From NCBI RefSeq assembly GCF_900110505.1, contig NZ_FODZ01000001.1, positions 397,856-461,855 of the forward strand: a stretch of 64,000 bases of DNA. The letters are read 5' to 3'. Source of the stretch: Luteibacter sp. UNC138MFCol5.1. GTDB lineage: Bacteria > Pseudomonadota > Gammaproteobacteria > Xanthomonadales > Rhodanobacteraceae. A model generated the notes under the pieces. It was not told the origin of the DNA and did not search any database. It saw nothing but the letters and a program-made list of their open reading frames with translations. The translations under genes were made by a program, and so were the position numbers. Below, piece after piece: positions 1-64,000 of this stretch; the stretch's first letter is position 1, and each line of letters starts with the position of its first letter.

Positions 1-156
1 CTGCCGGTACGTCACCTCGCTGGCCATCGCATGCAGGGCCCAAAGGGCCAGGCACAGCAGCGCGACCGAGAGCAGCGGTCCACCCGCGCGACGGAGCAGG
101 GTCAGATGGAGGGCACGCCTGGCGAGAGGCTGATCGGTCGACGGGAGCTCCGCCAT
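1..156 (-). CDS. N-terminal fragment of membrane protein, possibly MprF/YbhN-like
   Basis: The gene runs off the left edge, so only the first 52 codons are visible. The ATG at 156 is preceded by a GGAG motif about 10 bases upstream. The peptide has a short basic N-terminus (about residues 1-26) and one clear membrane segment (about 28-44) ending in ALWALHAMASEVTYRQ. That pattern resembles the start of the flippase half of MprF-type lysyl/alanyl-phosphatidylglycerol synthases and of YbhN-type proteins. The family call rests on this short stretch and is tentative; that it is an inner-membrane protein is safer. It is divergent from the sulfatase at 395, with about 240 bp between them for both promoters. 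Confidence 0.5.
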   Translation of the reverse strand, partial: MAELPSTDQPLARRALHLTLLRRAGGPLLSVALLCLALWALHAMASEVTYRQ

Positions 157-394
157 GGTTTCTTGCTCCACGTGCGCCGTGGCTCCGGTAGGTCGTCTCG
201 TAAGGTCGTGTAGGTTGCCACAGAGACGGTAAACGCGGCAGATCACGTTTTCTTGCGACGGCCGACCGCGGATGGCCATGAATCGGATAGCCGACCAAAG
301 CTTCGGCTAAGGATGAGGAAAGGGAGTCGTAAGCCCCTGCGCCTACCCTGCCCGGAAACTGGTCCCGTTGGGCCGTCACGATCCGAGAAGCAGC

Positions 395-2341
395 ATGCGC
401 GCGCCCCCGACCTCCGTTCAGACCCTGCGCCAGAGGTTCCGGCCGCTCGTGTGGTTCGGCGTCCTGTTCCTTGCCGTCGCCTTTCTCGTCCGCCTCGTTC
501 TTACACTGCGATCCCGCCACGAGCTCCCGGGCGCGCCGCTCGAGTGGCTGTACGCGTTCGTCGCCGGCTTCGGCTACGACCTGGTGACGTTCGTCTACGT
601 CGCCTGGCCCCTCCTCCTGGTGACGTGGCTCGTGCCGCGCCGGGCGTGGTCCTCGCGCTGGGGCCGCCGGGCGGTCGTCGGGCTGTGCGCCGTGCTCGCT
701 TTCGCCACCCTCTACCTGGGCGCGGCCGAGCTGGTGTTCTGGAACGAGTTCAGCGCGCGCTTCAACTTCATCGCCGTGGACTATCTCGTCTACACGCACG
801 AGGTCATCGGCAACATTCGCGAGTCGTACCCGATCGGCACCTGGTCGGCGCTGCTGCTGCTGGCGACCGTCGCCGTCATGGTCGGCAGCCGTCGCGTGCT
901 CGTGGTGCGCGACGAAGGGTCCCGGTTCCTCCAGCGCGGCGCCGTGGTCGGCGTGTGGTTGCTGCTGACCGTCGCGGTGAGCTTCGCGGTCGACGGGCAG
1001 ATGAAGGATCGCTCGTCGAACCAGTACGTGAACGAGCTCGCCGGCAACGGCATCTACGAGTTCTTCGCGGCCTTCCGCGAAAACGAGCTCGACTACGCCA
1101 AGTACTATCCGACGCTACCGGACAAGGACGCGTTCGCGAACCTTCGCCGCCTGCTGAAGACGCCGGACGCGACGTTCACCACCGACGATCCGCAGGACAT
1201 CACGCGAACCATCGTGGCGAATCGTCCGGAGAAGAAGCTCAACGTCGTCCTCATCAGCGTGGAAAGCCTGTCGGGCGACTACGTGGAAGGTCTCGATGTC
1301 AGCAAGCACAAGCACCTGATGCCGAATCTCGACGCGCTCGCGTCGAAGAGCCTGTTCTTCAGCCAGCTCTACGCCAACGGCACGCGCACCGTGCGCGGCC
1401 TCGAGGCGCTGGCGCTGTCCGTGCCGCCGACGCCGGGCGAGTCGATCGTGAAGCGGCCGAACAACGAGAACCTCTGGTCGCTCGCGGACGTCTTCAACGA
1501 GAAGGGCTACACGTCCGAGTTCCTGTACGGTGGCTACGGTTACTTCGACAACATGAACCACTTCTTCGCGAGCAACGGCTATAACGCCGTGGATCGCGAC
1601 GCCATCGCCGACAAGGACATCCACGCCGAGAACGTCTGGGGCGTGGCGGACGAGGACCTGTTCACGCTGGTCATGAAGCGCATGGACGACGCGTACGCGG
1701 CCGGCAAGCCGTATTTCGGACACGTCATGACGACGTCGAACCACCGCCCGTTCACGTTCCCGCAGGGACGCGTCGACCTGCCGCAGGGCTCGCGTCGCGC
1801 GGCGGTCAAGTACACCGACTGGGCGCTCGGCGATTTCCTCCGCCGCGCGGCGACGAAGCCGTGGTTCGACGACACCATCTTCGTCATCACGGCGGACCAT
1901 TGCGCGACGAGCGCGGGCAAGACCAGCCTGCCCGTCGACCGATATCACATCCCGCTGTACATCTACTCGCCGAAGCACGTCGCCCCGGGACGTGTCGATC
2001 GCCTGATGAGCCAGATCGACATTCCGCCGACGCTGCTGGGCATGCTCGGCTTCAGCTATACGTCGCGGTTCTATGGCTACGACCTCTTTCGGCTCGAGCC
2101 CGGCCGCGAGCGCGCGTTCCTGAGCACCTACCAGGAGCTCGGTTACCTGCACGGCGACCGGCTGACGTCGCTGATTCCGCGCCAGCCCGTGAAGCAGATG
2201 GTGCCGACGCTGCAGTCGGGCGACGCGGTGCCGGTCGAGCACAAGGATCAGCAGGACGCGGACGACGCCGTGACGTACTACCAGACGGCGGCATACCTGT
2301 TCACGCACGGACTGATGAAGCGCAACGCCCAGGCGCGCTAG
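395..2341 (+). CDS. LTA synthase-family sulfatase / phosphoglycerol transferase-like membrane protein
   Basis: This is a 648-residue inner-membrane protein. About five N-terminal membrane segments (roughly 19-38, 54-79, 92-112, 149-164, 175-200) precede a periplasmic alkaline-phosphatase-fold sulfatase domain from about residue 285. Visible active-site elements are SVESLSGD (Glu290), GTRTVRG with a likely Thr nucleophile (Thr332 or Thr330), and a late ADH motif (Asp501, His502) of the sulfatase metal site. The family includes LtaS and OpgB, which move phosphoglycerol units onto lipoteichoic acid or periplasmic glucans. In a Gram-negative, glucan or lipid decoration is likelier than LTA synthesis. 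I chose the ATG at 395, with GAGAAG about 6 bases upstream, over a TTG at 368. The substrate is unknown. Confidence 0.85.
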   Translation: MRAPPTSVQTLRQRFRPLVWFGVLFLAVAFLVRLVLTLRSRHELPGAPLEWLYAFVAGFGYDLVTFVYVAWPLLLVTWLVPRRAWSSRWGRRAVVGLCAVLAFATLYLGAAELVFWNEFSARFNFIAVDYLVYTHEVIGNIRESYPIGTWSALLLLATVAVMVGSRRVLVVRDEGSRFLQRGAVVGVWLLLTVAVSFAVDGQMKDRSSNQYVNELAGNGIYEFFAAFRENELDYAKYYPTLPDKDAFANLRRLLKTPDATFTTDDPQDITRTIVANRPEKKLNVVLISVESLSGDYVEGLDVSKHKHLMPNLDALASKSLFFSQLYANGTRTVRGLEALALSVPPTPGESIVKRPNNENLWSLADVFNEKGYTSEFLYGGYGYFDNMNHFFASNGYNAVDRDAIADKDIHAENVWGVADEDLFTLVMKRMDDAYAAGKPYFGHVMTTSNHRPFTFPQGRVDLPQGSRRAAVKYTDWALGDFLRRAATKPWFDDTIFVITADHCATSAGKTSLPVDRYHIPLYIYSPKHVAPGRVDRLMSQIDIPPTLLGMLGFSYTSRFYGYDLFRLEPGRERAFLSTYQELGYLHGDRLTSLIPRQPVKQMVPTLQSGDAVPVEHKDQQDADDAVTYYQTAAYLFTHGLMKRNAQAR

Positions 2342-2360
2342 CGAAAACCGGCCGCCTCGC

Positions 2361-2389
2361 CGTGGACCCCGGCGTGCGCCGGGGTGACG
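2361..2389 (+). repeat. REP-like palindrome, copy A
   Basis: A GTGGA-CCCCGGCG-TG-CGCCGGGG-TGAC element with an 8-bp stem (2367-2384). It lies 20 bases past the sulfatase stop and forms an inverted pair with the copy at 2490-2520. Because it sits between convergent genes it may act as a bidirectional terminator or transcript-stabilising element. Confidence 0.75.
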
Positions 2390-2489
2390 CTGGTCTCCGT
2401 CATAACGGCGCACGCCGGCCCCGGTCCACGAGGTCCGACCGCCCCGCCCTTTGTCGGCGCCCCGCGCCCGCTCCGACGTGTCGCAGGTC

Positions 2490-2520
2490 CCGTCATACCG
2501 GCGTACGCCGGTATCCACGT
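2490..2520 (-). repeat. REP-like palindrome, copy B (inverted)
   Basis: The centre is a perfect 20-nt palindrome at 2495-2514, flanked by GTC and CCAC. Read on the minus strand it has the same GTGGA...TGAC frame as the copy at 2361-2389, so the two form a BIME-like inverted pair between convergent genes. A short motif, GAGGTCCGACNGC, is also repeated between and after the palindromes. Confidence 0.75.
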
Positions 2521-2554
2521 CCCCGGTCGACGAGGTCCGACGGCGCCGCCGGTG

Positions 2555-3991
2555 TCAGCGCCCCGCGGCGGCCCTCTCGCGTACCTCGGCGAACGACCAA
2601 TCGCGCAGCAGTTCGCCGTTCTCCCACACCGTCTGCATGACCTCCTCCCAGCCGTGCTCGAGCGCATCGGGCGGAAGCGAGACGGCGTCGCCGGGTAACG
2701 CGGCGGTGCGGTACGTGCCGTATTCGCGGTGGCGCAGCAGAGTCATCCGGCCGCGCTTGGACATCTTCCCCTGGTCCGTGACGGGATCCTTCCACACGTC
2801 GCGCCATGCGCCGTCCACGCGCGCCGCCGAACACTTCAGTGCGAACTTCTGCGTGTCGCGCGTCAGCTTCTGCAGCAGCGCGCCGCCCATGCCGAACGCG
2901 AGGTTGTCGGCCGAATAGCCCGCGCCAACGATGCGCTCGAGGATCGCGCGGATGCTCTCGGGATTCACGCCGTCGCCCTGGATGACGCGGACGTGGTTGA
3001 GGACGCGGAAGCCCCTGCCGTTCACCGTGCTGCCGAAGGCCTCGTCGAGCAGGCTCACGCAGCGGTGCACCACCTCGACCGGGTCGCCCGAATCCGGACG
3101 CACGACGACCGTCGCACCGGAGGCGATCACCTCGTCGCGCAACGCCTTGCCCCAGAGCTCGCGAATCGCGTGGTAGATGTCGTAGCTGTCCGACACCACG
3201 GCGACGAGCGAACCCGGCTTCGCGAAACGCCGCAGCATGTTCCTGTACGCGTCGACCTCGTGGTCGCGTCCCCAGCTGGTGATCGTGCTGTGCTCGGCGG
3301 CGGGAATGGAGAAGCCCGCCATCGGCTCGCCGTAGTAGGCGCGGGCGGCCAGCACGCCCGACACGGTATCGGTGCCGAGGAAGTTGACCAGGTGCGCCAT
3401 GCCGCCGAGCCCGGCGGATTCCGCGCTCGACACGCCGCGCGCGCCGAAGTCGTGCAGTTTGAAAGGAATCTGCGCTGCGGCGTCGTCGGACGTCCGTTCG
3501 AGGTAGTGCAGGATCGTCCGCCGCGCCTGCCAGCTGGTCGTCGTTACCGTGACGGGATACCACAGACGTAGCAGCAGCGTTTCCAGGTAGGACGGCAGCC
3601 AGTACGCCGCCGGATCGGTGGATTCGACGGTCACCAGCGCCTGGTGCGTCGGCACGACGCTGCCTTCCGGTACCGCGCGCACTCGCACGGGAAGGCGGCC
3701 GCCGTGCGTGTCGACGATGTGGCGCCAGCCGTCTTCGTTGAAGGGTTCGCCGTGGGCGGCGAAGAAGTCGCGCGCTTCGTCGACGTCCGCGTGCGTGACG
3801 CGGCGGCCGAGGCGGGACTTCAGGATGGCCTGGAGGCCGAAGAACACCGTGCTTTCGTACGTGCCGCCACGCGATTCCACGTAGAAGAAAGTGGCGTCGG
3901 TTCCGGGCGGATACTGCAGCCAGTGGCTGGCCTTGTAGCTATCGGTGTCGAGGATCGGGTTGTCGAGATGAAGCATGCCGTGGGTCGTCAT
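2555..3991 (-). CDS. nadV: Nicotinamide phosphoribosyltransferase
   Basis: A 478-residue enzyme of the NAMPT/NadV family, which makes nicotinamide mononucleotide from nicotinamide and PRPP and so salvages nicotinamide to NAD in one cytoplasmic step. The protein opens with NPILDTDSYKASHWLQYP, the family's substrate-recognition start. It carries HDFGARGVSS, VVRPDSGDP and GDGVNPESI, the phosphate/PRPP-binding segments of the type II phosphoribosyltransferase fold. Length matches the family. Two starts are possible: ATG at 4003, whose GAAGG lies only about 3 bases away, and ATG at 3991, chosen for spacing. It follows the pirin gene on the same strand with less than 30 bp between them, so the two are probably co-transcribed. 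Confidence 0.9.
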   Translation of the reverse strand: MTTHGMLHLDNPILDTDSYKASHWLQYPPGTDATFFYVESRGGTYESTVFFGLQAILKSRLGRRVTHADVDEARDFFAAHGEPFNEDGWRHIVDTHGGRLPVRVRAVPEGSVVPTHQALVTVESTDPAAYWLPSYLETLLLRLWYPVTVTTTSWQARRTILHYLERTSDDAAAQIPFKLHDFGARGVSSAESAGLGGMAHLVNFLGTDTVSGVLAARAYYGEPMAGFSIPAAEHSTITSWGRDHEVDAYRNMLRRFAKPGSLVAVVSDSYDIYHAIRELWGKALRDEVIASGATVVVRPDSGDPVEVVHRCVSLLDEAFGSTVNGRGFRVLNHVRVIQGDGVNPESIRAILERIVGAGYSADNLAFGMGGALLQKLTRDTQKFALKCSAARVDGAWRDVWKDPVTDQGKMSKRGRMTLLRHREYGTYRTAALPGDAVSLPPDALEHGWEEVMQTVWENGELLRDWSFAEVRERAAAGR

Positions 3992-4017
3992 GACCCACAG
4001 CATACCCTTCGGTCGGC

Positions 4018-4719
4018 TTACGCGGCGGCGTCGACGAGCACCAGTTCCGCGTCGTTCGACGCGGTGATGCGCAGCACGTCCTCGTCGCGGATCGCCGCGC
4101 CGTCACGTGCGTTCAGCTGCACGCCGTTGACCTCGACCGTGCCCGTGGCCGGCACCATGTAGACGTGGCGGCCCTTGCCGACGGTGTACTCGACCGTCTC
4201 GCCGGCCTTCACCGTGGCGCCGAGCACGCGCGCATCGGTGCGGATCGGCAGGGCGTCGGTGTCGGCTTCGCTACCGCTGGCCAGGGTGACGAACTGGCCC
4301 GAGCGCTCGCCCTTCGGGAAGGGGCGGGTGCCCCACGACGGCGCCTTGCGCTCGCGGTCGGGGATGATCCAGATCTGGAAGATCCGGGTCGTCTCCGGCT
4401 CGGCGTTGTACTCGGCATGGCGGATGCCGGTGCCGGCGCTCATCACCTGCACGTCGCCCGCTTCGGTGCGCCCCTTGTTGCCGAGGCTGTCCTCGTGGGT
4501 GATCGCGCCTTCGCGAACGTACGTGATGATCTCCATGTCCGAATGCGGGTGCGGAGGAAAGCCGGTGCCCGGGGCGATGGTGTCATCGTTCCAGACGCGG
4601 AGCGCGCCCCAGCCCATGCGCTTCGGGTCGTGGTACGAGGCGAAGGAGAAGTGATGCTTGGCGTCGAGCCAACCGTGGTTGGCGCCACCGAGGCTGTCGA
4701 AACGACGGACGTCGATCAT
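4018..4719 (-). CDS. Pirin family protein (YhaK-type bicupin)
   Basis: A 233-residue bicupin, the same length as E. coli YhaK. The N-terminal cupin carries the metal-site motif HPHSDMEII and further on TGIRHAEYN, the conserved His/Glu pattern of pirins; some members have quercetin dioxygenase activity and others are redox-sensing regulators. The ATG at 4719 has GGAG 7 bases upstream and begins MIDVRRFDS, the normal YhaK start; the open frame extends 48 codons further upstream but has no family sequence there. It is first in a probable two-gene operon with nadV and divergent from the LLM monooxygenase at 4917. The substrate is not evident. Confidence 0.87.
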
Positions 4720-4916
4720 GTCGTGCTCCCCCGGGATTACCGGACTGGATGAGTGGATGGGTGTATTTTCCTCTTCCGTCCCCCGCCGTGGCGCATCGCT
4801 TCCGGGAACGGATTGTTTCCCGGAGCCGACTTTATGGGTTGCAAAGCCATCCCCCGCGCCCATGTGGGAGGGATTGGCGGACCGTCCGCCGCCCCCTTTC
4901 TCGAGGTGCCTTCCGG

Positions 4917-5924
4917 ATGATCCCCTTCTCCGTGCTCGACCTGTCCCCCGTGATCCGCGGCGCCACGCCCGGCGACGCCCTGCGCAATTCGCGCGATCTC
5001 GCCATCCACGCCGAGGGGCTGGGCTTCCATCGTTACTGGCTGGCCGAACACCACAACATGACCGGCATCGCCAGCGCCGCGACGTCGATCGTGATCGGCT
5101 ACGTGGCCGAGGCGACGAAGACGATCCGCGTCGGCTCCGGCGGCATCATGCTGCCCAACCACGCGCCGCTGGTGATCGCGGAGCAGTTCGGCACGCTCGC
5201 CTCGCTCTACCCGGGCCGCATCGACCTCGGCCTCGGGCGCGCGCCCGGTACCGACCAGGGCACCGCACGTGCGCTGCGCCGTGCGCTCGGCCCCAGCGAC
5301 GACCGTTTCCCGGAGGACGTGCAGGAGCTGCAGTTCTTCCTCGGCCCGCAGCAGCCCGGCCAGACCGTGCGGGCCGTGCCGGGCATGGGTACGAACGTGC
5401 CGATCTGGTTGCTCGGCTCGAGCCTTTTCAGCGCGCGCCTCGCGGCGGAGCTGGGCCTGCCGTTCGCCTTCGCGTCGCACTTCGCGCCTGACCTGATGAT
5501 GAAGGCCCTCGAGGTCTATCGCACGATGTTCCGTCCGTCGGAAACGCTGGACAAGCCGTACGCCATGCTCGGCATCAACGTGGTCGCGGCGGATACGGAC
5601 GAGGAAGCGCGCCGCCTGTTCACCTCGCAACAGCAGGCGTTCTGGAACCTGCGTCGCGGTGCGCCGGGCCAGCTCCCGCCGCCGGTCAACACGATGGACG
5701 GTGTGTGGACCCCGATGGAGAAGGCGCAGGTCGACCATGCGCTCTCCTGCGCCGTCGTGGGTTCGCCGGACACCGTGCGCGAAGGCCTCGCCGCGTTCAT
5801 CCAGCGCACCGGCGCCGACGAGCTGATCATCACGGCGCAGATCTACGACCACGAGGCGCGCAAGCGCTCGTACACGATCGTGGCGGAGCAGCACGCGCAG
5901 CTGGCCGCGCGCGCGGCGGCCTGA
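4917..5924 (+). CDS. yhbW: LLM-class flavin-dependent oxidoreductase (YhbW-like)
   Basis: A 335-residue luciferase-like monooxygenase, the same length as E. coli YhbW. The sequence shows [16 protein letters not shown] near residue 40, [20 protein letters not shown] and [15 protein letters not shown], all hallmarks of this TIM-barrel flavin family. These enzymes use FMNH2 and oxygen on substrates that are mostly unknown. The ATG at 4917 has GAGG about 10 bases upstream and gives the family N-terminus ([11 protein letters not shown]); the open frame starts 56 codons earlier. It is divergent from pirin-nadV across about 197 bp. The PIN gene follows after 6 bp. Confidence 0.88.
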
Positions 5925-5930
5925 TCCCGA

Positions 5931-6347
5931 GTGCGGGTCGTCCTCGACACGAACGTCTGCCTCGACGCGTTCGTCTTCGACGACCCGCGCGTGGCGCGAT
6001 TGGTCGCCGCGCTGTCCTCGGGTGAACTGGAAGCCGTCACGCGCGACGATTGCCGCGCGGAATGGCTGGCCGTGCTGCGTTACCCGGCGCTGAAGCTCGA
6101 CGACGCGCGGATCGCTTCGTCGATAGCGCGTTTCGATGCGCTGGTGACGGCGTTGCCAGCCGGCGCCACGCGCACGTCGCTACCGCGTTGCCGCGATCCG
6201 GACGACCAGAAGTTCCTCGAACTCGCGGCCGACGCGGGCGCCGCGCTGTTGTTCTCGCGCGACGCCGAGGTGCTGCGCCTTGGCCGGCGCACACGACGCG
6301 AGGGCCTCTTCGCGATCCTCAAGCCCGAAGACTGGCCGCCGCCGTAG
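5931..6347 (+). CDS. PIN-domain nuclease (COG1569-type putative toxin), no antitoxin seen
   Basis: A 138-residue PIN-fold protein starting at GTG 5931. The acidic metal-binding residues are visible: Asp6 in MRVVLDTN, Glu44 in CRAEWLAVL, Asp89 and neighbours in CRDPDDQKFLELA, and Asp111 in LLFSRDAEVL. Related proteins are annotated as toxins of toxin-antitoxin modules, cleaving RNA. No small antitoxin lies upstream; the 5' neighbour is the monooxygenase, 6 bp away, so it may be co-transcribed with that gene instead. Its TAG stop (6345-6347) lies inside the first GTGGGAGC-type repeat (here GTAGGAGC), so the repeat provides the C-terminal end. Confidence 0.8.
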   Translation: MRVVLDTNVCLDAFVFDDPRVARLVAALSSGELEAVTRDDCRAEWLAVLRYPALKLDDARIASSIARFDALVTALPAGATRTSLPRCRDPDDQKFLELAADAGAALLFSRDAEVLRLGRRTRREGLFAILKPEDWPPP

Positions 6348-6730
6348 GAGCGCGCCCTGCGCGCGACATCTTTTCGCCGCGATGGGAGGGCTCGCGCGCC
6401 AGCTCCAGGTCACGGCCTCAAAACATGTCGCGCCCAGGTGCGCTCCCACAACTGTCTCGAAGCTGGTCCCGGAGGGCCGCGGCAGCGTTTCGCCCCGGTC
6501 CCCAGAAGCTCCCGGTCACGGCCTCAAAGCTGGTCCCGCAGGCCGTTGTGGGAGCGGACCCGGCCGCGACAGCGTTTCGCCCCGGTCCCCAGAAGCTCCC
6601 GGTCACGGCCTCAAAGTTGGTCCCGCAGGCCGTTGTGGGAGCGGACCCGGCCGCGACAGCTTTTCGCCCCGGTCCCCAAAAGCTCCAGGTCACGGCCTCG
6701 AACGATGTCGCGCCCAGGTGCGCTCCCGCA
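6344..6730. repeat. Array of GTGGGAGC-type elements with an 87-bp tandem repeat
   Basis: This gene-free stretch between two genes is made wholly of repeats. A forward element at 6344-6376 is followed by an inverted one at 6425-6449. An 87-bp unit then recurs with starts at 6484, 6571 and 6658; the first two full units are almost identical and the third breaks off in its second half. An inverted element closes the array at 6704-6730. Each unit contains GTGGGAGCGGACCCGGCCGC followed by a conserved CCGGTCCCCAGAAGCTC stretch. Related copies occur at 23208-23230 and 63872-64000. The elements resemble REP-type palindromes mobilised in trans; no RAYT transposase gene is in the window. Confidence 0.85.
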
Positions 6731-6735
6731 TCGGA

Positions 6736-7383
6736 TCAGTCCGCCGGCACCAGCGCGATGAAGTTGCGCAGGCTGTAGTAGCGCTCGTGCTGTGGCCAGT
6801 CGACCGATGCGATGGCCTTGTGGCCGGCGGCCCAGGGTTCGTTGTCGAGGAGCACTTCGATCTGCGTCTTGCCGTTGCCCACGTTGCCGTAGAACACCCG
6901 GATCCAGTGCACGTCGAGCGTGAGCGGTGCCGTGGCGATCGCGGCTTCGAGGGCCGAGAGTCCGTCTTCGGGAATCTCCATGGGTGCATCCTTCTCGCCG
7001 CGCAGCGTGAAGTCGCCGACGAACACCGTGAAGCGCTGCGTGCCGGCGCTCAGCTCGCGCACGGCGAGCTTCTTGCCGTTCACCACGTTCCAGCAGGCGG
7101 CGAGCACGACGTGGAAATCGTTGCGCGCGAAGCTTTCCAGCGCGTCGCGGCAGCCCGCCTTGCCCTGGCCGATGCCGCCGAAGCTTTCCTCGATGGTGCG
7201 CTCCTCGTCCAGCACGATGTCGATGTCGAGGCGGCCCATGCCGCCGTCCTTGCCTTCGTGCCAGATGCCGCGCACGGCGGGATAGTCCTCGCCTTCCGTA
7301 AGCAGCCAGTCCTCGTCGGGCTCGAGGGCGACGCCATGCTCGGCGAAAAGATCGATCAGGGTGTTCTGGATGAGACGGTCCAT
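6736..7383 (-). CDS. DUF6348-type protein of unknown function
   Basis: A 215-residue soluble protein with no signal peptide or membrane segment. It begins MDRLIQNTLIDLFAEHGV and contains acidic stretches, a glycine-rich GGIGQGKAG near residue 70, and RVFYGNVGNGKTQIEVLLDN near the end. I recognise it only as resembling the DUF6348 family, which has no assigned function. It starts 28 bp after the DUF72 gene on the same strand, so the two are probably one transcript. Its stop sits just 5 bases from the repeat array. No catalytic motif is evident. Confidence 0.7.
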   Translation of the reverse strand: MDRLIQNTLIDLFAEHGVALEPDEDWLLTEGEDYPAVRGIWHEGKDGGMGRLDIDIVLDEERTIEESFGGIGQGKAGCRDALESFARNDFHVVLAACWNVVNGKKLAVRELSAGTQRFTVFVGDFTLRGEKDAPMEIPEDGLSALEAAIATAPLTLDVHWIRVFYGNVGNGKTQIEVLLDNEPWAAGHKAIASVDWPQHERYYSLRNFIALVPAD

Positions 7384-7411
7384 GGGGCATCCGTGGAAGG
7401 AAAGGCTGCGA

Positions 7412-8242
7412 TTATGCGCCGTCGGTAAGTCTACGCAGTGCGACCGCGGCCGAGGGATTGCGGACCTTCGCCGCGGCGATGAAGAACACGAAGACGTCGC
7501 GCGGTGCCGACGGAGCCTCGATGGCGGCCACGTGCGGCAGCGCCTCCGGATCGCCGCCCGCCGCCCATGTCGCGGCATGATCCGCCCACGTGCGTAGCGC
7601 CTTCGGTGTGTAACCGGTCGCCCGGTCGGCGACGCTCCGCATGAGGCGGGCGTAGATGAAGGGGCCCGTGATGTCCGCCATCGACGGGTAGTCCTCCGAG
7701 TCGGTAAAGACGGTGGCGACGCCGCGCTCGCGCGCGAGCGCCACCCAGCGTGGATCGAGGAAACTCTCGTGCCGCACCTCCACCGCATGGCGCAGGCGCA
7801 GGCCGCCGTGCTTCTCCGGCAGCAGATCGAGGAAGGCGGCGACGTCGTCCGGATCGAAGCGCCGCGTCGGCAGGAACTGCCAGAGCAACGGGCCCAGCCG
7901 GTCGCCGAGGGCGACGGCGCCGTCGAGGAAGGCCGCGATGCGCGTGCCGGTGGCGGCGAGCGATTTCGTCTGCACGATGTGCCGCGGCGCCTTCACCGAG
8001 AAGACGAACCCCTCCGGCGTCTGAGCGGCCCATCGGGCGTACGTGGCGGCGTCGGGCGCGCGGTAATAGGTGCCGTTGATCTCGATGGCACGTACATGCG
8101 TGCTCGCGTATTCGAGCTCCCGCTTCTGCACCAGGCCCTCGGGATAGAACGGGCCGCGCCAGGCGGGAAATACCCATCCGCCCATGCCGGTGCGGATGCG
8201 TCCCGACGCTGGAGCGCCGGCCTTGCTGCGTTTCGTCGCCAT
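7412..8242 (-). CDS. DUF72 family protein (TIM-barrel, YecE-like)
   Basis: A 276-residue protein of the DUF72/YecE family, predicted to form a TIM barrel of unknown activity. Family signatures are TGMGGWVFPAWRGPFYPEG near the N-terminus, EINGTYYRAPDAATYARWA, FVFSVKAPRHIV, and VEVRHESFLD further on. The ATG at 8242 was chosen because it directly precedes the conserved region; the open frame continues far upstream only as antisense to the response regulator. It is first of a two-gene unit with the DUF6348 gene and divergent from the response regulator across about 100 bp. Confidence 0.83.
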   Translation of the reverse strand: MATKRSKAGAPASGRIRTGMGGWVFPAWRGPFYPEGLVQKRELEYASTHVRAIEINGTYYRAPDAATYARWAAQTPEGFVFSVKAPRHIVQTKSLAATGTRIAAFLDGAVALGDRLGPLLWQFLPTRRFDPDDVAAFLDLLPEKHGGLRLRHAVEVRHESFLDPRWVALARERGVATVFTDSEDYPSMADITGPFIYARLMRSVADRATGYTPKALRTWADHAATWAAGGDPEALPHVAAIEAPSAPRDVFVFFIAAAKVRNPSAAVALRRLTDGA

Positions 8243-8341
8243 GATCACGATGCTCGCAACGGTTGGAGGGTACGTCCTTACACGCTTGTCGCCGAAAGAT
8301 TGCGCGATACTCGTCCCTTTCGAGTTTCCCGACTGTGAACC

Positions 8342-8962
8342 ATGGCGCCCATACGAATCCTGACCGTCGATGACCATCCCCTCCTCCGCGAGGGCATCGC
8401 GGCGGTACTCGAGGGCCATGACGGGCTGGAGCTCGTCGCCGAGGCCAGCACGGGCGAGGAAGCCATCGAACGCTACCGCGAGCATCTCCCCGACCTGACC
8501 CTGATGGACCTGCAGATGCCCGGCATGGGTGGCATCGCGGCCATCGAAGCGATCCGCTCGGAGTTTCCGGAGGCGCGGATCCTGGTGCTGACCACTTACC
8601 GTGGCGACGTGCAGGCCCTGCGCGCGTTCCGCGCGGGCGCGCAGGGTTACCTGCTCAAGAGCGAGCTGCGCAAGGACATGCTGGCGACCATCCACCAGAT
8701 GATGGAAGGCAAGCGCCGCATTCCGGAGGAAATCGCGCAGGAGATGGCGGGCCACGCCGAGGACGACGAGCTGACCCCGCGCGAGACCCAGGTGCTCACC
8801 CACGTGGCCCGCGGCGAGGCCAACCGGGATGTCGCCGGGGCCCTCGGCATCGCCGAGGAGACCGTCAAGGCGCACATGAAGAGCATCCTGGCCAAGCTCC
8901 AGGCCAACGACCGGACGCACGCGGTGGCGATCGCGCTCCGGCGGGGGATCATCGAGCTCTGA
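8342..8962 (+). CDS. NarL/FixJ-type response regulator
   Basis: A 206-residue two-domain regulator. The receiver domain (about 1-120) has the acidic pair Asp10-Asp11, phospho-acceptor Asp56 in LTLMDLQMPGMGG, and Lys in GYLLKSELRK. The C-terminal LuxR-type helix-turn-helix (about 140-206) reads LTPRETQVLTHVARG...ETVKAHMKSILAKL, with the usual dimerisation and DNA-recognition helices. No histidine kinase adjoins it, so its partner is encoded elsewhere. The nearest kinase in the window is the HWE-type protein at 43.3 kb, and nothing links the two. Likely a phosphorylation-dependent transcription activator; targets cannot be read from this sequence. Confidence 0.92.
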   Translation: MAPIRILTVDDHPLLREGIAAVLEGHDGLELVAEASTGEEAIERYREHLPDLTLMDLQMPGMGGIAAIEAIRSEFPEARILVLTTYRGDVQALRAFRAGAQGYLLKSELRKDMLATIHQMMEGKRRIPEEIAQEMAGHAEDDELTPRETQVLTHVARGEANRDVAGALGIAEETVKAHMKSILAKLQANDRTHAVAIALRRGIIEL

Positions 8963-9000
8963 GGCGCTAGCCGATACCTTTGCCGCCGCCCCTACCGAAG

Positions 9001-9036
9001 GGTGGGAGCCGATCGCATCGGCGATCCCGCGGCAGC
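9001..9036 (+). repeat. Intergenic palindromic element, family 2, copy 1
   Basis: GTGGGAGCC precedes a GCCGAT-CGC-ATCGGC hairpin (9008-9022), followed by GATCCCGCGGC. The same element lies in inverse orientation at 13962-13998. It begins like the main GTGGGAGC repeats but has a different body, so it is probably a second sub-family. It lies between the convergent response regulator and stress-protein genes. Confidence 0.65.
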
Positions 9037-9056
9037 GGGCCCGTTCTCGACGGGAC

Positions 9057-9554
9057 TCAGGAAAGCGCCGTCGGCTGCTCGAACGGCATCGGCACGGCGC
9101 CGGTCGCGACGACCGCCCTGTCGGCCCGATCTTCCGCCTCGCCGTCGGCATCGACCACCAGCAGGATGCGGCCCGACTCGATCGTTTCCTCGAACTTCTG
9201 CCGCACGGGATCGGGCGACGAGGCGCCCATCAGCGCGGCCGTCCATCCGCCCACCAGCGCACCAGCGGCGCCCACCGCGAACGCGCCCGCGATCGTCACG
9301 CCCAGCGGCGGGATCGCCATGGCCACCAGTCCGGCCAGCAGACCCGTGACGCCGCCCTCGGCCAGCCCGCGCACGGCGGCCGGCTTGAAGTCCGTATGTT
9401 CGTCCTTGTCCTTCTCCGGGATGCGGTCGAGTTCGATGTCCGACCGGGCGATGAGCGACAGGTCCTCGTCGGGAACGCCGGCCTGCCGCGCGGCGGCCAT
9501 GGCCGCACGGGCGCTGGCGAGGTCGGGCGTGCTGTAGACACGTCGGGTTTTCAT
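9057..9554 (-). CDS. Glycine-zipper, general-stress-type membrane-associated protein
   Basis: A 165-residue protein starting at ATG 9554 with AGGAG about 8 bases upstream. The N-terminal part (KTRRVYSTPDLASARAAMAAARQAGVPDEDLSLIARSD) resembles the small alpha/beta domain of general stress protein 17M and DUF1269-type proteins. Residues about 66-110 form a glycine/alanine-rich hydrophobic hairpin (GGVTGLLAGLVAMAIPPLGVTIAGAF), typical of glycine-zipper membrane segments. The C-terminus returns to a soluble, acidic sheet-like region. It is likely a small membrane-associated stress protein; its exact role is unknown. It is divergent from the TonB receptor at 9730. Confidence 0.65.
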   Translation of the reverse strand: MKTRRVYSTPDLASARAAMAAARQAGVPDEDLSLIARSDIELDRIPEKDKDEHTDFKPAAVRGLAEGGVTGLLAGLVAMAIPPLGVTIAGAFAVGAAGALVGGWTAALMGASSPDPVRQKFEETIESGRILLVVDADGEAEDRADRAVVATGAVPMPFEQPTALS

Positions 9555-9669
9555 CGCGGCTCCTGAGGATGAGGTCGCTCCGATGGTTCCGCCGCGTGGG
9601 TCGAACCGGTGTGACGGGACGATCAAGCGTGTCGCTCCCGACGATTACGAATGAAACCGCTCATGTAAT

Positions 9670-9688
9670 TGCTCTGAGAATCATTCGC
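9670..9688 (+). promoter_or_regulatory. Candidate Fur box upstream of TonB receptor
   Basis: TGAGAATCATTCGC (9675-9688) matches 11 of 14 positions of the right part of the Fur consensus TGATAATCATTATC. It lies about 45 bp upstream of the receptor ATG, in a locally AT-richer stretch. This suggests repression of the receptor-PepSY pair by iron. The left half of the 19-mer matches less well. Confidence 0.6.
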
Positions 9689-9729
9689 ACTTACGATGGC
9701 CGTTTTTCGCCCGAGCAAAGGCCGCGTTC

Positions 9730-11943
9730 ATGCCGTTCCGCCCCACCGCCCTCGCCTTCGCGCTGGCCGGCGTCCTCGCCGCCGCCCACGCACGGGCCCA
9801 GGACGCCGCCCCGCCGCCCGCCACCGAGCTGGAGGGCATGAAGGTCGTCGGCGACTGGCTGGGCGAGGCCTCGCGGAACGTCGTCGAAAACCATCCCGGC
9901 GCGCGCACCGTGGTCCGTCGCGAGCAACTGCGCGAGGCCGGGGCGATCAACCTCCGCGACGCGCTGCGCCGGATTCCGGGCGTGCAGGTGCAGGAGAGCA
10001 ATGGCACGGGCGGCAGCGACGTCTCGCTGAACGTCGGCGTGCGCGGCCTGACCGCGCGACTCTCCCCTCGCTCGACGATCCTGCTGGACGGCGTTCCGCT
10101 CGCCGTCGCACCGTACGGCCAGCCGCAGGTCTCGATGGCGCCGGTGGGCCTGGGCAACCTGCAGGCGGTGGACGTCGTGCGTGGCGGCGGTTCCGTGCGC
10201 TACGGGCCGCAGAACGTCGGCGGCATCATCAACTTCGTCACGCGCGACATCCCGCGGGACTTCGGCGGCAGCGCGGGCGTGCAGTTCCAGGGCGGCGAGC
10301 ACGGCGGCATCCGGACGAATTCGAACGTCCTCGTCGGCGGCACCACGGCGAACGGTCTCGGCGTGGCGCTGCTGTACAACGGCCTGCACGGCCCCGGCTT
10401 CCGCGAGCGCGAAGACAACGAGAGCATCGACGACCTCATGCTCAAGGCGAAGTACGCGATCACGAACGACGACACACTCACCGGCAGCATCCACCACTAC
10501 GACGGCCAGGCGGGGATGCCGGGCGGCCTGAACCAGGCGGATTACGACGCCGACCCGTTCCAGTCGCGCCGCCCGTTCGACGATTTCCACGGTCGTCGCA
10601 CCGACTACGTGCTGAAGTACAGCCACGTCGACGATCGCCGCAGCTTCGAGGTGCAGACGTACTATTCCGACAGCTTCCGCGGCAGCCACATCGAGACGAT
10701 CACGGCGAACGCCAACGGTACGTATGCCCACCAGCTGATCGCCTATCCGCGCAACTACCACGTGTTCGCGATCGAGCCGCGCTATTCGCAGCTGTTCGAC
10801 TGGGGCCAGGTCACGCACGAGATCGGCGTCGGCTACCGGTACACGAGCGAGGCGATGCACGAGCGCACGCTGCGCAACAACCGCTACGTCTCGAACCTGC
10901 CGTACACGCCCTACGACAGCTTCCCCTACGGCGGCTCATACGTGCTCTCCGGAGATAACACCGGTAGCAACGAGGCGCACGCGTTCTATCTCGACGACAC
11001 GATCAACGCCGGCAACTGGACGATCACGCCCGGCATCCGCTACGAACGCATCGACAGCGAGTGGCAGGCGCATCCGGGCGGCACGGTGATCGTGCGTGGG
11101 CCGACGTCGCGCCAGAAGGATTACTCGAAGCCGTTGCCGTCGCTCAACGTGATCTATCACCTCGACGACGCGTGGAAGCTCTACGCGAACGCCGAAACCT
11201 CGTTCGGCTCGCTCCAGTACTTCCAGATCGGCCAGAAGGATTCGAACAACCGCTTCGCGGCGGGACTGAAACCGGAGACGGCGCGCACGTACGAGATCGG
11301 CACGCGCTACGACACGAAGGCATGGGGCGGCGAAGTCTCGCTGTTCCGCATCAACTTCGATCACGAGCTCCAGCTCGTGGGCCGCCTGCCGAACGTGCCC
11401 GATTCCTATGAAGGCTGGACGAGCCTCGGTGCCACGACGCACAAGGGCATCGAATCCGCCGCGCACGTCGACTTCGGCGCTTTCAGCGACGCGCTCGAGG
11501 GCCTCACGCTGTGGGGCACCGCGACGTACACGCACGCCTTCTACAAGCACGGCTCGTTCGCCGGCAAGGACCTGCCGTTCTACTCCCGCCGTACCGCGAA
11601 CCTCGGTCTGCGCTACGGCATCGCGCAGTGGACGTTCAACCTCGATGCCTTCTCGCAGTCGCGCCAGCATTCGCCAGGCTCGCCCAGCTTCGATCCCGCG
11701 AACCCGACCGCGTACGTCACGGAGCCCTCGCCCGAGGGCGATCTCGGTGACATCCCCGGCTGGACGACGTGGAACGCGCGGGCGGAATACGCGTTCGGGC
11801 CCGCATACTCGAACCTCCGCCTCGGTCTCGGCGTGAAGAACCTCGCCGACAAACGCTATTTCACGCGCTCGACGGACAACAACGACGGCATCTACGTCGG
11901 CCAGCCGCGCACCTTCTTCGTCCAGGCCTCGGTGGACTTCTGA
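9730..11943 (+). CDS. TonB-dependent siderophore/iron receptor (FecA-like group)
   Basis: A 737-residue outer-membrane receptor. A signal peptide (about 1-24, ending AHARAQ) is followed by a plug domain (about 45-160) with INLRDALRRIPGVQVQESNG and the beta-barrel up to the terminal aromatic QASVDF, as barrel proteins require. Plug features include GVRGLTARLSPRSTILLDGVPL and RGGGSVRYGPQNVGGIINFV. The upstream Fur-like site and the downstream PepSY membrane gene (2 bp gap) indicate ferric-siderophore uptake. The ligand is not predictable; resemblance is to the receptor group that includes ferric citrate transporters. No periplasmic or inner-membrane ABC transporter gene adjoins it. Confidence 0.9.
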   Translation: MPFRPTALAFALAGVLAAAHARAQDAAPPPATELEGMKVVGDWLGEASRNVVENHPGARTVVRREQLREAGAINLRDALRRIPGVQVQESNGTGGSDVSLNVGVRGLTARLSPRSTILLDGVPLAVAPYGQPQVSMAPVGLGNLQAVDVVRGGGSVRYGPQNVGGIINFVTRDIPRDFGGSAGVQFQGGEHGGIRTNSNVLVGGTTANGLGVALLYNGLHGPGFREREDNESIDDLMLKAKYAITNDDTLTGSIHHYDGQAGMPGGLNQADYDADPFQSRRPFDDFHGRRTDYVLKYSHVDDRRSFEVQTYYSDSFRGSHIETITANANGTYAHQLIAYPRNYHVFAIEPRYSQLFDWGQVTHEIGVGYRYTSEAMHERTLRNNRYVSNLPYTPYDSFPYGGSYVLSGDNTGSNEAHAFYLDDTINAGNWTITPGIRYERIDSEWQAHPGGTVIVRGPTSRQKDYSKPLPSLNVIYHLDDAWKLYANAETSFGSLQYFQIGQKDSNNRFAAGLKPETARTYEIGTRYDTKAWGGEVSLFRINFDHELQLVGRLPNVPDSYEGWTSLGATTHKGIESAAHVDFGAFSDALEGLTLWGTATYTHAFYKHGSFAGKDLPFYSRRTANLGLRYGIAQWTFNLDAFSQSRQHSPGSPSFDPANPTAYVTEPSPEGDLGDIPGWTTWNARAEYAFGPAYSNLRLGLGVKNLADKRYFTRSTDNNDGIYVGQPRTFFVQASVDF

Positions 11944-11945
11944 GC

Positions 11946-13022
11946 ATGAGCCCGCACCCGCGCAGGTTTCGCAGCACGCTCAAGACCCTGCACCTCTGGC
12001 TGGGCCTGAGCCTCGGCCTCGTGCTGGCGCTGGTGACGCTGTCCGGCAGCGTGCTGTTGTTCGAAGAGCCTCTGTTCGCGGCCGGCCACCCGGAACTGGC
12101 ATCGCGACCGCTGCCCGACCTGGCGACGCAGGGGCGTTCGCTACGGGCGATCCTCGCCTCGGACGACGGCAAGGCGCTGCGCGGACTCTCGCTGCCCGAC
12201 GCGGAGCTGCCGGTGTGGGAAGGCAACGAACGCGGCGGCAACCGCGTGTACTTCGATGCGACGACCGGCGAGCGTCTGCTGCGGCGGACGAAGTCGGGCG
12301 ACGGGCTGCTGACCCTGCTCGACTGGCACACCCACCTGCTGTCCGGCGAAGTGGGCGAAACGGTGCTCGGCGTCGTCGCCTGCAGCGGGCTCTTCATGTT
12401 GTTCTCGGGCGCATGGCTCTACTGGCCGGGGCGACAGCGCGCGCTGCGGCACCTCAAGCCGCACACGAACCCGCCCATCCTGCGCTGGGGGAGCCTTCAC
12501 CGGTTCGTCGGCGTCGTCGCCCTGCCCCTGCTCATCGTGATGATCGGCACCGGCACCACGATGGCCTACCGGGGCGCGGTGCGGAGCGGACTGGCGTCGG
12601 CTTTCGGCGAACGCCCGCCCGCGCGACCGCCGAAGATCGCGCCCGGCACCGCGCCGATCGACTGGCCCGCGGTGCTCGCCGCCGCGCAGGCGGCGGCGCC
12701 CGAGGCCCAACTGACGCGGGTGACGCTTCCCGCGAAGGACAACGGCACGGTGGTCCTTCGCATTCGGCGGCCCGGTGAATGGAACCTCGCGGGACGCAGT
12801 TCGTTGTGGCTCGATCCGGCCACCGCGACGGTGATCGGTGGCGACGACGCGACGAAGCTCGGTCCCGGTGGACGTCTCGCCAACGCGCTCTTCCCGATCC
12901 ACTCGGCGGCGGTCGGCGGCCTGACGTGGCGTGTCGTGGCCTGCATCACCGGGCTGTTGCCGATGTTCCTCCTGGTGACCGGATTCCTGTTCTGGCGCGC
13001 GCGGCGCAGGCACAAGCGCTGA
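11946..13022 (+). CDS. PepSY-associated transmembrane protein (iron-uptake partner)
   Basis: A 358-residue inner-membrane protein of the PepSY_TM family. Four membrane spans are visible: about 17-40 (LHLWLGLSLGLVLALVTLSGSVLLF), 135-160, 190-210 (FVGVVALPLLIVMIGTGTTM) and 320-350 (CITGLLPMFLLVTGFLFW). A PepSY-type periplasmic region lies between the first two and another after the third. Members next to TonB receptors are thought to help reduce or release iron from siderophores. It starts 2 bp after the receptor stop, so it is surely in the same operon under the upstream Fur-like site. Confidence 0.85.
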   Translation: MSPHPRRFRSTLKTLHLWLGLSLGLVLALVTLSGSVLLFEEPLFAAGHPELASRPLPDLATQGRSLRAILASDDGKALRGLSLPDAELPVWEGNERGGNRVYFDATTGERLLRRTKSGDGLLTLLDWHTHLLSGEVGETVLGVVACSGLFMLFSGAWLYWPGRQRALRHLKPHTNPPILRWGSLHRFVGVVALPLLIVMIGTGTTMAYRGAVRSGLASAFGERPPARPPKIAPGTAPIDWPAVLAAAQAAAPEAQLTRVTLPAKDNGTVVLRIRRPGEWNLAGRSSLWLDPATATVIGGDDATKLGPGGRLANALFPIHSAAVGGLTWRVVACITGLLPMFLLVTGFLFWRARRRHKR

Positions 13023-13140
13023 ATCGGCGCCGACGCGCGCATCGAGATGCGCCGCAAGAACCCGTTCGCGCCATGGCGCCGCCACATCCGCGTCCCAGGC
13101 GGCGTCCTATCCTCCCGACGCCAACGCCAAGGAGATCCGC

Positions 13141-13935
13141 ATGCGCCGCACCCTGCTCGCCCTCGCCGCCTTCATCGCCCTGCCCGCCGCCGCGGACACC
13201 AACCCGCTGTGGACGCAACCGGTCGCTCCGCATGCGATCTACGGCAACACGTACTTCGTGGGCATGAAGGGCCTCTCCGCGATCCTGGTGACCTCGCCGC
13301 AGGGGCATGTGCTCATCGACGTGCCCATGGAAGCCAACGTGGCCACGATCGAGGCGAACATCCGCAAGCTCGGCTTCCGCGTGGAGGACATCAAGGTGAT
13401 CCTCAACTCCCACGCCCATTTCGATCATGCCGGCGGCATCGCGACGCTGGCGAAGGACAGCGGCGCGGTCGTGCGCGCCACCACCGCCGGTGCGAAGGAG
13501 CTTCGCCTCGGCGGCGACGATCCGAGCGATCCGCAGCATGGCGAGGCGCCGCTGTTCGCGAAGGTGGATGCGAAAGGCGATGTCGCCGACGGCACCGTGG
13601 TGCGCGTGGGACCGCTTGCGCTCACCGCGCACATCACGCCCGGCCACACGGCCGGTGGCACCGCCTGGACGTGGCGGTCGTGCGAGAACGGCGCGTGCAA
13701 GACCATCGCCTATGTCGACAGCCTGTTCGCGTTCTCGGCGGACGGGTATCGCTACAGCGACCATCCCGCGTTCGTCGCCGCGTACCGCAAGACGTTCGAT
13801 CGCGTCGCCGCGTTGCCGTGCGACATCCTCGTCACGCCGCATCCGGAGCAGGGCGAAGGCAAGACGTGCGGGGAATACGCGGACGCCGGGCGCAAGCGAC
13901 TCGACGAGAAGCTGGCCCAGGAAGCCGGGAAGTAA
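13141..13935 (+). CDS. Subclass B3 metallo-beta-lactamase
   Basis: A 264-residue periplasmic zinc hydrolase with signal peptide MRRTLLALAAFIALPAAAD. The zinc ligands of subclass B3 are all present: His91, His93, Asp95 and His96 in NSHAHFDHAGG, His169 in TPGHTAGG, and His234 in TPHPEQ. The mature start (NPLWTQPVAPHAIYGNTYFVG) is characteristic of B3 enzymes such as the L1/GOB/THIN-B group. These hydrolyse penicillins, cephalosporins and carbapenems. AAGGAG precedes the ATG. No LysR or AmpR-type regulator adjoins it, so expression may be constitutive. A chromosomal, intrinsic resistance gene is the likeliest reading; the spectrum cannot be read from sequence. Confidence 0.9.
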   Translation: MRRTLLALAAFIALPAAADTNPLWTQPVAPHAIYGNTYFVGMKGLSAILVTSPQGHVLIDVPMEANVATIEANIRKLGFRVEDIKVILNSHAHFDHAGGIATLAKDSGAVVRATTAGAKELRLGGDDPSDPQHGEAPLFAKVDAKGDVADGTVVRVGPLALTAHITPGHTAGGTAWTWRSCENGACKTIAYVDSLFAFSADGYRYSDHPAFVAAYRKTFDRVAALPCDILVTPHPEQGEGKTCGEYADAGRKRLDEKLAQEAGK

Positions 13936-13961
13936 CCCGCGTCACCGAGGCCGTGCCCGCC

Positions 13962-13998
13962 GCCGCGGGATGGCCGATACGATCGGCTCCCGCCTGCC
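13962..13998 (-). repeat. Intergenic palindromic element, family 2, copy 2
   Basis: Inverse copy of the element at 9001-9036. GCCGCGGGATG leads into a GCCGAT-ACG-ATCGGC hairpin (13973-13987) followed by TCCCGCCTGC. It lies between the convergent metallo-beta-lactamase and acyltransferase genes, the same type of position as copy 1. The hairpin may terminate transcripts from both sides. Confidence 0.65.
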
Positions 13999-14010
13999 GG
14001 TGGTGGGTGG

Positions 14011-14901
14011 CTAGGCGCCGAGCATCGCCCCGATCCGCGCGTCCTTCTCTGCCCACAGCGCGTTGATCCATAGCTGGAAGCGTTCGCGGAACGCCGCGTC
14101 GTTCTCGTAATCGCCGCGCATGGCGGCGGGAATCGGCAGGCGACGGATGTGCATGCGCACCTCGCGGATGCGGCCCGCGATCATGTCCATCATCGTGGCG
14201 GGGCCATCCGGATACACGATGGTCACGTCGAGGATCTGCCGGATCGCATCGCCCATCGCGTCGATCACGAAGGCGACGCCGCCAGCCTTCGGCTTGAGCA
14301 GGTGCGCGTAGGGCGATTGCTGCGCGTCGTGCTTGGCGCGCGTGAATCGCGTGCCCTCGGTGAAGTTCATCACCGAGACGGGCAGGTGGCGGAACTTCTC
14401 GCATGCGCGCCGCGTGGCGTCGCGATCCTTGCCGCGGAGTTCCGGCCGTGCCTCGAGCTGCTGGCGCGAATGACGCTTCATGAAGGGGAAATCGAGCGCC
14501 CACCACGCGGGTCCGAGCAGCGGCACCCAGATCAGCTCGCTCTTGAGGAAGAAGCGCATGAACGGAATGCGGCGGTTGAACACCCGCTGCAGCGCGGGGA
14601 TGTCGACCCAGCTCTGGTGGTTGCACACCACCAGATAATTCTCACGATACGAAAGTCCCTCGTCGCCTTCGACGATCCAGCGGGTTCTCGTGAACGCGCC
14701 GAACAGCCAGCCGTTGAAGCCGAGCCAGCTCTCCGCGATGCCCACCAGCATGGCGCCGATCGACCGACGCACCGCCTGCACAGGCACCAGCAGGCGCAGC
14801 AGGGTCAGGGCGAACAGCGGCAGCACGTGCAGCACGGTGCTGACGATGAGCAGCAGGCAGGCGAGGGGAACGCGCAGGAAGGTCGGAAGCGAGGCGAACA
14901 T
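14011..14901 (-). CDS. yihG: PlsC-like acyltransferase (YihG type)
   Basis: A 296-residue membrane-bound lysophospholipid acyltransferase-like protein. An N-terminal hydrophobic stretch (about 8-42) anchors it. The HX4D catalytic motif is NHQSWVD near residue 93, followed by the acceptor-binding FTEGTR near 182 and a C-terminal proline/aromatic region. The overall layout and YPDGP motif match the YihG/LCLAT1-like branch rather than classical PlsC. It likely acylates a glycerophospholipid at the inner membrane. It lies downstream of ligD on the same strand with 69 bp containing a hairpin between them, so it probably has its own promoter. Confidence 0.85.
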   Translation of the reverse strand: MFASLPTFLRVPLACLLLIVSTVLHVLPLFALTLLRLLVPVQAVRRSIGAMLVGIAESWLGFNGWLFGAFTRTRWIVEGDEGLSYRENYLVVCNHQSWVDIPALQRVFNRRIPFMRFFLKSELIWVPLLGPAWWALDFPFMKRHSRQQLEARPELRGKDRDATRRACEKFRHLPVSVMNFTEGTRFTRAKHDAQQSPYAHLLKPKAGGVAFVIDAMGDAIRQILDVTIVYPDGPATMMDMIAGRIREVRMHIRRLPIPAAMRGDYENDAAFRERFQLWINALWAEKDARIGAMLGA

Positions 14902-14950
14902 GGGTAACGGGATGGGGAAGATGCACGGAGTCTACATGACCCGCCCTCGA

Positions 14951-14970
14951 CGCCCCGCACCGACGGGGCG
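14951..14970. terminator. Hairpin after ligD
   Basis: CGCCCCG-caccga-CGGGGCG, a 7-bp GC stem with a 6-base loop, lies directly against the ligD stop codon. No clear T-run follows on the minus strand, so it may be a Rho-independent-like pause or transcript-end stabiliser. Confidence 0.5.
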
Positions 14971-17526
14971 TCAGTCCCCGAGCTTGTCCGCCACGGATGC
15001 CAGGTCCTGAACCACCGTGTCGATGCCTTCCCACGGATCCTTCCTGAGACGCGCCAGCCGCTTCGGCACACTGTGGATGTCGAAGGCGTTGCCGGATTTC
15101 ACCTTGCCCAGTTCGTCCCAGCGCAGGGGCACGGCGACCGGCGCGCCGGGCCTTCCGCGCAACGAATAGGAAGCGACCGCCGTGGCGCCGCGCCCGTTGC
15201 GCAGGTAATCCACATAGATCCTGCCGTTGCGGAAACGCTTCGTCGCCGTGGATACGAATTCCAGCGGATGCATGGCCGCCATGGCTTCCGCGAAGCCGCG
15301 CGCGAAGGTCTTGACCGTGTCCCATCCGGCGCCCGGGTTCAATGGCACGACCACGTGCAGGCCCTTGCCACCCGTCGTCCGCACGAAGGAGACGAGGCCC
15401 AGCTGGTCGAGCAGGCCGCGCACGAGCCGAGCGGCCGCGACGACCCGTGGCCAGGCTACGTCGTCGCCGGGATCGAGATCGAACACCACGCGGTCGGCGA
15501 TGTCCGGCGAGGCGACGTGCGAGCCCCAGGGGTGGAATTCCACGGCGCCGAACTGCACGAGCTCGATGAGGCCGGCCTCGTTCCGCGGGTAGAGGTACAC
15601 CGCCTGTGCGCCGGTCTCTTCCTTGAGCTTCGCGGTGCCGACGTGCTCGAGTCCGGCCATCACGTGCTTCTGGAAGAAACACGGCGAACCGATGCCTCCC
15701 GGGCAGCGGATCGTCGATGTGGGCCGGTCCGCGATCGGCGGCAGGATCCATGGCATCACGGCGCGGTAGTAGTCCACGACCTGTTGCTTCGTGATGCCGT
15801 CGTCGGGGAACACGACGCGATCGGGATGCGTGATCACGACGTCCTCCGCGCGTCCGGCCGGCGCCGTGACGGCGGGCTCGGGGCGGCTCTTGCGCGCGGA
15901 CTTCGCCGCTGGCGTCTCTCGGTCGGAATCGCGGAGGTCCTTCGGTGTCTTGTCGACGCGCAGCGTCTTCAGGCTCGGCTGGCGCAGCAGATTCTTGTTG
16001 CCGATGCCGCGGTAGTAGACCTCCGCGACCGCGGTCGGCGGCACCCACAGGGCACCGCGCAGCGTGGGATCGATCGCGTCGATGCGCACGGTGGGCTTCT
16101 TTGAGCCGCCTTTCGCGAGGGTCTTGCCCAGGTCGCGCAGCATCTCGTCGGTGAATCCCGTGCCCACGCGCCCCACATAGGTCCAGCCACCGTCCGCATC
16201 GGGACGCGCGAGCAGCAGCGACCCGAACGCGAGCCGCGATCCTTTCGCCGGCGTGTAGCCGACGACGGCGAACTCGTCGCTCTCGAGGCGCTTGATCTTC
16301 TGCCAGTCGTCGCCGCGTCCGGCGTGATACGAGCCGTCCGCCCGTTTCGAGATGATCCCTTCGAGCTTCTGTTCCATCGCCATGGCGAACACGTCGTCGC
16401 CATGGCCGACGGTGTGGGCGCTGTAGGAGAGATGGGCGGGGGCGTGCGCGAGGATCCGTTCGAGCAGCGCCTTGCGTTCGACGAGCGGCGCGTGCGCGAG
16501 ATCGTAGCCTTCGAGATAGGGCACGTCGAAGAGCATGTACACGAGCGGTGCGTTGGCTTCGCCGGACAGCGTCTTCTGCAGCGCGTTGAAATCGCTGCGG
16601 CCCTGCGCGTCGAGCGCGATGAGTTCGCCGTCGAGTCGCAGGCTGTCGAAACCGAGGCGCTCGACCGCCTGCACGATCTCCGGCAGGCGTTCGTTCCACG
16701 GCAGCGCGTTGCGGGACCACAGAGACGCTTTGCCCTTGGCCACGCCCGTGAGGATGCGATAGCCGTCCCACTTCACCTCGTGCAGCCATGCGTCGCCCTG
16801 TGGCGGCGACTCGCGCAGCTTCGCCAGCTGTGGGGCGAAGAACGCGGCATCGGGCTTCGCCTTGCGCGCGCCCTCCAGCGCGGCCGCTTGCTTCGCAAGC
16901 CTCGCGACGCTCACCTTCCGGCCCTTCGGCGGTGCCTTCCTGCGCGCCGTGGATGTCTTCGCCGCCGCGCGCAGCGCCGGTGTCTTCGCGGCGCGGCGCG
17001 TGCTTTCTCGCATCTTCGCGTCCATCAGGTCATCGGCCTCGACATCGCCCGCGTATTCGTCGTCCACCTTGATGAGGAACCAGGCGGGCTGGCGCTCCTT
17101 CCTGCCGCTGCGCACGAGATGCCAGCTGCCTTTCAACCGTTCGCCGAACAGCTCGAACGCGAGATGACCCTTGGCGATCTGCGCCTCCGCATCGCCGCGA
17201 GTGGCCCAGAAGCCTTTGTCGAAGAGGTCGACGTGGCCCTTGCCGTAACCCTCGTCGATGTCGCCCTCGAAGGTCGCGTACGACACGGGATGATCCTCGA
17301 CCTCGACGGCGAGCCGCTTCACCTTGGGATCGTAGCTCGGCCCCTTCGGTACCGCCCAGCTACGCAGCACGTCGCCCACCTGGAGGCGGAAATCGAAATG
17401 ACGCCGGGACGCGTGATGCAACTGCACGACGAAGATCGAGCGCCCGCCGGTGCCTGCGGAATCCTCGGGCGCCGGTTCGCGCGTCTTGCGGAAGTCGCGC
17501 TTGCGTCGGTAGTCCTGAAGGCTCAT
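14971..17526 (-). CDS. ligD: ATP-dependent DNA ligase D
   Basis: An 851-residue three-domain end-joining enzyme. From the N-terminus: a 3'-phosphoesterase domain (about 30-150; LHHASRRHFDFRLQ), a basic Ala/Lys-rich linker, an ATP-dependent ligase domain (about 225-530; nucleophile Lys252 in LHEVKWDGYR), and a polymerase/primase domain (about 560-840; PGGIGSPCFFQKH and FDLDPGDDVAWPRV). This PE-Lig-Pol order is the Pseudomonas type. LigD works with Ku to repair double-strand breaks by non-homologous end joining; no ku gene is in the window. The ATG at 17526 was chosen because it begins MSLQDYRRKRDFRKT, the normal LigD start. Confidence 0.94.
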   Translation of the reverse strand: MSLQDYRRKRDFRKTREPAPEDSAGTGGRSIFVVQLHHASRRHFDFRLQVGDVLRSWAVPKGPSYDPKVKRLAVEVEDHPVSYATFEGDIDEGYGKGHVDLFDKGFWATRGDAEAQIAKGHLAFELFGERLKGSWHLVRSGRKERQPAWFLIKVDDEYAGDVEADDLMDAKMRESTRRAAKTPALRAAAKTSTARRKAPPKGRKVSVARLAKQAAALEGARKAKPDAAFFAPQLAKLRESPPQGDAWLHEVKWDGYRILTGVAKGKASLWSRNALPWNERLPEIVQAVERLGFDSLRLDGELIALDAQGRSDFNALQKTLSGEANAPLVYMLFDVPYLEGYDLAHAPLVERKALLERILAHAPAHLSYSAHTVGHGDDVFAMAMEQKLEGIISKRADGSYHAGRGDDWQKIKRLESDEFAVVGYTPAKGSRLAFGSLLLARPDADGGWTYVGRVGTGFTDEMLRDLGKTLAKGGSKKPTVRIDAIDPTLRGALWVPPTAVAEVYYRGIGNKNLLRQPSLKTLRVDKTPKDLRDSDRETPAAKSARKSRPEPAVTAPAGRAEDVVITHPDRVVFPDDGITKQQVVDYYRAVMPWILPPIADRPTSTIRCPGGIGSPCFFQKHVMAGLEHVGTAKLKEETGAQAVYLYPRNEAGLIELVQFGAVEFHPWGSHVASPDIADRVVFDLDPGDDVAWPRVVAAARLVRGLLDQLGLVSFVRTTGGKGLHVVVPLNPGAGWDTVKTFARGFAEAMAAMHPLEFVSTATKRFRNGRIYVDYLRNGRGATAVASYSLRGRPGAPVAVPLRWDELGKVKSGNAFDIHSVPKRLARLRKDPWEGIDTVVQDLASVADKLGD

Positions 17527-17704
17527 GCCTGATGGTTCGCTGTGGCGCGTGAACGCGCTGTCGAATAAAACCGACGGCGCGTCATCCCCTTTTGCGAAAG
17601 ATCGTATGGAACGCGTGGTCGCGCCTGCGGACCATGGCTCCTCCGGCCCGCGACGGCCTGGTCGCCCCGGAACCATCCCCACCCCCGCACAAAGGTACCG
17701 CAAC

Positions 17705-18652
17705 ATGTCGATCCGTCTCGTCGGACTATCCTCGTCCCTGCTCTTCCTCGCCGTGCTTTCCCCTGTGGCTTACGCCGGCTGCACCAGCTACGCGTCGCAA
17801 GGCAGTGCGCAGCACCTCTCGTTCGGTACCGTGAAGGTGTCGCACAACGCCAAGGTGGGGGATGTGCTCGCCGAGACCACCACCGTCGCCTGGACGGGCG
17901 GTAGCGGCAAGTGTTCCAGTCCACGGCGCACCGCGACCCTCGGCATCTTCAGCAAGCCGAGCGCGATCGGAAACAAGACCTACGAGACGAACATTCCCGG
18001 TATCGGCATCCGCCTTTTCCATTACGGGTTCGGGGACAACAACAATCCCGTGCCGGACGATTTCCAGTACGGCTGGAACTTCAGTGCGCAGGTCATCAGG
18101 GGGCACTTCCGCGCGCAGCTGGTGAAGACCGCGGAGAAGGTCGGGTCCGGCGACCTGACGACCGGTACCGTCGCGCAGGCGGGATTCGACGGTCATCGGC
18201 AGATCTGGGCGGACCTCGTCAACACGCAGATCGTGCCGGAGAAACCCACGTGCGCCTTCGCCGCGAAGCAGGTTCGCTTCGACCTCGGCCAGATCGACGG
18301 CAGCATGCTCCTGTCCCAGGGATACAGCGCATGGGCGAACCAGTCGTTGGTGACGACGGGATGCACCGGCGCCACGGAGATGTTGCTGACGTTCGCCGGC
18401 GCGGCCGACGAAGCCGCACCATCGCTGTTCCGTCTCGACAACAAGGGCGCGGGCGCCGCGGGCGGCGTCGCCGTGGAATTGCGTAGCGTTCAGCCGGATG
18501 AGCAGGCACTACCCAATGCCGCGCCAATGGCGCTCCCGACGACCGACGAAGGACGCGCCTACGGATTCCGGGCCCGCTACCGGAGCACCGGAGAGGCGAT
18601 CACGCCCGGAATCGCCAACGCGAGTGTCACCGTCAACGTCGCGTATCGTTGA
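17705..18652 (+). CDS. Fimbrial tip adhesin-like protein (type 1 pilin domain)
   Basis: A 315-residue secreted protein with a signal peptide (about 1-24, ending PVAYA). An N-terminal receptor-binding-like region (to about 180) is followed by a C-terminal pilin domain starting near CAFAAKQVRFDLGQIDGS and ending ASVTVNVAYR. The alternating C-terminal strand with Tyr next to last is the donor-strand/chaperone recognition signature of chaperone-usher pilins. No chaperone, usher or major pilin adjoins it; upstream is the divergent ligD, downstream is copA. It is therefore an orphan subunit and would need assembly machinery from elsewhere. Another adhesin of the same layout is at 58.1-59.1 kb. Confidence 0.75.
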   Translation: MSIRLVGLSSSLLFLAVLSPVAYAGCTSYASQGSAQHLSFGTVKVSHNAKVGDVLAETTTVAWTGGSGKCSSPRRTATLGIFSKPSAIGNKTYETNIPGIGIRLFHYGFGDNNNPVPDDFQYGWNFSAQVIRGHFRAQLVKTAEKVGSGDLTTGTVAQAGFDGHRQIWADLVNTQIVPEKPTCAFAAKQVRFDLGQIDGSMLLSQGYSAWANQSLVTTGCTGATEMLLTFAGAADEAAPSLFRLDNKGAGAAGGVAVELRSVQPDEQALPNAAPMALPTTDEGRAYGFRARYRSTGEAITPGIANASVTVNVAYR

Positions 18653-18744
18653 GGCCGGCGAAGCACGTGGAGCCTGCTCCAGAGTTGTCGGAGGTGGGAT
18701 ATCCCGGCTAACGTCGCCGCTTGTCTCCTTGCAGCGACTGCCGC

Positions 18745-20433
18745 ATGTCCGCCTCCGACGACTCCCGCATCCGTGGCTCCCGCCGACGTTTCGTCCAGGG
18801 TCTCGCCGTCGCGGGTATCGCCGCGGGCGCCGGAATCCGCGCGGACTTCGCCATGGCGTCCATGCCATCGGCCGGAGAACTTCGCGGTCCGGACGTCGAC
18901 CTGCGTATCGGCCAGGCCACGGTCGATTTCACGGGCCGTAGCCGTCAGGCCGTCACGGTCGGTGGTGGCGTGCCGGGGCCGACGCTGCGATTCCGCGAAG
19001 GCGATGTCGCGACGATCCGCGTGCGCAACACGCTCGACACGACGTCGTCGATCCACTGGCACGGCCTCATCGTGCCCGCCGATCAGGACGGCGTGCCTGG
19101 CCTGAGCTTCCCGGGCATTCCCGCGCGCGGCGAATACACCTACCGATTCACCCTGCGCCAGTCGGGGACGTACTGGTACCACGCGCACAGCCGGTTCCAG
19201 GAGCAGAGTGGACTGTACGGCGCGATCGTCGTCGAGCCGCGTGACGGGGAGCGTTATCCGGCCGACCGCGAACACGTGCTTCTGTTCAGCGACTGGAGCG
19301 ACGAAGATCCGGAGCGCATCTACGCGCGGCTGCGCACGCGCAGCGACACGTACAACTATGGACAGCCGACGTTACCGGATTTCCTGCGCGACGCACGCGC
19401 GAAGGGCTTCGGGGACGCGCTCGCGATGCGGCGCATGTGGAACCGCATGCGCATGAATCCGACCGATCTCGCCGATATTTCGGCCGCCACGTACACCTAC
19501 CTGGTCAACGGCGTGACGCCCTCGGGAAACTGGAGCGGGCGGTTCGCTCCGGGCGAACGTGTGCGCCTCCGCCTGATCAACGGCTCGTCGAATTCGATCT
19601 TCGACCTGCGCATTCCCGGCCTGCGTCTCCGCGTGGTCGCGGCGGACGGGCAGGACGTCGAGCCGGTGGACGTCGACGAGTTGCGCATGTCGGCAGGCGA
19701 AACCTTCGACGTGCTGGTGGAGCCGCGTGAGGACCGCGCCTATACTGTCTTCGCCCAGTCGATCGACCGCTCGGGCTACGCCCGTGCGACGCTGGCGCCG
19801 CGCGCCGGCATGTCGGCGCCGGTCCCCGCGCTCGACCCGCGGCCGCGGCTGTCGATGCGCGACATGATGGGTTCGATGGCCGACGACGCCGGGCACGACG
19901 ATGGCCCCATGGTGATGGCGAACCATGCGCGCACCGAATACGGGGCCGGGACGGACATGCGCGTCGACATGCCGCGCACCAACCTCGACGACCCGGGCGT
20001 GGGCCTGCGCGGGCGTATCCATCGCGTGCTCGCGTACGCCGACCTGCGCACCGTCGGCGGTCCGCTCGATACGCGCCCGCCGGGGCGCACGATCGAGCTG
20101 CATCTGACCGGCAACATGGAGCGCTTCGCCTGGTCGTTCGACGGTGTGAAGTACTCGGCGTCCACACCCGTGCATTTCCGTCGTGGCGAGCGTCTCCGCA
20201 TGCGCCTCGTCAACGACACGATGATGAATCATCCGATCCATCTCCACGGCATGTGGAGCGAGATCGAATCGCCCGACGGCGCGTTCCAGGTACGCAAGCA
20301 CACGGTCAACGTGCAACCCGCGCAGCAGGTGACGTACGCCGTCACCGCCGACAACCCCGGGCGTTGGGCGTTCCACTGCCACATGCTCTTCCACATGGAG
20401 GCGGGCATGTTCCGCGAGGTGGTGGTCTCGTGA
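18745..20433 (+). CDS. copA: Copper resistance multicopper oxidase CopA
   Basis: A 562-residue periplasmic multicopper oxidase with a Tat signal (SRRRFVQGLAVAGIAAG). All copper-site motifs are present: HWHG at 104-107, WYHAH, HPIHLHG near the C-terminus, and HCHMLFHMEAGMF as the final T1 copper segment. The middle of the protein (MRDMMGSMADDAGHDDGPMVM) is rich in Met and His, as in CopA/PcoA, which bind Cu(I). The enzyme oxidises Cu(I) in the periplasm and so lowers toxicity. The ATG at 18745 is preferred over an upstream TTG at 18721. Its stop overlaps the copB start, so the genes are translationally coupled. No copRS or copCD genes are in view. Confidence 0.93.
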   Translation: MSASDDSRIRGSRRRFVQGLAVAGIAAGAGIRADFAMASMPSAGELRGPDVDLRIGQATVDFTGRSRQAVTVGGGVPGPTLRFREGDVATIRVRNTLDTTSSIHWHGLIVPADQDGVPGLSFPGIPARGEYTYRFTLRQSGTYWYHAHSRFQEQSGLYGAIVVEPRDGERYPADREHVLLFSDWSDEDPERIYARLRTRSDTYNYGQPTLPDFLRDARAKGFGDALAMRRMWNRMRMNPTDLADISAATYTYLVNGVTPSGNWSGRFAPGERVRLRLINGSSNSIFDLRIPGLRLRVVAADGQDVEPVDVDELRMSAGETFDVLVEPREDRAYTVFAQSIDRSGYARATLAPRAGMSAPVPALDPRPRLSMRDMMGSMADDAGHDDGPMVMANHARTEYGAGTDMRVDMPRTNLDDPGVGLRGRIHRVLAYADLRTVGGPLDTRPPGRTIELHLTGNMERFAWSFDGVKYSASTPVHFRRGERLRMRLVNDTMMNHPIHLHGMWSEIESPDGAFQVRKHTVNVQPAQQVTYAVTADNPGRWAFHCHMLFHMEAGMFREVVVS

Positions 20434-21377
20434 TGCGCCGGTTCGCGTTGCTGGTCGCGCTCGCGGTGCCGTCGGCGGCGTTCGCGCAGTCGATGGAAGG
20501 CATGGATCACGGCGCCATGCATCATCCCGGGGCGACCGACACCGCGGCCACACCCACGTCGTCCGATCCCCATGCGGATCACGGCATGGTCCCGGCGATG
20601 AATCACGACGGCGGCCACGACATGGGCGCGATGCGGATGGGCCCGATGCAGGGCGGAAGCGCGCCGGCGGATGCGCGCAGCCCGGACTGGTCGGACGGCG
20701 TACCTGCCTCGTCGATGCACGGCATGGCCATGCACGACATGGACGATACGGCGTCGGTCGGAACGCTGCTGCTCGATCGGCTGGAAAGCTACTCGGGGCA
20801 GGGCGGTCACGGGCAGTCGTGGGAACTCGATGGCTGGTACGGCAACGACACCGACAAGCTCTGGCTGCGCAGCGAAGGGGAGCGGGAAGATCGCCGCGCC
20901 CACGACGCCGACGTCGAGCTCTTCTGGAGTCACGCGGTCGCACCGTTCTGGGACACGCAGCTCGGTCTGCGTCGCGACGTCGGCGAGGGCGGAGGGCGCA
21001 CCTGGGCCGCGTTCGGGCTCCAGGGTCTCGCGCCCTACTGGTTCGAGGTGGAGGCGACCGCGTACGCGGCGGAGGGCGGCCGTACCGCCGCGCGCCTGCG
21101 CGTGGAATACGAGCTGCTGCTGACCCAGCGGCTCATCCTGCAGCCCGAGCTGGAATTCAATGCGTACGGCAAGGACGACGATCGACGCCGCATACGGTCC
21201 GGACTGTCGAACATCGAAGGTGGCGTGCGCTTGCGCTACGAGATACGGCGCGGCTTCGCGCCCTACGTCGGCGTCGCGTGGGAACATCTGGCTGGAGGCA
21301 CCGCGGATCTCGCGAGCGAACAAGGTCGCCGCATCACCGACCGGCGCTGGGTCGCGGGGCTGCGCCTGCAGTACTGA
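20433..21377 (+). CDS. copB: Copper resistance outer-membrane protein CopB
   Basis: A 314-residue protein of the CopB family. A signal peptide (RRFALLVALAVPSAAFA) precedes a Met/His-rich copper-binding segment (about 20-115; MEGMDHGAMHH, NHDGGHDMGAM, MHGMAMHDMDD), and from about residue 125 a beta-barrel domain (WELDGWYGNDTDKLWLR) ends in the aromatic VAGLRLQY. CopB sequesters or exports copper at the outer membrane together with CopA. ATG 20433 overlaps the copA stop codon. The gene is convergent with the DHA2 transporter, with 28 bp between them. Confidence 0.92.
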   Translation: MRRFALLVALAVPSAAFAQSMEGMDHGAMHHPGATDTAATPTSSDPHADHGMVPAMNHDGGHDMGAMRMGPMQGGSAPADARSPDWSDGVPASSMHGMAMHDMDDTASVGTLLLDRLESYSGQGGHGQSWELDGWYGNDTDKLWLRSEGEREDRRAHDADVELFWSHAVAPFWDTQLGLRRDVGEGGGRTWAAFGLQGLAPYWFEVEATAYAAEGGRTAARLRVEYELLLTQRLILQPELEFNAYGKDDDRRRIRSGLSNIEGGVRLRYEIRRGFAPYVGVAWEHLAGGTADLASEQGRRITDRRWVAGLRLQY

Positions 21378-21405
21378 GGCGAGCTCCGTCGAGCGCCGGC
21401 GCGTG

Positions 21406-22953
21406 TCAGCCCGCCCTGGCGGTTCCCCTTCCCAGCACCAGTGCCGTCACCGCCGACGACACGACGGCCAGTCCCGCGGACAGCAGCATCACCGCACGGA
21501 ATCCCGCCACGAACGCCTCGTGGATCGCATCGCGCGCCGCGGCATCGTCCACCACGATGCCGGCGAGCTTCGCCTTCTGCATCGCGATTTCGTGCATGAC
21601 GTCGCCGGGCAGTGCGAGAGGGGCGAGTCGCGCCTGCAGGGCGAGGTCGAAGACCTGGGTCATCACGACGCCGAACACCGCGATGGCAAGCAGGCCCGCG
21701 GTGCGCGACACCGCGTTGTTCACGCCCGACGCCGTGCCCGCGAGGCTGGGCGGAAGCGCGTTCATCACGGTCGTGGTCAGCGGGGCGACCACGATGCTCA
21801 TGCCCAGGCCGAGCACGCAACTCGCGGGAAAGAACGTCGTCCAGTAGCTGCCGCCGACGCCCGGTAGCGCATACAGCGCGAAACCCGCCGCGGCGACGAG
21901 CGGACCGACGATGAGGGGCAGGCGCGCGCCCACGCGGTCGACGAGCTGCCCCGTGATCCGCGAGAGCGCGAACATGATGACGATGAAGGGCAACAACGAT
22001 GCGCCCGCGCCCGTGGCACCGTAGCCCTGCACCTGGATGAGGTTCAGCGGAACGAAGAACAGGCTGCCGCCGAGCGCCGCGTAAAGCAGCAGCGTCAGCG
22101 CGTTCGCGGCGGCGAAGTCGCGATGGCGGAACAGCGACAGCGGCAGCATCGGCGCCGCGGCACGCCGTTCGACGAGGACGAAGGCGACGAGGCCGGCGAT
22201 GCCGATCGCCGCGGCCGCCAGCACGGCCGGCGCGGACCAGCCGAGCAGCGGGGCTTCGATCAGCGCATAGACCACGCCCGTCAGCCCGAGCGTCGCGAGC
22301 AGGGCCCCGCCGATGTCGAGCCTGCCCGCGACCTCGCCGCCGCGACTTTCCGGCACGCGCCAATAACAGATGGCGAGCAGCGCCACGCCGAGCGGCAGGT
22401 TGATCAGGAACGCCCAGTGCCAGGACACGTACTCGACGAGGTAACCGCCCAGGACCGGCCCCGCCGCCGCGGTGATGCCGCTGAACGCCGACCACGTGCC
22501 GATCGCGGCACCGCGGCGCTCCTTCGGGTACGCGCTGCTGATCAGCGCGAGGCTGCCGGGAACGAGCAGGGCCGCGCCAAGGCCCTGCAGCGCGCGGGCC
22601 GCGATCAGCGCATCGATGCCGGGCGAGAGCGCGCAGCACAGCGATGCGAACGTGAAGATCGCCGTGCCGAGGACGAACACGCGGCGTCGGCCGAAACGAT
22701 CGCCCAGGACGCCGCCGACCAGCAGCAGCGCGGAGAGCAGCAGCGCGTACGCCTCCATCACCCATTGCGCATCGGCGGTCGTCGCGTCCAGCGCCTGCTG
22801 GATCGCGGGAAGGGCGACGTTGACGATGGTGCCGTCGACGAACGCCATGCCCGAGCCGACGATGGCCGCCACCAGCGTCCAGCGCTGGGCGGACGGACTG
22901 CACGCGACGACGTCGGAGGAGCTTGCGAGGGACGGGGCATCGGAGGGGCGCAT
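21406..22953 (-). CDS. DHA2-family MFS drug transporter (EmrB/QacA type)
   Basis: A 515-residue inner-membrane protein with about 14 hydrophobic segments. The first span carries the DHA2 signature GSGMAFVDGTIVNVALPAIQ; then GDRFGRRRVF (motif A) and GLGAALLVPGSLALISSAYP (motif C region) follow. These pumps export drugs by proton antiport. There is no adjacent membrane-fusion or outer-membrane partner, unlike the operon at 29.7-33.7 kb, so it likely works as a single-component pump. The ATG at 22953 is divergent from a small gene at 23065 across 110 bp. No regulator of TetR or MarR type adjoins it. Confidence 0.9.
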   Translation of the reverse strand: MRPSDAPSLASSSDVVACSPSAQRWTLVAAIVGSGMAFVDGTIVNVALPAIQQALDATTADAQWVMEAYALLLSALLLVGGVLGDRFGRRRVFVLGTAIFTFASLCCALSPGIDALIAARALQGLGAALLVPGSLALISSAYPKERRGAAIGTWSAFSGITAAAGPVLGGYLVEYVSWHWAFLINLPLGVALLAICYWRVPESRGGEVAGRLDIGGALLATLGLTGVVYALIEAPLLGWSAPAVLAAAAIGIAGLVAFVLVERRAAAPMLPLSLFRHRDFAAANALTLLLYAALGGSLFFVPLNLIQVQGYGATGAGASLLPFIVIMFALSRITGQLVDRVGARLPLIVGPLVAAAGFALYALPGVGGSYWTTFFPASCVLGLGMSIVVAPLTTTVMNALPPSLAGTASGVNNAVSRTAGLLAIAVFGVVMTQVFDLALQARLAPLALPGDVMHEIAMQKAKLAGIVVDDAAARDAIHEAFVAGFRAVMLLSAGLAVVSSAVTALVLGRGTARAG

Positions 22954-23064
22954 GGTCGACGAGCCTACGCCTTCGCGACGCCGCGTGCCCTGGTCCTGTC
23001 ACGCGACATGACGTGCCCTGAACGCAACGCGGTGTATCCGTATCCGCACCGGAGGAGACCGACC

Positions 23065-23202
23065 ATGAACCAGCGCGAGCCGTACGACGACCCGACCACC
23101 AACTCGGGCGACCCGACCCATGGACAGCCACCTGGGCCCGAGGAACCGGTCACGACGGGCTCGGGCGACCCGCAGCACCGCATGCCGCAGGACGACGAAT
23201 AA
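23065..23202 (+). CDS. 45-residue hydrophilic protein of unknown function
   Basis: A short gene with a very strong ribosome binding site (GGAGGAGACCGACC before ATG). The product is Pro-, Gly-, Asp- and Thr-rich, lacks hydrophobic segments and is probably disordered. It holds a visible internal repeat, TTNSGDPTH and TTGSGDPQH, also visible in the DNA. I know of no function; small proteins of this type occur widely in Xanthomonadales. It stands alone between the divergent DHA2 pump and the fucosidase, and a degenerate GTGGGAGC repeat (23208-23230) follows its stop. Confidence 0.7.
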   Translation: MNQREPYDDPTTNSGDPTHGQPPGPEEPVTTGSGDPQHRMPQDDE

Positions 23203-23207
23203 CCGAT

Positions 23208-23230
23208 GGTTGGAGCGCACCTGGGCGCGA
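23208..23230 (+). repeat. Degenerate GTGGGAGC-type element
   Basis: TTGGAGCGCACCTGGGCGCG closely matches the elements at 6425-6449 and 6704-6730 read in inverse. It lies just past the stop of the 45-residue protein. It is a lone half-element and may act as a terminator. Confidence 0.6.
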
Positions 23231-23313
23231 TGCTCCGGGATGTGATGCCGTCGCGTTGACATGCCACGCCTCCGCCGCGACAGTCGGGGATCGCACACCA
23301 AGGGAGCGATCCA

Positions 23314-24780
23314 TTGAATCGACGCGATTTCGCGAAAGCGCTGGCGGTGGCCGGCGCGCTCGGCGGCGGCATGACGACGATCGGACGAGCGATGGCGTCA
23401 CCGGGTGCCTCCCGCTCCGAGGGGGCACACACCGTGGTGGACCCGCAGCGCCTCCTCGAACGGCAGCAGGCCTTCCTCGACATGCGCTTCGGCATGTTCA
23501 TCCATCTGAACATGGCGACGTTCGAGGAGCGCGAATGGGGCGATCCGACGCTCTCGCCGAAGCTGTTCGACCCGAAGCACCTGGACACCGATCAATGGGC
23601 GCGCGCGGCGAAGAGCGCGAACATGGGCTATGCGTGCCTGACGACGAAGCATCACGACGGCTTCTGCCTGTGGCCGACGAAGACGTCGAGCGCCAACGTC
23701 ATGCAGTCGTCGTATCCGCATGACGTCGTGCGGCGCTACGTCGATTCGTTCCGCAAGGCCGGCCTTGGCGTCTGCCTGTACTTCTCGATCCTCGACCTGC
23801 GCCAGGACATCCGCGCGCGCACCGTCACGCCGGAGAAGATCGCGCTGATCAAGGCGCAGATCACCGAGCTGCTCACGAACTACGGACCGCTGACGGCGCT
23901 GATCCTCGATGGCTGGAACGCCTCCTGGTCGCGCATCTCGTACGCGGAGCTCGCATACCGCGAGATCTACGACCTCGTCAAAACGCTGCAGCCCGATTGC
24001 CTGCTCACCGATCACAACGCGGGCAGCTATCCCGGCACCGCCCTGTACTACACGGACATCAAGCAGTACGAGCAGCATGCGGGTCAGAAGATTCCGCCGG
24101 ACAGCCCGGTGCCGTCGCAGTCGGGCACCACGCTGCAGAGCGACTGGTTCTGGAAGAAGGCCTACCCGACGGCCGAACTCGCCTCGGCGAAGACCATCGT
24201 CGAGGAGTGGCTGAAGCCGTTCAACGACAACCACTGCAACCTGATCCTCAACGTCGCGCCCAACCGCGACGGCCGCTTCGACGACAACGCCGTGGCCCGG
24301 CTGGCGGAGATCGGGCGCCTGTGGAAGAACCCCGGTCCCGCGCCGAAGATCGCGCGCTCGGTGACCATCACCACCCCCGACCTCGCGGCGGGCCGGCCCG
24401 CCTGGGCCAGCGCGAGCGACGAGGCGGTCGGGCCCGACCAGGCTTTCGACGACGATTTCCGCAGCTACTGGCTCGCGGATCGCGGCAAGGAGGATGCGTG
24501 GATCGAGGTGCGTTTCGACGCGCCGGTGTCGTTCAACACGCTGTCCATCGTCGAGCCGCTGCATGCGGAGGGCTACGGGAATACCAGCCGCATCGCCACC
24601 TACAAGGTCGAGGTCGAGCGCGATGGGGCGTGGGTGACGCTGGTATCCGGAACGAAGCCTGCGCATTACCAGTTCCATGAAATCCCGCGCGCGACGGCGA
24701 AGCGCGTGCGGTTGTCGGTGACGGGCAAGCAGCCGGGCGTCACCGAGTTCGGGCTCTACGACGAACCGAGGAAGGGCTGA
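23314..24780 (+). CDS. Alpha-L-fucosidase (GH29) with C-terminal discoidin domain
   Basis: A 488-residue exported glycosidase. It begins at TTG 23314 with GGGAG about 6 bases upstream and has a Tat-type signal (MNRRDFAKALAVAGALGGG). The GH29 catalytic barrel (about 45-340) shows RFGMFIHLNMATFEEREWG, TTKHHDGFCLWPT and a likely nucleophile Asp in ALILDGWNASW. The C-terminal part (about 350-488) is an F5/8 (discoidin) carbohydrate-binding domain. The enzyme likely removes alpha-L-fucose from glycans in the periplasm or medium. A hairpin after the stop probably ends the transcript. It is monocistronic, with no sugar transporter next to it. Confidence 0.88.
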   Translation: MNRRDFAKALAVAGALGGGMTTIGRAMASPGASRSEGAHTVVDPQRLLERQQAFLDMRFGMFIHLNMATFEEREWGDPTLSPKLFDPKHLDTDQWARAAKSANMGYACLTTKHHDGFCLWPTKTSSANVMQSSYPHDVVRRYVDSFRKAGLGVCLYFSILDLRQDIRARTVTPEKIALIKAQITELLTNYGPLTALILDGWNASWSRISYAELAYREIYDLVKTLQPDCLLTDHNAGSYPGTALYYTDIKQYEQHAGQKIPPDSPVPSQSGTTLQSDWFWKKAYPTAELASAKTIVEEWLKPFNDNHCNLILNVAPNRDGRFDDNAVARLAEIGRLWKNPGPAPKIARSVTITTPDLAAGRPAWASASDEAVGPDQAFDDDFRSYWLADRGKEDAWIEVRFDAPVSFNTLSIVEPLHAEGYGNTSRIATYKVEVERDGAWVTLVSGTKPAHYQFHEIPRATAKRVRLSVTGKQPGVTEFGLYDEPRKG

Positions 24781-24789
24781 GGGGCACGG

Positions 24790-24811
24790 CGAGGGCAAGC
24801 CAACGCCCTCG
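24790..24811 (+). terminator. Hairpin after fucosidase
   Basis: CGAGGGC-aagccaac-GCCCTCG, a 7-bp stem with an 8-base loop, begins 9 bases past the fucosidase stop. Only three T residues follow shortly after (CACGCCTTTAA), so termination strength is uncertain. Confidence 0.55.
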
Positions 24812-24878
24812 TCACGCCTTTAAAACCAAGGGTTTGCCACCATCTCTGGGCATGACAGCGAGTCCCCGGAGGTGACCC

Positions 24879-25145
24879 ATGGCGACCGGTTGGGCCGGCG
24901 ACACGGCCGTACAGGACCAGATCGACGCCACCGTCGAAGACGCGGTGAAGCGTGCGCGTAGCCGCATGGCGAAGGGGCCGAGCCTCGAGCGCTGCGAGGA
25001 GTGCGACAACCCGATTCCCGAGGCCCGCCGCAAGGCCGTCCCGGGAGTGCGCCTGTGCGTCGCCTGCCAGGAGGCCGCCGATCGGGACGAAGCCGCCTTC
25101 GCCGGATACAACCGCCGCGGCAGCAAGGACAGCCAGTTGCGCTGA
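24879..25145 (+). CDS. ybiI: DksA/TraR-type zinc finger protein (YbiI-like)
   Basis: An 88-residue protein, the same length as E. coli YbiI. It holds a C4 zinc finger made by Cys39, Cys42, Cys60 and Cys63 (RCEECDNPIPEARR...VRLCVACQE), with CDNPIPEARRKAVPG typical of the DksA/TraR family. The start MATGWAGDTAVQDQI is also typical. It lacks the long coiled coil of DksA, so it may bind RNA polymerase differently or have another role. It stands alone with GGAGG upstream of the ATG. The AT-rich promoter region of the chemoreceptor gene follows. Confidence 0.85.
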   Translation: MATGWAGDTAVQDQIDATVEDAVKRARSRMAKGPSLERCEECDNPIPEARRKAVPGVRLCVACQEAADRDEAAFAGYNRRGSKDSQLR

Positions 25146-25210
25146 GCCTCATTGCTTTGTCTTCGTGCTGCCAAGTTATTGAAATAAAAAAGAAATATGC
25201 CGAAAATCGC

Positions 25211-25237
25211 TAAAGTCGGCGGGCTTGGCGCCGACAT
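25211..25237 (+). promoter_or_regulatory. FliA (sigma-28) promoter for chemoreceptor
   Basis: TAAAGTCG (25211-25218), an 11-base spacer and GCCGACAT (25230-25237) match the sigma-28 consensus TAAAGTTT-N11-GCCGATAA at 6 of 8 positions in each box with the exact preferred spacer. The promoter lies about 30 bp before the chemoreceptor ATG in an otherwise AT-richer stretch. This ties the gene to late flagellar expression. Confidence 0.8.
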
Positions 25238-25267
25238 CGAGGGTTCCCCGTTCCCCTCGAGCTTTCC

Positions 25268-26839
25268 ATGCGCCTCCCCCGGTTTTCCGTTCCGACCCTG
25301 ACGCTCCGCACCCGGCTGGTGCTCCGGCTCGCCGGCACGATCCTTCTTCTGCTCGCCCTGTGGATCGTCGGTGGCGCGCAGCTGCGCACCGCCGACCGCA
25401 GGCTCAACGATGTCGTTGGCGGCACGCTCGCCCCGGTCGCCGACGTCGGCCACATCCAGAACGATTACAACGACCTGCTCGACGCACTGGTCCACGCGAC
25501 GCTGACGCGGCTGCCCTCGGCGCTCGACGATGCGGCGACATTCATAGGCACGGACCGCAAGCGCATCGACCGCCAGTGGCGCTCGCTCGAGGCCAGCGCC
25601 CTCGGCCGGGACCAGGCGAAGCTCGTCCAGCTCGCCGCCGCGCATCGCAAGGCCGCCGACGACGCGGTGGACGCGGTGCTCGAGCTGCTCAGGGCGGAGC
25701 AATACGACCTCGCCCAGTTGCAGCTGTCGAACGACGTGCAGGCGGCGGTCGTGCCCCTGAAGAGCGACTTCTCCAACCTGTTCGCCCTCGCGCTCGACGG
25801 CGGCAAGGCCGCGGTGGACGCGCAGCACGCGGAGATCCGTCGCGGCGCGGTCTGGTCGTCGGTGCTGCTCGGCGTCGCCCTCGTCCTCGCCGGCACGGTC
25901 GACGTCGCGATCATCGTCTCGCTGGGACGCCGGCTGCGTCAGGCCGCCGATGTCGCCGCCGCCATCGCGCAGGGACGCCTCGGCGAGCGCATCGACGTCG
26001 GCCGGGACGACGAGGTGGGCCGCCTGCTTGCCTCGCTCTCGCACATGGATGCGCAGCTCGTGCGCGTCGTGTCCCACGTCCGTCATCGTGCCGCGCTCGT
26101 CGCGGAGGCCGCGTCGGGGATCGAACACGGCAACGACGCGCTCAGCGAACGCACGCGCATCCAGGCCGCGCATGTCGACCACACCACGCGCTCGATGCGC
26201 GAGATGGCCGCCGCCGTCGCGTCCGGCCTCGGTCAGGCGACGCAGGCCAACGGCGCCGTCGGCGAGGCGCGCGAACTCACGGAACAGGGTCGGGACATCG
26301 CCGGTGCCGCGATCGACACGATGCATGCCATCCGCCACAACAGCGAACGCATGACCGAGGTTCTGGACCTGGTCGACCAGGTCGCCTTCCAGACGAACCT
26401 GCTCGCCCTCAACGCCGCCGTCGAGGCGGCGCGGGCCGGCGAGCACGGCCGTGGCTTCGCGGTCGTCGCGCACGAAGTGCGCGAGCTCGCGCGGCGTTGC
26501 GCCGCCGCGGCACGCGACATCCGCACGCTGATCTCGGAGAGCGACGAAGCCGTCCAGGCCGGCGTCGCCTCCGTCGACCGCGCGGCCGACGTGCTCTCGC
26601 ACATCGGCACGCGCGTGTCGTCGCTGGCGACGATGATGGCCTCCGTGATGGACGCCACCCGCGGCCAGCGCGACGGCATCGCGCGTGTCGACGAAGCGGT
26701 GGCGGGCATCGACGGCGCCGCGCGTGAAAACGCGGAGCTCGTCGGCCGCGCCGCCGGCGCGAGCCGCGCGATGCGCGAGAGCGCAGAGACCCTGAAGCAG
26801 GAAGTGGCCTACTTCAGCCTCGCCGACGAAGCCGCCTGA
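25268..26839 (+). CDS. Methyl-accepting chemotaxis protein
   Basis: A 523-residue chemoreceptor. Membrane span 1 (about 17-36) and span 2 (about 197-217; [20 protein letters not shown]) flank a periplasmic four-helix-type sensor of about 160 residues, followed by a HAMP linker and a cytoplasmic signalling domain. The hairpin tip [36 protein letters not shown] is the CheA/CheW contact region of all such receptors. No C-terminal CheR/CheB-tether pentapeptide is visible. The ligand is unknown. No other chemotaxis gene is adjacent; the sigma-28 promoter just upstream explains how it is co-regulated with flagella. Confidence 0.93.
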
Positions 26840-26842
26840 CGC

Positions 26843-29131
26843 TCACAGGTGGAACTTCGCCTCCACGAGGTACGTGCGCGAGGGGTAGGGGTAGTACACG
26901 TAGTAGCGCCGATCCGTCAGGTTGTCGACGCCCACGCCGAGGTCGACGTGATCGCCGGCCTTCCACGTGACCTTCGCGTCGAAGGTAAGGAAGTCGCTGG
27001 CGCCGCCGAACGTGTCGGGATGGATGTCGCTGTGGTCGAGCGTGTTGTACTGCCTTCCCGAATAGCGGCCGGCGAGCGTGAGCGCGAGCCGTTCGGTCGC
27101 GCGCCAGGTGGCGACGAGGTTCGCCCGCCATCGGGGGATGCGATAGAACTGCTTGCCTTCCGACGCCGGATTCTTCCGGTTAGTCACGGTGGTCGCCTGC
27201 GTCCAGGCGACGTTCGCGGTGAGGTCGACGCCCTGCCAGACGACGTCCCGCGCGTCGTAACTCGCCTCGGCACCGCGCGTCCTCACCAGGCCGACGTTCT
27301 GCACGTTGGTGACGTTCGGGAACACGGTCGTGTCCGTCTGGCTGAAGAGCGTATCGCGCGTGTCGCTGCGGTACACCGTGAAGCGTGCGACGCCGTTGTC
27401 GTGGTACCACTCGGCGGAAAGTTCGCGCGACAGGTCGTTCTCGGGCTTCAGCGACGGATCGTTGTTGACCAGCGCGATACCGTTGAACGTGCCCTGGAAC
27501 AGCTCGTTCACCGTCGGGAAGCGATATGCGCGGGCCGCCGAAAGGCGCAGCAGCAGCGAGTCGCTGACGGTCCACGCCAGCGAGGCCTTGGGCGAGGTGT
27601 GCGACTCCTTGCGCTCGGGGTAGGCGACGCGCGCCGTCGCGTTGGCGCGCATGCCGCCGAAGGCGCGCCATTGCTCATAGCGCGCGCCGATGGTCAGGCG
27701 CCACGCGTCCAGCAGCTGCCAGGCATCCTGCACGTACACGGCCTGCGTCTGGGTGCTGCCGCCGTTCGAGGCCGTGCGCGCGCCCGCGTCGCCGCGTCGC
27801 CAGGCGTCCAGCGCGTAGCTCGCGTTGTCGAGGCGGTAGCCGTCGTAGTGGTAGCCGAAACTCAGCGTATGCGTGTTCGGCGCGATGCCGTCGGGCGCAT
27901 GGCTGGCACGCAGGTCGAACGTCCGCCAGCGGCTGCCGTCGCCGGCGGTGAGGAGGCCGGCACCGTCGTACGTCGCGGCCGAAGCCACGCGGTCGCGGTT
28001 ACGGTCCATGTCGAAGTAGGACGCGTTGCCCTCGACGTTCCAGCCGCTGTCGCGATGCGTGCCGAGCGAGACGCCGTAGAGATAGTTCCGGCTCTGCCGC
28101 GTGCTGGGCGCGAAGTAGTTCGCGGGCAGCGTGTACTGGCGTCCGTCGATGCTCACCGGTCCCGACCACACGGGGCGCCCGTCGGCGTCGCGCAGGAACG
28201 TCTCGGTGCGGTGCGACATGTCCTGGTTCCAGTAGCCCGCGGTGACGCCGCCGGTCACGTCGGGCGTGAAGTCGTACGTCAGGCGCAGGTGCGCCTCGTC
28301 CTGGCTCGTCGCCTCCTGGCCTTCCGCGTTGATGCCGACGATCTGGCGCGGCAGGCCATTGGCGCCGGTGTCCGCGATCGCGCCGCCGACCGGGCGCGCA
28401 CCGCCGGGCCGCGTCGACAGGTTCTGCGTGGCGTACACCAGCGGCTGCCCGTTGGATTGCAGGTGCGACACGCCGACGAGGAACGCGAAGCGCCCCGAAC
28501 GATCGCCGATCGTCGCGCTCTGCCGGCTGCCGCCGAAGTCGCGGTCGACACCGTAGTCGTCCACGTGCTGCGTGAACGCCTGGACCTCGCCGGTCACCTC
28601 GAGGCGATCGGGCATGCGTGTCGTCAGCAGCACGGTCGCGCCGATGGCATTGCCGGGATACAACGCGGAATACGCGCCGTAGATCACGTCGACGCGCGCC
28701 AGGTTCTCCGGGAACGCCATCGACCAGCGCGGCGGATTCGCCCAGTTGTTGCCCAGCAGGTTGGAAAGCAGCAGGCCATCGAGGTAGACGAGGCCGCGCG
28801 CGCTCTGCTGGTTGCTCGTGCCGCGGACGGAAAACGTGGCGTTCTCGTCGCCGATGAAGCGCTTGCGGATGCCGAACGAGGGCAGGTACTTCAGGGCGTC
28901 TTCGACGTTGACGACGTTCAGGCGGTCGAGTTGCGCCGCGCTGACCGTCTCGACGACGGAGGGCGTGTCGGGATCGACGCTGCTGTCGTGGCTCGCGGCG
29001 GAGACACGCACTTCGCGCAACGTGGTCGCGCGTTGCGGTTCGTCGTCCGCGTGCGCGGCGAACGAGAGCGTCGCGAGCGCGCAGGCGATGGCGCGCGACA
29101 GCGCGCGCCCATGGGAATGGCACAGGGGCAT
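26843..29131 (-). CDS. TonB-dependent receptor, probably for copper
   Basis: A 762-residue outer-membrane receptor. A signal peptide (about 1-27, ending LSFAAHA) is followed by a plug domain (about 55-165; VEDALKYLPSFGIRKRFIGDE and ARVDVIYGAYSALYPGNAIG) and a beta-barrel ending in the aromatic-rich YLVEAKFHL. The gene follows a DUF2946 gene by 40 bp on the same strand. DUF2946 proteins often accompany copper-related TonB receptors, so copper uptake is the best guess, though the plug itself does not prove the ligand. The start at 29131 begins MPLCHSHGRALSRA and gives a full signal peptide. Confidence 0.85.
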   Translation of the reverse strand: MPLCHSHGRALSRAIACALATLSFAAHADDEPQRATTLREVRVSAASHDSSVDPDTPSVVETVSAAQLDRLNVVNVEDALKYLPSFGIRKRFIGDENATFSVRGTSNQQSARGLVYLDGLLLSNLLGNNWANPPRWSMAFPENLARVDVIYGAYSALYPGNAIGATVLLTTRMPDRLEVTGEVQAFTQHVDDYGVDRDFGGSRQSATIGDRSGRFAFLVGVSHLQSNGQPLVYATQNLSTRPGGARPVGGAIADTGANGLPRQIVGINAEGQEATSQDEAHLRLTYDFTPDVTGGVTAGYWNQDMSHRTETFLRDADGRPVWSGPVSIDGRQYTLPANYFAPSTRQSRNYLYGVSLGTHRDSGWNVEGNASYFDMDRNRDRVASAATYDGAGLLTAGDGSRWRTFDLRASHAPDGIAPNTHTLSFGYHYDGYRLDNASYALDAWRRGDAGARTASNGGSTQTQAVYVQDAWQLLDAWRLTIGARYEQWRAFGGMRANATARVAYPERKESHTSPKASLAWTVSDSLLLRLSAARAYRFPTVNELFQGTFNGIALVNNDPSLKPENDLSRELSAEWYHDNGVARFTVYRSDTRDTLFSQTDTTVFPNVTNVQNVGLVRTRGAEASYDARDVVWQGVDLTANVAWTQATTVTNRKNPASEGKQFYRIPRWRANLVATWRATERLALTLAGRYSGRQYNTLDHSDIHPDTFGGASDFLTFDAKVTWKAGDHVDLGVGVDNLTDRRYYVYYPYPSRTYLVEAKFHL

Positions 29132-29171
29132 GAGGTGGGGTCCATGATCGTTGGCGTACGGGATCGGAAGA

Positions 29172-29606
29172 TCAGGCGTGCGCCGCGGACGGTGGCCCTC
29201 GGGGTGGTGCGTGGATGGTGTGGATCGCCGGCCCGGCGCGAATGGCCGGAAGCGGGGCGGGCATGTGCAGGATCGCGAGCAGCGGGTGGCCGATGAACGC
29301 CGTGCCCGCCATCGCGGGCTGCTGCGCGAACAGGGTGCAGTAGCCGCAGGCCGCATCCGGATCGCAGGCCTCGTGACCGCCGTGGGACGGAGGCATCGCC
29401 ATGTGACCCATGGCGGCATGGTCCATGCCTTCGTGGGACATGCCGCCGTGGGCGGTCGTCCGCGATTCACACCACGGGCCGAGGTCCGGGAACGCGAGCC
29501 ACTCGACGGTGCGCGACACGGTCGGTACGAGCGCGGTGAGCCAGACGGCGACGAGCGCCATCCATCCCAGCCATCGCTTCGAAACCGCGCTGCGGCGCAC
29601 GGGCAT
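29172..29606 (-). CDS. DUF2946 protein, likely copper-linked
   Basis: A 144-residue secreted or membrane-anchored protein. An N-terminal hydrophobic segment (about 11-31) precedes a His/Met-rich loop (HGGMSHEGMDHAAMGHMAMPPSHGGHEA) and a conserved CDPDAACGYCTLFAQ segment, the DUF2946 core. The clustering of His, Met and Cys is what one expects of a copper-binding protein. It is the first gene of a probable pair with the downstream TonB receptor. Function is not established; a periplasmic copper chaperone or sensor role is inferred from composition and context. Confidence 0.75.
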   Translation of the reverse strand: MPVRRSAVSKRWLGWMALVAVWLTALVPTVSRTVEWLAFPDLGPWCESRTTAHGGMSHEGMDHAAMGHMAMPPSHGGHEACDPDAACGYCTLFAQQPAMAGTAFIGHPLLAILHMPAPLPAIRAGPAIHTIHAPPRGPPSAAHA

Positions 29607-29692
29607 ACCCCTTGATTCAACCCTGGATCAGGGTCCGGAGATCATCGCATGGCGTCGCGTGAAGCCCATGCGACACGGTGTCGCTGGGCCGG

Positions 29693-31297
29693 TCAGGTCC
29701 GTGACGACGGCAGTGGCGGCACGGCGGGCGCGGTGACGATCGGCGGCGGTTCGCGCAGCACGAGCACGAGGCAGACGCCGAGCAGTCCGACGCACGAGGC
29801 GAGCAGGAAGCCGTCGAGGGTCGACAGCGTGTACGCCTGGGCGCGCACGGCGGCGGCGAGCAGTCCCGTACCGCGCGCCTGCGCATCGCCGGTGCCCTGC
29901 GTCGACGCGCCCACGACCTGCACATAGGCGGCGATACGCTCCATCGTGGCCGGATCGCCGGCGGCCACGTGCTGGCCGATGAGGTTGGAATGCAGTTGCT
30001 CCGCCTTGCGCGTGAAGAGGACGAGCACCGAGGTGCCGAGTTCGCCTCCGAACAGTCGAGCGGTCTGGATGATGGCGCCGAACGTGATCCCGTCCGCGGG
30101 GCCGACATGATGGCCGAAGAAATAGATGACCGCGGTCAGCTCTAGCGTCTCGCCGACCGCCTGCAATAGCAGGGCCCATCGGAAGCTCTCCTCCGACCAT
30201 TGCGACGTGATGCCGGTGGCCAGCAGGAACCCCGCGGTCGCGATCGTCAGTCCGGTGCCGATCGCGAAGCGCGCGTCGATACGATTGAGCAGCCAGGCGA
30301 CGGTCGGCGCGATGACGAGCTGGGGTAACGCCACCCACAGCAGGGCGCTGCCCACCTCGAGGGGCCGCAATCCGCGTACGGAAATGAGGTAGTTCGCCAC
30401 GAGGGTGTTGCTCGACGTCACGAGGAAGCGCGTGATCAGGACCAGGACGATGCAAACCATCACGTTGCGGCGGATGAGCAGCGTGAAATCGATGCTCGGC
30501 GTGGGTAGCGTCGCCTCGTGCAGGAGGAACGCGCCCACGGCGATGACTCCGGACGCGAGCAGCGTCACGATGAGCGTGGACGAGAACCAGTCGAGACGGT
30601 CGCCCTGGTCGAGCGCGATGAAGATCAGGGTGAAGCCGGACGCGCCGATGACCATGCCGCGGAAATCGCCCGCGCGGAGGAAGTCGCGATCGATAGGGAT
30701 GCGCCGCAGGCCGAACCAGTAGAGGCCGAACAGCGGCATCGCGAGCACGGTGTTCTGCCAGAAGATCCAGTTCCAGGTGACGTGTTCGACGTACCATCCT
30801 TCGAGGGTGGAGGCGACGTTGAGACCGAGGATGATGTTCATCGCGTAAGCGGCGAGGCCCCAGGGCCAGAGTGTCTTCGGCAACGACGTGAGGATGAACG
30901 CGGCGGTCAGGGGGATGAACGTTCCGGAGCCCAGCCCGGCGAACACCTGCAGCAGGAGCATCGTGTGCAGGTCGGGCGAGAAGGGGATGAGGAACTCCGC
31001 CAGTCCGTAGGTGACGCAACCCGCGAGCAGCACGCGGCGTGGCGAGAACGCGCGACCAAGGAAGATCGAGATCGGCCCGATCATCATCTGCGCGGCCGAG
31101 AACGCCGTCGGGATCCATGCGCCTTCGTCGAAGCCCGCGCCCACCGCGCCGCGCAGGTCGGCGAGGCCGATGGACGTGAGGCGCGAGGTGAGCGTGGTGG
31201 CGATGGCGCCGACGAGCACGGCGACGATGCCCAGCCAGGGCAGGGGCGCGGTCGGGGCGGGAGCGGGCGCGGCCACGGTGGCCGCCGTCGCGTTCAT
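29693..31297 (-). CDS. emrB: DHA2-family MFS transporter (EmrB-like)
   Basis: A 534-residue inner-membrane pump with about 14 membrane spans. Visible family features include GAWIPTAFSAAQMMIGPISIFLGRAFSPRRV, a motif-A-like loop, and GLGSGTFIPLTAAFILTSLP. It is the last gene of an operon in which its start overlaps the stop of the NodT-type gene (ATGA), which itself overlaps the HlyD-type gene. Together they form a tripartite pump in which EmrB drives export, EmrA spans the periplasm and a TolC-type channel crosses the outer membrane. The substrate is unknown. The first gene is at 33710. Confidence 0.87.
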   Translation of the reverse strand: MNATAATVAAPAPAPTAPLPWLGIVAVLVGAIATTLTSRLTSIGLADLRGAVGAGFDEGAWIPTAFSAAQMMIGPISIFLGRAFSPRRVLLAGCVTYGLAEFLIPFSPDLHTMLLLQVFAGLGSGTFIPLTAAFILTSLPKTLWPWGLAAYAMNIILGLNVASTLEGWYVEHVTWNWIFWQNTVLAMPLFGLYWFGLRRIPIDRDFLRAGDFRGMVIGASGFTLIFIALDQGDRLDWFSSTLIVTLLASGVIAVGAFLLHEATLPTPSIDFTLLIRRNVMVCIVLVLITRFLVTSSNTLVANYLISVRGLRPLEVGSALLWVALPQLVIAPTVAWLLNRIDARFAIGTGLTIATAGFLLATGITSQWSEESFRWALLLQAVGETLELTAVIYFFGHHVGPADGITFGAIIQTARLFGGELGTSVLVLFTRKAEQLHSNLIGQHVAAGDPATMERIAAYVQVVGASTQGTGDAQARGTGLLAAAVRAQAYTLSTLDGFLLASCVGLLGVCLVLVLREPPPIVTAPAVPPLPSSRT

Positions 31298-32721
31298 GGG
31301 CCGCCGTTCGCGGTGGCGACCGGCTGCCTCGGCACGGCGTCGCCTTCGCGCCAGCCGCCGCCGAGCGCCTTGATCAGCGATACCGCGGCCAGCAGGCGCT
31401 GCCGGTCGTTCTGGATGGCGGCGCGCTGCGTCACGAGGGCCTGTCGCTCGGAGTCGACGACCTCGAAGTAGCCGGCCAGTCCGCGGTCGTAGCGCGATCG
31501 CGACACTTTCGCCGCCGCGACGGTCGCATCGACGGTCGCATCGAGGGCTTCGCCGCGCTCGCGCAGCCAACGCGTGTCGTCGAGGGAATCCTGCACCTCG
31601 CGGAACGCGACGATGCCGCTCTGCTTCCACTTCGCCAGGGCCCCGCGGTACGCGGCCTCGGCACCCTGCAGGTTCGCGCGGTTGCGCCCGCCCTCGAAGA
31701 TCGGCAGCCGCACGGCGGGCCCGATCGACCATGCCTGGCTGTCGCTGCGCGTGATGTCGCCGAGGCGGTTGCTCGCGACGCCGGCGGACGCCGTGAGGCT
31801 GAGCTGCGGAAAGAAGGCCGCCTTCGCCACGCCGATGCGCGCGCTCGCGGCGGCCAGGGCGCGTTCGTCCGCCGCGACGTCCGGGCGGCGCTCGAGCAGC
31901 GCGGAGGGGAGGTCGGCCGGAACGTCGGGCACGACCGGCGTCCATGGCCGCGCGGGCACCGAGAACTCCGGGGCGTTGCGTGCCTCGAGCACGGCGAGCG
32001 CGTGTTCGAGGTTGTCGCGGCTCCGGCGGGCGTCCGCGAGATCCGCGCGCGTCTGCGTCAGGTCCGCTCGTGCGCGGAGCACGTCGAGATCGCCGACGAC
32101 GCCCGCCCTCGCGCGCCGGTCGGCGAGCTGCAGCGCGTCCTCGCGCAGGCCCACCGTGCGCACCAGCACGTCGATGTCGCGATCGGTGCTGCGCAGGGAC
32201 AGATAGGTCGACGCCGTGGATGCCGCGAGGCTCAGGCGCAGCGCGGCGATCGTGTCGGCATTGCCTTCGACCTCGGCGCCCGCCGCTTCCACGCTGCGAC
32301 GCACGCGGCCCCAGAGGTCGACTTCATAGGCCGCGTCGACCGGCACGCGCCAGAGCGTCGTCTCCAGCATGGGCAGGCGGTTGTCCACCGTGCCGGACGT
32401 GCGTCCCCGGGCATAGGCGGGATCGAGCGTCACGTTCGGGAATTCGTCGGCGCGGGCCACGCCCAGCAGCGCGCGGCTCTGGTCGTAACGCGCGAGCGCT
32501 CCGGCCAGGTCCTGGTTCGCCGCGAGCGTGGATTCCACGTGCCGGGACAGCTCCTCGTCGCCGAAAAGCGTCCACCACGCGTCCGGCAGCGGTGCTGCCG
32601 CCGCGGGAGCGTCGTGCCATGCCGCCGGCGCGGGGGCGTCGGGCCGCCGGTAATCCGGACCGACCACGCAGCCGGCGAGGCAGGCCAGTGCCGCGGCGAG
32701 CATGACGTGCTTCGCGCTCAC
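31294..32721 (-). CDS. NodT-family outer-membrane efflux lipoprotein
   Basis: A 475-residue RND/MFS-type outer-membrane channel of the TolC superfamily. It begins at GTG 32721, which overlaps the stop of the HlyD gene (GTGA). The N-terminus carries a lipobox (ALACLAGC) and the typical mature start VVGPDYRRPDAPAPAAW. The body shows the doubled alpha-helical repeat with WWTLFGDEELSRHVESTLAANQDL and ERRPDVAADERALAAASARIGVAKAAFFP. It opens the outer-membrane exit of the EmrAB-type pump in this operon. Confidence 0.88.
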   Translation of the reverse strand: MSAKHVMLAAALACLAGCVVGPDYRRPDAPAPAAWHDAPAAAAPLPDAWWTLFGDEELSRHVESTLAANQDLAGALARYDQSRALLGVARADEFPNVTLDPAYARGRTSGTVDNRLPMLETTLWRVPVDAAYEVDLWGRVRRSVEAAGAEVEGNADTIAALRLSLAASTASTYLSLRSTDRDIDVLVRTVGLREDALQLADRRARAGVVGDLDVLRARADLTQTRADLADARRSRDNLEHALAVLEARNAPEFSVPARPWTPVVPDVPADLPSALLERRPDVAADERALAAASARIGVAKAAFFPQLSLTASAGVASNRLGDITRSDSQAWSIGPAVRLPIFEGGRNRANLQGAEAAYRGALAKWKQSGIVAFREVQDSLDDTRWLRERGEALDATVDATVAAAKVSRSRYDRGLAGYFEVVDSERQALVTQRAAIQNDRQRLLAAVSLIKALGGGWREGDAVPRQPVATANGGP

Positions 32722-33710
32722 GGTTCCGCCTTGCCGTCTTCGCGAATCTTGACGATGGTCGACAGCCCGGGGACGAGCCGTGGCCGGTAATGCCCCAGGT
32801 CGTCCGACGAGAAGAGGATCTTCACCGGGACGCGCTGCACCACCTTCGTGAAGTTGCCGGTCGCGTTGTCCGGCGGAAGCAGCGCGAACTGCGAGCCGGA
32901 GGCCGGCGCGAAGCTGTCGACGTGCCCAAGGAAGCGCACGTCGGGAATCGCGTCGATCGTCATGTGCGCCTCGGTCCCGCGGCGGATGCCATGCAGCTGC
33001 GTCTCCTTGAAGTTGGCGACGACCCAGACCTCGTCCGAGACGATCGCGAGCAGCGTCTGTCCCGCGTTCACCCGCGCGCCGACTTCGACGTTGCGGCGTC
33101 CCACGTAGCCACTGACGGGCGCGACGACCTTCGTGTACCCGTAGGCGAGCAGGGCGTCGTGCAGGGCGGCCTCCGCGGTGGCGACCTGCGCCTGCGCCGA
33201 CTCGAGGGCCGCCACGGCGGCGACCTTCCGCGCCTCCGCGCTCGCCCGGTTCGCGACCGCGGAATCCGAGGCCGCGCGGGCCGCGTCGAATTCCTGCTGG
33301 GAGATGCCGCGAGGCGTCTCGTGCACGAGCTCGTCGGCGCGGCGCAGGTCGAGCGCCGTCTTCCGCGTCGAGGCGTTGGCGGCCACGATCGCGGCGGACG
33401 CCTCGGCGATCTGGGCCTCCGCGCTGGCGACCTGGCCCTTGGCCCGGTCGATTTCCGCCCGTGCCTGCTCGACCGCCACGTCGAAGTCGCGGGTGTCCAG
33501 TTCCAGGAGGACGTCGCCCGCCTTCACGTGCTGGTTGTCGTTCACCCGCAGTACCTGGACGGTGCCGGTCACGCGCGGGGCCACCGGATGGATGCGTCCG
33601 GTGACGTACGCGTCGGTGGTGGTTTCCGTCCGGTCCAGCCAGAAGAACAGCAGGACCGCCAGCGTGCCCAGCACGAGCAGTCCGCCGATGATCGCCAACG
33701 CGTGTTTCAT
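32718..33710 (-). CDS. emrA: HlyD/EmrA-type membrane fusion protein
   Basis: A 330-residue periplasmic adaptor. One N-terminal membrane span (about 5-24) is followed by a biotinyl-lipoyl half-motif (TTDAYVTGRIHPVAPRVTGTV), a long alpha-helical hairpin rich in Ala and Gln (about 75-190), the second half-motif (VVAPVSGYVGRRNVEVGARV) and a beta-barrel. Both halves match EmrA. It begins the three-gene operon HlyD-NodT-MFS and its start at 33710 faces modA across 165 bp. No repressor gene sits beside it, unlike many emr loci with a MarR gene. Confidence 0.9.
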   Translation of the reverse strand: MKHALAIIGGLLVLGTLAVLLFFWLDRTETTTDAYVTGRIHPVAPRVTGTVQVLRVNDNQHVKAGDVLLELDTRDFDVAVEQARAEIDRAKGQVASAEAQIAEASAAIVAANASTRKTALDLRRADELVHETPRGISQQEFDAARAASDSAVANRASAEARKVAAVAALESAQAQVATAEAALHDALLAYGYTKVVAPVSGYVGRRNVEVGARVNAGQTLLAIVSDEVWVVANFKETQLHGIRRGTEAHMTIDAIPDVRFLGHVDSFAPASGSQFALLPPDNATGNFTKVVQRVPVKILFSSDDLGHYRPRLVPGLSTIVKIREDGKAEP

Positions 33711-33825
33711 GTGCCCCTTCCCTGTTCGTAAGGCGCCACGCTGCCATCCCTCACGTTAACAGGCTTGGCGATTCTTTCCGGATCGACCGGTAATGCGGAG
33801 CGCGCGGTCGGGCGCATTGACCGCC

Positions 33826-33849
33826 CGCTATGTAGATTCCTATATTGCG
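33826..33849 (+). promoter_or_regulatory. ModE operator at modA
   Basis: CGCTATGTAG-N6-ATATTGCG (33826-33849) is very close to the reverse complement of the E. coli modA operator, matching at the CG-TATGTAG and ATAT--CG positions. TATATT within it (33841-33846) could be the -10 box, so ModE-molybdate would block RNA polymerase. It lies 27 bp before the modA ATG. The regulator gene modE lies at the far end of the same cluster. Confidence 0.8.
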
Positions 33850-33875
33850 GTCGTCACGTCCCAAGGATCGCACCC

Positions 33876-34622
33876 ATGCGGCTTCGCCCGTTCGTCGCGC
33901 TGCTCCTGCTCGCCGCCTCGGGTTCCGCCGCGGCGGCCGACCTCGTCGTGTCCGCCGCCGCCAGCCTCACCGACGCCTTCCAGGCGGTGGGCAAGGCGTA
34001 CGAGGCGAAGCATCCGGGCACCCACGTGGTGCTCAACTTCGCGGCGTCGGACGTGCTGCTGCGCCAGATATCGAGCGGCGCGCCGGCCGACGTCTTCGCG
34101 TCCGCCGACCAGGCCGCGATGGACCAGGCCGCGGCCGCGAAAGCCATTGACGTGTCCACGCGTCGCGATTTCGCCCGCAACGGCCTCGTCCTCATCGTGC
34201 CCGAAGGCGATCCCGCGAAGGTCGCTTCGCCGGAAGGCCTTCGCGCGTCGGTGGTGAGGCGCGTCGCCTATGGCGACCCGGCTTCCGTGCCCGCGGGACG
34301 CTACACGAAGGCCGCGCTCGAACAGCAAGGCCTGTGGGAGTCCGTCTCGGCCAAGGGCGTGCTCGCGCAGAACGTCAGGCAGGCGCTCGACTATGTCGCG
34401 CGCGGCGAAGTCGAGGCCGGGTTCGTCTTCGCGACGGATGCGCATCTCATGCGCGATCGCGTCGACGTGGTCGCCGACGTCGCGACACCGACGCCGGTCA
34501 CCTATCCCATCGCGGTGGTGGCGGGGTCGAAGCACGCCCGGGAAGCCGCCGCCTTCGAGGACTTCGTGGTCTCGGCCGAGGGCCGGAAGATCCTGGCTGT
34601 GTTCGGATTCCAGGCGCCCTGA
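33876..34622 (+). CDS. modA: Molybdate ABC transporter, substrate-binding protein
   Basis: A 248-residue periplasmic protein with a signal peptide (RPFVALLLLAASGSAAAA). The mature start DLVVSAAASLTDAFQAVGKAYE and VVLNFAASDVLLRQISSGAPADVFASADQAAMD are the family's oxyanion-binding segments, with the Ser residues in SAAASL and near ASD typical of molybdate ligands. ATG 33876 has AAGGA about 9 bases upstream. It opens the modABC operon; modB begins 5 bp after its stop. A ModE operator covers the promoter. Confidence 0.92.
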   Translation: MRLRPFVALLLLAASGSAAAADLVVSAAASLTDAFQAVGKAYEAKHPGTHVVLNFAASDVLLRQISSGAPADVFASADQAAMDQAAAAKAIDVSTRRDFARNGLVLIVPEGDPAKVASPEGLRASVVRRVAYGDPASVPAGRYTKAALEQQGLWESVSAKGVLAQNVRQALDYVARGEVEAGFVFATDAHLMRDRVDVVADVATPTPVTYPIAVVAGSKHAREAAAFEDFVVSAEGRKILAVFGFQAP

Positions 34623-34627
34623 ACGCC

Positions 34628-35302
34628 GTGGACGCGATCTGGGTGCCGCTCGCGCTGACGCTCAAGGTCGCGCTCTGGGCGACGGCCATCAACCTCGTGC
34701 TCGGCGTGGCGGTCGCCTTCGGACTGGCGCGCTGGCGCTCGCCGGCGCGCGAGGTGGTCGATTCGGTACTGACGCTGCCGCTGGTGCTCCCGCCCACCGT
34801 GCTCGGTTACTACCTGCTCGTGCTGTTCGGACGCCGAGGCGTGTTCGGCGAGTGGCTCGACCGGCTCGGCATCGAACTCGTGTTCACCTGGCAGGGCGCC
34901 GTGGCCGCCTCCACGCTGGTCGCGTTCCCGCTCGTGCAGAAGGCGGCGCGCGCGGCGTTCGAGGCGGTCGATCCGCAGCTGGAGGACGCCGCGCGCGTGC
35001 TCGGCCTGCGCGAGGCCTCGGTCTTCTTCCGCGTCTGCCTGCCGCTCGCCGCGCGAGGCATCACCGCCGGCGCGCTGCTGGCCTTCGCGAGGGCGCTGGG
35101 CGAGTTCGGCGCGACGCTGATGATCGCCGGCAACCTTCCGGGACGCACCCAGACCCTCTCCGTCGCGATCTACGCGGCCGTGCAGGCAGGCGACGACCGC
35201 ACGGCCGGTGTCATGGTGGCCGTGATATCGGTCACCTGCGTCGCCGCCCTTCTGCTGGCGGGCTGGCTGGCGCCCGGACACCTGCGGCGGGTGCGGCCAT
35301 GA
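34628..35302 (+). CDS. modB: Molybdate ABC transporter permease
   Basis: A 224-residue inner-membrane permease starting at GTG 34628. About five spans are visible, including LALTLKVALWATAINLVLGVAVAFGLA, VLTLPLVLPPTVLGYYLLVLFG and AVISVTCVAALLLAGWLA. The EAA loop that docks on the ATPase is present as DPQLEDAARVLGLREASVFFRVCLPLAARGI. Its length equals the family norm. It overlaps modC by 4 bp (start ATG 35299). Confidence 0.9.
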   Translation: MDAIWVPLALTLKVALWATAINLVLGVAVAFGLARWRSPAREVVDSVLTLPLVLPPTVLGYYLLVLFGRRGVFGEWLDRLGIELVFTWQGAVAASTLVAFPLVQKAARAAFEAVDPQLEDAARVLGLREASVFFRVCLPLAARGITAGALLAFARALGEFGATLMIAGNLPGRTQTLSVAIYAAVQAGDDRTAGVMVAVISVTCVAALLLAGWLAPGHLRRVRP

Positions 35303-35970
35303 GCGTTGTGGACGTGGCCATCCGCAAGCTCCTGCGCGCCGACGACAGGCACTTCGAGCTCGACGTCGCCTTCGCCTCGACGCAGCGGCGCATCGTCCTG
35401 TTCGGCCCGTCCGGCGCGGGCAAGAGCCTCACGCTGCGCGCCATGGCGGGCCTGCTGACGCCGGACGCCGGGCACGTCCGCGTCGACGGGCGGACGCTGT
35501 TCGACGACGCGGCCGGGGTCGACCTGCCCGCGCGCGAACGCGGCGTGGCCTATCTTTTCCAGGACTACGCCCTGTTTCCCCACCTGACCGTCGCCCAGAA
35601 CGTCGCTTTCGGCCTGCACAGGGGCTGGCTCAACGCGCCGCGGCACACGAAGGACGAGCGCGTGCGGCACTGGATCGAAGCGCTGGAACTCGGCGGCGTG
35701 GCCGCCAGCTATCCGGCACGCATCTCCGGCGGTCAGCGCCAGCGGGTCGCCCTCGCCCGCGCCCTGGTTTCGTCGCCGCGCCTGCTCCTGCTCGACGAGC
35801 CCTTCGCGGCGCTCGATCCCGCGCTGCGCGGGCGCATGCGTTCGGAGCTCCTGGCGCTGCAGTCGCGCCTCGACCTGCCCATGCTCGTGATCACGCACGA
35901 TCCGGCGGACGTCGAGGCCCTCGACGGCCACACCATCGAGATCCGCGACGGCCGGGTCGGCCACGACTGA
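35299..35970 (+). CDS. modC: Molybdate ABC transporter ATPase lacking the C-terminal TOBE domain
   Basis: A 223-residue ABC ATPase. Walker A is GPSGAGKS (36-43), the Q-loop is LFQDYALFPHLTV, the signature is ISGGQRQRVALARAL, and Walker B is LLLLDEPFAALD with the switch His in ITHDPADV. The usual ModC is about 350 residues because a molybdate-binding TOBE/Mop domain follows the ATPase; here the reading frame stops at 223 with the expected ATPase end. So the transporter's trans-inhibition domain is missing, while the facing modE carries two Mop domains. The gene is convergent with modE, 17 bp apart. Confidence 0.9.
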   Translation: MSVVDVAIRKLLRADDRHFELDVAFASTQRRIVLFGPSGAGKSLTLRAMAGLLTPDAGHVRVDGRTLFDDAAGVDLPARERGVAYLFQDYALFPHLTVAQNVAFGLHRGWLNAPRHTKDERVRHWIEALELGGVAASYPARISGGQRQRVALARALVSSPRLLLLDEPFAALDPALRGRMRSELLALQSRLDLPMLVITHDPADVEALDGHTIEIRDGRVGHD

Positions 35971-35987
35971 CCCTCGGATGGGCGGTT

Positions 35988-36782
35988 TCAGTCGGTGACG
36001 CCGAGGATGACCGCCGACGCGTCGAAGATCGCCACCACGGCCGAGCCTTCGGCCAGTTCGAGCGACGCGGCCGCCTCCCGGGTCACGATCGCCGTCATGC
36101 TGCCGCCGCTGGCCAGGTCGATGGTGACCTCGCTGTTCACCGCGCCGGGCAGTACCTGCCGCACCACGCCTTCCAGCCGGTTCGACGCCGAGACGCGCAG
36201 GTGCTCGTCGGGCAGGCCGAGGATCACCCAGCTCGCCTTGACGAGCGCGACGACCGGCCGTCCGGGCGCAAGCCCGAGACTGGCGGTGCTCTCCCGCGTG
36301 ATCGTGGCCACCACGGTGGCGCCCCCGTTGAGTTCGACGGTCACGGTGTCGTTGACCGCCCCTTCGGCGATATCCCGGACCGTGCCCGCCAGCTGGTTCC
36401 TCGCACTCGTTCGCATCGTGAATCGCCTCAGCAGGTGGAGATCGTTCGTCGCGTCTTCGCCGAGCGCGGCGAGGCGTTCGACGAAGCGACGGTGTTCGGC
36501 TTCTATGCCGCGGAACGACGCGATGAGCCGCTGCGCCCTCGGGGTGAGCGAGGCGCCGCCACCGCCGCGGCCTCCGGTGGCACGGAGCACCAGTGCCTCG
36601 CCGGCCAGGTTGTTCATGGCTTCCACGGCGTCCCACGCGCCCTTGTAGCTCATGCCCACGGCCTTGGCGGCCGCGGTGATCGAACCGGTCTCGCCGATCC
36701 TGGCCAGCAGTTCGATGCGGTCGGTGCCACCCCAGCGACGCGCGCCGTCGGTGAGCCAGAGCGAACCCTCGTAATGGAGCAT
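35988..36782 (-). CDS. modE: Molybdate-dependent transcriptional regulator ModE
   Basis: A 264-residue regulator (E. coli ModE is 262). The N-terminal winged helix-turn-helix (about 18-85) reads LLARIGETGSITAAAKAVGMSYKGAWDAVEAMNN. Two Mop/TOBE domains follow: about 127-192 (RTSARNQLAGTVRDIAEGAVN) and about 200-262 (RVSASNRLEGVVRQVLPGAVN). They are tandem copies that bind molybdate at the dimer interface. ModE with molybdate represses modABC. It is convergent with modC, and the binding site for it is at 33826-33849. Confidence 0.92.
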   Translation of the reverse strand: MLHYEGSLWLTDGARRWGGTDRIELLARIGETGSITAAAKAVGMSYKGAWDAVEAMNNLAGEALVLRATGGRGGGGASLTPRAQRLIASFRGIEAEHRRFVERLAALGEDATNDLHLLRRFTMRTSARNQLAGTVRDIAEGAVNDTVTVELNGGATVVATITRESTASLGLAPGRPVVALVKASWVILGLPDEHLRVSASNRLEGVVRQVLPGAVNSEVTIDLASGGSMTAIVTREAAASLELAEGSAVVAIFDASAVILGVTD

Positions 36783-36890
36783 CGTGTCACCGCGAATGAA
36801 GTTTCCCCGGTCGAGTCTAGCCCCGGCGCCCCCCTCTCGTGGGATCATCGCGTCTTTCGCGGGGATAGCCTCGCCAGTTCGGATAGCGCG

Positions 36891-37835
36891 GTGACGGATA
36901 AGCACGACAAGGCGGACGCGAAGGCGGCGGTGCTTCGGGTGGCGAAATACCTGCTGACGGCGGCGATCGTCGGCGGCGCCGTGTTCCTGCTGCACCGCTA
37001 CATCGCGCGCATGGCCTGGGCGGACGTGCGCGAGGCCATCGATCGCATTCCGCGCTGGCACGTCGCCGGAGCGATCGGTGCCACCCTCGTCAGCTGGACC
37101 TGCCTGACCGCCTACGACGTCTTCGCGGTCGAGACCGTGGTTCCCGGCAGGGTCTCGATGCGGATGAAGATCTTCTCCGGTTTCACCACCCACGCCATCT
37201 GCAACGCGCTTGGCTTCCACGCGATCACGGGCACGGCGTTGCGCTATCGCATGCTCGCGACGCAGGGCGTCAGCGCGGCCAACGTCGCGCGCATCGTCGG
37301 CCTCGTCGGCTTCGCGGTGGCGCTCGGCTTCGCGAGCGTCACCTGCATCGCGCTTATGCTGGAACCGTCGATCGCCCTCGGCTGGGGACGCTGGCCCGGC
37401 GTCGTGCTGGTCGTCCTGTTCGCCGTGCTGCTGCGCTGGCTCGCCGGCAAGCACGACGAACTGAAGATCTGGAAATTCTCCACGCCTGTGCCGTCGGCGC
37501 GCTCGGCCGCCGCGCAGATCGTGATCGGCATCGTCGAGATGGTCGCGGCCATCACGGTCATGTACCTGCTGCTTCCCGCCGGGATCGCCGGCAGTTTCCT
37601 CGACTTCGCGCCCATCTATGTCGGCGCCATCCTCGCGGGCATCATCAGCAACACGCCGGGAGGCATCGGCGCGTTCGAGGCGCTGACGCTGGCGGCGTTC
37701 CCGCAGGAGCAGCGCGCGGAGGTGCTGGCGGCGCTGCTCGCCTACCGCGCGATCTACGGTTTCGGGCCGCTGGTGCTCGCCTCCGTGGCGTTCGGCGCCT
37801 TCGAGCTGCGCCAGCGCGTGAGGGTGACCGCATGA
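36891..37835 (+). CDS. YbhN/UPF0104-type membrane protein (LPG synthase TM region)
   Basis: A 314-residue integral membrane protein beginning at GTG 36891. It has about eight hydrophobic segments and the family pattern ATLVSWTCLTAYDVFAVETV, FTTHAICNALGFHAITGTALRYRML and GIISNTPGGIGAFEALTLAAFP. This is the flippase-like half of MprF proteins without the aminoacyl-transferase domain. It may flip lipids across the inner membrane, but the substrate is unknown. It overlaps the serine hydrolase by 4 bp (ATGA), so the pair is translationally coupled. It is divergent from modE. Confidence 0.8.
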   Translation: MTDKHDKADAKAAVLRVAKYLLTAAIVGGAVFLLHRYIARMAWADVREAIDRIPRWHVAGAIGATLVSWTCLTAYDVFAVETVVPGRVSMRMKIFSGFTTHAICNALGFHAITGTALRYRMLATQGVSAANVARIVGLVGFAVALGFASVTCIALMLEPSIALGWGRWPGVVLVVLFAVLLRWLAGKHDELKIWKFSTPVPSARSAAAQIVIGIVEMVAAITVMYLLLPAGIAGSFLDFAPIYVGAILAGIISNTPGGIGAFEALTLAAFPQEQRAEVLAALLAYRAIYGFGPLVLASVAFGAFELRQRVRVTA

Positions 37836-38986
37836 AGCATCTCCTGTGTCGGCTCGCCGTGTTGCTCGTGGCGATGTGGCTCGCCGCGTGCGCGCCGCCG
37901 CACGCGCGGCGCACCGATGTGCTGTTCTGGAATCAGCCGCAGCGCGAGGCGAACTTCCGCGCGATGGAGACGCAGTACGCGAGCAACGTCGTTCGCCACG
38001 GCAAGGCCCATCCGCTGCCGAAAGGCGCCGCGCTGGCGCCGCGTTTCGACGATGGGCAGACGCTGGACGGCTACATGGCCGACCATCACGTCGCGGGCAT
38101 CATGGTGGTACAGGATGGCAAGGTTCGCCTTGAGCGCTACGGCCTCGGCGCGGACGCGACGACCCGCTGGACGTCGTTCTCGGTGGCCAAGTCGTTCACG
38201 TCCACGCTGGTGGGTGCGGCGCTGCGCGACGGTGCGATCGGGAGCCTCGACGATCCGGTGACGCGCTACATCCCGGAACTCGTCGCCGGAGCCTATCGCG
38301 ACGTCACGGTCCGCCAGCTTCTTTCGATGACCTCGGGTGTGCGCTGGAACGAGGATTACGCCGATCCACACTCCGACGTGGCGATGATGTACGAGGGTGA
38401 GCGCAAGACCGGCGTGCCGCTGCTCGTGTCGTACATGTCGAAGCTGCCGCGCGAATTTCCCGCCGGCGCCCGCTGGGTTTACAAGACTGGCGAGACGGAC
38501 CTGATCGGCATCCTCGTGACGCGCGCGACCGGAAAGTCGCTCGCGGCGTACCTCGCCGAGAAGATCTGGATTCCCTACGGCATGGCCGAGGATGCGATCT
38601 GGCTCAAGGACGACGTGGACGGCACGGAGGCCGGCGGCTCCGGCGTGTCCGCGACGCTGGCGGACTACGCCCGGCTGGGTCAGTTCCTGCTCGACGGCGG
38701 CGTCGCCGCGGGCGAGCCGGTGCTGGCGCCAGGCTGGCTCGATGCCGCCACGCGCACGCAGGCGTCCATCGGCAGCCCGGGACGAGGCTACGGCTACCAG
38801 TGGTGGACCTACGACGACGGCAGCTACGAGGGTATCGGCATCTTCGGCCAGCTGCTTCACGTCGATCCGCGCCGCCATCTGGTGATCGTGCAGCTCGCCG
38901 CGTGGCCGGTCGCCACGGACGACGCCCACGCACGCGATCGCGCCGCCTTCGTGCAGGCGGTGAACCGCGCGGTCGAGGCGCGTTAG
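37832..38986 (+). CDS. Serine hydrolase lipoprotein (beta-lactamase class C fold)
   Basis: A 384-residue lipoprotein with a lipobox LAAC (Cys20). The hydrolase domain of the class C beta-lactamase/esterase fold carries the nucleophile motif SVAK (Ser117, Lys120) in TRWTSFSVAKSFTSTL, then LLSMTSGVRWNEDYADP and YQWWTYDDGSYEGIGIFGQ near the C-terminus. Members include 6-aminohexanoate-dimer hydrolases and esterases as well as penicillin-binding proteins, so the substrate is open; it is not a typical AmpC. Its ATG overlaps the upstream membrane-protein stop. Confidence 0.82.
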   Translation: MKHLLCRLAVLLVAMWLAACAPPHARRTDVLFWNQPQREANFRAMETQYASNVVRHGKAHPLPKGAALAPRFDDGQTLDGYMADHHVAGIMVVQDGKVRLERYGLGADATTRWTSFSVAKSFTSTLVGAALRDGAIGSLDDPVTRYIPELVAGAYRDVTVRQLLSMTSGVRWNEDYADPHSDVAMMYEGERKTGVPLLVSYMSKLPREFPAGARWVYKTGETDLIGILVTRATGKSLAAYLAEKIWIPYGMAEDAIWLKDDVDGTEAGGSGVSATLADYARLGQFLLDGGVAAGEPVLAPGWLDAATRTQASIGSPGRGYGYQWWTYDDGSYEGIGIFGQLLHVDPRRHLVIVQLAAWPVATDDAHARDRAAFVQAVNRAVEAR

Positions 38987-39019
38987 ACTGGCGCTTCCCC
39001 TCGCGACGACGCCGCCCCC

Positions 39020-39496
39020 ATGGCCCTTTCCTGGAACGACCTCACCTGCACGCCCGACAAGGAAGCGATCGACGCGCTCGCCGAATCGTGGCGCTGGCGC
39101 ATCGGCGACGCCTTCACGCCACTGCTCTTCACGGCGCTCGGCGACATGTTCTACGAGGCGGACGAGGGCGGCATCTACTGGCTCAACACGGGAACGGCGG
39201 AGCTCGAACGCGTCGCGGAAAGCGTGCCGGGATTCAACCAGCTGCTGCGCGAGGACATCGCGGAGGACTGGCTGTTGCCGCCGCTGATCGAGGCGCTGAT
39301 CGAGGCGGGCAAGACGCGCGCGGAAGGCGAGTGCTACACGTACGTCACCCTGCCGGTGTTCGCGGAAGGCGAGTACTCGGTCGAGAACCTGAATCCCGTG
39401 TCGGCGAAGGAACACTTCGAGCTGACCGGCTCGATCCTGCAGCAGCTTCAGGACGTGCCCGACGGCACGAACGTCGACATCGACATCACGCACTGA
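39020..39496 (+). CDS. DUF1851 (Tdi1-type immunity) domain protein
   Basis: A 158-residue soluble acidic protein. The pattern GDMFYEADEGGIYWLNTGTAELERVAES and YTYVTLPVFAEGEYSVENLNPV is typical of the DUF1851 family, whose best-studied member Tdi1 protects against a type VI secreted DNase. No effector, VgrG or PAAR gene is near, so this is either an orphan immunity gene or a housekeeping relative. It stands alone and is convergent with the toxin gene, with only 3 bp between the stops. Confidence 0.65.
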   Translation: MALSWNDLTCTPDKEAIDALAESWRWRIGDAFTPLLFTALGDMFYEADEGGIYWLNTGTAELERVAESVPGFNQLLREDIAEDWLLPPLIEALIEAGKTRAEGECYTYVTLPVFAEGEYSVENLNPVSAKEHFELTGSILQQLQDVPDGTNVDIDITH

Positions 39497-39499
39497 CGC

Positions 39500-39799
39500 T
39501 CAGGCGAACCAGTCGTCCTCGCGTTGGTGGCGAAGGGCGACGATGGTGACATGGGCTTCGTCGATATGGAAAAGCGCGACGTAGCCCGCGCCCCCGAACG
39601 GAACGACGAGCTCGCGCAGGAACGGGTTGCCGGGCTCCGCCTTGCGGCAGCTGAAGGGAAACTCCTCGAGAAAGCCGACCGCCCGCACGAGCGCTTCGAG
39701 TGCGCGCCGGGCAGCGTCGGGATCGCGCTCGGCGAGGAATTCGGTAAAGCGGAGCAAATCGGTGCGCGCGTCGTCCGTGTAGCGAACCTCGTAACTCAT
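39500..39799 (-). CDS. RelE/ParE-type toxin
   Basis: A 99-residue basic-acidic protein of the ParE/RelE fold. It begins MSYEVRYTDDARTDLLRFTEFLAERDPDAARRAL and ends with VTIVALRHQREDDW, the standard last strand carrying the catalytic or interface residues (RHQRED). It overlaps the antitoxin gene by 4 bp (ATGA), so the pair is one operon with the antitoxin first. ParE members poison DNA gyrase and RelE members cut mRNA; sequence alone does not separate them with certainty here. Confidence 0.83.
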   Translation of the reverse strand: MSYEVRYTDDARTDLLRFTEFLAERDPDAARRALEALVRAVGFLEEFPFSCRKAEPGNPFLRELVVPFGGAGYVALFHIDEAHVTIVALRHQREDDWFA

Positions 39800-40065
39800 T
39801 CCTTTCCTTTGCGCCGCGCCGCGATTCGCGCGGCAGCCTCCTTATGTACATCGTCGGCGGCGTGGAAGCTGCCGGTGCGCTCCGATTCCGCGAGCGAGGT
39901 CAGACCGCGCGCGATGAACGCTTTCTGGAGAGAACGTCGCTCTATCGCCTGCGCCATGGCCGTTTCCACGAACGCCGAGAGTGTTTCGTCACCCTGCAGA
40001 ACGTCTTCCGCCTGCTGGCGAAACGAGGGTTCGACCCGGATGGAGGGGATGGTGGCGGTCTTCAT
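39796..40065 (-). CDS. Antitoxin of the ParE/RelE-type pair
   Basis: An 89-residue protein starting at ATG 40065 with GGAG about 8 bases upstream; the ATG at 40086 gives an extra MQCTECA unlikely to be native. The N-terminal TATIPSIRVEPSFRQQAEDVLQ is the start of a ribbon-helix-helix-like DNA-binding region and the C-terminal basic ending (KEAAARIAARRKGKE) would wrap the toxin. It precedes the toxin, as usual for type II pairs. An imperfect palindrome just upstream is a likely operator. Confidence 0.8.
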   Translation of the reverse strand: MKTATIPSIRVEPSFRQQAEDVLQGDETLSAFVETAMAQAIERRSLQKAFIARGLTSLAESERTGSFHAADDVHKEAAARIAARRKGKE

Positions 40066-40075
40066 GGCGCACTCC

Positions 40076-40097
40076 GTGCATTGCATTTGCGATGCAC
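40076..40097 (-). promoter_or_regulatory. Candidate antitoxin operator
   Basis: Inverted half-sites GTGCATTGC and GCGATGCAC lie around a 4-base centre at 40076-40097, 10 bases upstream of the antitoxin ATG. Type II antitoxins commonly autorepress from such a site. Confidence 0.55.
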
Positions 40098-40101
40098 GGT
40101 A

Positions 40102-41388
40102 TCACGCCGGTCTTTCCGCTTCCAGTGGTTGCCCGCACGCTTCCACGCGCGCCTCGAGCAGCCGACGTTCGCGCTCGTTGCGGGTCATGGCGGCGGCGCG
40201 GCGGAACGCGTCGCGCGCCTTGTCGAGCCGGCCGAGGCGGAAGAACAGGTCGCCGAGGACGCTCGGCAGGAGGTGGTAGTCGCGCAGGGCCGGCTCGTCG
40301 GCGAGGGCCTCCACGAGCGGAAGCGCCGCCGCGGGACCCTCGGCCATCGACACCGCCATGGCGCGGTTGAGTTCGACGACGGGCGACGGCAGCACGACGA
40401 CGAGTTCGGCGTAGAGGTTCGCGATACGCGACCAGTCCGTGTCCTCGGCCCTCGTGGCGCGGGCATGGCACGCCGCGATCGCGGCTTGCAGGGCGTAGGG
40501 GCCGCGCTCGCCGCCCAGCCGCGTGGCGCGCGCGAGAGCCTTCTCGCCGCGGCCGATGAGCAGCCGGTCCCAGCGACGGCGGTCCTGCTCCAGCAACAGG
40601 ATCGGCTCGCCATGCGCATCCACGCGGGCGCCCATGCGCGACGCCTGCAACTCCATCAGCGCGACGAGGCCATGCACCTCGGGCTCGTCGGGGACGAGTT
40701 CGGCCAGGACGCGGCCGAGGCGCTGCGCCTCCTCGCACAGGGCCGGGCGCATCCAGTCGCCACCCGCCGTCGCCGCGTAGCCTTCGTTGAAGATGAGGTA
40801 GAGGACACGCAGCACGGCCGCGAGCCGTTCGCCGAGTTGCGCGCCGCGCGGCACCTCGTAGGCGATGCCGGGGGGGGCGAGGCTGCGCTTCGCGCGCACG
40901 ATGCGCTGCGCGATCGTGGGCTCCGGCAGCAGGAAGGCGCGCGCGATCTCGTCGGTCGAGAGGCCGCCGAGCAGGCGCAGCGTCAGCGCCACCTGCGCTT
41001 CGACCGACAGCACCGGATGGCACGCGGTGAAGATCAGTCGCAGCATGTCGTCGCCGATGTCGTCGTCGAGCCGGTCGATCAGTCGCTCGTCCTCCGACTC
41101 GAGGAGGCCTTCCATGTCCTGGCCGAGCGCTTCCAGCTTGCGGCCCGCCATCCGTTCGCGCCGGATGCGGTCGACGGCGCGCCGCTTCGCCGTTTGCGTC
41201 AGCCAGGCGCCGGGGTTCCTCGGCACGCCCTGATCCGGCCACTGTTCCAGCGCGGCGACGAGGGCATCCTGGGCGAGTTCCTCCGCCAGGCCGACGTCGC
41301 GCACCATCCGCGCGATGGTCGCGATGATCCGCGGCGACTCGATCTTCCAGATCGCGTCGATGGCGCGATGGGTGTCGTGCGTCGTCAT
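40102..41388 (-). CDS. ECF42-type RNA polymerase sigma factor
   Basis: A 428-residue sigma-70 family protein, far longer than a normal ECF sigma (about 190). Sigma2 (about 10-80) reads AIWKIESPRIIATIARMVRDVGLAEELAQDALVAALEQWP and sigma4 (about 115-175) LTLRLLGGLSTDEIARAFLLPEPTIAQRIVRAKR. The long C-terminal part (about 185-428) has helical TPR-like and DUF6596 character, typical of the ECF42 group, whose C-terminal region controls activity. That group is regularly encoded beside YciI/DGPF proteins, as here. The ATG at 41388 was chosen because it begins MTTHDTHRAIDAIWKIESP. It follows the YciI gene at 41441 by 52 bp. Confidence 0.88.
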   Translation of the reverse strand: MTTHDTHRAIDAIWKIESPRIIATIARMVRDVGLAEELAQDALVAALEQWPDQGVPRNPGAWLTQTAKRRAVDRIRRERMAGRKLEALGQDMEGLLESEDERLIDRLDDDIGDDMLRLIFTACHPVLSVEAQVALTLRLLGGLSTDEIARAFLLPEPTIAQRIVRAKRSLAPPGIAYEVPRGAQLGERLAAVLRVLYLIFNEGYAATAGGDWMRPALCEEAQRLGRVLAELVPDEPEVHGLVALMELQASRMGARVDAHGEPILLLEQDRRRWDRLLIGRGEKALARATRLGGERGPYALQAAIAACHARATRAEDTDWSRIANLYAELVVVLPSPVVELNRAMAVSMAEGPAAALPLVEALADEPALRDYHLLPSVLGDLFFRLGRLDKARDAFRRAAAMTRNERERRLLEARVEACGQPLEAERPA

Positions 41389-41440
41389 GGCCACGCATGA
41401 CAGCATCGGCCGTCATGCGTGGCAAGCCGCGTTGCCGCAA

Positions 41441-42211
41441 TCAGGGTGCGGCGGGCATCAGTTCTTCCATCCGGTACAGCTCGCGGATCTCGAGCCGAGC
41501 GTCGTCGCCATCGGGGAACGGATAGGTCGCGATCCACGCGAGCACATCGTCGAGGGTGTCGACGCGGAGTACCCAGAAGCCGGCGACCATCTCCTTGATC
41601 TCGGCGAACGGACCGTCGAGCACGGTCGCCTTGCCGCCGCTGAAGGCGACGCGCTTCGCGTGCCGACTCGACGACAGGCCCTGTCCCGCGATCAGGTGGC
41701 CGGCGTCCTGGCCCGCGCGGTTCGCCTCGGCCATGCGCCCGAGGATCTCCGGGCCCGGGTCGAAGTCCGTCTCGCTACGCTCGTTGGCCTTGAGCATCAC
41801 CATGAAGCGCGGGCGTGACGACTCCCCTTCGCTCGGGTCGCCGAAACCCGAGAGGCCACCGGGGCAGCCGATCGGACGGATATCGATCCGTGCGTCGCCT
41901 CCGGCGTCCTCGACCGGCCAGCCTTTCACCCATTCGACGGCTTCGTCGATGGACGCGGCGTCGATGATGCTGAAGCCCGCGATCAGCTCGCGCGTCTCGG
42001 CGAACGGCCCGTCGACGACGATCGGTTCGCGGCCCGGGCCGAACGTCACGCGCACGCCCTCGCCACTGGGCTTCAGCCCTTCGCCGGCCAGGAAACGGCC
42101 TTCCGCCGCGAGGGTGTCGACGTAGTCGCCCATCGCTTCGATCAGCTCGCGGGTGGGCCGCGTACCCGCCTCGGTCTCGTCGTCCGCCTTGCGCAGGATC
42201 AGGAATCGCAT
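41441..42211 (-). CDS. YciI-family protein with two DGPF domains
   Basis: A 256-residue protein made of two YciI/DGPF domains in tandem. The first (about 1-115) holds VVDGPFAETRELIAGFSIID and the second (about 130-245) TVLDGPFAEIKEMVAGFWVL; both carry the DGPF motif. Such proteins are linked to ECF42 sigma factors, whose stress target is unknown. The gene overlaps no other but lies 7 bp after the VOC gene and 52 bp before the sigma gene, all on the same strand, so the cluster is one transcript. Confidence 0.88.
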   Translation of the reverse strand: MRFLILRKADDETEAGTRPTRELIEAMGDYVDTLAAEGRFLAGEGLKPSGEGVRVTFGPGREPIVVDGPFAETRELIAGFSIIDAASIDEAVEWVKGWPVEDAGGDARIDIRPIGCPGGLSGFGDPSEGESSRPRFMVMLKANERSETDFDPGPEILGRMAEANRAGQDAGHLIAGQGLSSSRHAKRVAFSGGKATVLDGPFAEIKEMVAGFWVLRVDTLDDVLAWIATYPFPDGDDARLEIRELYRMEELMPAAP

Positions 42212-42218
42212 GGGCGCC

Positions 42219-42689
42219 TCAGGCTTCCGGCTTCGGATCGGGGCCGTTGATCATCCAGGGGATGTCGAAGCGGTCGGTGAACATACCGAAGCCGGTGGAC
42301 CAGAATGTCGGTCCGAACGGCATCTCGATCGTGCCGCCGGGCGAGAGCGCGTCGAAGGCCCTGCGTGCGTCCTCGACGTCGTCGAAGCCGAGGGTGATCT
42401 TGAAGCCTTCGAACCTGAGCGGCGGTTCATGGGCCTCGCGCACGGCGTCGGAGCCCATGATCAGGTGCCCGTCGACCGAGAGACTGGCGTGCATGACGTA
42501 ATTCCTGTCCCGCGCCACGCGCATGGCGTCGGCCGACGGTCCTCCATGGTTTTCGGCCTGCGCCCCATCGGGCTCGGGCATCTCGCTGTAGTGGTGCTTC
42601 TCGACGATCTTGCCGCCGAGCGCCCTGGCATAGAAATCGAATGCCTCTTCGCACGTACCGGGGAAGAACAGATAAGGCTGAACGGTCAT
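42219..42689 (-). CDS. VOC-family (PhnB-like) protein
   Basis: A 156-residue protein of the glyoxalase/bleomycin-resistance superfamily, PhnB-like branch. It begins MTVQPYLFFPGTCEEAFDFYARALGG and has GFKITLGFDDVEDARRAFDAL and PFGPTFWSTGFGMFTDRFDIPWMIN, the usual end. AAGGAG precedes the ATG at 42689. It sits in the sigma-factor cluster between two YciI-type genes. The reaction is unknown; catalytic metal residues are not all obvious. Confidence 0.87.
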   Translation of the reverse strand: MTVQPYLFFPGTCEEAFDFYARALGGKIVEKHHYSEMPEPDGAQAENHGGPSADAMRVARDRNYVMHASLSVDGHLIMGSDAVREAHEPPLRFEGFKITLGFDDVEDARRAFDALSPGGTIEMPFGPTFWSTGFGMFTDRFDIPWMINGPDPKPEA

Positions 42690-42712
42690 GACGGACTCCT
42701 TGTGTCGGTGGA

Positions 42713-43141
42713 TCAGGCTTTGGATGCCAGTTCGGCGCGCAGGCGATCTTCCTGCGCACGCGCCTCGGCGGTGAATTCGGGACCGAAGTCCTCGGCTTCG
42801 AAGACCCGGCGGATTTCGATCTCGGATTCGCCGTGCTCGAACGGGTTGGGTGCGCGCTTCATCCATTCGATGGCTTCGTCGAGCGAACGTACCTGGATGA
42901 GCCAGAAGCCGGCGATGAGCTCGCGCGTCTCGGCGAACGGGCCGTCGAGGACGTCACGGCGGTCGCCGGCGTAGCGGATGCGGGCGCCTTCCCGGCTGGG
43001 GTGCAGGCCTTCGCCAGCGAGGAGCACTCCCGCGCGGACGAGCTCCTCGTTGAAATTGCCCATGGCCGTCAGCAAGGCCTCGCTCGGCATCTCGCCCGCC
43101 TCGGACGCGCTCGTCGCGCGGACCATCACCATGAATCGCAT
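42713..43141 (-). CDS. YciI/DGPF-domain protein
   Basis: A 142-residue single-domain YciI protein. It begins MRFMVMVRATSASEAGEMP and carries VLDGPFAETRELIAGFWLIQVRS with the DGPF motif. It is the first gene of the four-gene cluster YciI, VOC, double YciI, ECF42-type sigma. The gap to the VOC gene is 23 bp. The upstream 126 bp to the HWE kinase gene likely carries the cluster's promoter, which ECF42 factors often recognise themselves; I see no motif I can name with confidence. Confidence 0.88.
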   Translation of the reverse strand: MRFMVMVRATSASEAGEMPSEALLTAMGNFNEELVRAGVLLAGEGLHPSREGARIRYAGDRRDVLDGPFAETRELIAGFWLIQVRSLDEAIEWMKRAPNPFEHGESEIEIRRVFEAEDFGPEFTAEARAQEDRLRAELASKA

Positions 43142-43267
43142 CGGTAGTCTCCCGGTCTGGCGCCGGGACGATTCCCGGCGTACATGGGGACGTCGATTGT
43201 GACGCGCCCGAATCGACAAGGGCGACCGACATTTCTTCAACGCTCGTCGCCCGGCGGTGGCGATGGG

Positions 43268-43915
43268 TCAGGCGCGGACGGCGGGCGCGTCGAAAACGGC
43301 CCTGACGCCGTCGGCCTCGAAGCGCACCGCGGGCTCGCCGGAGGCCCGGCCCGACACCTTCTCGATGAAGCACGTGCCGAAGCCGCGCCGTGCGGGGCGA
43401 ACGACTGCCGGACCTCCGCGCTCCTTCCATTCCAGGCGGGCCTCGCCGCGCTCGCGAGCGGGATCGAACGACCAGGTGAGCTCCACCGTGCCCTCCGCCG
43501 TCGAGAGGGCGCCGTACTTCGTCGCGTTGGTGAGCAGCTCGTGGACGGCCATGGTCACGGAGACGGCCGTCCCGGGGTCCACGGCCAGCGGCGGTCCCGA
43601 GAAGGTGACGCGTGAGTGGCCCGGATCGTGCGGGGCGACGGCATCGGCGACGACCTCGTCCAGTGCCCTGAGGGACGATGCGGGCGCGAGGAGCAGGTCG
43701 TTCGCGCGAGCGAGGGCTCGCAGTCGTGTCCCGAACGCCGCCATGGAGCAATCGAGCGGGCGGTCGTCACGGAAGCTCTGCATGGCGATCGCCTGCACCA
43801 CCGTCAGCATGTTCTTCATACGGTGGTTGAGATCGTCGATGACCAGCCGCTGGGCGCACGCCATGTCGCGCCACGCGGCGAGGTCGTCGAGGGAACTGGT
43901 CGCGTCGTTTCTCAT
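43268..43915 (-). CDS. HWE-type sensor histidine kinase without a sensor domain
   Basis: A 215-residue soluble kinase. The phospho-acceptor His31 is in LVIDDLNHRMKNMLTVVQAIA, the dimerisation motif of the HWE/HisKA_2 family. The ATP-binding part shows VHELLTNATKYGALS (N-box), LEWKERGGP (the W-x-E motif that names the family) and RRGFGTCFIEK. The N-terminal 20 residues cannot form a sensor, so input must come from another protein or from dimer partner. No response regulator is next to it. It is divergent from the alpha-2-macroglobulin gene across 309 bp. Confidence 0.88.
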   Translation of the reverse strand: MRNDATSSLDDLAAWRDMACAQRLVIDDLNHRMKNMLTVVQAIAMQSFRDDRPLDCSMAAFGTRLRALARANDLLLAPASSLRALDEVVADAVAPHDPGHSRVTFSGPPLAVDPGTAVSVTMAVHELLTNATKYGALSTAEGTVELTWSFDPARERGEARLEWKERGGPAVVRPARRGFGTCFIEKVSGRASGEPAVRFEADGVRAVFDAPAVRA

Positions 43916-44224
43916 CGTGACGCCACAATAAACGAATAAATCAGCGCGTTACATGACGTTACGCACCCGTCGTGAGCCAGGTCACGCTGCGAATAATCCG
44001 ACACGATTTTCAGAATTCTTCCATTGCATTCCCAGGGGACGGACGATCGATGGGGCTGCCTCCGATGTGCCAGAATCCGGTCGTCGTGGCGGCCGATGCC
44101 ACGCGCAGGATGACTCTGGGGATACGAATCGACTGGCTGGCTCGCCGCGCATGCGCGGCGGGTTGGCCGCGACGTATCCGCGGCACGGCGGCGGCGCCGT
44201 CACTCACGCTTCGGACCGGAACAC
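43916..44224. other. 309-bp divergent intergenic region with a perfect palindrome
   Basis: No gene is visible here. The first third is AT-richer and likely holds the kinase promoter. At 44143-44160 there is a perfect 18-nt palindrome, CGCCGCGC-ATGCGCGGCG, upstream of the alpha-2-macroglobulin gene; it could be a regulator site or a hairpin in the leader. I find no recognisable sigma-factor box. Confidence 0.6.
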
Positions 44225-47200
44225 ATGGATCTGCTTCGTTTCCTCGCCCTTCTCCCCCTCCGCCTCGTGCAGGCACTGTTCCGTTTCCTCGGCTGGGTGC
44301 TCCGGCCGGTCTTCGGCAACATGGCCTGGTCCGCGCCCGCCTGGGTGCCGGCGACGGGCCGCGTCGCCCGGACGCATCCGCTGAAGTTCGCCGGCAGTAT
44401 CGCGGCGGTGCTGGCGCTGGCCGCCGCCGGCTGGTTCGGCTGGCACTGGTGGCAGAACCGCCCCCGGCCGGTGGAGCCCGACCGCATCACGTTCGAGGCC
44501 CCGGCGCCGGCGGTGACCGACTACGAACGCGTCCCCGCGGACATCCACCCGCTGGTGGTCACGTTCTCCGCGTCCGCCGCGCGTCTCGAGGCGCTCGGCA
44601 AGCCGGTCACCGACGGCATCGCGATGGAGCCGAAGCTCCAGGGCCAGTGGACCTGGGACAACGACCGCGTGCTGCGCTTCGCGCCGGCGTCGGACTGGCC
44701 GGTCGGGCGCAAGATCGACGTGCGCTTCGACAAGGCGAAGGTGTTCGCGCCACAGGCGCTGCTCGCGGACGATCACTTCACGTTCGACACGGCGCCGTTC
44801 ACGGCGAGGGTGGTCAAGGGCGAGTTCTACCAGGACCCGCAGGATCCGACGCGCAAGAAGACGATCGTCCACCTCGGCTTCAATTACCCGGTGGACGCGG
44901 CGCAGCTCGAGAAGCGGATCGGCCTCGAACTGCGCAACGGCAACGAAAAGCGGGGCGACGCGCTCAAGTACACCGTGACCTACGACGAACACCGCCTCAA
45001 CGCGTTCGTCCACTCGCAGCCCCTGCAGCTTCCCCGTGACGACGGTTCCGTGGCGCTGAAGCTCGAAGAAGGCGTGGTCAGCAGCCGCGGTGGCGAAGGT
45101 ACCGAAAAAGCGCTCGAGACCGCCGTGCGCGTGCCCGGCCTGTACAGCCTGAAGATCGACGACGTCTCGGCGACGCTGGTCGACAACGAGCGGTTCGAAC
45201 CCGAGCAGGTGGTCGTGATGCAGTTCGGCGGCCCGGTGAGCGATGCCGAGCTGGCGAAGAAGCTCCACGTCTGGGCCCTCCCGCTCGACGACGACAAGCA
45301 CTACGCCATGTCGTCGATCGGCGAGGCCGACCTGCGCGGCTTCACCGCGCTCAAGCCGGAGGTCGTGCCGACGGAGAACGACTGGTCGGAAACCCAGAGT
45401 TTCCGCTACCACGCGCAGCCGGGGCAGCGGATCTACGTGCGCGTCGACAAAGGGATGACGTCCTTCGGCGGTTACGTCATGCCGCGGCCGCGGAGCGACC
45501 TGCTCACCGTGCCCGATTACCCGCGCCTCCTGCGCTTCATGGCCGACGGATCGTTGCTCTCGCTCAGTGGCGACCGTCACATCTCGGTGGTGTCGCGCAA
45601 CCTGCCGGGCATGCGCATCGAGGTCGGCCGCGTGCTGCCGGACCAGTTGCAGCACCTGGTATCGCTCAACTCGGGCAGCTATGCGAAACCCGAGATGTAC
45701 GGCTTCACGCCCGACCACATCGTCGACCGCTTCGTGAAGAAGGTCGCGTTCCCCGACGAAGGGCCGGGCAAGGCGCATTACGAAGGTTTCGACCTGGGCC
45801 AGTACCTCGCCGCCGGCAAGCGCGGCGTGTTCCTCCTGAAGCTGTCGGGCTACGACCCGAAGGCCGAGCGCGAAGCGCGCGAGCGAAAGGAAAAGGCCGC
45901 CCGCGAAGCGGCCGCGCGAGAGGCTGGCGCCGATCCGGATGCCGCGGCGGCCGAGGCCGCCCGCAGCGACGACGATATCGACTTCACGCCCTACGACTGG
46001 CCCCGCGACGAGCGTCTGGTCGTCATCACCGACCTCGGCGTCATCGCGAAGAAGTCGCTCGACGGCAGCCAGGACATCTTCGTGCAGTCGATCCGGAGCG
46101 GTTCGCCGGTCGCCGGCGCCTCCGTCGCCGTGATCGCGAAGAACGGCAGCACGCTCCTCACGCAGACGACCGGCGGCGACGGCCGCGCGCATTTCGCCAA
46201 CCTCAAGGGCTTCACACAGGAGAAGGCTCCTGCGATGTATGTGGTACGCCAGGGCGAGGACCTCTCGTTCCTGCCCGTGAGCTCGTACGATCGCTCGCTC
46301 GACTTCTCGCGCTTCGACATCGGCGGTGAGCCCAACGCGCACAGCCAGGGCCAGTTGTCCGGCTACCTGTTCTCCGATCGAGGCATCTACCGGCCGGGCG
46401 ATCTGTTCCACATCGGCATGATCGTCCGCGCGAACAGCTGGACGCGAAGCGTCGCCGGCATGCCGCTCATCGCGGAGATCGTCGACCCCCGCGGCACCAC
46501 GGTGCGCCAGCAGACCGTTTCGATGGACGGCGCCGGATTCGCCGAGCTCGAGCACACCACGTCGGAGACTTCGCCGACGGGCAACTGGACCGTGAACCTG
46601 TACATCGCCAAGGACGGCAAACCGTACTCGCAGATCGGCAGCACGACGGTGCAGGTGAAGGAGTTCCAGCCGGATCGCATGAAGGTATCGGCGAAGCTTT
46701 CCTCCGCCGTGCCGGAAGGGTGGGTGAAGCCAGCGCAGCTCAAGGCCATGGTCGACGTGCAGAACCTTTTCGGCACGCCGGCGGCCGATCGCCGGGTGGA
46801 AGGCTCCCTTACACTGCGCCCTGCCTTCCCCTCGTTCCCCAGCTACAAGGATTACCACTTCTACGACATCCGCCGCGCGAAGGAAGGCTTCGAGGAGAAG
46901 CTCGCGGACGCGAAGACCGACGACAAGGGTCACGCCGAGTTCGCGCTGGATCTTTCGCGCTACGCGGATGCGACGTACCAGCTCTACTTCCTCGCCAAGG
47001 CGTACGAGGCCGAAGGCGGTCGCAGCGTCGCGGCGTCGACGCAGGGCATGGTGTCGTCCAACGACTGGCTCGTCGGCTACAAGTCGATCGACAACCTCGA
47101 TTACGTCAGCCGCGACGCGAAGCGCAGCGTGAACCTCGTCGCCATCGATCCATCGGCGAAGCGGATGGCGCTCGCCGGTCTGAAACAGGCGATCGTCGAG

Positions 47201-50200
47201 ACGCGCTACGTGTCCGTGCTGACGAAGCAGGATTCCGGCGTATTCAAGTACGAGTCGAAGGCGCGCGAAACCACGATCTCCGAGACGCCGCTGTCGATTC
47301 CCGCGGCCGGCGTCGACGTGGCGCTGCCGACCGACAAGCCGGGCAACTTCGCGCTGGTGGTGAAGAACGCCGATGGCAAGGAAGTGAATCGCGTCGCGTG
47401 GTCGGTGGCGGGCGAGGGCAACGTGTCGCGTTCGCTCGAACGCAACGCCGAGCTCCAGCTCACGCCTTCGAAGAAGGACTACGCGCAGGGCGAAACCGTC
47501 GATATCGCGATTCGCGCACCCTACGCGGGCAGCGGCCTGATCACGATCGAACGGGATCGCGTGTACGCGCACGCGTGGTTCCACGCCGACTCGACGAGTT
47601 CCGTGCAGCACATCGCGGTGCCGGCCGACTTCGAGGGCAACGGGTACATCAACGTGCAGTACGTGCGCGATCCGTCGTCCGACGAGATCTTCATGAGCCC
47701 GCTGTCCTTCGGCGTCGTGCCGTTCTCGGTCAACATGGATGCCCGGCGCGACGCGATCGCGGTGGATTCGCCGTCGCTGGTGAAGCCCGGGGACACCGTC
47801 ACCTTCCACGTCACCTCTCCGGTGCCGACGCGCGCCGTGGTGTTCGCGGTCGACGAGGGCATCCTGCAGGTCGCGCGCTACAAGCTCGGCGATCCGCTGC
47901 AGTACTTCTTCCGCAAGCGCATGCTCGAGGTCTCGACCTCGCAGATCCTCGATCTCATCATCCCCGACTTCCAGAAGCTGATGGCGATGGCGGCGCCGGG
48001 CGGCGACGCGGACGGCGCGATCGGGCGGCAGCTCAATCCTTTCCGCCGTAAGCGCGACAAGCCGGTGGCTTACTGGTCGGGCATCGTCGATGTCGACGGA
48101 TCGCGCGACCTGACCTATAAGGTGCCCGACTACTTCAACGGCAAGCTGCGCGTCATGGCGATCAGCGTGTCCCCCGAACGCATCGGTACGTTCGAGGGCG
48201 CGACCACCGTGCGCGGCGATTTCGTGCTCTCGCCGAACGTGCCCACCACCCTCGCGCCTGGCGACGAGGCCGAGATCAGCGTCGGCGTCGCCAACAATCT
48301 CACCGGTCTTGGCCGGAAGGAGGTACCGGTCGCCGTGAACCTGAAGGTGGGCCCACAGCTGCAGATCGTCGGCAACGCGTCGGCGACGCTCGGCTTAGGC
48401 GAGATGCGCGAAGGCGTCGCGATCTTCCGCGTGCGCGCCACCGATCGCCTCGGCTCGGGCAACCTGACGTTCACCGCGGGATACGGCGGCAAGTCGGCGA
48501 AGCAGGGTGTCGACCTCTCGGTGCGGCCGGCGTCGCCGATGCGCACCGACCTGGCCTTCGGTCGCGTCGACGCCCACGGACGCGCGGATGTCACGGGATT
48601 GCGCGACATGCATGACGAGTACGCACGGCGTGACGCCGCGTTCTCCACCGTGCCGCTCGTGCTCGCACGCGGGCTCGCCGCCTACCTCGTCGACTTCCCG
48701 CATTACTGCACGGAGCAGGTCATCAGCGCCGCGATGCCCGCACTCGTGCTGGGGCAGCGGCCGGAGTTCGGCGACGTGAAACCGGCGCGCATGTCCGACG
48801 GCGACACGCCCCCCGCGGACCCCGTCGCCGCGCTCTTCGACACGCTGCGCGCGCGCCAGAACGGGCAGGGTGGCTTCGGCCTGTGGACGGCTACGCCGGA
48901 TACCCACGCCTTCGCCACCGACTACGCGGTGCATTACCTGGTGGAAGCCGGCGACCGGGGAGTGGCGGTGCCGCACGACCTGCTCGCCTCGGCGGATAAC
49001 GCTCTTCGCCAGATCGCCGCCGACGACACCGACGACTCGCTGCCGGCGATGCGACAGCGCGCCTACGCGATCTACCTGCTGACGCGGCAGGGCAATGTCA
49101 CCACCAACGACCTGGCGTCCGTGCAACGCCGCCTGCAGGAAGTCCATGCGAAGGTATGGAAGGACGATCTCGCGGCGGCCTGGCTGGCGGCGTCGTACCA
49201 GTTGCTGCATCAGGACAGGCTTGCCGCAGACCTGATGTCGGGCCCACGCAAGCTACTCGGCCGCAAGCCGGCCGACGAGCCTTACGCTTACGAGTCTTAC
49301 TACGACGCGCCGATTCGCGACGCCACGGTCCTCTACCTGCTCTCGAAGCACTTCAGCGAGCAGGCGAAGGCGCTGCCGCCGGAGACGATCGAGAACCTCG
49401 TGCGTCCGCTCGGCAAGGGTCGGTACAACACGTTGTCCTCCGGCATGATCATCCTCGCGCTCGATGCCTGGGCGAAGGAAGCCGGCGGCGACGTCGCGAA
49501 ACTCTCGATCGGCGCGGTGGCGGCGGACGGCAAGGTCACGCCGATCGGCACGCCGAAGGGAGCCATCGTCGATGGCCGCTGGACCGCCGGCACGCAGCGT
49601 CTGCGGATGGTCGACGATGCCGACGCTCAGGCCTGGTATGCCGTCTCCCAGACGGGCTTCGATCGCAAGCCCTCGACGGAGACGCGCAAGGATGGCATCG
49701 AGATCACGCGCAGCTACACGGACGCGAAAGGCAAGGCGATCGACACGGTGAACACGGGCGACGAGATCGACGTCCATCTCCGCATCCGCTCGACGCGCGA
49801 CGGAGGTATCCCCGATGTCGCCATCGTCGATCTGCTGCCGGGCGGCTTCGAACCCGTGCTCGATACGAGTCCACCGGCGCAGCCGCAGGCGGGCGCCGCG
49901 GAAGATGGCAGCGAAGCGTCCGGGGACGAGGGTGCGGAGGGCGAGGGCGACGAGACACCGGCCTGGCGTTCGCCCATCGGCACGCCCGAGTCCACGTGGA
50001 CTCCGGAGTATGCCGACGTGCGCGAGGATCGCGTGGTGGTCTATGGCTATGCGAGCCGCGACGTCCAGGAGTTCGTCTATCGCATCAAGGCCACCAATGC
50101 GGGTCGCTTCGTCGTTCCGCCGGTTTTCGCCGAATCGCTCTACGACCGCGGCGTGCAGGCGCGGGCCCCGGGCGGCGGCACGATCGCGGTGGAGAGGAAG

Positions 50201-50206
50201 CCGTAG
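44225..50206 (+). CDS. yfhM: Bacterial alpha-2-macroglobulin (YfhM-like)
   Basis: A 1993-residue envelope protein, longer than E. coli YfhM (about 1650). An N-terminal membrane region (about 1-85, with a clear span near 57-78) anchors it to the inner membrane. Large MG domains follow, with EFQPDRMKVSAKLS and TLAPGDEAEISVGVANNL as family segments. The thioester motif CTEQ (1495-1498) in PHYCTEQVISAAMPALV is present, so covalent trapping of proteases is possible. The C-terminus ends with an IAVERKP tail after a receptor-like domain. The gene is followed 48 bp later by pbpC, the conserved partner: the pair is thought to protect the periplasm and repair peptidoglycan after a breach. Confidence 0.93.
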   Translation: MDLLRFLALLPLRLVQALFRFLGWVLRPVFGNMAWSAPAWVPATGRVARTHPLKFAGSIAAVLALAAAGWFGWHWWQNRPRPVEPDRITFEAPAPAVTDYERVPADIHPLVVTFSASAARLEALGKPVTDGIAMEPKLQGQWTWDNDRVLRFAPASDWPVGRKIDVRFDKAKVFAPQALLADDHFTFDTAPFTARVVKGEFYQDPQDPTRKKTIVHLGFNYPVDAAQLEKRIGLELRNGNEKRGDALKYTVTYDEHRLNAFVHSQPLQLPRDDGSVALKLEEGVVSSRGGEGTEKALETAVRVPGLYSLKIDDVSATLVDNERFEPEQVVVMQFGGPVSDAELAKKLHVWALPLDDDKHYAMSSIGEADLRGFTALKPEVVPTENDWSETQSFRYHAQPGQRIYVRVDKGMTSFGGYVMPRPRSDLLTVPDYPRLLRFMADGSLLSLSGDRHISVVSRNLPGMRIEVGRVLPDQLQHLVSLNSGSYAKPEMYGFTPDHIVDRFVKKVAFPDEGPGKAHYEGFDLGQYLAAGKRGVFLLKLSGYDPKAEREARERKEKAAREAAAREAGADPDAAAAEAARSDDDIDFTPYDWPRDERLVVITDLGVIAKKSLDGSQDIFVQSIRSGSPVAGASVAVIAKNGSTLLTQTTGGDGRAHFANLKGFTQEKAPAMYVVRQGEDLSFLPVSSYDRSLDFSRFDIGGEPNAHSQGQLSGYLFSDRGIYRPGDLFHIGMIVRANSWTRSVAGMPLIAEIVDPRGTTVRQQTVSMDGAGFAELEHTTSETSPTGNWTVNLYIAKDGKPYSQIGSTTVQVKEFQPDRMKVSAKLSSAVPEGWVKPAQLKAMVDVQNLFGTPAADRRVEGSLTLRPAFPSFPSYKDYHFYDIRRAKEGFEEKLADAKTDDKGHAEFALDLSRYADATYQLYFLAKAYEAEGGRSVAASTQGMVSSNDWLVGYKSIDNLDYVSRDAKRSVNLVAIDPSAKRMALAGLKQAIVETRYVSVLTKQDSGVFKYESKARETTISETPLSIPAAGVDVALPTDKPGNFALVVKNADGKEVNRVAWSVAGEGNVSRSLERNAELQLTPSKKDYAQGETVDIAIRAPYAGSGLITIERDRVYAHAWFHADSTSSVQHIAVPADFEGNGYINVQYVRDPSSDEIFMSPLSFGVVPFSVNMDARRDAIAVDSPSLVKPGDTVTFHVTSPVPTRAVVFAVDEGILQVARYKLGDPLQYFFRKRMLEVSTSQILDLIIPDFQKLMAMAAPGGDADGAIGRQLNPFRRKRDKPVAYWSGIVDVDGSRDLTYKVPDYFNGKLRVMAISVSPERIGTFEGATTVRGDFVLSPNVPTTLAPGDEAEISVGVANNLTGLGRKEVPVAVNLKVGPQLQIVGNASATLGLGEMREGVAIFRVRATDRLGSGNLTFTAGYGGKSAKQGVDLSVRPASPMRTDLAFGRVDAHGRADVTGLRDMHDEYARRDAAFSTVPLVLARGLAAYLVDFPHYCTEQVISAAMPALVLGQRPEFGDVKPARMSDGDTPPADPVAALFDTLRARQNGQGGFGLWTATPDTHAFATDYAVHYLVEAGDRGVAVPHDLLASADNALRQIAADDTDDSLPAMRQRAYAIYLLTRQGNVTTNDLASVQRRLQEVHAKVWKDDLAAAWLAASYQLLHQDRLAADLMSGPRKLLGRKPADEPYAYESYYDAPIRDATVLYLLSKHFSEQAKALPPETIENLVRPLGKGRYNTLSSGMIILALDAWAKEAGGDVAKLSIGAVAADGKVTPIGTPKGAIVDGRWTAGTQRLRMVDDADAQAWYAVSQTGFDRKPSTETRKDGIEITRSYTDAKGKAIDTVNTGDEIDVHLRIRSTRDGGIPDVAIVDLLPGGFEPVLDTSPPAQPQAGAAEDGSEASGDEGAEGEGDETPAWRSPIGTPESTWTPEYADVREDRVVVYGYASRDVQEFVYRIKATNAGRFVVPPVFAESLYDRGVQARAPGGGTIAVERKP

Positions 50207-50254
50207 CGAGGGGCGGGCCGCCCACGCCCCCGGGCACCGTTCATCGCCAGACTC

Positions 50255-52621
50255 ATGAAGCTCCTCTCGCGCCTCCGTCGCGTCAAATGGCACAACGCCC
50301 TCGTGGCGTTGTTGCTCTTCGCCGCCGTGCCGCTCGCCTTTCGCCTGTGGCCACACGAGCCGCTGCGCGCGTCGTTTCCGTCCTCGACGGCGGTCTACGA
50401 CGCGAACGGGCACCTGCTGCGCCTCACCCTCGCGAGCGACCAGCGTTACCGGCTGTGGGTGCCGCTGGAGGACATCTCGCCGGCGATGGTCGACGCCGTG
50501 CTGCTGCACGAGGATCGATGGTTCCGCTGGCATCCGGGCGTCAGCGCATGGGGCATCGCGCGCGGCGCGTGGATGACGTACGTTCGGCGCGCATCGCCGC
50601 AGGGCGGTTCCACCATCACGATGCAGCTCGCACGGCTGATGTGGCGACTCGACACGCGGAGCCCCGCAGGCAAGTTCACGCAGGCGCTGCGTGCGATCGG
50701 GCTCGAACTGCGCTATTCGAAGCACGACATCCTCGAGGCCTACCTCAACGCCGCGCCCTATGGTCGTAACGTCGAGGGTGTCGGCGCGGCGAGCCTCGCG
50801 TACTTCGGCAAGGCGCCGGCGCGGCTCAGCCTGCCGGAGGCGCTGACCCTCGCGGTGATTCCCCAGGAGCCGGCGCGCGGCCTGCCCGGCGACGCGAACG
50901 GCAACGCCGTCATCGACAGGGCGCTGAAGGCCGCGCGCGACCGGCTGTTCGTGCGCTGGATGTCGCGGCATCCCGAGGACGCCTCAGCGGCACCGCTGTT
51001 CGACCTGCCGTTGAGGCTTCGTCCGCTCTCGCGCCTGCCGTTCGAAGCGCCGCACTTCGTCGAGCAGGTGCTTGCCGCGCGCCGCCTCGACGGCGACGAC
51101 GACATGCGCGTCGTCACGACGCTGGACCTCGGGCTCCAGCGCAGCCTCGAACGACAGGTTCGGCAGTACGTCGAACGCGCGGGCGATCGCGGTATCCGCA
51201 ACGCGGCGGCGATCCTCGTGGACACGCGCGACATGGGCGTGAAGGCCATGGTGGGTTCCGCGGATTACTTCGACGCGGCGATCCAGGGCCAGGTGAATGG
51301 CACGCTGGCGAAACGCTCGCCCGGCTCGACGCTGAAACCCTTCATCTACGCGTTGGGGTTCGATCAGGGCATCCTCCATCCCGAGACGGTGCTACGCGAC
51401 GTGCCGAGCGCGTTCGGTCCGTATACGCCGGAGAACTTCGACGGCCATTTCCTCGGCCCCGTCACGGCGACGCAGGCGCTCGTCCGTAGTCGCAACATCC
51501 CCGCCGTACAGGTCGCCGCGCGGCTGGCTCATCCATCGCTCTACGATTTCCTTCGCGACGCCGGCATCTCGCGCATGGCGAGCGAGCAGCATTACGGGCT
51601 CGCCCTGGTGCTCGGCGGCGGCGAAGTCACGATGCAGGAGCTGGCCGGCCTCTACGCCATGCTGGCGAATCGGGGCGAACTCCGCCCGCTGCGTCTTCTC
51701 GCCTCGACGCCGAAGGCGGGCGCCACTCGCGTCCTTAGCGAGGAGGCGAGCTTCATGGTGATGGACATGCTGCGCCAGAATCCGCGGCCCGACGATGTCG
51801 TCGCGGCGCAGCCATCGCGGGTCCCCGTGTACTGGAAGACGGGAACCTCCTGGAGCTTCCGCGACGCGTGGACGGCGGGCAGCTTCGGGCCCTACGTCCT
51901 CGTCGTGTGGATCGGCAACTTCGACGGTGCGGGCAACCCGGCCTTCGTTGGCGTCGACGCCGCGGCACCCTTGTTCTTCCGTATCGCCGACGCCCTGCGG
52001 GCGGAACGGCCCGGGCTGGCGGAGCCGATCCGTCGCAATCCGCCCAACCTGCGTCGCGTGCCCATCTGCCTCGCCAGTGGCGACTTACCCAACGCCTGGT
52101 GTCCGCAGCTCGGCAGCACGTGGTTCATTCCCGGCAAGTCGCCCATCCGGGTCAGCAACGTGCACCGTCCCGTGGTGGTCGACACGACGACCGGCAAGCC
52201 CGCGTGCCCACCGTACGATCCGAATCACACGCGCACCGAGGTCTACGAGTACTGGCCGTCCGACCTGGCACGGTTGTTCGCGCAGGCCGGCATGCCGCGG
52301 CGCACGCCGCCCCCGCTTCCCGACTGCCAGGGCGGTGGTCAGCTCGCCGGCGAGCCGCCGAAGATCACCTCGCCCACGCGTGGCAGCAGCTACCAGATCC
52401 GCGCATCCCGCCTCGGCAGCGAGCGCATCGCGTTCACCGCGACGGTGGACGCCGCCGCCCACCGCATCTACTGGTTCGTCGACGACACCTATCTGGGCAG
52501 CGTCCCCAACGGGCAGGGGCTGATGTGGGCGCCCGAACGCACCGGGCGATTCCTGGTTCGCGTCGTCGACGATCAGGGCCGCACCGACGCGAGACCGCTG
52601 GTGATCGGACAGGCCGACTAG
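50255..52621 (+). CDS. pbpC: Penicillin-binding protein 1C
   Basis: A 788-residue bifunctional peptidoglycan synthase. One N-terminal membrane span (about 14-32) precedes the GT51 glycosyltransferase domain (about 60-220) with its Glu in LHEDRWFRWHPGVS and QGGSTITMQLARLMWR. The transpeptidase domain (about 290-570) has Ser358 and Lys361 (GSTLKPF), then KTGTSWSFRDAW with Lys528. The C-terminal BiPBP_C domain (about 690-788; ITSPTRGSSYQI and VDDTYLGSVPNGQ) is unique to PBP1C. It is co-transcribed with yfhM, as in E. coli. Confidence 0.95.
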   Translation: MKLLSRLRRVKWHNALVALLLFAAVPLAFRLWPHEPLRASFPSSTAVYDANGHLLRLTLASDQRYRLWVPLEDISPAMVDAVLLHEDRWFRWHPGVSAWGIARGAWMTYVRRASPQGGSTITMQLARLMWRLDTRSPAGKFTQALRAIGLELRYSKHDILEAYLNAAPYGRNVEGVGAASLAYFGKAPARLSLPEALTLAVIPQEPARGLPGDANGNAVIDRALKAARDRLFVRWMSRHPEDASAAPLFDLPLRLRPLSRLPFEAPHFVEQVLAARRLDGDDDMRVVTTLDLGLQRSLERQVRQYVERAGDRGIRNAAAILVDTRDMGVKAMVGSADYFDAAIQGQVNGTLAKRSPGSTLKPFIYALGFDQGILHPETVLRDVPSAFGPYTPENFDGHFLGPVTATQALVRSRNIPAVQVAARLAHPSLYDFLRDAGISRMASEQHYGLALVLGGGEVTMQELAGLYAMLANRGELRPLRLLASTPKAGATRVLSEEASFMVMDMLRQNPRPDDVVAAQPSRVPVYWKTGTSWSFRDAWTAGSFGPYVLVVWIGNFDGAGNPAFVGVDAAAPLFFRIADALRAERPGLAEPIRRNPPNLRRVPICLASGDLPNAWCPQLGSTWFIPGKSPIRVSNVHRPVVVDTTTGKPACPPYDPNHTRTEVYEYWPSDLARLFAQAGMPRRTPPPLPDCQGGGQLAGEPPKITSPTRGSSYQIRASRLGSERIAFTATVDAAAHRIYWFVDDTYLGSVPNGQGLMWAPERTGRFLVRVVDDQGRTDARPLVIGQAD

Positions 52622-52691
52622 GCCGAATCGACGCCAGGTGTAAGTCGTCGCTAAGACGGTGCGCCAATTCGGCAAAGACGCTGCCGCGACA

Positions 52692-52719
52692 TCAAGTTCG
52701 TTGCTGCCGGGGACGATAA
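52692..52719 (+). promoter_or_regulatory. Candidate FliA promoter for double-PAS chemoreceptor
   Basis: TCAAGTTC (52692-52699), a 12-base spacer and GACGATAA (52712-52719) resemble the sigma-28 consensus TAAAGTTT-N11-GCCGATAA with 6 and 7 of 8 matches. The spacer is one base longer than ideal, so the call is weaker than at 25211. It lies about 33 bp before the ATG. Confidence 0.5.
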
Positions 52720-52752
52720 GCGAGCTCCAGCCATACCCGCGGAGCACGACAC

Positions 52753-54072
52753 ATGGCCCTCGATCTCATCGCGCGACTCCGCGCGCTCCTTGGCCGGTCG
52801 GCCGGCATGCGCGGGAAGATGGACGCCCTCAACCGGACGCAGGCCGCGATCGAGTTCGCGCTCGACGGGACCATCCTCGATGTGAACGACAACTTCCTCG
52901 CCGCGGTGGGCTACGAGCGCGCGGAGATCGTCGGCCGGCACCATCGCATGTTCGTCGCACCGGAGGAGGTCGAGGCGCCCGAATATGCGGCCTTCTGGCA
53001 ACGGCTGGCGGCCGGCGAGCCGGATGTCGGTCTCTACCGTCGCCTGGGCGCCGATGGCAGGGAAGTCTGGATCCAGGCGAGCTACAACCCCGTGCTCGAT
53101 CGTGCGGGTCGCCCCATGCGTGTCGTGAAGTTCGCGACCGACGTGACGGAGCAGCGTCTGCGCGCCGCGGACATGGAAGGGAGGCTTGCCGCGATCGACA
53201 AGGCACAGGCCGTCATCAGCTTCTCGCTGGACGGCATCATCCTGGACGCGAACGACAACTTCCTGGCCACCATGGGCTACGCACGCGACGAGGTCGTCGG
53301 GCAGCACCACCGCATGTTCGTCGACGGCGCCGATCGCACGAGCACGGCGTACCTCGCCTTCTGGGAGAAGCTCGGCCGCGGCGAGTACGACGCCGGCCTC
53401 TACCGCCGCGTCGACCGCCGGGGCCGCGAAGTGTGGATCCAGGGAAGCTACAACCCGATTCTCGACATGGCGGGACGCCCCTTCAAGGTCGTCAAGTACG
53501 CCACAGACGTGACGGCGCAGACGCGCGCGACACGCACGCTCCACGCGTCGCTCGCGGAGCTTGCCGACACGGTGCCGGCGATCGCCGCGCAGGCGCGTGC
53601 CACCAACGCGCTGGCGAACGAGGCGAGCCGCTCGGCGGCGGATGGCGGCGCGATGGTCGAGGCGGTCATCTCCACCATGTCCGCCATTCAGGACGGCGCG
53701 CGCGACATCGCCGAGATCGTGTCGCTGATCGACTCCATCGCGTTCCAGACGAACATCCTGGCGCTCAACGCGGCGATCGAAGCCGCGCGTTCCGGCTCGC
53801 ACGGCAAGGGGTTCGCGGTCGTCGCGCAGGAGGTCCGCGTCCTGTCCCAGCGGAGCGCCGAGTCCGCCCGCGAGATTCGCGCCCTGATCGAGGGCACGCT
53901 CGACCGCGTGCGCGAAGGGAGCGAGCGCAGCGGCGAAGCCGGTGTCGCCATGCGCGACATCCTCACGTCGGTGGGCACGCTGTTGGAGCGCGTCTCCGAC
54001 GTGGCGCAGGCCACGAACCAGCAGGCCGGCGGCATCGACACCGTGCGCCGCGCCGTGGCGGAGCTCGCCTGA
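52753..54072 (+). CDS. Soluble chemoreceptor with two PAS domains
   Basis: A 439-residue methyl-accepting protein with no membrane span, so it works in the cytoplasm. Two PAS-PAC units are nearly alike: about 26-140 and 150-264, each with [30 protein letters not shown] and D.AGRP..VVK.ATDVT. The signalling hairpin follows (about 310-400; [34 protein letters not shown]). The doubled PAS arose by local duplication. A PAS sensor of this Aer-like type could bind FAD, haem or a small ligand. A FliA-like site precedes the gene. The signalling domain is short, so the receptor may lack full adaptation helices. Confidence 0.9.
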
Positions 54073-54154
54073 GCCTGCTTTCGGATTGGCTGACGGGGCA
54101 ATGGTTCCCCGGCACGGGCCGGGTTACCGTCGGCACACGGCCAAGGAGACCCTC

Positions 54155-54580
54155 ATGAGCAGCACCGTCATTCCCTGTCTGCGCTATGCCGACGCCCCCT
54201 CCGCCATCGATTTCCTGTGCAAGGCGTTCGGTTTCCAGCGCCAGGCCGTCTACGAGAGCAGCGCGCACCCCGGCCTGATCGACCATGCGCAGCTGACCTA
54301 CGGCGACGGCATGATCATGCTCGGCTCCGTTCGCGACGACACCCCCTTCAGCCGTCACATGGTCCAGCCCGGCGATGTCGGTGGCCGCCAAACGCAGTGC
54401 GCCTGTGTCACCGTGGCCGACGTCCGCGCGCACTACGACGCCGCGAAGGCGGCCGGCGCCGAGATCGTCGACGACTACGAAGAAAAGGATTACGGCGGCG
54501 CGGGCTACTCGGCCCGCGATCCGGAGGGCTACCTCTGGTACTTCGGCAGCTACGACCCGTGGGCGCCAGCCGCCACGTAG
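54155..54580 (+). CDS. VOC-family glyoxalase-like protein
   Basis: A 141-residue protein of the glyoxalase/bleomycin-resistance fold. It begins MSSTVIPCLRYADAPSAIDFLCKAFGFQRQ, has HPGLIDHAQLTYGDGMIMLGS and ends with YSARDPEGYLWYFGSYDPW, the conserved DPEG turn and Trp-Phe-Gly-Ser-Tyr tail. AAGGAGACCCTC precedes the ATG. Function is unknown; members bind small molecules or do lyase/dioxygenase chemistry. It is convergent with the HTH-GAF regulator, with 3 bp between the stops. Confidence 0.87.
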   Translation: MSSTVIPCLRYADAPSAIDFLCKAFGFQRQAVYESSAHPGLIDHAQLTYGDGMIMLGSVRDDTPFSRHMVQPGDVGGRQTQCACVTVADVRAHYDAAKAAGAEIVDDYEEKDYGGAGYSARDPEGYLWYFGSYDPWAPAAT

Positions 54581-54583
54581 CCT

Positions 54584-55327
54584 TCAGCGCCGGCCGCGCT
54601 CCGCCATGTGCAGACGAATGGCATCTTCGCCGATCTCCGCGAGCGCGCGCAGGCACTCCTGCTGGATCGCGTCGAGCCGCCGGGGCGCCGTGTCGAACAC
54701 GCACAGCGTGCCGATGACGAACCCATCGGGGGAGTGGAGGGGACACCCCGCGTAGAAACGGATGTGGGGCTCGCCCCGCACCAGCGGGTTGTCGCGGAAC
54801 CGGGCGTCGCCGCGTGCATCCTCGACCATGACCATGTCGTCGGCGAGCAGGACGTGGTTGCAGAACGCGAGATCGCGCGGCGTTTCGGTCGCCTCGACGC
54901 CATGGCGCGATTTGTACCACTGCCGGCGCGCGGTCAGGATCGCCACGACGGACGCCGAGGTGCCAGCCATGATCGCGGCGAGACGGGTGACGCGATCGAA
55001 CGCCGGATCGGGCTCGGTATCCAGCAGGCCGGTCCGGCCCACGGCACGCAACCTCGGTGTTTCGTCCGCCGGCACCGGGTACGCGGGGTCCTGGAGCGGG
55101 AGCAACTCTTCCGCGACGGCCGCCGCCGGGCGTGCCAACGCCGTGCGTTCCTCGAGCAGGCGCAACACGGCGGTTCGCCGCATCCGCCGATGCCCACCCG
55201 GCGTCTTCCACGATTCCACCGCGCCGCCCTCGATCCATTTCTGCGCCGTGCTAACGGAGATGCCAAGCAGCTCGGCCGCCTCACGGGTCGTCAGGGCAGG
55301 ATCGTGGTCGTCGGATGGGGTAGGCAT
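54584..55327 (-). CDS. HTH (MerR/excisionase-like)-GAF regulator
   Basis: A 247-residue protein fusing an N-terminal helix-turn-helix (about 10-60; LTTREAAELLGISVSTAQKWIEGGAVESWKTPGGHRRM) to a C-terminal GAF domain (about 90-245; VTRLAAIMAGTSASVVAILTARRQWYKS and FCNHVLLADDMVMVEDARGD). The HTH is of the HTH_17/excisionase type, with the wing motif TPGGHRR. The GAF resembles those sensing small molecules or redox state in Xanthomonadales and Pseudomonas. So a ligand or light/redox cue likely controls DNA binding. ATG 55327 is preferred over a GTG at 55336. It is divergent from the sugar porter over 348 bp. Confidence 0.82.
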   Translation of the reverse strand: MPTPSDDHDPALTTREAAELLGISVSTAQKWIEGGAVESWKTPGGHRRMRRTAVLRLLEERTALARPAAAVAEELLPLQDPAYPVPADETPRLRAVGRTGLLDTEPDPAFDRVTRLAAIMAGTSASVVAILTARRQWYKSRHGVEATETPRDLAFCNHVLLADDMVMVEDARGDARFRDNPLVRGEPHIRFYAGCPLHSPDGFVIGTLCVFDTAPRRLDAIQQECLRALAEIGEDAIRLHMAERGRR

Positions 55328-55675
55328 GGGGGGCACGTTCGAACGGTTTCCGTGGAAGTAAACAGACGGACGCTAACACAGCGCGACGTCCCGCCGGCTT
55401 GGCGAGACCTGCGCCTCGGGGCGCTCGACGACCGCACGCGTACCGCGCGGCGACAGACCGCGCCTGAATAGTCTTCGGGGTCGGATCACCCGTCGATCAT
55501 CGTTCCCGAGCATGCACCGGGACGGACGCGAACCCACGATAGCTTGCCGAAAACGCTTAAACCTCGGGCCCCGATTCCTCCGCCACGGGATCACCGCATG
55601 CCGACACCTCTCACACGGGCCGGATACATGCCGGGGCATCCAATGAAGGGATCGCATCGAGACAAGGATCCGCCT
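55328..55675. other. 348-bp divergent intergenic region
   Basis: It separates the HTH-GAF regulator from the sugar porter. The porter frame is open for the last 132 bp but lacks family sequence there. I see no strong palindrome or named site; GAAAACGCTTAAAC near 55550 only weakly resembles a LacI-type operator. Promoters for both genes must lie here. Confidence 0.5.
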
Positions 55676-57070
55676 GTGGACGCCGTCGTCACGCAGAAAG
55701 CCGCAACCGCCCATCCCAGGGCCGCCATCGTTACCACCTGTATCCTCGCCGCGCTCGCCGGCCTCATGTTCGGACTCGACATCGGCGTCATCTCGGGCGC
55801 TACGCAGTTCATCCAGTCCGACTTCCGGGTATCCGACCGGATGATCGAGTGGATCGTCAGTTCGATGATGGCAGGCGCCGCCGTCGGTGCGCTCGGCGCC
55901 GGCTGGATGTCGGCCGTCCTCGGGCGCAAGCGATCGCTGATCCTCGCCGGCCTTCTATTCATCGTGGGCTCGCTGTTCTGCGCCTTCGCACCGTCCGCTT
56001 CGATCCTGATCGTCGCGCGCTTCGTCCTGGGCCTCGCCATTGGCGTGGCGACCTTCACCGCGCCGCTCTACCTCGCCGAGGTGGCTCCCGAGAAGATCCG
56101 CGGGGCCATGATCTCGACGTACCAGCTCATGATCACCACCGGCATCCTGCTCGCCTTTCTGTCCGATACTGCCTTCAGCGCCAGCGGCAGCTGGCGCTGG
56201 ATGCTGGGCGTGATCGCGGCGCCGGGCGTGCTGTTCCTGCTCGGGCTGTTCTTCCTTCCCGACAGCCCGCGCTGGCTGATGATGCGCGGACGGCGCGACG
56301 ACGCGAAGGTGGTGCTCGCGAAGCTCCGCGGCGACGCGGCCGTGGTGGAAAAGGAGATGGCGGACATCGACGAGCAACTGAAGACCCCGCAGCACGGCTG
56401 GAGCATGTTCCGCGAGAACCGGAATTTCCGCCGCTCCGTCGGGCTTGGCGTCCTGCTCCAGGCGATGCAGCAATTCACCGGCATGAACGTGGTGATGTAC
56501 TACGCGCCGCGCATCTTCAAGGACATGGGGTACGACACCCATGCGCAGATGTGGTTCACGGCCGCGGTCGGCCTCACCAACGTGCTGGCGACCCTCATCG
56601 CCTTCGCCTTCGTCGACCGCCTCGGTCGCAAGCCGATCCTGTACGCGGGGTTCGCCATCATGGCGGTCGGCCTGGGCGTGGTCGGCACCATGATGGGTCT
56701 CGGCATTTCGTCGCGTGGCGAGCAGTTCTTCACCGTGGGCATGCTGCTGCTCTTCATCGTCGGCTTCGCGATGTCGGCCGGTCCGCTGATCTGGACGTTG
56801 TGCTCCGAGGTGCAGCCGTTGAAGGGGCGCGACTTCGGCATCGCCGTCTCGACGTTCACCAACTGGGTCACCAACATGATCGTCGGTGCCACGTTCCTCA
56901 CGCTGCTCAGCGGCATCGGTAACGCACCGACGTTCTGGCTGTACGCCGCGCTCAACGCGGTCTTCATCGCCATCACGTTCTGGCTCGTGCCCGAAACGAA
57001 GAATGTGACGCTGGAGCAGATCGAGCGAAACCTGATGAGCGGCAAGCCGTTGCGTCGCATCGGACAGTAG
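55676..57070 (+). CDS. galP: MFS sugar porter (GalP/AraE-like)
   Basis: A 464-residue inner-membrane sugar-proton symporter, the same length as E. coli GalP. The 12-span pattern carries the sugar-porter signatures LAGLMFGLDIGVISGATQFI, AGWMSAVLGRKRSL, PDSPRWLMMRGR, FVDRLGRKPIL and PETKNVTLEQIE. GTG 55676 is taken as the start because AAGGAT lies 6 bases upstream and it gives the usual short N-terminus; ATGs at 55598 and 55628 are alternatives. Substrate is probably a hexose or pentose. The divergent HTH-GAF gene may be its regulator; no sugar enzyme genes are next to it. Confidence 0.87.
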   Translation: MDAVVTQKAATAHPRAAIVTTCILAALAGLMFGLDIGVISGATQFIQSDFRVSDRMIEWIVSSMMAGAAVGALGAGWMSAVLGRKRSLILAGLLFIVGSLFCAFAPSASILIVARFVLGLAIGVATFTAPLYLAEVAPEKIRGAMISTYQLMITTGILLAFLSDTAFSASGSWRWMLGVIAAPGVLFLLGLFFLPDSPRWLMMRGRRDDAKVVLAKLRGDAAVVEKEMADIDEQLKTPQHGWSMFRENRNFRRSVGLGVLLQAMQQFTGMNVVMYYAPRIFKDMGYDTHAQMWFTAAVGLTNVLATLIAFAFVDRLGRKPILYAGFAIMAVGLGVVGTMMGLGISSRGEQFFTVGMLLLFIVGFAMSAGPLIWTLCSEVQPLKGRDFGIAVSTFTNWVTNMIVGATFLTLLSGIGNAPTFWLYAALNAVFIAITFWLVPETKNVTLEQIERNLMSGKPLRRIGQ

Positions 57071-57125
57071 TCGCCCACCTGCGATATCACGTCGCTAGCA
57101 GAAAATCATTTCCGCGTCCTGAGAA

Positions 57126-57157
57126 ACGGGGTCTCACTTCAAAAGTGCAGGCCCCGT
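57126..57157 (+). terminator. Hairpin downstream of sugar porter
   Basis: A two-part stem, ACGGGG with CCCCGT around CACTT with AAGTG, lies 56 bases past the porter stop. No T-run follows. It may end the porter transcript or belong to the leader of the pilin gene. The rest of 57071-57352 is markedly AT-richer than the window, and the pilin promoter must lie here. Confidence 0.45.
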
Positions 57158-57352
57158 CGCCGTTTCGGAAGAAAGTCAAAATTTTCTGAAAACTTCTATA
57201 TGGCGCGTAGGCCAAATCCGACAAACTTTTTTGGCGCTCGCGTTCGTCGAGCCTGGCTGGCGTGATGCGCGGGGAAGACCCCGTGTCTCCCCAAAGCCGA
57301 CATCGCCGGGAGGCGGTGTTGTTCACACATGAACGTATGAAAGGTTAATTGG

Positions 57353-57898
57353 ATGAACCTCAAAGTTATGACCTCCGCCCTGCTTCTCGCGGGCCTGGCA
57401 GCTCCGTCTGCCTTCGCATCGACCGGCACGATCAACTTCACCGGTTCGATCACCAACGTGACCTGCTCGGTCAACGGCGGTACCGAGAATGGTGGCCCGG
57501 ACTTCACCGTGGACATCGGCGCGGTCAGCGCCGGCGACTTCGCCAACGTGGGCGATGTCTCGGGCAGGATCGGCTTCCGCATCTACATCGGTAAGGACGG
57601 TGAGTCCGCCTGCGCGAACGACACCAAGGTATGGGCGACGTTCGAGAACGGCGCGACGGTCGATGCAGGCGGCGGCCTGAAAGTCACCGGCGGTGCCAGC
57701 GGCGTGCGCATTCGCCTGTTCGACAAGAACAACGATCCGATCGACATCCTCGGCAACAACCAGAACAACGGTGTGAAAGAGACGGTCGTCAACAACCAGG
57801 CCATCCTGGTCTACGGCGCCGGTTATGAGTCGACCGGCACGGTGGTCGCGGGCGGCGCGAACAGCTCGGTGGTCTACACGGTCCGCTACGAGAGCTAA
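57353..57898 (+). CDS. Major fimbrial pilin subunit (type 1 family)
   Basis: A 181-residue secreted pilin. The signal peptide (about 1-22, ending PSAFA) precedes a mature start STGTINFTGSITNVTCSVNGGT, the hallmark of FimA-type subunits with the first disulphide Cys. It ends VAGGANSSVVYTVRYES, the donor-strand C-terminus with Tyr. AAAGG lies about 8 bases upstream of the ATG. A 13-bp-stem hairpin follows the stop, then a chaperone remnant and an adhesin. Pilins require a chaperone and usher, neither of which is intact in this window. Confidence 0.87.
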   Translation: MNLKVMTSALLLAGLAAPSAFASTGTINFTGSITNVTCSVNGGTENGGPDFTVDIGAVSAGDFANVGDVSGRIGFRIYIGKDGESACANDTKVWATFENGATVDAGGGLKVTGGASGVRIRLFDKNNDPIDILGNNQNNGVKETVVNNQAILVYGAGYESTGTVVAGGANSSVVYTVRYES

Positions 57899-57908
57899 GC
57901 GAAGGGAA

Positions 57909-57937
57909 TCGATCGCCGGCCACTGGCCGGCGATCGA
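57909..57937 (+). terminator. Strong hairpin between pilin and downstream genes
   Basis: TCGATCGCCGGCC-ACT-GGCCGGCGATCGA, a perfect 13-bp stem with a 3-base loop, 10 bases past the pilin stop. No T-run follows. Such hairpins behind major pilins usually stabilise the pilin mRNA or attenuate read-through so that pilin is made in excess. Confidence 0.75.
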
Positions 57938-57967
57938 ACAGTCGAGATCTGAAGGAACGCCACGAAC

Positions 57968-58078
57968 ATGCAGGGAATCATCCGCAAAGTCATCGCGGCA
58001 GGTGCCATGTGCCTCCTCGGAACGACGCACGCCAGCGTCGTCATGAACGGTACGCGCTACGTGTACGGAGAGAGGTCG
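57968..58078 (+). pseudogene. N-terminal remnant of a PapD-type fimbrial chaperone
   Basis: The first 37 codons of a periplasmic chaperone. They encode a signal peptide (MQGIIRKVIAAGAMCLLGTTHA) followed by SVVMNGTRYVYGERS, the conserved first strand of PapD/FimC-type chaperones, where a GTR and Tyr are typical. A ribosome site (GAAGGA) lies about 10 bases upstream of the ATG. Instead of the next strand the frame passes directly into the adhesin gene at 58079. The remaining ~190 residues of the chaperone and a ~800-residue usher, which would normally follow, are absent. This looks like a deletion scar inside a pilin-chaperone-usher-adhesin operon. Confidence 0.75.
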
Positions 58079-59065
58079 ATGATGACGAAGAACGGAAAAC
58101 GAACCACGCTTGCCCTGCTCGCCCTTGTTTCGATCGGCGGAGCGGTGGAGGCCCGGGCCAACGGAGGTTGCACCTCGGTGAATGAGGCCACCTATCAGAT
58201 CGGGCAAACGACGTACATCGACGTTCATAATGCAATGGAGGTGGGCGACGTCGTGCAGAGGGGGGGCGCGTACGGCGAAGGCAAGGTGCTACTGAGTTGC
58301 GAGGAAGGGCTTGCCCATTTCAGAGGTTTCTATGTGAAGCCGACCGTGGGCGATCTGGTTCCGTTGCTTGTCAACAGCAAGCCCTCAGGCTTTGGCATCC
58401 GCGTGAAGATTCAGGAAAACGGCCAATCGGTCATACGCAGCTTTCCGCACGAATTCGACGAGTCTTTCGCGAAAGGCGAGGAGGTCACCAGCGCGGACGA
58501 TACCGTCTCCTACGAGGTCGAGAGGATGGCTGGCCCGGTCCTTTTCGGACGCGTCGATTCGGGGGAGATCGCGAAGCAGGCGGTGTCGTTGCCAAACATC
58601 AGCGCGCAACAGGTGTTCCGGACCATGGAAATCTTCTCCATGATCCTGCGCAGGCCGACCTGCACCATCACACCGGAGACCCTCGATCAGACGGTCAAGC
58701 TCGGCGACTACAATCTGAGTAACTTTGCGACACCCGATCGCGCGACGCCCTGGGTGCCGTTCAAGCTCACGGTGGAAGAATGCCCCGAGCCTCTCGGCAT
58801 GGTCGCGAGGTTCACTTTCGGCGGTACGGGCGACGCGGATGGAGACAATCCCGCTCTTTTCCGGCTGACGGGGCCGGAGAACGTGGGGCTGGAGCTGGGC
58901 GACGCCAATAAGAAGACGATGAGGCCGGGCCAACTCATCCGCACGCACGCCCTGGGCCCAGGCGAGGACTATGAGTTCTACGCGCGGTTGCGCGAGACGA
59001 AGCCGACGGTTCGCGGCGGCATCGTGAACCGCGACGTCACCGTGCTGGTCGATTTCGAGCGCTGA
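58079..59065 (+). CDS. Fimbrial tip adhesin-like protein
   Basis: A 328-residue secreted protein with an internal ATGATG start (58079/58082) behind GGAGAGAGG. Its own signal peptide is MTKNGKRTTLALLALVSIGGAVEARA. A receptor-binding-like domain (about 28-225) precedes a pilin domain from CTITPETLDQTVKLGDYNLSNF to the terminal VLVDFER. It has the same layout as the protein at 17705-18652. The frame is also continuous with the chaperone remnant from 57968, so a longer product with two signal peptides is possible, though less likely. The hairpin at 59076-59096 ends the locus. Confidence 0.78.
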   Translation: MMTKNGKRTTLALLALVSIGGAVEARANGGCTSVNEATYQIGQTTYIDVHNAMEVGDVVQRGGAYGEGKVLLSCEEGLAHFRGFYVKPTVGDLVPLLVNSKPSGFGIRVKIQENGQSVIRSFPHEFDESFAKGEEVTSADDTVSYEVERMAGPVLFGRVDSGEIAKQAVSLPNISAQQVFRTMEIFSMILRRPTCTITPETLDQTVKLGDYNLSNFATPDRATPWVPFKLTVEECPEPLGMVARFTFGGTGDADGDNPALFRLTGPENVGLELGDANKKTMRPGQLIRTHALGPGEDYEFYARLRETKPTVRGGIVNRDVTVLVDFER

Positions 59066-59075
59066 CGCGAACGCT

Positions 59076-59096
59076 GCCCCGCGCCTGCCACGGGGC
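59076..59096. terminator. Hairpin between convergent genes
   Basis: GCCCCG-cgcctgcca-CGGGGC, a 6-bp GC stem, lies between the adhesin stop and the stop of the glycosidase-like gene. It could terminate either transcript; no T-run is visible. Confidence 0.5.
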
Positions 59097-59109
59097 GGTG
59101 TTCGGACGA

Positions 59110-62100
59110 TCAGTACTCGGCGACAAGCTTGCGGAACGGCGTGGCGATGCGCACGCCATCGGCATCCCACGTCGCGGCCGCCTTGCCATCGATGGTCACC
59201 TTCCGTGGCTTCACGCGGTCCGGCCAGAACACGCGCACCGGCGTGCCGGCGGCGATGCCCTTGTCGAGCGTGATCGTCAACGTGCTTCCCGTGCGCCTCG
59301 CCGTCATGCTGAGCGAACCGTAGGTCACGGGCAGGCGGGAGATCGACAATCCCGGCCCCGCCACCCACGCCGGCGGCGCGCCGGGGAGCAGGTACAGCCC
59401 GTCGTCGGCGTCGCGCATCAGCATGCCGAAGATCGTGCGGGCGTACTCGGAGCCGATCCAGGTGTGTGGCATGTCGCCCAGATAGCCCGGGTGGCGGAGG
59501 CGCGAGTGGACGACCTCCGCCCACATGTTCCACTCGGGCGGCCGGCGATCGGCCACGACGTCGGCGAGCAGTTCCTGCGCGTCCGCCGGGCGGTTCAGGT
59601 AGACGTACGTCAGCACGTTGCGCAGCTCGTACGGTGTGTATGCGTAGAGTTCGCCTGGTGCCTTGCGCTTGCGCACGTCGGCGAGATAGCGGTCGAACGT
59701 GCGGGTCAGGGCGTCCCGCGGCAGCACGTCCATCTGTCCCGCGGGGTCGAGCGCGATCGACACGCTGGTCGGATCGCCGTCGCCGAGATCAGCGGCCGCG
59801 GGAATGGTGTCGACGCCCTTCCAGGCCATCGTGGCCTCGATCGATCTGCGGACCGACTCGCGTAGCGCGGCGTACTGTTCGCGCGCATAACGGGCGAGTT
59901 CCCTGTCGCCCCACTGGTCGGCGAGCCAGGCACCATCGTGCCAGCCCTTCAACGCCCAGTAATCGTCCCAGTAGCTGTGCGTCGGACTCGAATAGCCCTC
60001 GTGGCTGATCGACGGCGCGATGATGCCGTGGAAGCGCTCGGGAGCGGGAAGATTCGACAGATAGCCGGGCACCATCGTGCGCTCGCGCAGTTCCTGCATG
60101 AAGTGCAGGGCGGCGCGCACCTTGGGCTGGTAACCCTTCACGCTGGCGGCGCCACCGCCGAAGCGGGCCACGTCCGCGACCAGGTTGATGAATTCGCCCT
60201 GGCTGTCGTATTCGATGTCGGAGCCGAAGCCGGTGTTGACGCTGCCATCGGCGTTGAGGATCGGCGAGACCAGCCCGTTCTCGTGCACCGCGTGCGCCGC
60301 GTACCAGTCGAGATAATCGCGGGCGGTCTTCGTCTCGCCCATGCGCAGCAGGATCGACGCCGTGGCGGCACCGTCGCGGATGAACGAACGGTTGTAGTTG
60401 CGTGGACCCGCCTGCATCGCATGACCGGTCTGGTTCACCAGCATGTAGGCCGCCTGCGAGCGCAGGATGTCCACGAGGGTTTGATCGGGCAACGAGATGC
60501 CGACGCCGCCGAGGCGCTTCTGCCAGGCGGCGGAGACGTCGTCGGCGAGCCTGTCGAAGCCGTCGGCGGTGAGCGCCTTCCGGTCGATCGGCGGCGGCTC
60601 GGGCAGATGGCCCTTCGCATCGGCGGGCGAGTCGCCGAGCGGGAAGGCGACGACGACATCGCGCTGCTCGCCCGGTGCGAGATGCACGCGGTAGTCGAGC
60701 ATGCCGGCCGCGAGACCGTCGGCGTCATGCGCGTCGCGCGCGGAAGGCACCGTGCCGGCCGCCACCCGCGCGGTGATCTCGGTCTCGCCATGCGCGCCGA
60801 ACGGCGCGGCACCGGCGGCATCGACGGGCGTCAGCGACGCCATCAGCGTGCGGCCTTCGACGCGCACGTCGGTGTGCGCGCCATCGCCGGCGATGGCGAT
60901 GTCGTGGATGGGCGAGGGGCCGCCGTTCTGCCATGGTGGATTGACCTGGATCGGGCGCACGACGAGCGACAGCGTGCCGTCGACGGTCGCGGTGCCCTGG
61001 TTGCGCAGCCGATGGCGCAGCAGCACGACAGGCTGGCCGTCGCCTTCGACCGCGATCGCCTCGCTCGTCATCGACAGGCCCGGTTGCACCGTCCAGCGTA
61101 CCGACGGCATCGGCTTCCAGCCGTCGCGCAACGCGTGCGCGCGTTCCGCGCCATCCGATACGGCCGTGCGGCCGGACGCGTCGCGCCAGATCGCCTGGAT
61201 CTGCGGGCCGCCCTTGTACGGCTCGATGTCGCCGTACTCGTCGAAGATGGCCTTCTGCAGGCCGGCGGGCACACCGACCGCCGTCCAGTACACCTGCCGC
61301 ATGTGCAGCGACGAGGGAAACAGCGCGGCGTTCTCGCGCGACGCGGCGATCTGGTAGCGCTTCATCGCGGTCATGACGCGCGGAGGGCCGAGGAACCGCA
61401 GGCGCTCGATGCGCGGGGTCGCGCCGTTCTTCATGCCCACGACGAGCCGCAGCGCGCTCGCCTGGAAGGGCTCGCGGGCGGCGAGGTACGACGTGTCGCC
61501 GAGGCTACCCGGATCGCTGCCGACGGCGCGCCACTGGCCTGCGGCGTCGCGGGCTTCGAGCGTGGCGCCGTCGCGCGGCCCGTCCCAGGTCACCTCGATG
61601 CCCGCGATGTCGATCGGGCGGGGGAGGGCGATGTCGAGCTGCCGTGCGCCCTTCGGTCCCTTGCCGACGATCCCGCGCGAGGTGCCGTCGGCCCAGAGCG
61701 CGGCGCCGTCGCCCTTGCCGTCGAGGCCCGTGATCCGCGCGGTTTCGCTCGCCGCGAACGGCTCGAACTCGAACACGGAGACGCCCCAGTCCGCCGTGCG
61801 CGCCGGGGCGGCGAGGCGCACGTAACGTGCCTGCGTGGCGGGAAAGACGAGGTACTCGGTGCCACCCGGCGAGTCGGTCACGGCGTAGACCGGCTGGAAC
61901 GTCTTGCCGTCGACGGAGGTCTGGATCGAATACGACGCGGCGAATCCGCTATCCCAATGGATGCGTACGCCGCCGACCGAGGCGACCTTGCCCAGATCCA
62001 CCTGGAACCACTGGCCGGGGCTGAACGCACCGCCCCAGCGCGTGGCTTCATCCCCGTCGATCGCATGGGCCGGCGCGAGCGCGGGCACCTGCTGGGACGA

Positions 62101-62220
62101 GCTGCTGGCCTTCCAGCTTGCGCGTGGGGGCAGGCTTTCGGCGGCGAAAACGGGCGTCGCGAGCAGCGCGGCGAGCAGGAGCGTCAGCCGGGCGGGGCGG
62201 TGAGCGGTTCGGGCTTGCAT
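59110..62220 (-). CDS. Discoidin-domain six-hairpin glycosidase-like secreted protein
   Basis: A 1036-residue exported protein. The signal peptide (about 1-26, ending TPVFA) is followed by an F5/8 (discoidin) domain (about 30-155; GQWFQVDLGKVASVGGVRIHWD), a second beta-rich module (about 160-280), and a long helical region (about 560-930) with NYNRSFIRDGAATASILLRMGETKTARDYLDWY and HTWIGSEYARTIFGML, resembling six-hairpin glycosidases (GH15/65/78/94-like clans). The C-terminal part (about 940-1036) is a beta-sandwich. It probably acts on a plant or microbial polysaccharide; I cannot assign a family or the catalytic acids. A strong GGAGG precedes the ATG. It is monocistronic. Confidence 0.75.
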   Translation of the reverse strand: MQARTAHRPARLTLLLAALLATPVFAAESLPPRASWKASSSSQQVPALAPAHAIDGDEATRWGGAFSPGQWFQVDLGKVASVGGVRIHWDSGFAASYSIQTSVDGKTFQPVYAVTDSPGGTEYLVFPATQARYVRLAAPARTADWGVSVFEFEPFAASETARITGLDGKGDGAALWADGTSRGIVGKGPKGARQLDIALPRPIDIAGIEVTWDGPRDGATLEARDAAGQWRAVGSDPGSLGDTSYLAAREPFQASALRLVVGMKNGATPRIERLRFLGPPRVMTAMKRYQIAASRENAALFPSSLHMRQVYWTAVGVPAGLQKAIFDEYGDIEPYKGGPQIQAIWRDASGRTAVSDGAERAHALRDGWKPMPSVRWTVQPGLSMTSEAIAVEGDGQPVVLLRHRLRNQGTATVDGTLSLVVRPIQVNPPWQNGGPSPIHDIAIAGDGAHTDVRVEGRTLMASLTPVDAAGAAPFGAHGETEITARVAAGTVPSARDAHDADGLAAGMLDYRVHLAPGEQRDVVVAFPLGDSPADAKGHLPEPPPIDRKALTADGFDRLADDVSAAWQKRLGGVGISLPDQTLVDILRSQAAYMLVNQTGHAMQAGPRNYNRSFIRDGAATASILLRMGETKTARDYLDWYAAHAVHENGLVSPILNADGSVNTGFGSDIEYDSQGEFINLVADVARFGGGAASVKGYQPKVRAALHFMQELRERTMVPGYLSNLPAPERFHGIIAPSISHEGYSSPTHSYWDDYWALKGWHDGAWLADQWGDRELARYAREQYAALRESVRRSIEATMAWKGVDTIPAAADLGDGDPTSVSIALDPAGQMDVLPRDALTRTFDRYLADVRKRKAPGELYAYTPYELRNVLTYVYLNRPADAQELLADVVADRRPPEWNMWAEVVHSRLRHPGYLGDMPHTWIGSEYARTIFGMLMRDADDGLYLLPGAPPAWVAGPGLSISRLPVTYGSLSMTARRTGSTLTITLDKGIAAGTPVRVFWPDRVKPRKVTIDGKAAATWDADGVRIATPFRKLVAEY

Positions 62221-62324
62221 GGGTCGGTACCTCCGGGGAGGTCGTCAAGCCTAGGCACGTAACGCGATGTAACCAAGCGGTCGGCGGTAGAATCGGGCGA
62301 TCCGAAGGCAAGAAACGTCTACCC

Positions 62325-62870
62325 ATGCGCAATCCACTACAGGAACAGCTGCTCAAGGCCGGCCTGGTCAAGAAGGACAAGGCTGCGAAGATCGTGCGCG
62401 ATCAGGCGAAGCAGCGCCAGGGCAAGGCGCCGGCGCCGGCCGCCGAAGAACAGGTGGACGCCCGTCGCCTGCAGGCCGAGCGTGCCGAGCGCGACCGCGC
62501 GCTGGCCGCCGAACGCAACGCCGAGGCGCGCGCGAAGGAAATCCGCGCGCAGGTACGCCAGATCGTCGAGACCACGCGTGTGAAGCGCGACGGCGACGTG
62601 GCTTACCGTTTCACCGATGGCGAGAAGATCGCCACGCTGCTCGTCAACGAGTCGCTGCGGGCGCAGCTCGCGTCGGGCGCGCTGGTCATCGCACGGCTCG
62701 GCGACAGCTATGAGCTGATTCCGCGCGGTCCCGCCGACAAGATCCACGCGCGCTCGCCCGAGACGATCGTGCTCGACCATGGGCGCAAGGACGGTGACGC
62801 GGTGCAGACCGAGGAAGAGATCGACGACTACTACAAGCAGTTCGTCGTCCCCGACGACCTGATCTGGTAA
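62325..62870 (+). CDS. yaiL: DUF2058 protein (YaiL-like)
   Basis: A 181-residue soluble protein, the length of E. coli YaiL. It begins MRNPLQEQLLKAGLVKKDKAAK, followed by a long charged, probably coiled-coil stretch rich in Ala, Arg and Glu (about 30-90) and a compact domain with VAYRFTDGEKIATLLVNESLRAQLASG and YYKQFVVPDDLIW. AAGGC lies about 12 bases upstream of the ATG. Function is unknown in all organisms. The epimerase-type gene follows 10 bp after its stop, so the two may share a transcript. Confidence 0.88.
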   Translation: MRNPLQEQLLKAGLVKKDKAAKIVRDQAKQRQGKAPAPAAEEQVDARRLQAERAERDRALAAERNAEARAKEIRAQVRQIVETTRVKRDGDVAYRFTDGEKIATLLVNESLRAQLASGALVIARLGDSYELIPRGPADKIHARSPETIVLDHGRKDGDAVQTEEEIDDYYKQFVVPDDLIW

Positions 62871-62880
62871 CGGGGCGCGC

Positions 62881-63864
62881 ATGGCGATCCTCGTCACCGG
62901 TAGCGCCGGGCATCTGGGCGAGGCGCTCGTGCGCCGTCTTCGCGAGGATGGCCGTCATGTCATTGGCCTCGACATCAAGGCCTCGCCGTTCACCGACCTC
63001 GTCGGCTCCATCGCCGACGAGGGTTTCGTGCGCGACGCGATGTCGGGTGTGACGGGCGTCATCCACAGCGCCACGCTGCACAAGCCACACGTGGCCACGC
63101 ATACCAAGCGCGAGTTCGTGGACACGAATGTCGCGGGCACCGTCGCGTTGCTCGAAGCCGCGACGCTGCATCGTGTCCGCGCGTTCGTCTTCACCAGCAC
63201 GACCAGCGCGTTCGGCGCCGCGTTGTCTCCCGCGCCCGGCGAGCCGGCGGCCTGGATCGACGAGACCGTCGCGCCCGTGCCGAAGAACATCTACGGCGCG
63301 ACGAAGATCGCCGCGGAAGGCATGTGCGAACTGGTGGCCCGCAAGGACGGTCTTCCGGTCGTCGCGCTGCGCACGTCGCGCTTCTTTCCCGAGGACGACG
63401 ACAACGCGGGCGTGCGCGCGGCCTACGATACGGCGAACATGCAGGCGAACGAACTGCTGTACCGTCGCGCGGACATCGAGGACATCGTCGCGGCGCACCT
63501 GCTCGCGCTCGACCGCGCTTCCTCGCTCGGCTTCGGGCGCTACATCGTTTCGTCGACCACACCTTTCACGCGCGACGACGTCGCGGCACTGCGCCACGAT
63601 GCGCCGTCCGTCATCCGCCGGCTGTATCCCGAGGTGGATGCTCTATACGCGATGCGCGGATGGAAGCTGCTGCCGTCGCTGGATCGCGTCTACGACAGCT
63701 CGCTGGCGACCCGCGACCTGGGCTGGACGCCGAAGCGCGACTTCGCGTTCGTGCTGGAGTGCCTCCGCCGCGGCGAGGACTTTCGCAGCGACATGGCGCG
63801 GGCGATCGGCAAGAAGGGCTACCACGACGCGGTGTTCGAGGACGGCCCATATCCCGTGAGCTAG
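62881..63864 (+). CDS. NAD(P)-dependent epimerase/dehydratase-type protein (extended SDR)
   Basis: A 327-residue Rossmann-fold enzyme. The nucleotide-binding motif is VTGSAGHLGEAL (GxxGxxG) at the N-terminus, Asp in GLDIKASPF suggests an NAD preference, and the catalytic Tyr-Lys pair lies in IYGATKIAAEGM. FVFTSTTSAFGAAL holds the catalytic Ser/Thr. The domain length and C-terminal pattern (RDLGWTPKRDF) match sugar-nucleotide epimerase-like extended SDRs, although no specific substrate is evident. A GTGGGAGC-type repeat cluster begins 7 bases after its stop. Confidence 0.85.
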   Translation: MAILVTGSAGHLGEALVRRLREDGRHVIGLDIKASPFTDLVGSIADEGFVRDAMSGVTGVIHSATLHKPHVATHTKREFVDTNVAGTVALLEAATLHRVRAFVFTSTTSAFGAALSPAPGEPAAWIDETVAPVPKNIYGATKIAAEGMCELVARKDGLPVVALRTSRFFPEDDDNAGVRAAYDTANMQANELLYRRADIEDIVAAHLLALDRASSLGFGRYIVSSTTPFTRDDVAALRHDAPSVIRRLYPEVDALYAMRGWKLLPSLDRVYDSSLATRDLGWTPKRDFAFVLECLRRGEDFRSDMARAIGKKGYHDAVFEDGPYPVS

Positions 63865-63871
63865 CCGACCC

Positions 63872-64000
63872 GTGGGAGCGGCCCCGAGCGTGGCGGCTTT
63901 TCGCGGAAGGGCTCAGGCCCTGTGGCTCACGGCCTCAAAGGCTGTCGCGGCCAGGTCCGCTCCCACCACCGCGGGTATTGTGGGAGCGGCCCCGACCGCG
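63872..64000. repeat. GTGGGAGC-type repeat cluster at the right edge
   Basis: Three elements lie here: forward at 63872-63896, inverted at 63942-63966, and forward again from 63980 to the end, truncated by the window edge. The inverted copy (CTGTCGCGGCCAGGTCCGCT...) is nearly identical in reverse to the core of the 87-bp units at 6.5 kb. CACGGCCTCAAA is shared with that array. No gene lies in this stretch. Confidence 0.8.

What the first reader, a model, noticed from the sequence alone, without database searches (positions are those of the whole stretch)
57353..59065. Chaperone-usher fimbrial operon collapsed by an in-frame deletion: chaperone start fused to tip adhesin
Seen: after the pilin, an ATG with its own ribosome site starts a peptide with a signal sequence and SVVMNGTRYVYGERS, the PapD-type chaperone first strand. 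The frame then continues without a stop into an adhesin that has its own signal peptide and ribosome site. Known: such operons run pilin-chaperone-usher-adhesin. Inference: one deletion of about 3 kb removed most of the chaperone and all of the usher and joined the ends in frame. The surviving subunits could be assembled by machinery encoded elsewhere, or be decaying, or the fusion could carry a new function.
Basis: partly seen in the sequence, partly recalled or inferred. Interest (0 to 1): 0.7.

Follow-up and report, generated by a model that had tools for sequence, protein, structure and literature searches.

The report
Recurrent fimbria-secretion operon deletion scar
In this Luteibacter genome the first 33 codons of a fimbrial chaperone gene run straight into a tip-adhesin gene, a scar that nine of 23 genomes examined in the genus share at the same chaperone codon and that likely arose many separate times, each time by loss of a roughly 15-kb operon predicted to build a fimbria together with a type IV secretion machine.

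Summary
In detail: a 33-codon chaperone start is joined in frame to a two-domain tip adhesin. The interpretation needs two corrections. (1) The loss is not about 3 kb. In 9 of 23 Luteibacter genomes the same flanks hold an intact operon: pilin, chaperone, usher, Trb-type type IV secretion system, transglycosylase-like gene, adhesin. Between the sites used lie 14.3-16.2 kb there. (2) It is not a one-off. Nine genomes, this one included, carry a deletion whose left end falls at the same codon, and can be placed at the same nucleotide, of the chaperone. Right ends fall at four sites, one seen in five genomes and one in two. On an rpoB+gyrB tree, irreversible losses need at least eight events. The remnants look young: pilin and remaining adhesin frames are open, and dN/dS stays low even in an orphan adhesin fragment. 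An intact chaperone of Luteibacter sp. 329MFSha matches the window's first 33 residues 33/33, then diverges. I found no repeat, insertion element or special hairpin that explains the fixed break; one right site shows modest similarity to the left. I read this as a young loss scar at a deletion hotspot, pilin and adhesin orphaned. The hotspot's mechanism is unsolved.

The parts
55544..57070 (+). sugar-porter-like transporter (name from sequence look, no profile run), left flank of the locus
   Evidence: ORF; lies left of the pilin in 15 other pilin-bearing genomes (13, G007 and G008); reduced to a remnant in G012 and not found in G010's stretch; next to DUF2058 in the empty sites of G016 and G017
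57353..57898 (+). major fimbrial pilin, orphaned
   Evidence: PF00419 E 5.7e-12; orthologues at 55-78% identity in 17 other Luteibacter genomes
57909..57937 (+). perfect 14-bp inverted repeat between pilin and chaperone start; a hairpin, perfect or not, is predicted here in all 18 pilin-bearing genomes
   Evidence: (z -3.66)
57968..58066 (+). first 33 codons of the PapD-type chaperone gene (signal peptide and first strand)
   Evidence: 33/33 identical to P0039, intact chaperone with PF00345 and PF02753
58064..58066 (.). deletion junction; all nine junctions can be placed between the first and second base of this codon (58064|58065)
58067..58078 (+). remnant of the tail of the transglycosylase-like gene with the adhesin's ribosome site
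   Evidence: matches GGAGAGAGGT before the adhesin in sister genome G012 and GGAAAGAGG in G002/G022
57968..59065 (+). chance in-frame fusion ORF, 365 aa
   Evidence: same fusion in P0001; not in frame in G004 or the class-a genomes
58079..59065 (+). two-domain tip adhesin (receptor-binding-like N domain plus pilin domain)
   Evidence: PF00419 at residues 188-326; AlphaFold2 pLDDT 88.7; Foldseek hits CupB6, LpfD, FimH over both domains
59110..62220 (-). large secreted glycosidase-like gene (name from sequence look), right flank
   Evidence: near full-length match at 70-86% in 12 other genomes; beside the adhesin or its fragment in seven of these, in G002 and G009 with a lipoprotein-like gene between
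62328..62870 (+). conserved gene named DUF2058 from memory; right outer flank
   Evidence: found in 23 of 23 genomes

Best explanation
Compared with its intact relatives, the locus is most likely the scar of a deletion that joined codon 33 of a fimbrial chaperone gene to the end of a transglycosylase-like gene just before a tip-adhesin gene, and it likely removed about 15 kb holding the rest of the chaperone, the usher and a Trb-type type IV secretion system. Shown: intact operon between the same flanks in related genomes; nine genomes with the left end at the same codon; four right-end sites. Inferred: at least eight separate, evolutionarily young events; a break-and-join that needs little or no homology (or a site-preferring recombinase) and prefers one site in the chaperone gene and a few sites near the 3' end of the operon; selection against a costly or phage-exposed machine that lets the deletions rise. 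The surviving pilin and adhesin most likely no longer build their own fimbria; borrowing of another usher is possible in this genome but untested.
For: Intact operon with the same pilin and adhesin in 8 genomes on one contig and in G007 on two contigs. Operon content in G002: PapD_N, PapD_C, Usher, TrbB, TrbC, TrbD, TrbE, TrbG, TrbI and TrbL each over a curated cut-off; TrbH and TrbJ below it. Left end at the same codon in 9 of 9. Operon-type TrbE (75% identity or more) in 0 of the 14 other Luteibacter genomes, so it did not move elsewhere in the assemblies; the one match among them at E<=1e-150 is 39% identical, in G016. Tree with deletions scattered among intact sisters; local pilin and adhesin trees pair G010 with intact G019 and G004 with intact G022, 99-100% support. 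Youth: pilin frames open in all nine; adhesin-fragment dN/dS 0.23 between G005 and G018, both class a, against 0.11-0.40 in the eight other pairs. Parent-type chaperone in 329MFSha. Junctions of G012 and G004 found again in two named public records.
Against: No motif explains the left site: wobble bases differ between genomes, and at analogous sites in intact genomes the two ends share only 0-6 bases. Similarity of left and right sites is at background for b and d and mixed for c; for class a the 20 bases before the break are modestly alike, 7-10 of 20, in the top 2-22% of positions in the eight intact genomes, so a weak homology effect is not excluded there. No shared insertion sequence: none at the nine junctions read; among the eight genomes whose transporter-pilin stretch I read, only G018 has an IS-like pair. 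The count of events assumes losses are not reversed, yet the locus does move: G006's operon genes do not follow the species tree. Over the 300 nt before the break only 3 of 9 deleted genomes have an intact genome as nearest neighbour. Some tree nodes have only 71-87% support. G021 has a deletion with another left end.
Confidence: 0.75

Rival explanations
1. One ancient deletion allele was shared by the genus, and intact operons were regained later by recombination in the flanks of some species; the other right ends are secondary.
For: The operon of G006 is exchanged relative to the species tree, so allele exchange happens; class a occurs in five genomes with the same two ends; 6 of 9 deleted genomes have a deleted genome as nearest neighbour over 300 nt.
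Against: Right ends b, c and d share the left end but cannot be derived from class a by ordinary recombination. Pilin and adhesin-C trees place G010 and G004 beside intact sisters. The adhesin fragment shows no relaxed constraint.
Confidence: 0.12
2. The chaperone-start peptide and the orphan pilin and adhesin are a reduced but working system assembled by another usher, and the truncation is selected as such.
For: Own genome has two other intact-looking ushers (832- and 881-aa open frames); pilin and adhesin frames are open; fusion shared by P0001.
Against: What follows the 33 codons differs in frame and content among the nine genomes; in G008 the adhesin is gone but for its last codons; G001, G003 and G008 show only a weakly scoring usher type. 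Recent deletion explains the open frames equally well.
Confidence: 0.1
3. Assembly or database artefact.
Against: Same left end in six single-contig genomes (G001, G003, G005, G008, G010, G018); a 98% identical fusion protein on a contig of another length; the junctions of G012 and G004 are present in the named records NZ_FOBU01000001.1 and NZ_JAAQQR010000003.1, and the latter's title states the same length as the contig held.
Confidence: 0.01

Closest known systems
Chaperone-usher fimbrial operons (Fim/Lpf-like, PF00419/PF00345/PF00577)
   Same: pilin, PapD-type chaperone, usher and two-domain tip adhesin in this order in the intact relatives
   Different: a Trb-type T4SS and a transglycosylase-like gene sit between usher and adhesin; in the window chaperone and usher are gone
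IncP-type Trb conjugation/T4SS cluster (TrbB-TrbL)
   Same: TrbB, C, D, E, G, I, L recognised over cut-offs, and weak TrbH and TrbJ, in the intact relative G002
   Different: inside a fimbrial operon; no coupling protein of PF02534 at the operon's coordinates; relaxase not searched
Recurrent large deletions at fixed ends caused by insertion sequences or site-specific recombinases (general knowledge, recalled)
   Same: one end reused exactly in lineages that look independent
   Different: no insertion sequence, repeat or recombination-site motif found at either end
X-T4SS of Xanthomonadales (PMC6536674, passages read)
   Same: another chromosomal T4SS known in Luteibacter, including 329MFSha, OK325, UNCMF331Sha3.1 and L. 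yeojuensis SU11
   Different: vir-type bacteria-killing locus; in this paper chaperone-usher and fimbria occur 0 times and trbE only in a reference title

Membership tests
PapD-type periplasmic chaperone | PapD_N and PapD_C domains | tested here: not met
   window remnant has only 33 codons, no Pfam chaperone hit; the intact protein P0039 has both
PapD-type periplasmic chaperone | descent from a chaperone gene | tested here: met
   33/33 identity to the N terminus of P0039
Chaperone-usher operon (complete) | own chaperone and usher next to pilin | tested here: not met
   no usher at the window locus; the genome's two ushers lie about 0.2 and 0.55 Mb away on the same contig
Two-domain tip adhesin | N-terminal binding-like domain plus C-terminal pilin domain | tested here: met
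   PF00419 on C half; model and PDB matches LpfD, CupB6, FimH
Two-domain tip adhesin | receptor binding | not testable with these tools
   needs binding assay
Trb-type T4SS (intact relatives) | VirB4, VirB11, VirB9, VirB10, VirB6, VirB2 and VirB3 homologues | tested here: met
   TrbE, TrbB, TrbG, TrbI, TrbL, TrbC, TrbD in G002
Trb-type T4SS (intact relatives) | coupling protein and relaxase in the cluster | tested here: inconclusive
   no PF02534 match at the operon's coordinates in the nine intact genomes, though each genome has such genes elsewhere; relaxase not searched
Insertion-sequence-mediated deletion | insertion sequence or direct repeat at the ends | tested here: not met
   junctions read in nine genomes; shared bases 0-6; only modest similarity at class a
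Site-specific recombination | conserved recognition sequence at both ends | tested here: not met
   left site varies at wobble positions, right sites differ
Site-specific recombination | a recombinase acting on the site | not tested
   no recombinase conserved between transporter and pilin in the eight genomes read; none tested

The most novel reading that the evidence does not exclude
Luteibacter carries a programmed, one-way switch: an unidentified site-specific nuclease or recombinase cuts at one fixed place in the chaperone gene and at a few places near the end of the operon, throwing out a 15-kb fimbria-plus-T4SS machine so often that half of the species representatives with the pilin have lost it.
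Probability: 0.17. Interest if true: 0.85.

Novelty: new variant of a known kind. Interest (0 to 1): 0.62.

Why it matters
Two things would interest a specialist. First, a hybrid operon that places a Trb-type secretion system inside a chaperone-usher operon, found in two genera; six searches of the paper library found no description of it. Second, a large deletion that reuses the same left nucleotide in perhaps eight or nine lineages without repeats or insertion sequences, which known deletion mechanisms do not readily explain and which can be tested by PCR on cultures of intact strains. It also warns that species-representative genomes may record recent losses.

Tried and rejected
Hairpin between pilin and chaperone as the cause: perfect arms of 10 bp or more in 9 of 9 deleted and 4 of 9 intact genomes (Fisher p 0.029), but folding shows a strong hairpin, perfect or not, in all 18, and its distance to the break varies by 25 bases among the deleted genomes, so I dropped it.

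Homology between ends: 8 intact genomes scored at three window sizes. Sites b and d do not stand out and c only here and there; class a shows 7-10 of 20 matching bases before the break (top 2-22% of positions), which fades with the 12- and 30-base windows. Not enough to explain a fixed break, but not nothing. Conserved DNA structure at the left site: none seen in 8 foldings. Rfam, window 55000-60000: no match. Recombinase beside the locus: none conserved in the eight genomes read; the genes between transporter and pilin there are NorR-, flavohaemoprotein- and TMEM175-like by eye.

Horizontal spread of one deleted allele: judged less likely from the pilin and adhesin trees. Nearest neighbours over 300 nt, 17 genomes compared: 3 of 9 deleted genomes (G003, G004, G010) have an intact genome as nearest, 6 of 9 a deleted one, so this test is mixed.

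Discarded results: the tree (loci not oriented; redone); the MFS rows (index shift suspected).

Papers: searches returned none; seven, none about this by title; one, of which I read passages; listings only, nothing relevant by title.

Full report
What is in the window. One search confirms a pilin gene (57353-57898) followed by one open frame of 365 codons (57968-59065). The frame starts with a signal peptide and SVVMNGTRYVY and passes into an adhesin with its own ATG at 58079 behind AGAGAGG. The adhesin has a fimbrial C-terminal domain (PF00419, E 8.2e-14). An AlphaFold2 model from 16 sequences (pLDDT 88.7) matches the two-domain tip adhesins CupB6, LpfD and FimH over both halves (TM-score to LpfD 0.55; sequence identity only 12-17% in those rows). 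The chaperone start has no Pfam chaperone hit and a weak NCBIfam chaperone hit (E 0.011). Its origin is shown: the intact chaperone of Luteibacter sp. 329MFSha (P0039, 239 aa, both PapD domains) is identical to the window for 33 of 33 residues and then continues as a chaperone. That strain's adhesin (P0002) is only 61% identical to the window's, so the adhesin evolves fast or was exchanged.

What was lost. In 23 Luteibacter genomes I found the locus state as follows. Nine are intact: G002, G006, G009, G011, G013, G014, G019, G022 on one contig, and G007 (80% complete, 510 contigs) on two. Nine are deleted with the same left end: G000, G001, G003, G004, G005, G008, G010, G012, G018. One is deleted with another left end, just before the pilin (G021). 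Two are empty, with transporter next to DUF2058 (G016, G017). Two could not be resolved (G015, G020). The intact order is transporter, pilin, chaperone, usher, Trb genes, transglycosylase-like gene, adhesin, and in several genomes a lipoprotein-like gene; in some, other genes stand between transporter and pilin. In G002, profiles identify PapD_N and PapD_C, Usher, TrbB, TrbC, TrbD, TrbE, TrbG, TrbI and TrbL over a cut-off, with TrbH and TrbJ below it and the pilin just below FimA's; the transglycosylase-like gene has no Pfam hit and is named by eye. The distance between the left site and the analogous right sites a, b and c in intact genomes is 14.3 to 16.2 kb. The operon's own TrbE type (75% identity or more) is in the nine intact Luteibacter genomes and in 3 others (G131, G144, G147) of 233 genomes searched in the family, and in none of the 14 other Luteibacter genomes; one of these, G016, has a 39% match. 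In G147 and G144 of another genus, pilin-, chaperone- and usher-like genes stand before the Trb genes (in G144 with usher before chaperone), and an adhesin-like gene, 31 and 28% identical, follows the transglycosylase-like gene; G131 shows Trb genes without fimbrial genes in the stretch fetched. No coupling protein of PF02534 lies at the operon.

The repeated break. The left end is readable in all nine deleted genomes: the chaperone start runs up to MN-x-TR-[YF]-[VI] and the first base of the next codon. Every junction is compatible with one and the same crossing point, between the first and second base of that codon. Two of the junctions were found again in named public records. Right ends fall into four classes: a, inside the adhesin's pilin domain (G001, G003, G005, G010, G018); b, the tail of the transglycosylase-like gene (G000, G004); c, the middle of that gene (G012); d, the last codons of the adhesin (G008). 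Within class a, both ends can be placed at the same bases in all five.

How many events. The rpoB+gyrB tree (23 genomes, 6,546 columns) puts G004 beside intact G022, G010 beside intact G019 and G006, and G001, G008 and G003 as successive branches to intact G011 and G013. G000 and G012 are sisters with different right ends. If losses are never reversed, this needs at least eight events: G000, G012, G004, G010, G005 with G018, G001, G003, G008. Class a then arose at least four times. Pilin and adhesin-C trees agree for G010/G019 and G004/G022 (99-100% support), and for G003/G013 with 45% and 95%. The adhesin fragment of G005 and G018, which has lost its start, still shows dN/dS 0.23 with dS 0.88; had both inherited an old deletion, relaxed constraint would be expected. 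These two may therefore be separate events as well. Against this, the operon can be exchanged: G006's pilin, usher and adhesin do not sit with its sister G019, and only 3 of 9 deleted genomes have an intact genome as nearest neighbour over the 300 nt before the break.

How it works. The chance in-frame fusion is not the product under selection: the frame after codon 33 differs among the nine genomes, and in G008 the adhesin is gone but for its last codons. The common feature is loss of the machine. That loss is favoured by cost or by phages that use Trb pili is my inference from general knowledge; no call tests it. The fixed left end points to a mutational hotspot. I looked for repeats, homology, hairpins, insertion sequences, RNA families and nearby recombinases and found none that fits. 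The nearest to a lead is a modest similarity of the 20 bases before the left site and before right site a (7-10 of 20). My commitment is a break-and-join that needs little homology, with a preferred site. Its agent is unknown.

Remaining function. The window genome keeps two other ushers with open frames, about 0.2 and 0.55 Mb away. Borrowing is possible here, but G001, G003 and G008 show only a weakly scoring type (likely Csu-like, a recalled name) and still have open pilin genes, so recent loss explains the open frames more simply.

Novelty. Chaperone-usher operons, Trb systems and deletion hotspots are each known. Library searches found no report of the hybrid operon or its loss; the library lacks most subscription journals.

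Noticed in passing
L056:349-6121 with L038:6886-18912 (G002): Hybrid operon with a Trb-type T4SS between usher and tip adhesin; also in another genus (L164, L165).
   Followed up: partly
L043/L060 (G021), just before the pilin start: Another variant: deletion with left end at the pilin's ribosome site and right end near the start of the transglycosylase-like gene.
   Followed up: partly
L046, L040, L042 (G011, G007, G014): Two adhesin genes in tandem at the end of the operon; the second copies are 34-38% identical to the window's.
   Followed up: no
L045/L062 (G006): Operon genes are far from those of the sister species G019 although rpoB and gyrB are close: likely allele exchange.
   Followed up: partly
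L035 (G012), left of the pilin: The flanking transporter is itself reduced to a remnant in the sister genome G012.
   Followed up: no
L049 (G018), about 0.4 to 1.5 kb before the pilin: An IS3-like two-ORF element between transporter and pilin (named by eye).
   Followed up: no
L033:3622-8089 and L034:3430-7978 (window's genome): Two other chaperone-usher operons, one Fim-like and one Csu-like by eye, with open usher frames.
   Followed up: partly
L038:8973-11978 and relatives: In BLAST the TrbL-like protein aligns only over its first 320-500 of about 1000 residues among species; the C-terminal part looks hypervariable.
   Followed up: no
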